Assembly: GCA_015680635.1 (NCBI GenBank)
Contig: JAABOA010000135.1
Location: forward strand, 1 to 22,686
Direction of reading: 5' to 3'
DNA: 22,686 bases
From: Lunasporangiospora selenospora
Lineage: Eukaryota > Mortierellomycota > Mortierellomycetes > Mortierellales > Mortierellaceae
Shown here one piece after another: positions 1 through 22,686 of this stretch (positions within the stretch are counted from its first letter, which is position 1; every line of letters begins with the position of its first letter). The position numbers and the translations under genes were made by a program. The notes below the pieces were generated by a model. The model saw nothing but the letters and a program-made list of their open reading frames with translations. It was not told where the DNA came from and searched no databases.

Positions 1-35
1 TTTTCGTTAATCTTCAAGACCGTCTCTCGCCCAAC

Positions 36-524
36 ATGTCCAGTGTAACGACGCTCTTGGCGTGGCTCATACCATGCGTTCTCATCGTCCTTGCCTTTGT
101 TGCATACCGCGTCTATGTCATCCGGACTCGAGGCCCTTCGCTGCCAACGTATCTGCAGGGCAATATCTTTGCAAGGACAAAGAGCTTCATCCCTGGAAGC
201 AGCCCTGCAGAACCCAAGGAACAACCCCAGAGCATTGCCCCTGGTGTTTACACCGTCCCGGCGCCGACGGCAGCGCTTCCCATCCGTAACGAGACTCGAA
301 TTGATATGCCCAATCAACAGCAGCCAGCCATGACCTCAATAACACCAGTTGTCCAAACGTTCACCCCAGTTTCTGGTGGCGACAAGGCTTCTATCTCTAG
401 CGGCGACAAGGCCTCCATCTATGGCGGCGACAAGGCCTCCATCTCGTCAGAATCCATCGAAACCAAGAACGAGGGACGGATACCCCCCTCACCTGCCATC
501 ACACGACTCTTGGCCATGAAGTAG
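36..524 (+). CDS. Small single-pass membrane protein, unknown function
   Basis: Open frame of 162 residues. Residues about 7-27 form one strongly hydrophobic helix (LLAWLIPCVLIVLAFVAY), followed at once by basic residues (RVYVIRTR), which suggests a cytosolic C-terminal side. The rest is Pro/Ser/Thr-rich and looks disordered. It holds three near-copies of a GDKASI unit at about residues 113-140. I do not recognise the family. The frame stays open from the first base of the window to this ATG, and a possible splice acceptor (cttcaag) lies at about 11-17, so the true start or further 5' exons could lie outside the window. The ATG at 36 is the first in frame. The gene lies 350 bp upstream of the COX9-like gene on the same strand. 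Confidence in a real gene is moderate; no function is inferred. Confidence 0.5.
   Translation: MSSVTTLLAWLIPCVLIVLAFVAYRVYVIRTRGPSLPTYLQGNIFARTKSFIPGSSPAEPKEQPQSIAPGVYTVPAPTAALPIRNETRIDMPNQQQPAMTSITPVVQTFTPVSGGDKASISSGDKASIYGGDKASISSESIETKNEGRIPPSPAITRLLAMK
369..455 (+). repeat. Triple in-frame GDKASI repeat
   Basis: Three tandem units encode (S/G)GDKASI(S/Y), spaced about 27-30 nt apart inside the first gene. The nucleotide copies (ggcgacaaggc and flanks) are nearly identical, which points to recent tandem duplication rather than selection on protein sequence alone. Confidence 0.7.
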
Positions 525-874
525 TAGTATACTAAGTAGTATCGATTAATACCTGCTCAATTTCGCACTGTTGTTGCTCTTCTCCCATCCCCACTCTCAC
601 TCTCGTTCTCACTCTCGCCCCCACTGGAGGAAAAAAAAAGAGCTAGCGTTGAAGTGCTCAAAACTGAATACCAAATAAACAATAATGCACCATGGAAACA
701 CCTTGTAAATTCACGTGATATGACCCGCAGAAGATCTGCGTGTCTGAAGAGCTCGGAGTCGCATTTTCTACAGAAAACAAGCTGAGGTCCGGACATCCGC
801 GCCGTCTCTCCTCCCTCTCTTTTTTCTACATCCCATCAATCCACTAGAATCACCACCTCATTCTACTTTCCATC
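525..874. other. Intergenic region, COX9-like promoter
   Basis: I see no coding potential in this 350-bp gap. A pyrimidine-rich block at about 794-833 (ctcctccctctctttttt) immediately precedes the ATG at 875. This resembles the C/T-rich leaders found upstream of the other genes here, so the block is likely the core promoter and 5' UTR. No clear TATA box was found. Confidence 0.45.
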
Positions 875-1595
875 ATGATCGCCCCCGTCCAGAACATGCT
901 CGGCAAGTCGATGTTGGCCCACATCACTTTCTCCCTCGCTCTCGGAGGGTATGTTTTTTTCTTTTTTTTATCTACCCCTGCATCGCGTTTTTTTATTTCT
1001 TCTCGCAGCTCTGGATTCCGTCAGCCTCCGATCAATCTTTGCAGCCAAACAACAAACAGAATAATTAATCGATCAAGCAGGACCAGGACTCTTCATTCAA
1101 TCCGCTCGACTCCCTCTCCCTCTCTTGTTCATATACTACAAAGAATGGGAGTGTCTTTCAACAACGCACCCTTCTCCGATAACCTGCCTGTGAACACTCT
1201 TTGTGATCTGGCCTTTTTTTTCTTGTTCAACTCGCTCACTGGAACCATACGGATATCCATAATTGGTCACGCAGAATATCCCTCTCTCCCCAACCCAGCC
1301 AGCGTTCCATACTCAACCATTGAGCTCCAAGACATTTAAAAAAAAACGCAATATTACAGTTGACGGGGACAGAGACCGGATACATAACCCTCTTATCCGC
1401 CACTCTACCCCTTCACTCGCGTTCCTCGTCTCTATTCTGACTCTAGCGAATTGGTAACTAACCCTCTCCCCCTCTGGGAACATCCTTTCTATCAAAATTA
1501 GTGCCGCCGCCGGAGCCTTCTGGGGCAAGATCGTCCTCCCCAACCGCCAGGCCCGCGACCAGTACTATGTCAACCTCCATGCCAACAAGGCTTAA
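875..1595 (+). CDS. cox9: Cytochrome c oxidase subunit, COX9/COX6C type
   Basis: Two exons, 875-948 and 1502-1595, join in frame (GG|T gives Gly) to a 55-residue protein beginning MIAPVQNMLGKSMLAHITF and ending RDQYYVNLHANKA. The layout matches fungal Cox9 (subunit VIIa, 59 residues in yeast) and animal COX6C: a short matrix N-terminus starting M-I-A-P, one transmembrane helix (about residues 14-36, Gly/Ala-rich), then a charged tail with an R-x-x-Y-Y-x-x-L pattern. The family is a structural subunit of respiratory complex IV in the inner mitochondrial membrane; there is no cleavable presequence. The intron begins GTATGT, ends TTAG and holds a CTAAC branch-like site near 1458. At 553 nt it is much larger than the coding sequence. 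The call rests on length, topology and remembered motif similarity. Confidence 0.78.
949..1501 (+). other. Large intron of the COX9-like gene
   Basis: A GT-AG intron of 553 nt interrupts a 168-nt coding sequence between codons 24 and 26. I looked for an embedded RNA gene (C/D box pairs, tRNA boxes) and saw none. It is pyrimidine-rich, with several T runs. The frame continues open from exon 1 to 1339, so retained intron would give a longer unrelated tail. Confidence 0.7.
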
Positions 1596-1913
1596 ATAGA
1601 GTCAATCTCTGTTTCTGTCCCCACCTACACGCGTTCCTTTTTCACCCCCACTCACTCCACAACACGCAGGCCGCAGCTCTTTTGTTTTAGATTCTAATAG
1701 GAGCGCGTCGTTTAGCGATTTATGATGCGTTCCTCACACCCCTCACCTCCATTTTAAGCCAACAACAATGCCTTTCATAAAAACTGTTGCGGTCATTATG
1801 CACATCAATATCGCTTGCTCGCTCGCTCGCTCTCTTTCCCTTATTTTTTTTTTCTTTTATCGTTTGGGTAAATGCGTGCTACTATTTTTTCTCTGTTTGG
1901 TCCCTGGCTTCAT
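1596..1913. other. Convergent 3' region between COX9-like gene and golgin
   Basis: This 318-bp gap separates two genes transcribed toward each other. It holds a short (GCTC)n run at about 1816-1832 followed by a T-rich stretch (ttattttttttttctttta, about 1840-1860). It probably contains both 3' UTRs, which may overlap. No gene was seen. Confidence 0.5.
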
Positions 1914-4900
1914 CTAACCAGAACCCCCAAAGAGTCCTCCCAAGACAAGGGATGAGGTAGAAGCAGGGGCAGACCTTTTCCGGAGGGATGCCACCTCGGC
2001 TGGAGATAGTTGTAGCACTGTCGTGAGAACGGGAAGAAGCTGCTCTCGATCAGTCGATTCGAGGTATTTGAGGACAATGTTCTTGAGATAATCCACATTG
2101 AGATTCTGTCGACGCTCAGCTCGATCGAGACTCCTGATCTCTTCCTTGAGGACCTATGTGATATGAATTTCCAAGGGAAAAGAAATTGGCCAATCAACTT
2201 TTGCTACGGAGAAAAAGTAAAATGACATTCATGGGGAAAAGGGTCTGAGGGTCTGAAGACGGGGGGGGGGGTGCAATTACCTTTTCTTGATCAAGCAATC
2301 GTTGGTGTCCTGCTTCACTCTCGTTCAAAAGCTCAGTCAGGTGTTGGAGTTTGATCTGGTATTCACGTTCTTTACTGATGTTCAATGCGGATGTTGCCAT
2401 CAATGCAGCCGTCGTTGGTGCCATCGTTGGTGTAGAATTGGTTGAAAGTCCCAAACCAACGCCTGCATCCTGGAAGGGCTGACGCTCAACAAACGGTTTT
2501 GTGGCAAGTAGATCAGATAGTGTTGCTACACATTGGGGGGAAAAAAAGTAAATATGCAATTTAGTCCTTCAGTCTCATAATCGCCTTTTTTCAACGACCA
2601 GTTGAAACATGCAACAACAACAATCCCGTACAATAAACGGGCTGCCTTTCATGGGATAGGGACATTGCCGAGGAAGCTCTCGAAATGGGCGAATCTTGTT
2701 CATAGGCCGAGAATGAAGTCCGTGGAGCAAGAGTGGTAGTTGTGACAGAGAGCTGTGAAGGTCCCTTGTAATCCTGCTCATTGTTCGGCGATGCCATAGC
2801 CTTGCTACCAACCGAGCCTTCCGAGTGGGCTTCAGAACCGCTAACAAGGTCACGTAACGTTTGAATCTCTTGCTTGGCCGCCGCAAGCTCATCACCGGTT
2901 CGGTCCAGAATTCTATGAAGCTCTGTATTCTCCTCTTCTTTTTTCGCCAGTCGGTCCTCGATACCCTTCGTGGTCCCGCCTAACTCTTGCCTCAGACTCT
3001 GTGATTCAGCTTCCCGCAACTCTTGTAAAGAAGCGAATCGAGATTCAGCAGATTGACGCTCCTGCTGGGCCTCCTTAAGCGATCGCTCAAGATCGCTCTG
3101 TCGCCGACTCTGTTGTCTCTCTTGTCGGTGAGAGATTTCAATTGTTGACTCGAGACGCGCGATCTGATCCAGTGCCAGCTGAAGTTCGCTCTCTACAGAC
3201 GATCTCTTGGACTCGGTCTCTTGAAGTTCCTTAGTGATGGACCTGATTTTATTAACAAGAGTTCTTTTGTTAGTCACTTTTGATACGAGCAGTATATCAT
3301 AGGTCAGAAAGTTCAAAAGGAAAGGACAGTCTACCTGTTTTCGCTCGCGATCGAGTCCAGATGTGTCTGAAGTTCCCTAATTTTGCTATCATCACTCGTC
3401 TCACCGGCCTCCTGTTGCTGCTGTAATAATAAGCTCGCGCGTTGCTTATATTGCTGGTATTCTTGGCGAAGTTTTTCTAGTTGTGCATGACTTTGCCTGT
3501 ATTTACTCTCCTAGAGAAATGAAGAAGTAAAAGTCCAAGGCTGGATTTAATCTCTTGATCTCGACTGTCTTGCCTTTTCACACTGGTGAGACGGTTGTGA
3601 CTTACCATCTGTCCTAGTTTGGATGCAGCCAGATCTGATTGATTCTTTAGGTCCGCTTCCAGGTCCTGAATGATTTCTAACCACCATGCATGTAACCAAA
3701 AAATGAACAATGAGCTGTTGTCAATAAACAAGGTGGTGTTTTACCCTGGCCCTCAGTCATGGCTCTCTCACTAAAATAAGACTTACGAGCTTGTTCCTCT
3801 GATTGCCCCAAGGTCGGTGCCTCTGCAGTTGGTTGATTCTCCAATTTTGCTTTGAGTTCCTCAATCTCTGTATCCTTTGTGGCGATTGACTGACGATACT
3901 CGTTCAAGTTTTTGTTGGCCGCTGCGAAAATAGCCTTCATCTTCTTCATCTTCTCATCATGTTCTGCTTTCTGCTTTCCAAGTTCTGTTGTCCTTTGCTC
4001 AAGCGATTTTTCCATCTCCCGAGACTCTTCTGTCTTGACAGCGAGTGACTGGGCCAATTCTTCAACTTTACTCTGGAGTATCGTGACCTCGGTACTCCAG
4101 TATTCCTCAGACAATTGCGTAAGTCCCTTGCTATCCGATGCTTCGGCTGTGGTGGATGTATCTTTGGACAAATCCTTGACTCCCTGATCTGTATTTTGTT
4201 CCTGTTTCGGGGAGAGGGTTACTCCTAGGGGATCAACAGAGTCATTCTCAGGCACCGAATCGATATCTTTGTTTTCTGAACCCTTCGCCTTTGGTGACAA
4301 CGCCTCATCCATGGTCTTTTCTTCATGGGTTCCCTTCATTGACTTGATCATTGCGCGTGCCTCCTGTAGCTCCTCGTTGAGTGATTCATTCTCGGTCCGG
4401 AGCCGATCTGCGTCCTTGGCAAACTACATTGCAGCAGCGGAATGAAGCAATCATTGCTTAGTTGCTGATGGCTGGTTATCAGATATCCCATTAAGAAATA
4501 ATATCAAAACTTCTAGGCTTTTGCTTTGAGAGCGATCTGGGCCAGTACCTCTACATTCTCATGGGCTGCTTTCTGGAGAAGCTTTTGACAGTTCTCAATC
4601 TCACTGTTGGCCTCATCTAATTGGGCTGCTAACTGGGCGTTGGTAGAGAAAGGGCTAAGAATTGGTTGGACAAAAAGTAAAAACAATCATGTTAGCTTGG
4701 TGGGATCGATCGTTGCACAGTATTTATCACAGTTCTACTTGCCTTGAACCGCCAGCGCCAGCGGCTCGAGCAGTCGGGTTCCTGTTGGGCTATGTGAGGT
4801 GAATGAGAGGCTGTCGGTAAGAGACCAGAGAGGCTAAAAAACCATGTCATTGCAGATGAGAAGAGAGCAGTCAGAATGCAATTCTCAATATTGGCATGCC

Positions 4901-5064
4901 TTTCGAGCTTGGCTGTTAGGACCGTTCTGATGTTGAGCTAGAGGTGAACCAGTGGTAGAGGGTCGGCGAGTGGATGCAGGCGATCCAGGCCGAGAATCCA
5001 GCGCCTCACTGGCCAAGGCAGCGAATGAGGATTCAGAGGCCTTTTTGAGGAGGGTATTGAACAT
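1914..5064 (-). CDS. GRIP-domain golgin (GCC1/Imh1-like coiled-coil tether)
   Basis: Nine minus-strand exons keep frame throughout and give 765 residues: 5064-4900, 4789-4743, 4654-4549, 4423-3787, 3676-3606, 3510-3335, 3242-2632, 2525-2281, 2153-1914. The N-terminus (MFNTLLKKASESS) is Ser/Pro-rich. Most of the remainder is heptad-like coiled coil, broken by a Ser/Thr-rich linker. The C-terminus is a clear GRIP domain (about residues 687-745): LKEEIRSLDRAERRQNLNVDYLKN, then REQLLPVLTTVLQLSP. In characterised golgins the aromatic residue matching Tyr708 contacts Arl1-GTP, so a trans-Golgi tether is expected. Total length is close to vertebrate GCC1. The start at 5064 is the downstream ATG; the same frame stays open to an ATG at 5202, but that extension is not coiled coil. 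The promoter signature lies about 1 kb upstream, so a leader exon may be missing. The exon 7 donor (GTACGG after 2632) is the least certain boundary. Confidence 0.88.
4655..4742 (-). other. GC-AG intron 2 of the golgin
   Basis: The donor reads CAAG|GCAAGT on the minus strand, which is the canonical GC-donor consensus (an otherwise perfect match to U1). The acceptor is ATTCTTAG. The intron is 88 nt and phase 2, joining AG to C to make a Ser codon and restoring the coiled-coil frame. Stronger support than for intron 1. Confidence 0.75.
4790..4899 (-). other. Putative GC-AG intron 1 of the golgin
   Basis: On the minus strand exon 1 ends CGAAAG and the intron begins GCATGC, ending ACATAG. It is 110 nt and phase 0. 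The GT dinucleotides I found nearby give the wrong phase for the downstream exon, so a GC donor is the simplest solution that keeps the frame. GC-AG introns are a known minor class of the major spliceosome. Confidence 0.55.
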
Positions 5065-6658
5065 GGGAGACGGGAAAGGGGAAACAGCGTCGCCGATGGG
5101 ACTGGGAGAACAAAAAGGGATGATGCCGGTGCGGAGATGAAGAATGTGGAAAGAGCAGATTGCAGGGGGTGAGATGCATGCGCCTTCCCATAAATGAAAC
5201 AAAGCAGCCCACTCTCACTCTCTGAGCTCCCATATTTGCAAGGGTGCCAGCAATCCTACGCCACAACCTGTGCCATTCCACCTGTTTCTGTGTTTGATCA
5301 AGGTAACTCGAGGTGGCTCAGGGGATTGTAGGGAGAGAGCTCAACCTTTGGGAGGGAGTAAAGTCAGGGTAGAGAAGGAAAGTATGGTTCAGCAAGAGTG
5401 GTGCTTAATCCCGTTGGTGTTGGCCGAGAGAGGAGCACTGTTCAGTCACCTTGCCGAACAATGGAGTATAAACCCTCTCTCTGTATGTTCTATACCCAAA
5501 TGTTTCTAGACTACGTGATTCACACAAAGGGAAAATCATGCTGGGTCGAAATGCTCTGAATCGACTGTTTTCGCATAAAGTAAGCCTGATGAGAAGACCT
5601 GAGTGCGTTGTTTTTACCTCGGATTGTCGACCGAGGCAATCCGTCTGACCTAGGGTCACTTTAGCTTAGACAGGAAGTGGTGACCTTGAGCTAAAGAGTA
5701 GGGGTCCTGGGTAGGCGGTAAGCATATCCCGGACACAAAGGGTGGCACTGATGCAGCAGAGATTCCTATCCTTGCTGATCATACGTCGTATCTCTGTTCC
5801 ATTCTTCCCTTGCCGAGTGTATATGCAGAGGATGAAGACACTGCCCTCAACCACAGAAAGTCTTCCATCGCCCTTGGGGTACTATAGAATATTGGAGCGA
5901 CTGACCCTTCTATCCTCCCTCGCCCCGGGCTACGGCAAGGAAGCCATATGGGATAGCGGATGTCGGCGATCAAGAGGAATGATAGAACGCGACGGTATCC
6001 GAGATCTCAATATCCAGTGGCCGGGTTCGTGGCGGCGGCGCAGGTCCGAAGGGCGTTGAGATTGGAGAAGAGACAAGAAACACAGTCAGTGGAATGTGCA
6101 AATAGACGACAGGCAGACATCGACTGGAGAAGTTGACTGCAAGAGAGAGACGAGACAAGACGAGACAAGAGAAAGAGAGTGGAGACGTGGGGGGAGAAGA
6201 GCGTGGAGAGAGGCACTCAGATTCCGATCCTCGCTTGAATGCTCCTTTTTTTTACTTGACTTTTGTTAGTGGAAGCCTTTAATCGTTGACGCAGTGATGC
6301 AGTGATAAATAAGCGAAGAAGCGCTATAAATCACGGTAAACCACACAAATCTCTCTTTCTCTCTTCTCTTCCTCTGGTTTTCGTCTCTTACTTCCTTTGT
6401 CGCATTCCTTTCTTGTCCTTCTATCCCCCCACGTCCCTGCAGTGCTGCCTGCACTTAAAAAGGACTCGGTCCTGTTCCTCGCTCCAGCATCGAAACTACT
6501 CTTCCTACTCTCGCGACTCGGTTCGTTCATCTTCGACACCCTCGACTGTTCTCGCATAAGACACTTTGAACAACACGCAGGACAGTCTGTCGCCATATTC
6601 TTTTTCACACACCGTCCTGTCAACTCCACTCCAGGCAACACTCAAACCACCATCCGCC
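5065..6658. promoter_or_regulatory. Divergent promoter region between golgin and tetraspanin-like gene
   Basis: No convincing coding sequence lies in this 1.6-kb gap. From about 6060 to 6215 the plus strand is purine-rich (pyrimidine-rich on the minus strand), and from about 6345 to 6560 it is pyrimidine-rich. The two leader-like tracts point away from each other around a centre near 6240-6340, which holds a TATAAAT at 6325-6331. This suggests two divergent start regions. The golgin start codon lies about 1 kb from its tract, leaving room for a long leader or a leader intron. The stretch 5300-6050 has nothing I recognise. Confidence 0.5.
6325..6331 (+). promoter_or_regulatory. Possible TATA box for the tetraspanin-like gene
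   Basis: TATAAAT sits about 330 bp upstream of the ATG at 6659 and just ahead of a long C/T-rich leader tract, a placement consistent with a core promoter. A chance match cannot be excluded. Confidence 0.3.
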
Positions 6659-8686
6659 ATGGGCGCACAACGCAGCGACACAAGGGAAAAAACCATCCCA
6701 CTCCTGCTCGAATACACCAGTGAGCAAGAGGAGCGGCTCCGGCAAGAGGTTTTGTATTCTCCACCCTCCAGGACACTACAGTGGTGTATCGCTCCACTTG
6801 TCTTCCTCGCTACCATGGTAAGTGACTCTGGGAGAAGAAATACAATAAAAATAAGGGAACAGGATAATGAAGGAAGATATGCCTGGACAATCTGCTGCAG
6901 GTGTGGAACGAGAATCTGCGAGTGTCACTAAGAGACTAGTCTTAACCTGATGGGCAGCACCGGTTCCAGACACTTTGGCTGCTCTCGTGCTCTCGCTCTC
7001 TCATATCTCATTCTCTCATTCACACAGACCGTAGAGCGCTTTGACGCTCTGGCGCTACTCTTTACCCCATCCCTGTCCTCTCTCCTTGACTTACTCGATC
7101 GAGCGAGTACATTGTGATTGAACAAAAAGGGACCAGACCCAGTCCTTGTGTGCGCCCCCTTGTTGGAGACCCGCTCCTGTGAGAGAACGAGAGCAAAAAA
7201 ACTCCCTTTTTCTTACCTGTAGAGTAGGCCACCTTGCACTAGCTTGTCTTTCCTTCTCCTTTGTCATGTTCCTTTGTTCTTCTCTTCCGTTATTCTCCCA
7301 ACTACTTGCCACCTGAGTAATTCGCTTCTCTACCTTCGCCATTTTGCTGACTATAGCATTCTTCTCATTTCAGTCCTCATTCCGATGGCATGTGTGTTAC
7401 ATTCTGCGCTCTGCACTCTCGCACTCTGTGCCTGTTGTTTAAGATACTAACCATCGTCAAACACGGTCATTGCAATATACTCTAGGTGCCTGCATCTGTA
7501 CTGTTAGTCTACATCCTACAAGCGCAGAATCGACACTCGACTGTGGCAACGATACACCATGGAGTCACCTTAATTCCAACGTTATCCGTCGGAGTTGACA
7601 TAATGGGAATTGGAGTCGTCCTAGTGTCGCTCGTAGGTCTTTTTGGAGTCGCCAAAGGCTGCACACGGCTGATGAATTTGGTAAGCAATCCAAACTCGAC
7701 TGACAAACCAGATATTCATTACTTTGGGCAAGAGAAAGAAAATATATATTAACGATGGTCGTCTTTTTCTAGTACTTTGTGATTGTGCTGTGCTTTATCA
7801 TCATCCAGGTTGGTTCCGCCATCTCAGGATTCATGTCAGGATCGTCGTGGATCTATGATGCTCTGGAACAATCATGGGATCGGGCGTATCAGAAAGACAA
7901 GTCTTTGATCCATGATTTACAACTGGAGGTAAAGAGACAAATCTAGTCGATTTTGTATAAAGAGGCGCTTCACTGTGGCATTGGATGGAATACTTGGGCA
8001 ACGGCTCTAATTTTTTCGACACGACTATGAATTCATCTAGTTCAGCTGCCGTGGATTCCATTCAGCAGAGGACAGGGCAGTGCACATTTCAGAGGATATG
8101 GACATGCCTCTTCCAGCTTGTGGACAAGTCTTGCTCTTGCGTTTTGGAAAACGACTTCAGCGCCTTGGTCTTCTTATCTTTTGCATCCGACTGATTCAGG
8201 TAATAGCAGACACAGAAGTTTTACAGAACTTTCCTTGTCTATGCACTATGGGATGCATTCACTGATCAACCAATCCGTGGTATATAATTTATCTAGCTTA
8301 CGGGCGTATTCCTGCTCTCGATCCTTTTCAAGCATTTGGCTTCCACAGTTCAATCAGAAGAAGGCGAGGAAAACGAAGCGGATGAGGAGTCTCCATACTT
8401 CCCGAGTGAAAAGCTGCTTGAGGAGGAAAGCGCACGTATACCACTCCTGTCTATGGAAGACTATGACCTGCCACACTATTCGGTCCATGACGAGCCTGTT
8501 GGGGATGAGAATGATGACGACGACGACGACGACGACGAGAATGACGATGGACATAGAGCTAGCTGCACAGGTGTGGTGTGGGGAGCAAGGAGCTGTCATA
8601 CCCATTTTGACAATCATGACTATTCCTACTATGGCCTGCCAGAGTATGCAGAGGACGAACGAGAGACACAGGTCTATGTTGCTTGA
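6659..8686 (+). CDS. Tetraspanin-like four-helix membrane protein with acidic tail
   Basis: Five exons, all joined in phase 0, give 352 residues: 6659-6817, 7486-7680, 7773-7928, 8041-8199, 8297-8686. The ATG sits in a strong context (ccgccATGG). Four membrane helices fall at about residues 42-64, 88-108, 119-141 and 211-235. The loop between helices 3 and 4 is about 70 residues and holds Cys-Arg-Gly-Phe at 173-176 and a later Pro-Ala-Cys-Gly (Cys197), resembling the tetraspanin large extracellular loop, which usually has Cys-Cys-Gly. The TM2 region with GLFGVAKGCTRLMNLYF and the small loop between TM2 and TM3 fit tetraspanins. Tetraspanins organise plasma-membrane microdomains. The long cytosolic tail (residues 236-352) is strongly acidic, with eight consecutive Asp at about 296-303, encoded by GAC/GAT repeats. 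Intron 1 is 668 nt and splits TM1. Other four-TM families are possible alternatives. Confidence 0.75.
8513..8541 (+). repeat. GAC/GAT trinucleotide run encoding poly-Asp
   Basis: A near-perfect GAC/GAT triplet run codes for the Asp stretch in the tail of the tetraspanin-like protein. Length polymorphism is likely because triplet runs slip. Confidence 0.8.
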
Positions 8687-8818
8687 TACCTCTTCTCATT
8701 GAAATAATAAAAAAAATTAAAAATTAAAGCCTCTCTGAGCCATTTTTTGGACTCTTTTCTCTTTCTCTCTTTGCTTCATCCAACATTCGACTCTCCACTC
8801 CAGCATGAAGGCGACAAC
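8687..8818 (+). promoter_or_regulatory. Very short spacer: poly(A) signal and RING gene promoter
   Basis: Only 132 bp separate the tetraspanin-like stop codon from the RING gene start. An AATAAA at 8706-8711, in an A-rich run, is a plausible cleavage signal for the upstream gene. The remainder (about 8750-8800) is C/T-rich like other leaders here. The two transcripts may overlap or the genes may share read-through. Confidence 0.5.
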
Positions 8819-8822
8819 ATGA
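8805..8822 (+). promoter_or_regulatory. Five-codon upstream ORF overlapping the RING start codon
   Basis: An ATG at 8805 opens a five-codon frame that ends in TGA at 8820-8822. That stop overlaps the main ATG at 8819 as ATGA. If included in the leader, it could reduce initiation or depend on reinitiation. Its transcription is assumed, not shown. Confidence 0.4.
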
Positions 8823-10537
8823 CCTCTCTCGTGGTCCCTTATTGCTTCTGTCAAAAGCCTGCCGTAGAGCTCTCAACGCAAGATTTTGGAATTGTCTTTG
8901 AGTGTTATAATACCCATTATGGTCCTGACGGCCAGAGCAAAGGATCTGCATCCCATCTTCAAGCAAACAATGAGCGTCTGCGCCAGGACACATCTCAATC
9001 AGGACAACAAAGGGAAGATATCCACCCCACTATTGGATCCGCTGACATTACCAACATGAACTCCTCAGCGATGGCAACACAAAACTCCTCAGATGCCAAC
9101 GGATTGGGCCAAAAAAAGCAACCCTCTCATCAAAGCAATTACAATGCCTGGCTGTCATTTCGCCCGCCCAAACCATCAGACCATGTCTCCCCTATCCACG
9201 AAGAAATTCGTCATTCTGGCCAAAGGCCACCACCCATAACACACAAGGGCAAAGAAGAGAGACGGATATGTGGATTCCATATGCATTCGCGCGACTGGAT
9301 CAAGTTTATTAATCTCATATGGAACCCAGAGCTAGCAAGGACAACTGACTCGATTCTAGCTGCGACAAGCGATGAAGGATTCGGGTTGGGAGTTTGGGAA
9401 CAATCGCGACTTTTAGCTGAACGGCACCAGGATATTGTCCGAAAACACCCATCTGTTTATTTGTCGATCATACTCCTCGCCAACGCCTGTCAGTGCCGCG
9501 CCCAACTAGCCTCTGTTGCACGTTGGCTTGAGTTAGAATCTGTCCTCGAGTTCCCAGAACTCATAGGAAAACCTCCACGCTGCTTCTGTGGCAAAGACAT
9601 GGTGCTTCGCTCAGCTTACCATGACCTAAAGCCAACGACAGTTTACGCCTGTGCAGACAGTCGCCTCGGTGGTTGCTCAAGAGTCTTGGAAGCCAGAACA
9701 CTGAGGCTTCTACCACCTTCTGAATCCCTGCATACTCTAGCCGATTTTGCTTCTCAGAAGCACACTGCTCCAGAACAAGATAAGGGAAAGGGGCCTTGGG
9801 ATCCCAGTAGCTATCTGTCACACGATGGGAATGAACGAAACCCCCCTACACCCTGCTTTGGAGATAGGAAAGCAATGGCCGGAGCATCTTCGTCCAGATC
9901 CGAAAGCGACTATGATGATAGTCATCCAGAAGATCCTGTAGATGGACGAGAGGGCGCACATTCAGCCAATTCAGCAAAATCCTCAGAGGATGACCTCGTA
10001 TCAGAGCAGTTGAAAGTGACGCCAAATGCTGCTTTGCCATTGCCTCCAGGCTTGATTCGAGTCAACGAACGAGTAGTACGAGCAGCAGTAACTCGAAATA
10101 CGTTGCTGGATAAAAGGGAGGAAGATTCAATGCAGAATACATTGCAACATAATGGACATGGTTCAGGATCAGAGGCGCATGACATAGCTCCGGTTCGGGA
10201 GCACCCGATGACACAGCTAGCAGCGGAGCTGGATCAATTTAACAGGGGTGTGATCCCACGACGAAGAGCCGTTGAGGCCCAAATTCAGGAGCTGGAGGGG
10301 CGTCTGGCTGTTTGGCAAGAGTCGGCCGAGCGACTAGAAAAGTATGCAACGGAGCTTCAGGAGTGTGGATTCGATAATCCCAAGTTGACATGCCGCGCGT
10401 GTAAAACCGGGACTTTGGCGCATGCAATCGTTCCTTGTTATCATCTGGTGATGTGCGATGCCTGCCTAAAGACTCATCGACTGTGTATTGTATGCAAGGC
10501 GCCGATTCAACAGCTCCAACGCGTATTTTGGGGGTAG
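8819..10537 (+). CDS. RING-finger protein with two GRF-like cysteine modules
   Basis: Single exon, 572 residues from the first in-frame ATG. The C-terminus is a complete C3HC4 RING: Cys525, Cys528, Cys540, His542, Cys546, Cys549, Cys556 and Cys559, with spacing C-x2-C-x11-C-x-H-x3-C-x2-C-x6-C-x2-C. This compact C-terminal form resembles the RINGs of IAP- and MIB-type E3 ubiquitin ligases, so E3 activity is inferred. A coiled coil (about residues 463-515) precedes it and may mediate dimerisation. Two CxC modules lie upstream: Cys9/Cys11/Cys29 with a distant CGFHMHSRDW (Cys151), and Cys255/Cys257/Cys278/Cys286. Both look like GRF-type zinc ribbons, which bind single-stranded DNA in other proteins; the first would be split by a roughly 120-residue polar insertion. 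The middle part (about 315-460) is acidic and Ser-rich. No targeting signal is seen. Fold assignment of the CxC modules is tentative; the RING is certain. Confidence 0.85.
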   Translation: MTSLVVPYCFCQKPAVELSTQDFGIVFECYNTHYGPDGQSKGSASHLQANNERLRQDTSQSGQQREDIHPTIGSADITNMNSSAMATQNSSDANGLGQKKQPSHQSNYNAWLSFRPPKPSDHVSPIHEEIRHSGQRPPPITHKGKEERRICGFHMHSRDWIKFINLIWNPELARTTDSILAATSDEGFGLGVWEQSRLLAERHQDIVRKHPSVYLSIILLANACQCRAQLASVARWLELESVLEFPELIGKPPRCFCGKDMVLRSAYHDLKPTTVYACADSRLGGCSRVLEARTLRLLPPSESLHTLADFASQKHTAPEQDKGKGPWDPSSYLSHDGNERNPPTPCFGDRKAMAGASSSRSESDYDDSHPEDPVDGREGAHSANSAKSSEDDLVSEQLKVTPNAALPLPPGLIRVNERVVRAAVTRNTLLDKREEDSMQNTLQHNGHGSGSEAHDIAPVREHPMTQLAAELDQFNRGVIPRRRAVEAQIQELEGRLAVWQESAERLEKYATELQECGFDNPKLTCRACKTGTLAHAIVPCYHLVMCDACLKTHRLCIVCKAPIQQLQRVFWG

Positions 10538-11369
10538 AGCTAAACCGGTGTGGGGTGATGATCTTGCAGGTGGTGGACGCATATTGGTCATGGTCTGTGG
10601 CTATGTGAACTGTCGTGCATGGTAGGGTAATGATCGGTGTCCACACGCATGCAGAGACTACTGGGCGCGGGAATCGAGAGAGCATGTTGCTTTGCTATGT
10701 ATCGGACGCAACACAAAAGACATCATTGCACATTGCATGGGCGGGGACATTTGTTTCGTACTCGTGCGCGCGGGACTAGAAGAAGAAGGAACTTTGACCA
10801 TTGGTCGTCTACACAGCAACAGAATTTGACAGACAAGGTTTTTATCTGAAGCAGATGACAACAATAAAAAATTTCCGGCCTCTCACATCCCGGGTGGATC
10901 GGGCAATTAAAGTAGCCAAAGTGAAGATAAGAGGGAAAGAAGGGAGTGAGGAGGGGAGGAGTGACGAACACGAAAAGAAAAGACCAGAAGAAGAACCGGA
11001 AAAGATGGGCAATTGAGAAGAAACAGAAATAGTGAGAGACGAAGAGTGGTGGCTGTCAACAGGGGTGTGTGAATGGGTGTGGCGGGTGCAAGAGAGGGAG
11101 CGAGTGTGTGTGTGGGTGGGGTGAGAAGAGGGGCTAGTAATGGACGGACATAGCGGGTGTGTTCGTGGCACACTCCATTTGCTGGGAGAAGGGAGAGAGT
11201 GAGAGAAAGAGAGGAGCCTACTGTAGCGAACAGTAAAAAATTCTCTCGCAGGCCTCTACGTCTCGAATTGCCTTTTTGCTCTCCATCTCGGCCATCTGGT
11301 CATCTCTCTTCTTTCCTTTTTTCTTTTTCTCGCTCTGCTCTGCCGCGAACAGCCCCATCTGCGGATCCC

Positions 11370-11389
11370 GCTCGCTCGCTCGCTCGCTC
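11370..11389. repeat. (CTCG)n microsatellite
   Basis: Five tandem CTCG units lie in the pyrimidine-rich part of the TUP1 upstream region. A similar short GCTC run is present at about 1816-1832. Confidence 0.8.
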
Positions 11390-11798
11390 ATTCTCTCACT
11401 TTCCTTTTTTTCTTTCTCATCTCGCTCCGCCCTGCTCCGGACTGCTCTCTTTCTCTCTTTCTCTCTTTCTTCTCTCGATCGCCTTTCTCTGGTTGCCCAG
11501 AGTCATCCCCGCATCCGGCTCACCGCGTGCCTCTCAGCCTAGCCCAGCCTAGTCCTGTCATATCCAGTCCCTCTCCCCCAGCCAGCCTTTCCTCCATTCC
11601 TCATTTCCCATTCGTTGATTGATCACCATCGACCCAACACACGCGTACTCCATCGCCCCGACCCCCATTCTCTTCCATCCTTGCACGACTACACCTCCTC
11701 AGCCTGCTGCGCTTCCGCTCTTCAATCTTTTGTCCACGATCCAGCCCGTGAAGGAAATTACGTCCTCTTGTTTGCATCCAACATCCAACCGTCATCAG

Positions 11799-12303
11799 GT
11801 CAGTTCTTACTTTATGACCCTTTCATTCTGTTCGCCTCCACATGGTCTACTCTCTCTCTCTGTTTGGCTCCATACACTTGCACAGATCTCTTGGCTCATC
11901 TGATGGCCATGGTTTACGCATGGCAAGAAATCACTGTGACCCACTTGAGTAATTCTAGATGGTCGCCTGTGGGTGATGGCCAATCAATCAAGCTTTGAAC
12001 CTTCCCCTCGCCCGGACAGCAATTTTTTTTTGTTTGATTGAGCCCAGACAGAATCCTTCCACAGTGTGCCACGGTGTGCACAGCCAGATATGCGGCGATT
12101 GGGTTTTCGGCCTTGCTAAAGGTGCTCTTTCTCTCTTTCTCTCTCTCTTTCTCTCTCTCTACTTTCTCCATATCCGATCGGAAGCTAGACCTGACATTTT
12201 CGCCCTCACTCTCACACGCCTTTTCTCGCCAAGCCGCTGCTACACCGCCTCTCCTTCACAGAAACTGGCTTTCCGTTACCAGACGATCGACTTTTCTTTC
12301 TAG
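11799..12303 (+). other. Possible 5' UTR intron of TUP1
   Basis: A donor-like ATCAG|GTCAGT at 11799 and an acceptor TTTCTTTCTAG at 12303, only five bases ahead of the TUP1 ATG, frame a 505-nt segment. The acceptor follows a strong pyrimidine tract. This would give TUP1 a spliced leader. It is inferred from splice motifs alone. Confidence 0.35.
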
Positions 12304-12308
12304 TTAGC

Positions 12309-15300
12309 ATGGCTGGGATCTACAACCACCGACCAATGGTGCCTGGACGCAGTTCAGGTGTTGTCGAGTGGCTCGACCTTATCAAGCAGGAGTTCGACAG
12401 CCTGCACCACGAAATTGCTGTGACAAAGAGTCAGCGCGACGAGTGCGAGCACAAAAGTATGCATTATTTAAGCGTCCCAAAGTTACATCTCCTCTCTCTT
12501 CCTCTCTGCCAAGTCTAGGCCGTTTTAACGATCTACATTAACTTCGTGCTGATTTTCTCCGCTATGGTGTTCGTTACTATCATCATTAATGTGTTTCTTT
12601 TGGGGTTTTAGTCAGTAGCCAAATTCAGGAGATGGAGGCTTTCAAGCGTGCCCTGTATGACCTGGAAGGGAAACACGAGTCCATGAGAGTGCAGTACCAG
12701 GCGTAAGGATGCAGCATAGCGACTTTTTTTTTTATATATTTTATCGTGGTTTCGAGTGAATCGCCTAGCCAGCACATTGAGTATACAAACTAACGCCATC
12801 TATCCCGACCCTGTTTGTCTCTTCTATTTCTTCGCTCGCTTACTCATTGATAATGAGATATTAGATGGGAAGAGGAGATCGTGCGTCTTCGACGGGAGGT
12901 TGAGCAAAGAGGAGGGGTTGTTCAACCACCACATCAGCCCGCACACAACCAGCCGCCTCCACCCAACATTGGCCATGGTCAGTCGAATCTCTTTGGTGGA
13001 ATCATCAGCGGGGGAGCTGGCGGTTCTGGATTGATTGCACCTCCACAGATGAGTGACACTTCACAACAGCCGCCCCAGTCATCTCAACAGTCATCACAGA
13101 CCCACCCGCAGCAGTCCCAACAGCAGCAGCAGCAACAGCAGCAACAACAACAACAGCAGCAGCATATGCAAGGTCCTCCTCCTCAAAAGCATCACCAACA
13201 CCCATCGTCACAGCCTCACCCCTACGGTGGGCCCAATAGCTCCCAGGCTCCTCACTCTCCCTATATGAATGGGGGCAATGGAATGCCGCCACAGCAGGGC
13301 CAGCCTCAGCCAAAGCGGTTCAAAATGGAGAGCGATGGTGCTCGATACAATGCCGAAGGTGACATTCCTCCTCCAGGGGGCCCAGGAAATATGTACGGAA
13401 ACATGTCCCCTAACCCCCATGCCAACGCCAGCGGTCAAGGACAAATGCCACCAGGAATGGGTCCTCCTTATCACTCACCTGCGCCACCCCCAAGTGCTTC
13501 CAAACAGCCCGTCAAGGCAGGAAAGGTATGGATATGTGTTTATCTAGATGAAAGACTGTGGAGAGAGAGAGAGAAAGAGAATGCTCTATGGATGTCGTTT
13601 ATATTCATAATTCACTGAGACTCTATCGCTTATTTGGTATGAAAGGGATCCACTGTCCAGGTCAAGGAAGAAGCTCAGGCATCCCCTGGTAGTAACAAGC
13701 GCAAGGGCGGTGCCGTAGCAACCACTCCAACTCCTAGCAATCGCTACCCACGCTCTGGAAACTGGAGCGAAGATGTTGACAATGTCCCAGCCCAGCTGAA
13801 GAGAGAGGGCCCCGATTGGTTTGCAATGTAGGTCACTGCACAACAGGTTGACTGGACTCGGTTTTTGATGGAAAGAGTGGATAGACCGCACTAACACAGC
13901 CTGCGATTTACTATCCTTCCGATCCCACATCACGTTCTCTCTCTCTTGCTCCCCCTTTTTAGCACAAACCCCAAAGTACCCCAGCTCCTTAAAGTTGATC
14001 TTGTACACACGATGGAGCACTCAAGGTATCGGCTGCTTCAGATTGCAGTATCACTGGTAGTCCACAAAGTATCCACTGATCCTAATCCTCTCTTAAACTC
14101 TACATCCCATATTATTTAAATAGCGTCGTCTGTTGTGTCAGGTTCAGTGGTGATGGCAAGTACCTTGCGACTGGATGCAACCGTAGTGCCCAGATCTACA
14201 ACATTCAAACAGGGCAGAGCGTTTGGTAAGCCACTGCCTGACAAGATCTGAAAGAAGATGGCATCTAGAATAGCTACGGAAGAGAGTATCATTTATGGAA
14301 AGTGCTAACTCTCCATCTCCTTGGTATATTTGTATGTGTGTTTGCCCATTCAAGTATCCTTGCGGACGAGAATGCAGGAAAAGATGATCTCTATATTCGG
14401 TCGGTATGCTTCAGCCCCGATGGCAAATACTTGGCCACTGGCGCTGAGGACAAGCAGATTAGGGTAAGGGCAATAGAGTTCGCCGTTTGGTTGCCGCTAC
14501 GCACGCATTTTCGTCATTTTCTTGGACAATTTTTAAACTGACTCGACGACGTACTTGTCAAACATCAAGATCTGGGATATTGCACACAAGAGGATTCAGC
14601 TGATTCTCAAGGGTCATGAGCAGGATATTTATTCGCTGGATTTCTCCAGGGACGGACGCACAATTGTTTCCGGCTCTGGTGACCAAACCGCACGAGTGTG
14701 GGACGTGGAATCTGGTATCTGTCGTTACGTACTGACAGTTGGAGATGCGGATATGAAGGACGCAGGCGTCACCTCTGTCGCGATCTCGCCGGATGGTCGA
14801 CTGGTAGCTGCGGGATCCCTTGATCGAATGGTACGGGTCTGGGACACCAACACGGGACAGCTCCTTGAAAAGCTTGAGGGCCACAAGGATTCGGTGTATA
14901 GCGTTGCCTTTGCCCCCGATGGCAAATCCCTTGTGTTTTTTTATCAGGTGCCAGGTATCAACGATTCGATCTGACCCATTATTTGATTATTTTCTCCAGG
15001 ACTTTGTCCTTTCCGTAGCCGTTTCTCCTGATGGCAAGTGGGTAGTCTCGGGCTCCAAGGACCGTGGAGTGCAGTTCTGGGACCCAAATACCACCCAAGT
15101 CCAGTTTATGCTACAGGGCCACAAGAACTCTGGTAAGGGCCAAAGTCTCAAATGATGGTTGACTTGAATCGTAGCATTATTCTAGCATCGTCTTACTAAT
15201 ATCTTGGTGCGTCCCTGCTTCGTCTTCAATAGTTATTTCTGTTGCATTGAGTCCAGCTGGCAAATATTTTGCAACTGGCTCGGGTGATACGAGGGCAAGA

Positions 15301-15330
15301 GTCTGGAGTTACGAGTCATTGCAAGATTAG
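12309..15330 (+). CDS. tup1: Tup1 general transcriptional corepressor (WD40), blade 5 incomplete
   Basis: Ten exons: 12309-12456, 12612-12702, 12865-13525, 13646-13827, 13963-14025, 14124-14225, 14355-14463, 14570-14947, 15000-15132, 15233-15330. They join in frame to 654 residues. The N-terminus ([10 protein letters not shown], then [17 protein letters not shown] and [19 protein letters not shown]) is the Tup1 tetramerisation/Ssn6-binding helix. Exon 3 encodes a Gln/Pro/His-rich linker with a poly-Gln run. The Tup1 signature just before the propeller ([18 protein letters not shown]) is present, followed by WD repeats ending QIYNI, IRIWDI, ARVWDV, VRVWDT, VQFWDP and ARVWSYES. Tup1 is a nuclear corepressor recruited by DNA-binding proteins together with Ssn6/Cyc8. 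Oddity: after [18 protein letters not shown] the sequence goes almost directly to [14 protein letters not shown], so the closing strands of blade 5 are missing. The intron there (14948-14999, 52 nt) is far shorter than the others (98-162 nt). An alternative donor at 14933 drops five more codons. Identity is certain; the exon 8/9 junction is not. Confidence 0.95.
13109..13165 (+). repeat. CAG/CAA run encoding poly-Gln in TUP1
   Basis: A mixed CAG/CAA tract encodes about 15 consecutive glutamines in the linker between the Tup1 N-terminal helix and the WD propeller. Poly-Gln in this position is common in fungal Tup1 and is likely length-variable. Confidence 0.85.
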
Positions 15331-16023
15331 AGGATATCCTATCGGTTATTTATATAGCCTCCATGTCATCATTGAAGAATTTGTCGTTTTATGTTTCCTC
15401 CACCTTCTTCTATCTCCTCTTTTAATGAACACGGTTACGATTTGTAAAGAATATTAGGGCGCCTGTCCCACGAGTGGCTTGTTTCCAAATGGGTACACAC
15501 TCTCCGTACGGTTTCTTGATGCATTAGGATTTCATGAACACTCTTCCATTCCACAACAGCCTACATCTACGAAACGAACCAGGGTTCTCAGACTGAGCGT
15601 ATACGAGGAATCGGTTAAGGGAGCATCAATTCTGCTAGGTAAAATCATCAAGCTCTCATTCACTGGGCCCTAGTGTGGTGCTGCACAAGTGCAAGACAAT
15701 CCGGCTGGACCATTCTTCTCTCTGTGTGTGCGTAAATGTTTTCTTTTTCTTTTTTATTTTTCAGTTGGCAACTCCAGCGCCCCATGCATTGCAGAAACGA
15801 GTGACATTCTATAATTGACGAGCAAGCGTCAAGAGTAACGGCTCCATGCATGATGTTGACCCATTCCCTGTACCAACACGCTCTTCTAGGACGCTGATTT
15901 CATTCCCGAGTCTGTCCTGCATGAAGTAGAACTTCTGCACAGATATCCCTCTCTCCCTCTCTCCCCCCATCATTACTTCGCACTCCAGGTTCACACGCAA
16001 CACGGCACGGAAACACAGAAAGG
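15331..16023. other. Spacer between TUP1 and the FAR1-domain gene
   Basis: No gene is evident in this 693-bp gap. The first part is presumably the TUP1 3' UTR. A C/T-rich block at about 15945-15970 (ccctctctccctctctcccc) precedes the next start codon, consistent with a leader. Short open frames here lack recognisable features. Confidence 0.45.
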
Positions 16024-16728
16024 ATGGCAGACCACGACATGAGCGACAGCAGTCGTATCTTAGCAAGCATTAGTAACGGAACCGGGTCCTCGTCTGTCCT
16101 CGCCACAGTCGCTAGTACGCTTGCAGGACCTGGAGTCGCTGGAGCAGAGGTCCTGAAGTCGCAGCCTCATACCGTCATGACGTCAGATGCCATACCCACC
16201 ACGATCGCGCAACCACAACCGCAACCACAGGGTCCAGTGTTTGCACACCCTCAGCAACAGGTGCCGACCCAGGCACAAATCTTGCAACAACATCAACAGC
16301 AACATCCATCGCTAGGCGGACAAGGATCACCCGTCACAATGACTACTTCGAGTGGAAGCAGCAGTGTCACGGTTGACTCGGCAGATGCAAGAGTAACGGG
16401 ATCGGGCATAACAACTCAACTGCCAGAGGGAACAATTGCTCTGAATGGCGAAGCTGTGTCAAAGCTACCAACCGCAGGACCATTTGGTCTTCATATTGGA
16501 TCTCTTACAAGTATTCCTACTACGACCAGTCAGTTGCTTCAGCAACAACAACAGCATCAGCAACAGCAAGTGGTTCATCAAGCCCAAACGAGTTCTCAGT
16601 CTCCAGCTCATCAACCACCGCCACCGCCACCACAATTACTGTTAATTCATCATCACCATCAACAACAAGAACATGAGCAACAACAACAGCACCAACAGCA
16701 GCAACAACAACAGCAACAACAACAGCAG

Positions 16729-16760
<32 letters not shown>

Positions 16761-19454
16761 CCAACATCAGCAACAGGAATTGGAGCAACAACGGCAGCTA
16801 AAGGAGCTCCAAGAACAGGAACAGCGTAGACTCCAACAATCCCAGGTTGCCGTGCCAGATCGGAGAACGATTGTTGACACTGAGGAGATTCTTGTTCCTA
16901 ATCAAGAGCAAGAATTTGATACACTTGAGGATGCGCAGCATGCGGCAGAGCGGTATGCTCGGAGCGTGAATACGGTTGTCATTGTCAAGCGTACCACAAA
17001 GGACAAACATGGCAATGTTGTTCAGGTAAGACCCCAGAGTTTCCTGGGGCTCGGTGACTATTGTATTACCTCCAGCATTGCTTTATCGGCCAAGTGTCTA
17101 ACTCGGGATTATTCTTCATACTACAGAAAGATCTTGCTTGCGAGAGACAGGGCGCGTACCTCGGCACAGCCAAAAAGACTCTGGATGCCAATGGAAACCC
17201 TGTTGCGAATGCAGGACTAAATGCCAATGCCAATACTAATATCCGAACAAAGAGATGTGGTTGTCCCTGGATGATTTCTGTGGGCTTTTCAAAGAAGCGA
17301 GGAAACCGTGACGGAAAACGGGGTCGATTCACCAAAGTCAACCTTGAGCATAATCACCCAGTCAATCCCTTACCCGAGTCGGATGCCCCCGCGCCTTCCA
17401 AGGCAACGATCAAAGAGGCCAAGCCTGGCAGAGGCACAAAAAGTTCTGGGACCGCCTCCAGCTCGCGCAGTCAATCAGGGCGGTCTCGAGGATCTGCAAC
17501 AGCAACGTCTGCAAATGATGCTCGGATGGGAACAGGCGCCTCGGGCAAGAATGCCACAGTTCGGGCCATTACAGATTACGACATGAGTGAATTTATGCCT
17601 CAAGGACCAATATTGCCGAGCGGCCGTAGTTCTGCGATGCCAGTTCAGATCTCTGCCATCCAGGCCTCGCACAGTTCCATGGAGTCGTTGCCAAGTGATG
17701 TGATCTCGGTACTAGGTGGAAGTCACCGGCCCATGCAGAACATGGTGCGGTCAGAGGTGACATGGGATGACCTAAAGAGTCAGTTGAGTCATATACCTTG
17801 GAATCTTCAGCAGGAGGTGATGAAGACGTTCATGGAGGTTCTACATTACACCATGAGGACCTTTCAGGTTCCTATCATTGGTGACGATCGACGCGCAGAT
17901 GCTGAAGCCGAAGCAGCAGCGACCGTTGCAGCGATTGCAGACGTGGTTGGAAGTCTTCCGTCCAACTTTAACCCACAGGCCTCTCAGGCCCAGCAGGCCC
18001 AGCATGCGCTGCAACATTCGCATCAACATCCCCAGCAGCATCCCCAGGCTCTTTCTCAAGCGCCTCCGCAGAATCAACAACAGCCCCATGCACACCCACA
18101 ATCCTCCATGCCATCGGTCCCTCCGACGGTACAGCAACATTCACAGCAGGATTCCCATGTTCAGCAGTTTAGTCGGGCGCATTCCATCACGGCTACACCT
18201 AATGTTATTCCTACTTCAATGGAGGGCATTAGTCATGACCTGACGGGGTCTACCCCCGCCTCTGACCTATTGCAATTGCATCGGACAGATGCAGCCGAAC
18301 TCTCAGCTGCTCTCAAAGATAAAGGTCATAGTCGCCAGGGCTCCCATGTTGTCATTCACGCGAGCAGCAGCGATCCCCCAAGTAGTACAGTGCCTGGCAC
18401 GCCTACTTCTGTCCAGGTACCTACGGCAATTGCGTCTGCAATAGCCACTTTGGCAACGAGTACAACCGCGACCTACACGCCAACATCGACATCCACCCCC
18501 CATTCGGTCTCTTTGAACGCATCACCGCTCGTGACACCTCTGCCAGCTTTTCGCAATGCGACGGTGACCCATGTACCGTCCTTGGAGGGGACACATACGC
18601 AGCACCAAACGAGTCTACTTCATCATAGTCGACAAGCTAGCCAATCAGGACCTGGTCATCATAGATCCTTGAGTGCGTCGAGCGTCGGAGCTGCAACTGG
18701 AGTTGGTACACCGATCCAGGCGTTGGATTCAGACGGCAACTTGATCAGCACGGCCCATGCACATGTACAGAACAATGGGCCTGGTGATAGTTCCAGTCTT
18801 CAATCCTCACCACTTTTGTCTCAACAAGCTATGGTAGATGCGGCATCGCGAGCGCGAGCACAAGTACAGGCACAGGTGCAGGCACAAGTACAGGCACAGG
18901 TGCAGGCACAGGTACAAGCACAGGCACAAGCTCAAGCACAGGCACAGGCGCAAGCGCAAGCACAATTCCAGCAGGCCCAGATCAACGCAGACCCCGAAGC
19001 GGCTGTCACAGCAGCACTTAAGTTGGCAAATCTGCCAGGACCAAACCCGTTAACCAGCGCCATGTCCAGTGCCGCCAACAATTCTCCCGATCAATCGGTC
19101 ACTCCGTTGGCTTCGACCCAATCACCCATTGCCATTGATTTGTTGGATGAGGCGGTCCGGATGCATGCACTTTCACCAAGCTTTACTCAGCACCTCCAGC
19201 AATTGCAGGAGCAGCAGCAGCAACAGCAGAGAGTACATATCCTACAGCATTCGCCAACACCAGCACCGTCCCAGCCGACTGTTGTTCAGGTTCACGGAGG
19301 TGGTGGTGGCGGTGGCGGTGGTGGAGAGGGAGGGGTTGGAGGAGTTGGAGTGGGTATTAACTCTATGGAAGTTACTCATGGTCATGATACAGAGGATATC
19401 AAAGAAGAGAACGAAGGAGAACCATCGAAAAAGAGAATGAAGACGGATCCATAA
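16024..19454 (+). CDS. Gln-rich protein with FAR1/WRKY-GCM1-like DNA-binding domain
   Basis: Two exons, 16024-17025 and 17127-19454, joined in phase 0, give 1109 residues. The intron (101 nt, GTAAGA...CTACAG) interrupts the DNA-binding domain. That domain spans about residues 299-415: a start like FDTLEDAQHAAERYA, a basic VIVKRTTKDKHG strand, then Cys339, Cys378/Cys380 in TKRCGCPW, and HNHPV (His409, His411). This order of Cys...Cys...His-x-His is the FAR1 zinc finger of the WRKY-GCM1 superfamily, found in Mutator-type transposases and in transcription factors derived from them. No transposase catalytic domain follows. Instead the flanks are low complexity: poly-Gln (about 217-250), Ser/Thr/Gln-rich regions, a long Gln-Ala/Gln-Val repeat (about 905-955), a poly-Gly run, and a C-terminal basic cluster KKRMK (1102-1106) that may be a nuclear signal. 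A transcription factor is the likely role; targets are unknown. Confidence 0.8.
16675..16773 (+). repeat. CAA/CAG run encoding long poly-Gln
   Basis: Almost uninterrupted CAA and CAG codons with a few CAC/CAT (His) form the longest poly-Gln tract of the window, about 30 residues, in the N-terminal half of the FAR1-domain protein. Confidence 0.9.
18850..18975 (+). repeat. Tandem GTACAGGCACAG-type minisatellite (Gln-Ala/Gln-Val repeat)
   Basis: About twenty 6-nt units (CAGGCA, CAGGTA, CAGGTG, CAAGCA variants) encode alternating QV and QA dipeptides. The first part shows a higher-order 12-nt period, VQAQ, and the second drifts to pure QA. The in-frame 6-nt unit lets the array expand or contract without frameshift. 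Confidence 0.9.
19298..19326 (+). repeat. GGT/GGC run encoding poly-Gly
   Basis: A run of GGT/GGC codons gives about nine consecutive glycines near the C-terminus of the FAR1-domain protein, likely a flexible linker. Confidence 0.8.
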
Positions 19455-19622
19455 AAAAAGAAAAGTGAAATGACAAGGAATAAGAAAATAGGCGATCCAT
19501 ATTCCCCCTCACCCCCCACCTATCCGACCCACCTCACCCTTCAACCTCCCTTCCTGTTGTCCCACCCTTCAGCTCATAGACATCCGACACCTTCCCCACT
19601 ATTTAGCGACCAAGAAGAAGAA

Positions 19623-19655
<33 letters not shown>

Positions 19656-20361
19656 AATAACCTCCATTTTGTTTGTTAGAATACTGAAGACAATATTCTG
19701 TGTGCTCACGTATTAGAGACTTTATATATTCATATATCATTCGTTTTCCTGTTGCACATTTTCACATTCTCCCTCATTATACGTCTTCTTTGTCCTGGCT
19801 ATCTCTGCCGTTCTCACGATCCTCGAACACCAGTAATGGCTTCGATAAAGCTTCTTCTCTGGGTGGTTAGTGATGTTGCCATGAGTGAATTTACATCAGA
19901 CATCGGAGATTGCCATCGCGAAGTCCATGAATTTGCTTTTGCTACTACACTATACGTGAGTCTCGATATTCTGGTCTCCAGAACGATAAAAATATATAAA
20001 TTCCGAATGTCTATCGAGAATCGGTTCTATCCACGGTGAGTCCAAGAATTTCCAAACAAGCGTTTTGAGTGAATCGAGAGCTTCAATATGTTGTCGGAAT
20101 CATATTTACTCCGCTGGCGACGACCTCTTGCTTGGAGATGCAGCATACAAATCTAGACTGTAGTCGCAAATTACAAATACTCATCAACAAACTACACTGT
20201 TCCAGTTGGGTGTGAGGATTGAGAATATGCACTTGGGCCGCTCAAGAGGAAAGTTCCCATCTCTGACAAAGCTTTTTATACGCGTGCGATCAAAGAAAGA
20301 TGTTGGGGGAATGGTTGATTATACATTTGCGTGTATCGATTAACACAAAATTCTCACACAT
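19455..20361. other. Downstream spacer of the FAR1-domain gene
   Basis: This 907-bp stretch begins with the FAR1-domain gene 3' UTR, holding the (GAAA)n run at 19612-19657. The sequence becomes A/T-richer from about 19680. A 95-codon open frame at 19752-20039 has no recognisable motif. I see no gene. Confidence 0.45.
19612..19657. repeat. (GAA)n/(GAAA)n microsatellite
   Basis: A compound purine microsatellite of several GAA then about seven GAAA units lies in the 3' flank of the FAR1-domain gene. Confidence 0.9.
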
Positions 20362-21310
20362 CTAGACGAAAATGGTATCGAACCCGATGAATTGCAAAGA
20401 GCAAGAAGCACCTGAAGGGTTCGTTTGTGATGAGGCATAAATGCCTTGGATCCAAGCCGGTAGTGTGTCACGAATCTTATCGATTCCGAGCGAGGTCAAT
20501 GAAACAATAGCCGATTTTAATGAGTATGGTGAAGTGGTTGGCTTTGACAAACTGTCTTGACGGCGTTTCGTTACCTTTCTTGCTGATGACCTGTTGGATC
20601 TTGACTTTGGTATATTTGGAAAGGGTGGTGCTGTTGTAAATAGTCTGGGATCCTGAATTATTTGCAGTCCGTAAAAAGCTTTATCGTTATCAAGTTTCTT
20701 CGACCTTGGATCTTCTTTGAGAATCTCCAATTTGATTTCTTGCTTCTTCTATTCCGTTGCATAATTCCTCCTTTGAGCCTCCATTTGCATCTCATGCCTT
20801 ATCTTTTCCACTTTTACCTTCTGTTCTAGCAACTCCAACTCCAATTCCTGCGCCCTCGAATGATAATGGTGTTTCTCCTCTTACAGTATCTTCACTGCCT
20901 GTTGAAGTGTAGCATCCACGGTCTTGGTTGAAACGCCTGACTAGTATTCCTATCTTGTTCCTCATTTGTGCCTTGTCCACCACCAAGGAACTCTCTTTAG
21001 TCGAAAACCGTCTACTAAACTCTTGAGCAATGTTGGTGCAGACTTCGATTTTGCTGTGTTGGTGTTTTTTAGTCTTTTCCCTCGTCATTATCACAGGCCA
21101 ATTTGACGGAAGAGTCGTTTGTTCTGCGGGGAAAATCTCGTGTCTTTGGGTGAAGTTGATGACTGATTCCCTTCCTGTGATTTCACCGGATTGAGATGGT
21201 TTATTTAACCACAAGAACTGCACACTTGCACCCTCTGAGCTGACTTGCTCGATGCCTTTTCTACGAGTATTCACGCAGCGTACAGCACAAGCAATGGATA
21301 AAATCCCCAC
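20362..21310 (-). pseudogene. Broken basic/coiled-coil protein, putative transposon-associated DNA-binding family
   Basis: Two minus-strand open segments (21310-20792 and 20730-20362) are parts of one decayed gene. The upstream segment has a helix-rich block around WLNKPSQSGE, LPSNWPVIM and EKTKKHQHSK, with a basic helix ending VDKAQMRNKIGILVRRFNQ; this looks like a trihelix/SANT/MADF-style DNA-binding module, though I cannot confirm it. In another frame, about 20868-20700 reads as a charged coiled coil (RAQELELELLEQKVKVEKIR) broken by TAG at about 20751, and it continues into the second segment (LEILKEDPRSKKLD). A frameshift therefore lies between about 20850 and 20920, and an in-frame TAA near 20881 in the second frame is a further defect. 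No start codon is clear. It lies head-to-head with the nuclease-like remnant. Confidence 0.5.
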
Positions 21311-21372
21311 AGTATCTTTTGAGTCAAAAAGTGCAACTTTGATACGAAGTTATTGACAGCATAGCGTAGCAG

Positions 21373-21902
21373 TTGCGTACTGTAATTAGCTGTGGTATTG
21401 GCGGCAACACAGACAATACAGTCATCAATCTAGTCGGCCCTGCGTGTCTTGAGAAGCGATCAACGCAGGAAAACAAATCAAATCTGATAAAATGGATCTT
21501 TTGCGGGCAAGAGCCATCATTATTGACTTTAGGATTTATTTTAGAACTGCTCGAGCTTGAAGAGCAGAGGACAGGATGCTTTTGTCATTTTATCTGAGGT
21601 AGAGAGACTGGAAATTGGTCCAGTGTACAGGAGAGGCTGATGGCTCTATCGCCAAGGATATGAAGCAGGAGGATATTGTTGTCGTGCCTTCCGACAGCGA
21701 ATTTTTCATTTATGGAGGTGTTTTCATGATCTGGCAACCCGTCGCGCGAGGACTCCGAGCCAAAATCCATTGTTACCATCTACCTCAAATCCTGAGCTGT
21801 ATCTGAGTGGTGCTCTTGATCAAGAGCTTGCATCTTCGAATTACCGATTAATCAAGGATGAGGTTGAGGATGTGGGAATAAGTTTCGCTTATCCATTTAC
21901 CT
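21373..21902 (+). pseudogene. Degraded XPG/FEN1-like nuclease fragment
   Basis: The plus strand carries pieces of one protein in shifting frames. A first frame (21373-21597) contains CGIGGNTDNTVI and later LELLELEEQRTGCF. A second (from about 21590) reads ILSEVERLEIG. A third (21615-21806) reads VQCTGEADGSIAKD and then DIVVVPSDSEFFIYGGV. A fourth continues open to a TGA at about 21902. GEAD-x2-IA, followed about 15 residues later by a VV-x2-DS(D/E)-x-F-x-Y motif, is the pattern of the XPG-I active-site region of flap-endonuclease relatives. At least three frame changes are needed, and no XPG N-terminal region is seen. The family assignment is motif-based and tentative; the pseudogene status is better supported. 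Confidence 0.42.
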
Positions 21903-22686
21903 GACCTGCCTTCTGTTGATTGAGCGCCCTTCGTCCTCACCAATCTTTGTCTTTGCAACATTGATTCAGCAAATACTAGCAACAATCCCCTACCCCTGAG
22001 GAGAGTCAAACCGAGACACTCGGGATGATAAGTTTGAGTGGGGGAAAGGAAAGAAACAGTCAATGAGAGTGGAGTATCGTTTATTAGATTGACTAGGCGG
22101 GTATCTAAATTAGCCTGAGACTCTCTTATGGCTTTCTACCCTACCTCCAGATTACATACTACTACAACGATTTGATACTCAACACAGGAGAGTTATTTGC
22201 TGAGGACAAAAAAATATTTGTTAATCTGCAGCAAACACCGGTCGGCTCAACGGACGTGACTCTGAGGCCAGGCTATTTGGACTACTATTCGTTGCGAGCA
22301 GAGTTTGATGCGTTATGCCAAACAGTCAAATAGCGTCAAAAGTTGCAAGCACAAAAACGACTCGAAGAGAAAAGGTTGCTATTGTTACTTGTATTCTGGT
22401 GGAAAATATGAACCATATAGGCCTTTTTGTAGGCCAAGAACATAGTTCAATAAGACGGCGCCCTTCAAACGATGACACAAATTCACACAGAGATTCAATC
22501 CCTTTAGGACTACCGCATCCAGCGGTGACCGCACACGATGCGGTCACAAGTCGCGACACAAGCCAAAGAAACATCTGCCACTCGACGCCATGATTCAGTG
22601 TGGGTGAGAAGTGTGGAAGGAGCCTGCCAGGCTTATCTTATAGTTGGCTTGAATTATCCGTCTATTGTTCGAGGTCTACAACATCC
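21903..22686. other. Right end: decayed, partly coding-like sequence
   Basis: No intact gene is visible. One plus-strand frame (22148-22333) is open for 61 codons with coding-like composition (NDLILNTGELFAEDKKIF, then YLDYYSLRAEFDALC), hits a TAG, and continues with a Lys/Arg/Gln-rich helix. Another frame near 22551-22684 (RRHDSVWVRSVEGACQAYL) is open to the window edge. These may be further pieces of the nuclease-like remnant or another element. A 9-bp perfect hairpin lies at 22525-22547. Confidence 0.35.

Follow-up and report, generated by a model that had tools for sequence, protein, structure and literature searches.

The TUP1 gene of Lunasporangiospora selenospora, as it stands in the window analysed here (a stretch of 22,686 bases), raises the question of whether the protein lacks most of one blade of its WD40 propeller, and whether such a loss belongs to the organism or to the assembly. 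The gene was modelled as follows.

12309-15330, plus strand: TUP1, whole gene, ten exons
12309..12456, plus strand: exon 1, which by itself carries the Tup_N N-terminal helix (Pfam PF08581, 34.8 bits, cut-off 28.7)
12612-12702, 12865-13525, 13646-13827, 13963-14025, 14124-14225 and 14355-14463, plus strand: exons 2-7, clean frame, aligned to relatives
14570..14932 (or to 14947), plus strand: exon 8, covering strand 2c through the opening residues of strand 5b, with the C-terminal residues ...APDGKSL
14933..14999, plus strand: residual interval between exons 8 and 9, 67 nt (52 nt if exon 8 ends at 14947)
15000..15132, plus strand: exon 9, running through blade 6 (strand 6a onward) into the beginning of blade 7
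15233..15330, plus strand: exon 10, blade 7 and stop

The joined exons form a frame of 649 residues that is open throughout, and the predicted protein aligns with Tup1 from both relatives and yeast. Eight introns measure 98-162 nt, each starting with GTA. The odd interval before exon 9, given in the preliminary description as 52 nt (14948-14999) or 67 nt (from 14933), was recovered in both forms, with exon 9 starting at 15000.

On the phylogenetic tree the window protein groups with Tup1 of Mortierellaceae (24 rows, 23 from named Mortierellaceae plus P0020; support 100/99 against an outgroup of 5 rows), while its position inside this group is poorly supported. Its terminal branch is 0.089, compared with a median of 0.06. 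Tup1 of Mortierella alpina (P0006) and Podila horticola (P0017) have the same N-terminus and propeller as the window protein, with the difference that their blade 5 is complete; identity to P0006 in the propeller is 90% over 310 columns outside the gap.

At 120 columns outside the gap where the other 26 rows do not vary, the window protein shows a single change, and the best-kept relatives show 0 to 2 such changes. Three C-terminally broken models (P0024, P0029 and P0034) had been set aside before this count. Two of them, from Mortierella (P0029 and P0034), stop or go wrong directly after GHKNS, at the point that matches the boundary between exons 9 and 10 in the window, and annotation probably missed their last exon. 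Further copies listed under Mortierellaceae carry 12 changes at 131 columns (P0081), 7 at 126 (P0030) and 6 at 125 (P0033), and this loss of 6-12 otherwise invariant propeller positions points to constraint that was relaxed or shifted once the gene had been duplicated. The non-Mortierellaceae rows P0040 (7/126) and P0061 (8/127) reach similar figures by distance alone. Judged by these columns, the window TUP1 is as constrained as its best-kept relatives, unlike the diverged extra copies. With a joined frame that is otherwise open, it shows neither the relaxed constraint nor the further lesions of a decaying pseudogene.

Against this background a single segment stands out. The window protein is without the 31-41 residues that all 29 aligned relatives, taken from the best 120 of 5852 matches, keep between KSL and DFVLS, so that the preliminary description was right that some 40 residues are absent from the propeller, and the comparison with TUP1 of relatives that it had called for sets the window apart from all of them. 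In the relatives this segment reads, for example, VSGSLDRTLKSWDL...CKATFNGHK; none of these residues occurs in the window protein in the 30-row alignment. For a wider count, 122 of 125 retrieved proteins (P0121-P0123 were left out) were compared with the Podila protein P0019, and those aligning with it over 250 positions or more at 58% identity or higher were treated as Tup1-like, a rule that 91 passed and 31 failed. In all 91, P0019 included, the stretch between these landmarks counts 31-68 residues. When M. alpina Tup1 was compared with the genome contigs, matches ran exon by exon over residues 310-434 and 471-516 and skipped 435-470. On the evidence of these alignments, the absence of the segment from the predicted protein is genuine and not a chance effect.

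The nature of the join can be read from the residues that should precede it. GHK lies immediately N-terminal to DFVLS and is invariant in 30 relatives; the original exon therefore ended in GHK, and the simplest reading of all 67 nt is the remaining 3' end of a single intron. Within them we take CTGAC (14971-14975) for a branch-like site and ctccag, ending at 14999, for the acceptor, both picked by eye. The preliminary description had proposed the 3' end of an intron butted against a second donor, with 'gtgccag|gtatcaa' as the old exon end. Since GTGCCAG cannot encode GHK, which is expected before the intron, this proposal is replaced by a single intron remainder. The simplest account is that a single contiguous stretch of about 125-220 bp is missing at about 14933-14936, and with it the last part of exon 8, its donor and the beginning of the intron that follows. 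The size was estimated from 31-41 codons plus about 31-95 nt of lost intron; the earlier suggestion that the end of the exon is missing together with some of the intron is thus upheld, at a size near the one then estimated.

In order to see what the loss would do to the propeller, the structural model of P0019 was used (mean pLDDT 83.7, with 294 of 430 residues at 90 or above). Its strands lie at 301-306 (5a), 312-317 (5b), 321-326 (5c), 346-351 (5d) and 357-362 (6a), and the residues missing from the window protein correspond to 314-354. On this model the window protein would retain strand 5a and two residues of 5b, and would lack the greater part of 5b together with the whole of 5c and 5d, so that the complete seven-bladed WD40 propeller is not encoded as assembled. 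The S. cerevisiae Tup1 propeller, described as seven-bladed in a passage of PMC2882346, is like the window protein in aligning over the same blades (PDB 1erj); the match of 1erj to the window protein is interrupted at residue 573, on the edge of the gap, whereas its match to P0019 forms one stretch. The preliminary description had spoken of a six-bladed Tup1. The loss amounts to 41 residues against a 5a-to-6a spacing of 56 (strand starts 301 and 357), and is therefore out of register: whole repeats have not been removed, strand 5a is orphaned and no neat six-bladed ring results.

The frame is kept across the interval only through two poor GTG donors. Donors were scored with a matrix drawn from the remaining eight introns of the gene, few in number, each being left out in turn for its own score. 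The in-frame GTG donors at 14933 and 14948 score -2.8 and -2.9, compared with 1.9 to 10.5 for the other eight. Splicing at either would give a full-length protein ending in YESLQD. A GT at 14955 scores 4.0 and is out of frame, leading to a stop about ten codons into exon 9; a GT at 14896 within exon 8 (3.1) is likewise out of frame, and reading through the interval meets a stop inside it. Frame keeping is no sign of function, since among 24 comparable cases made with the tails of the other eight introns, 12 contain a frame-compatible GT, counted regardless of stops. As assembled, the locus is not expected to yield a working Tup1.

The remainder of the window offers some points of context. Downstream of TUP1, at 16024-19454, lie long coding frames rich in Q and S, with glutamine runs and an AQAQ repeat, in which a Pfam search gave no match at E 0.001. 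On the minus strand, at 2194-4423, there are coiled-coil-like frames; one of those tested against Pfam reaches TMF_DNA_bd and Lebercilin only below threshold, and another has no match. A neighbouring frame of 572 residues (8819-10534) matches the L. selenospora protein BGW38_001151 (P0121, 810 aa; about 8297-10537 in the window) at 100% identity from end to end of the frame. This protein has a tetraspanin-like N-terminal part (PF00335, 30.7 bits, slightly under its cut-off of 32.1) and a C-terminal RING (PF13920, 28.9 bits against a cut-off of 27), and may represent two genes merged by annotation or a real fusion.

What remains is an ordinary, constrained TUP1 with a single lesion in a draft fungal assembly, and of the explanations weighed an assembly artefact ranks first, a recent real loss second, and a functional variant is remote. 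The cause is probably assembly, not biology: a piece of about 125-220 bp is absent from the assembly and most likely present in the organism, either because two contig ends were misjoined or because bases were lost in the making of the record. The artefact is favoured by a well-kept copy with one clean lesion and no working product, by the retention of the segment in every aligned relative and in every Tup1-like protein counted, by the fact that no plausible propeller can be obtained from the locus as read, which is unexpected in a copy so well kept, and by the fragmentary state of the draft record.

The contigs themselves bear on the last point. The set searched comprises 8.2 Mb in 475 contigs, presumably only part of the genome given genome sizes in this group, and the window is contig C115. 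Among the 20 other contigs from C105 to C125, 8 are close to falling size order and 12 are shorter than those neighbours by 13-56%, which suggests that scaffolds were broken at gaps. The public record containing BGW38_001151 has 23,357 bases, 671 more than the window, and this length fits between C114 (23,383) and C118 (23,264). If part of the 671 extra bases belongs at the join, the gap was made in preparing the window. Squeezing out of Ns inside the window was also considered and rejected, because the shortening of 12 of the 20 neighbouring contigs is better fitted by splitting at gaps with pieces dropped. Of 40 stretches taken from the contigs, 17 contain a single run of non-ACGT letters, 100 to 7355 bases long and always reaching one end of the stretch; these runs are probably masking and do not represent scaffold gaps. 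A review (PMC10386755) reports genomes of low and high quality for most genera here, naming Lunasporangiospora, and a revision of the family Mortierellaceae based on low-coverage sequencing.

Several observations weaken the case for an artefact. The window has no Ns and no repeat of misleading size at the join, the longest exact within-window repeat touching 14850-15060 being 14 bp and off the join. The assembly fault that the preliminary description lists among the possibilities stays the leading explanation in general form; its repeat-collapse version is not supported, no fitting repeat having been found within the window. A 76-base probe over the join (14925-15000) occurs once in the genome contigs, in a search that skips simple repeats; an insert from elsewhere at the join was dropped as a candidate on the same result. 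As a measure of gene quality in these contigs, 12 Cpn60/TCP1 and HSP70 loci were examined, of which five (three Cpn60/TCP1 and two HSP70) are covered almost end to end with no internal loss; the other seven gave partial or weak matches and were not judged. A search of the contigs for actin gave no match, and matches to myosin and tRNA synthetases are broken up by introns or divergence.

The unique join, the lack of Ns and the five sound genes also speak for a genuine deletion of recent date, by which the sequenced strain would have had its TUP1 disabled through frameshift or truncation, the loss being survivable or made good by another copy outside these contigs. This explanation keeps appreciable weight, though it is clearly less probable than the assembly artefact. 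Extra copies may exist in the family, as at least two TUP1-like proteins appear among the matches listed for Entomortierella lignicola, Dissophora globulifera, Gryganskiella cystojenkinii and Mortierella alpina, counted per species name and not per genome. In Neurospora, mutants of rco-1, the TUP1 homologue, exist and are described as defective in hyphal fusion (PMC3068686). A literature search combining Mortierella with Tup1 returned nothing on this subject, judged by title. Neither the best 120 of 5852 matches nor the 27 matches of another listing include an L. selenospora Tup1 of 357-1136 aa, although the protein BGW38_001151 of this species is public; public annotators may be without a full L. 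selenospora TUP1 model either, and this does not separate an artefact from a real loss. Against a deletion stand the constraint on the copy, as strong as in the best-kept relatives, and the search for a second full-length TUP1 that the preliminary description had recommended: in the 8.2 Mb of contigs, probably a partial genome, none was found, and outside the locus an M. alpina Tup1 query met only WD40-type matches at 25-54% identity.

That the protein is instead a functional variant, six-bladed or with its blade 5 altered, and spliced by way of the GTG donor at 14933 or 14948, is very unlikely. The full-length product of both donors speaks for it; against it are donor scores below those of all eight other introns, the frequency of frame-compatible GTs by chance, the orphaned strand 5a left by an out-of-register loss, and the absence of any such form among the 91 Tup1-like proteins. 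Propellers of the Sec13/Seh1 type are open and six-bladed, completed by a partner, and the blades that they have are whole. By analogy, the window protein might be likened to them in having fewer than seven blades in the chain, with the difference that half a blade would be left over. Fainter still is the chance that L. selenospora expresses an open, six-and-a-bit-bladed Tup1 by way of the weak GTG donor, in which a partner or a rearranged strand would close the ring and the choice of targets would be altered.

For a displaced segment, the relatives' segments were searched against the window with tblastn, and the best 25 matches were the gene's other WD40 repeats and two weak ones elsewhere (E about 0.004-0.005), none of them a piece moved or inverted nearby. 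In the contigs, a 39-residue query, short and run without a positive control, gave no match, nor did a pattern scan for the exon DNA. The least probable explanation of all is that the missing exon piece has been moved to a different place, by rearrangement or inversion or to a separate contig, and is united with the rest in RNA, given these window matches and the M. alpina query, whose hits outside the locus are of WD40 type only.

If the loss is real, L. selenospora would be a natural experiment on how large a part of the Tup1 propeller is dispensable in a filamentous fungus. More likely the locus is a warning that drafts of early-diverging fungi can drop pieces of exons and so mimic domain loss in a core regulator, and exon pieces lost in this way would mislead surveys of gene loss.
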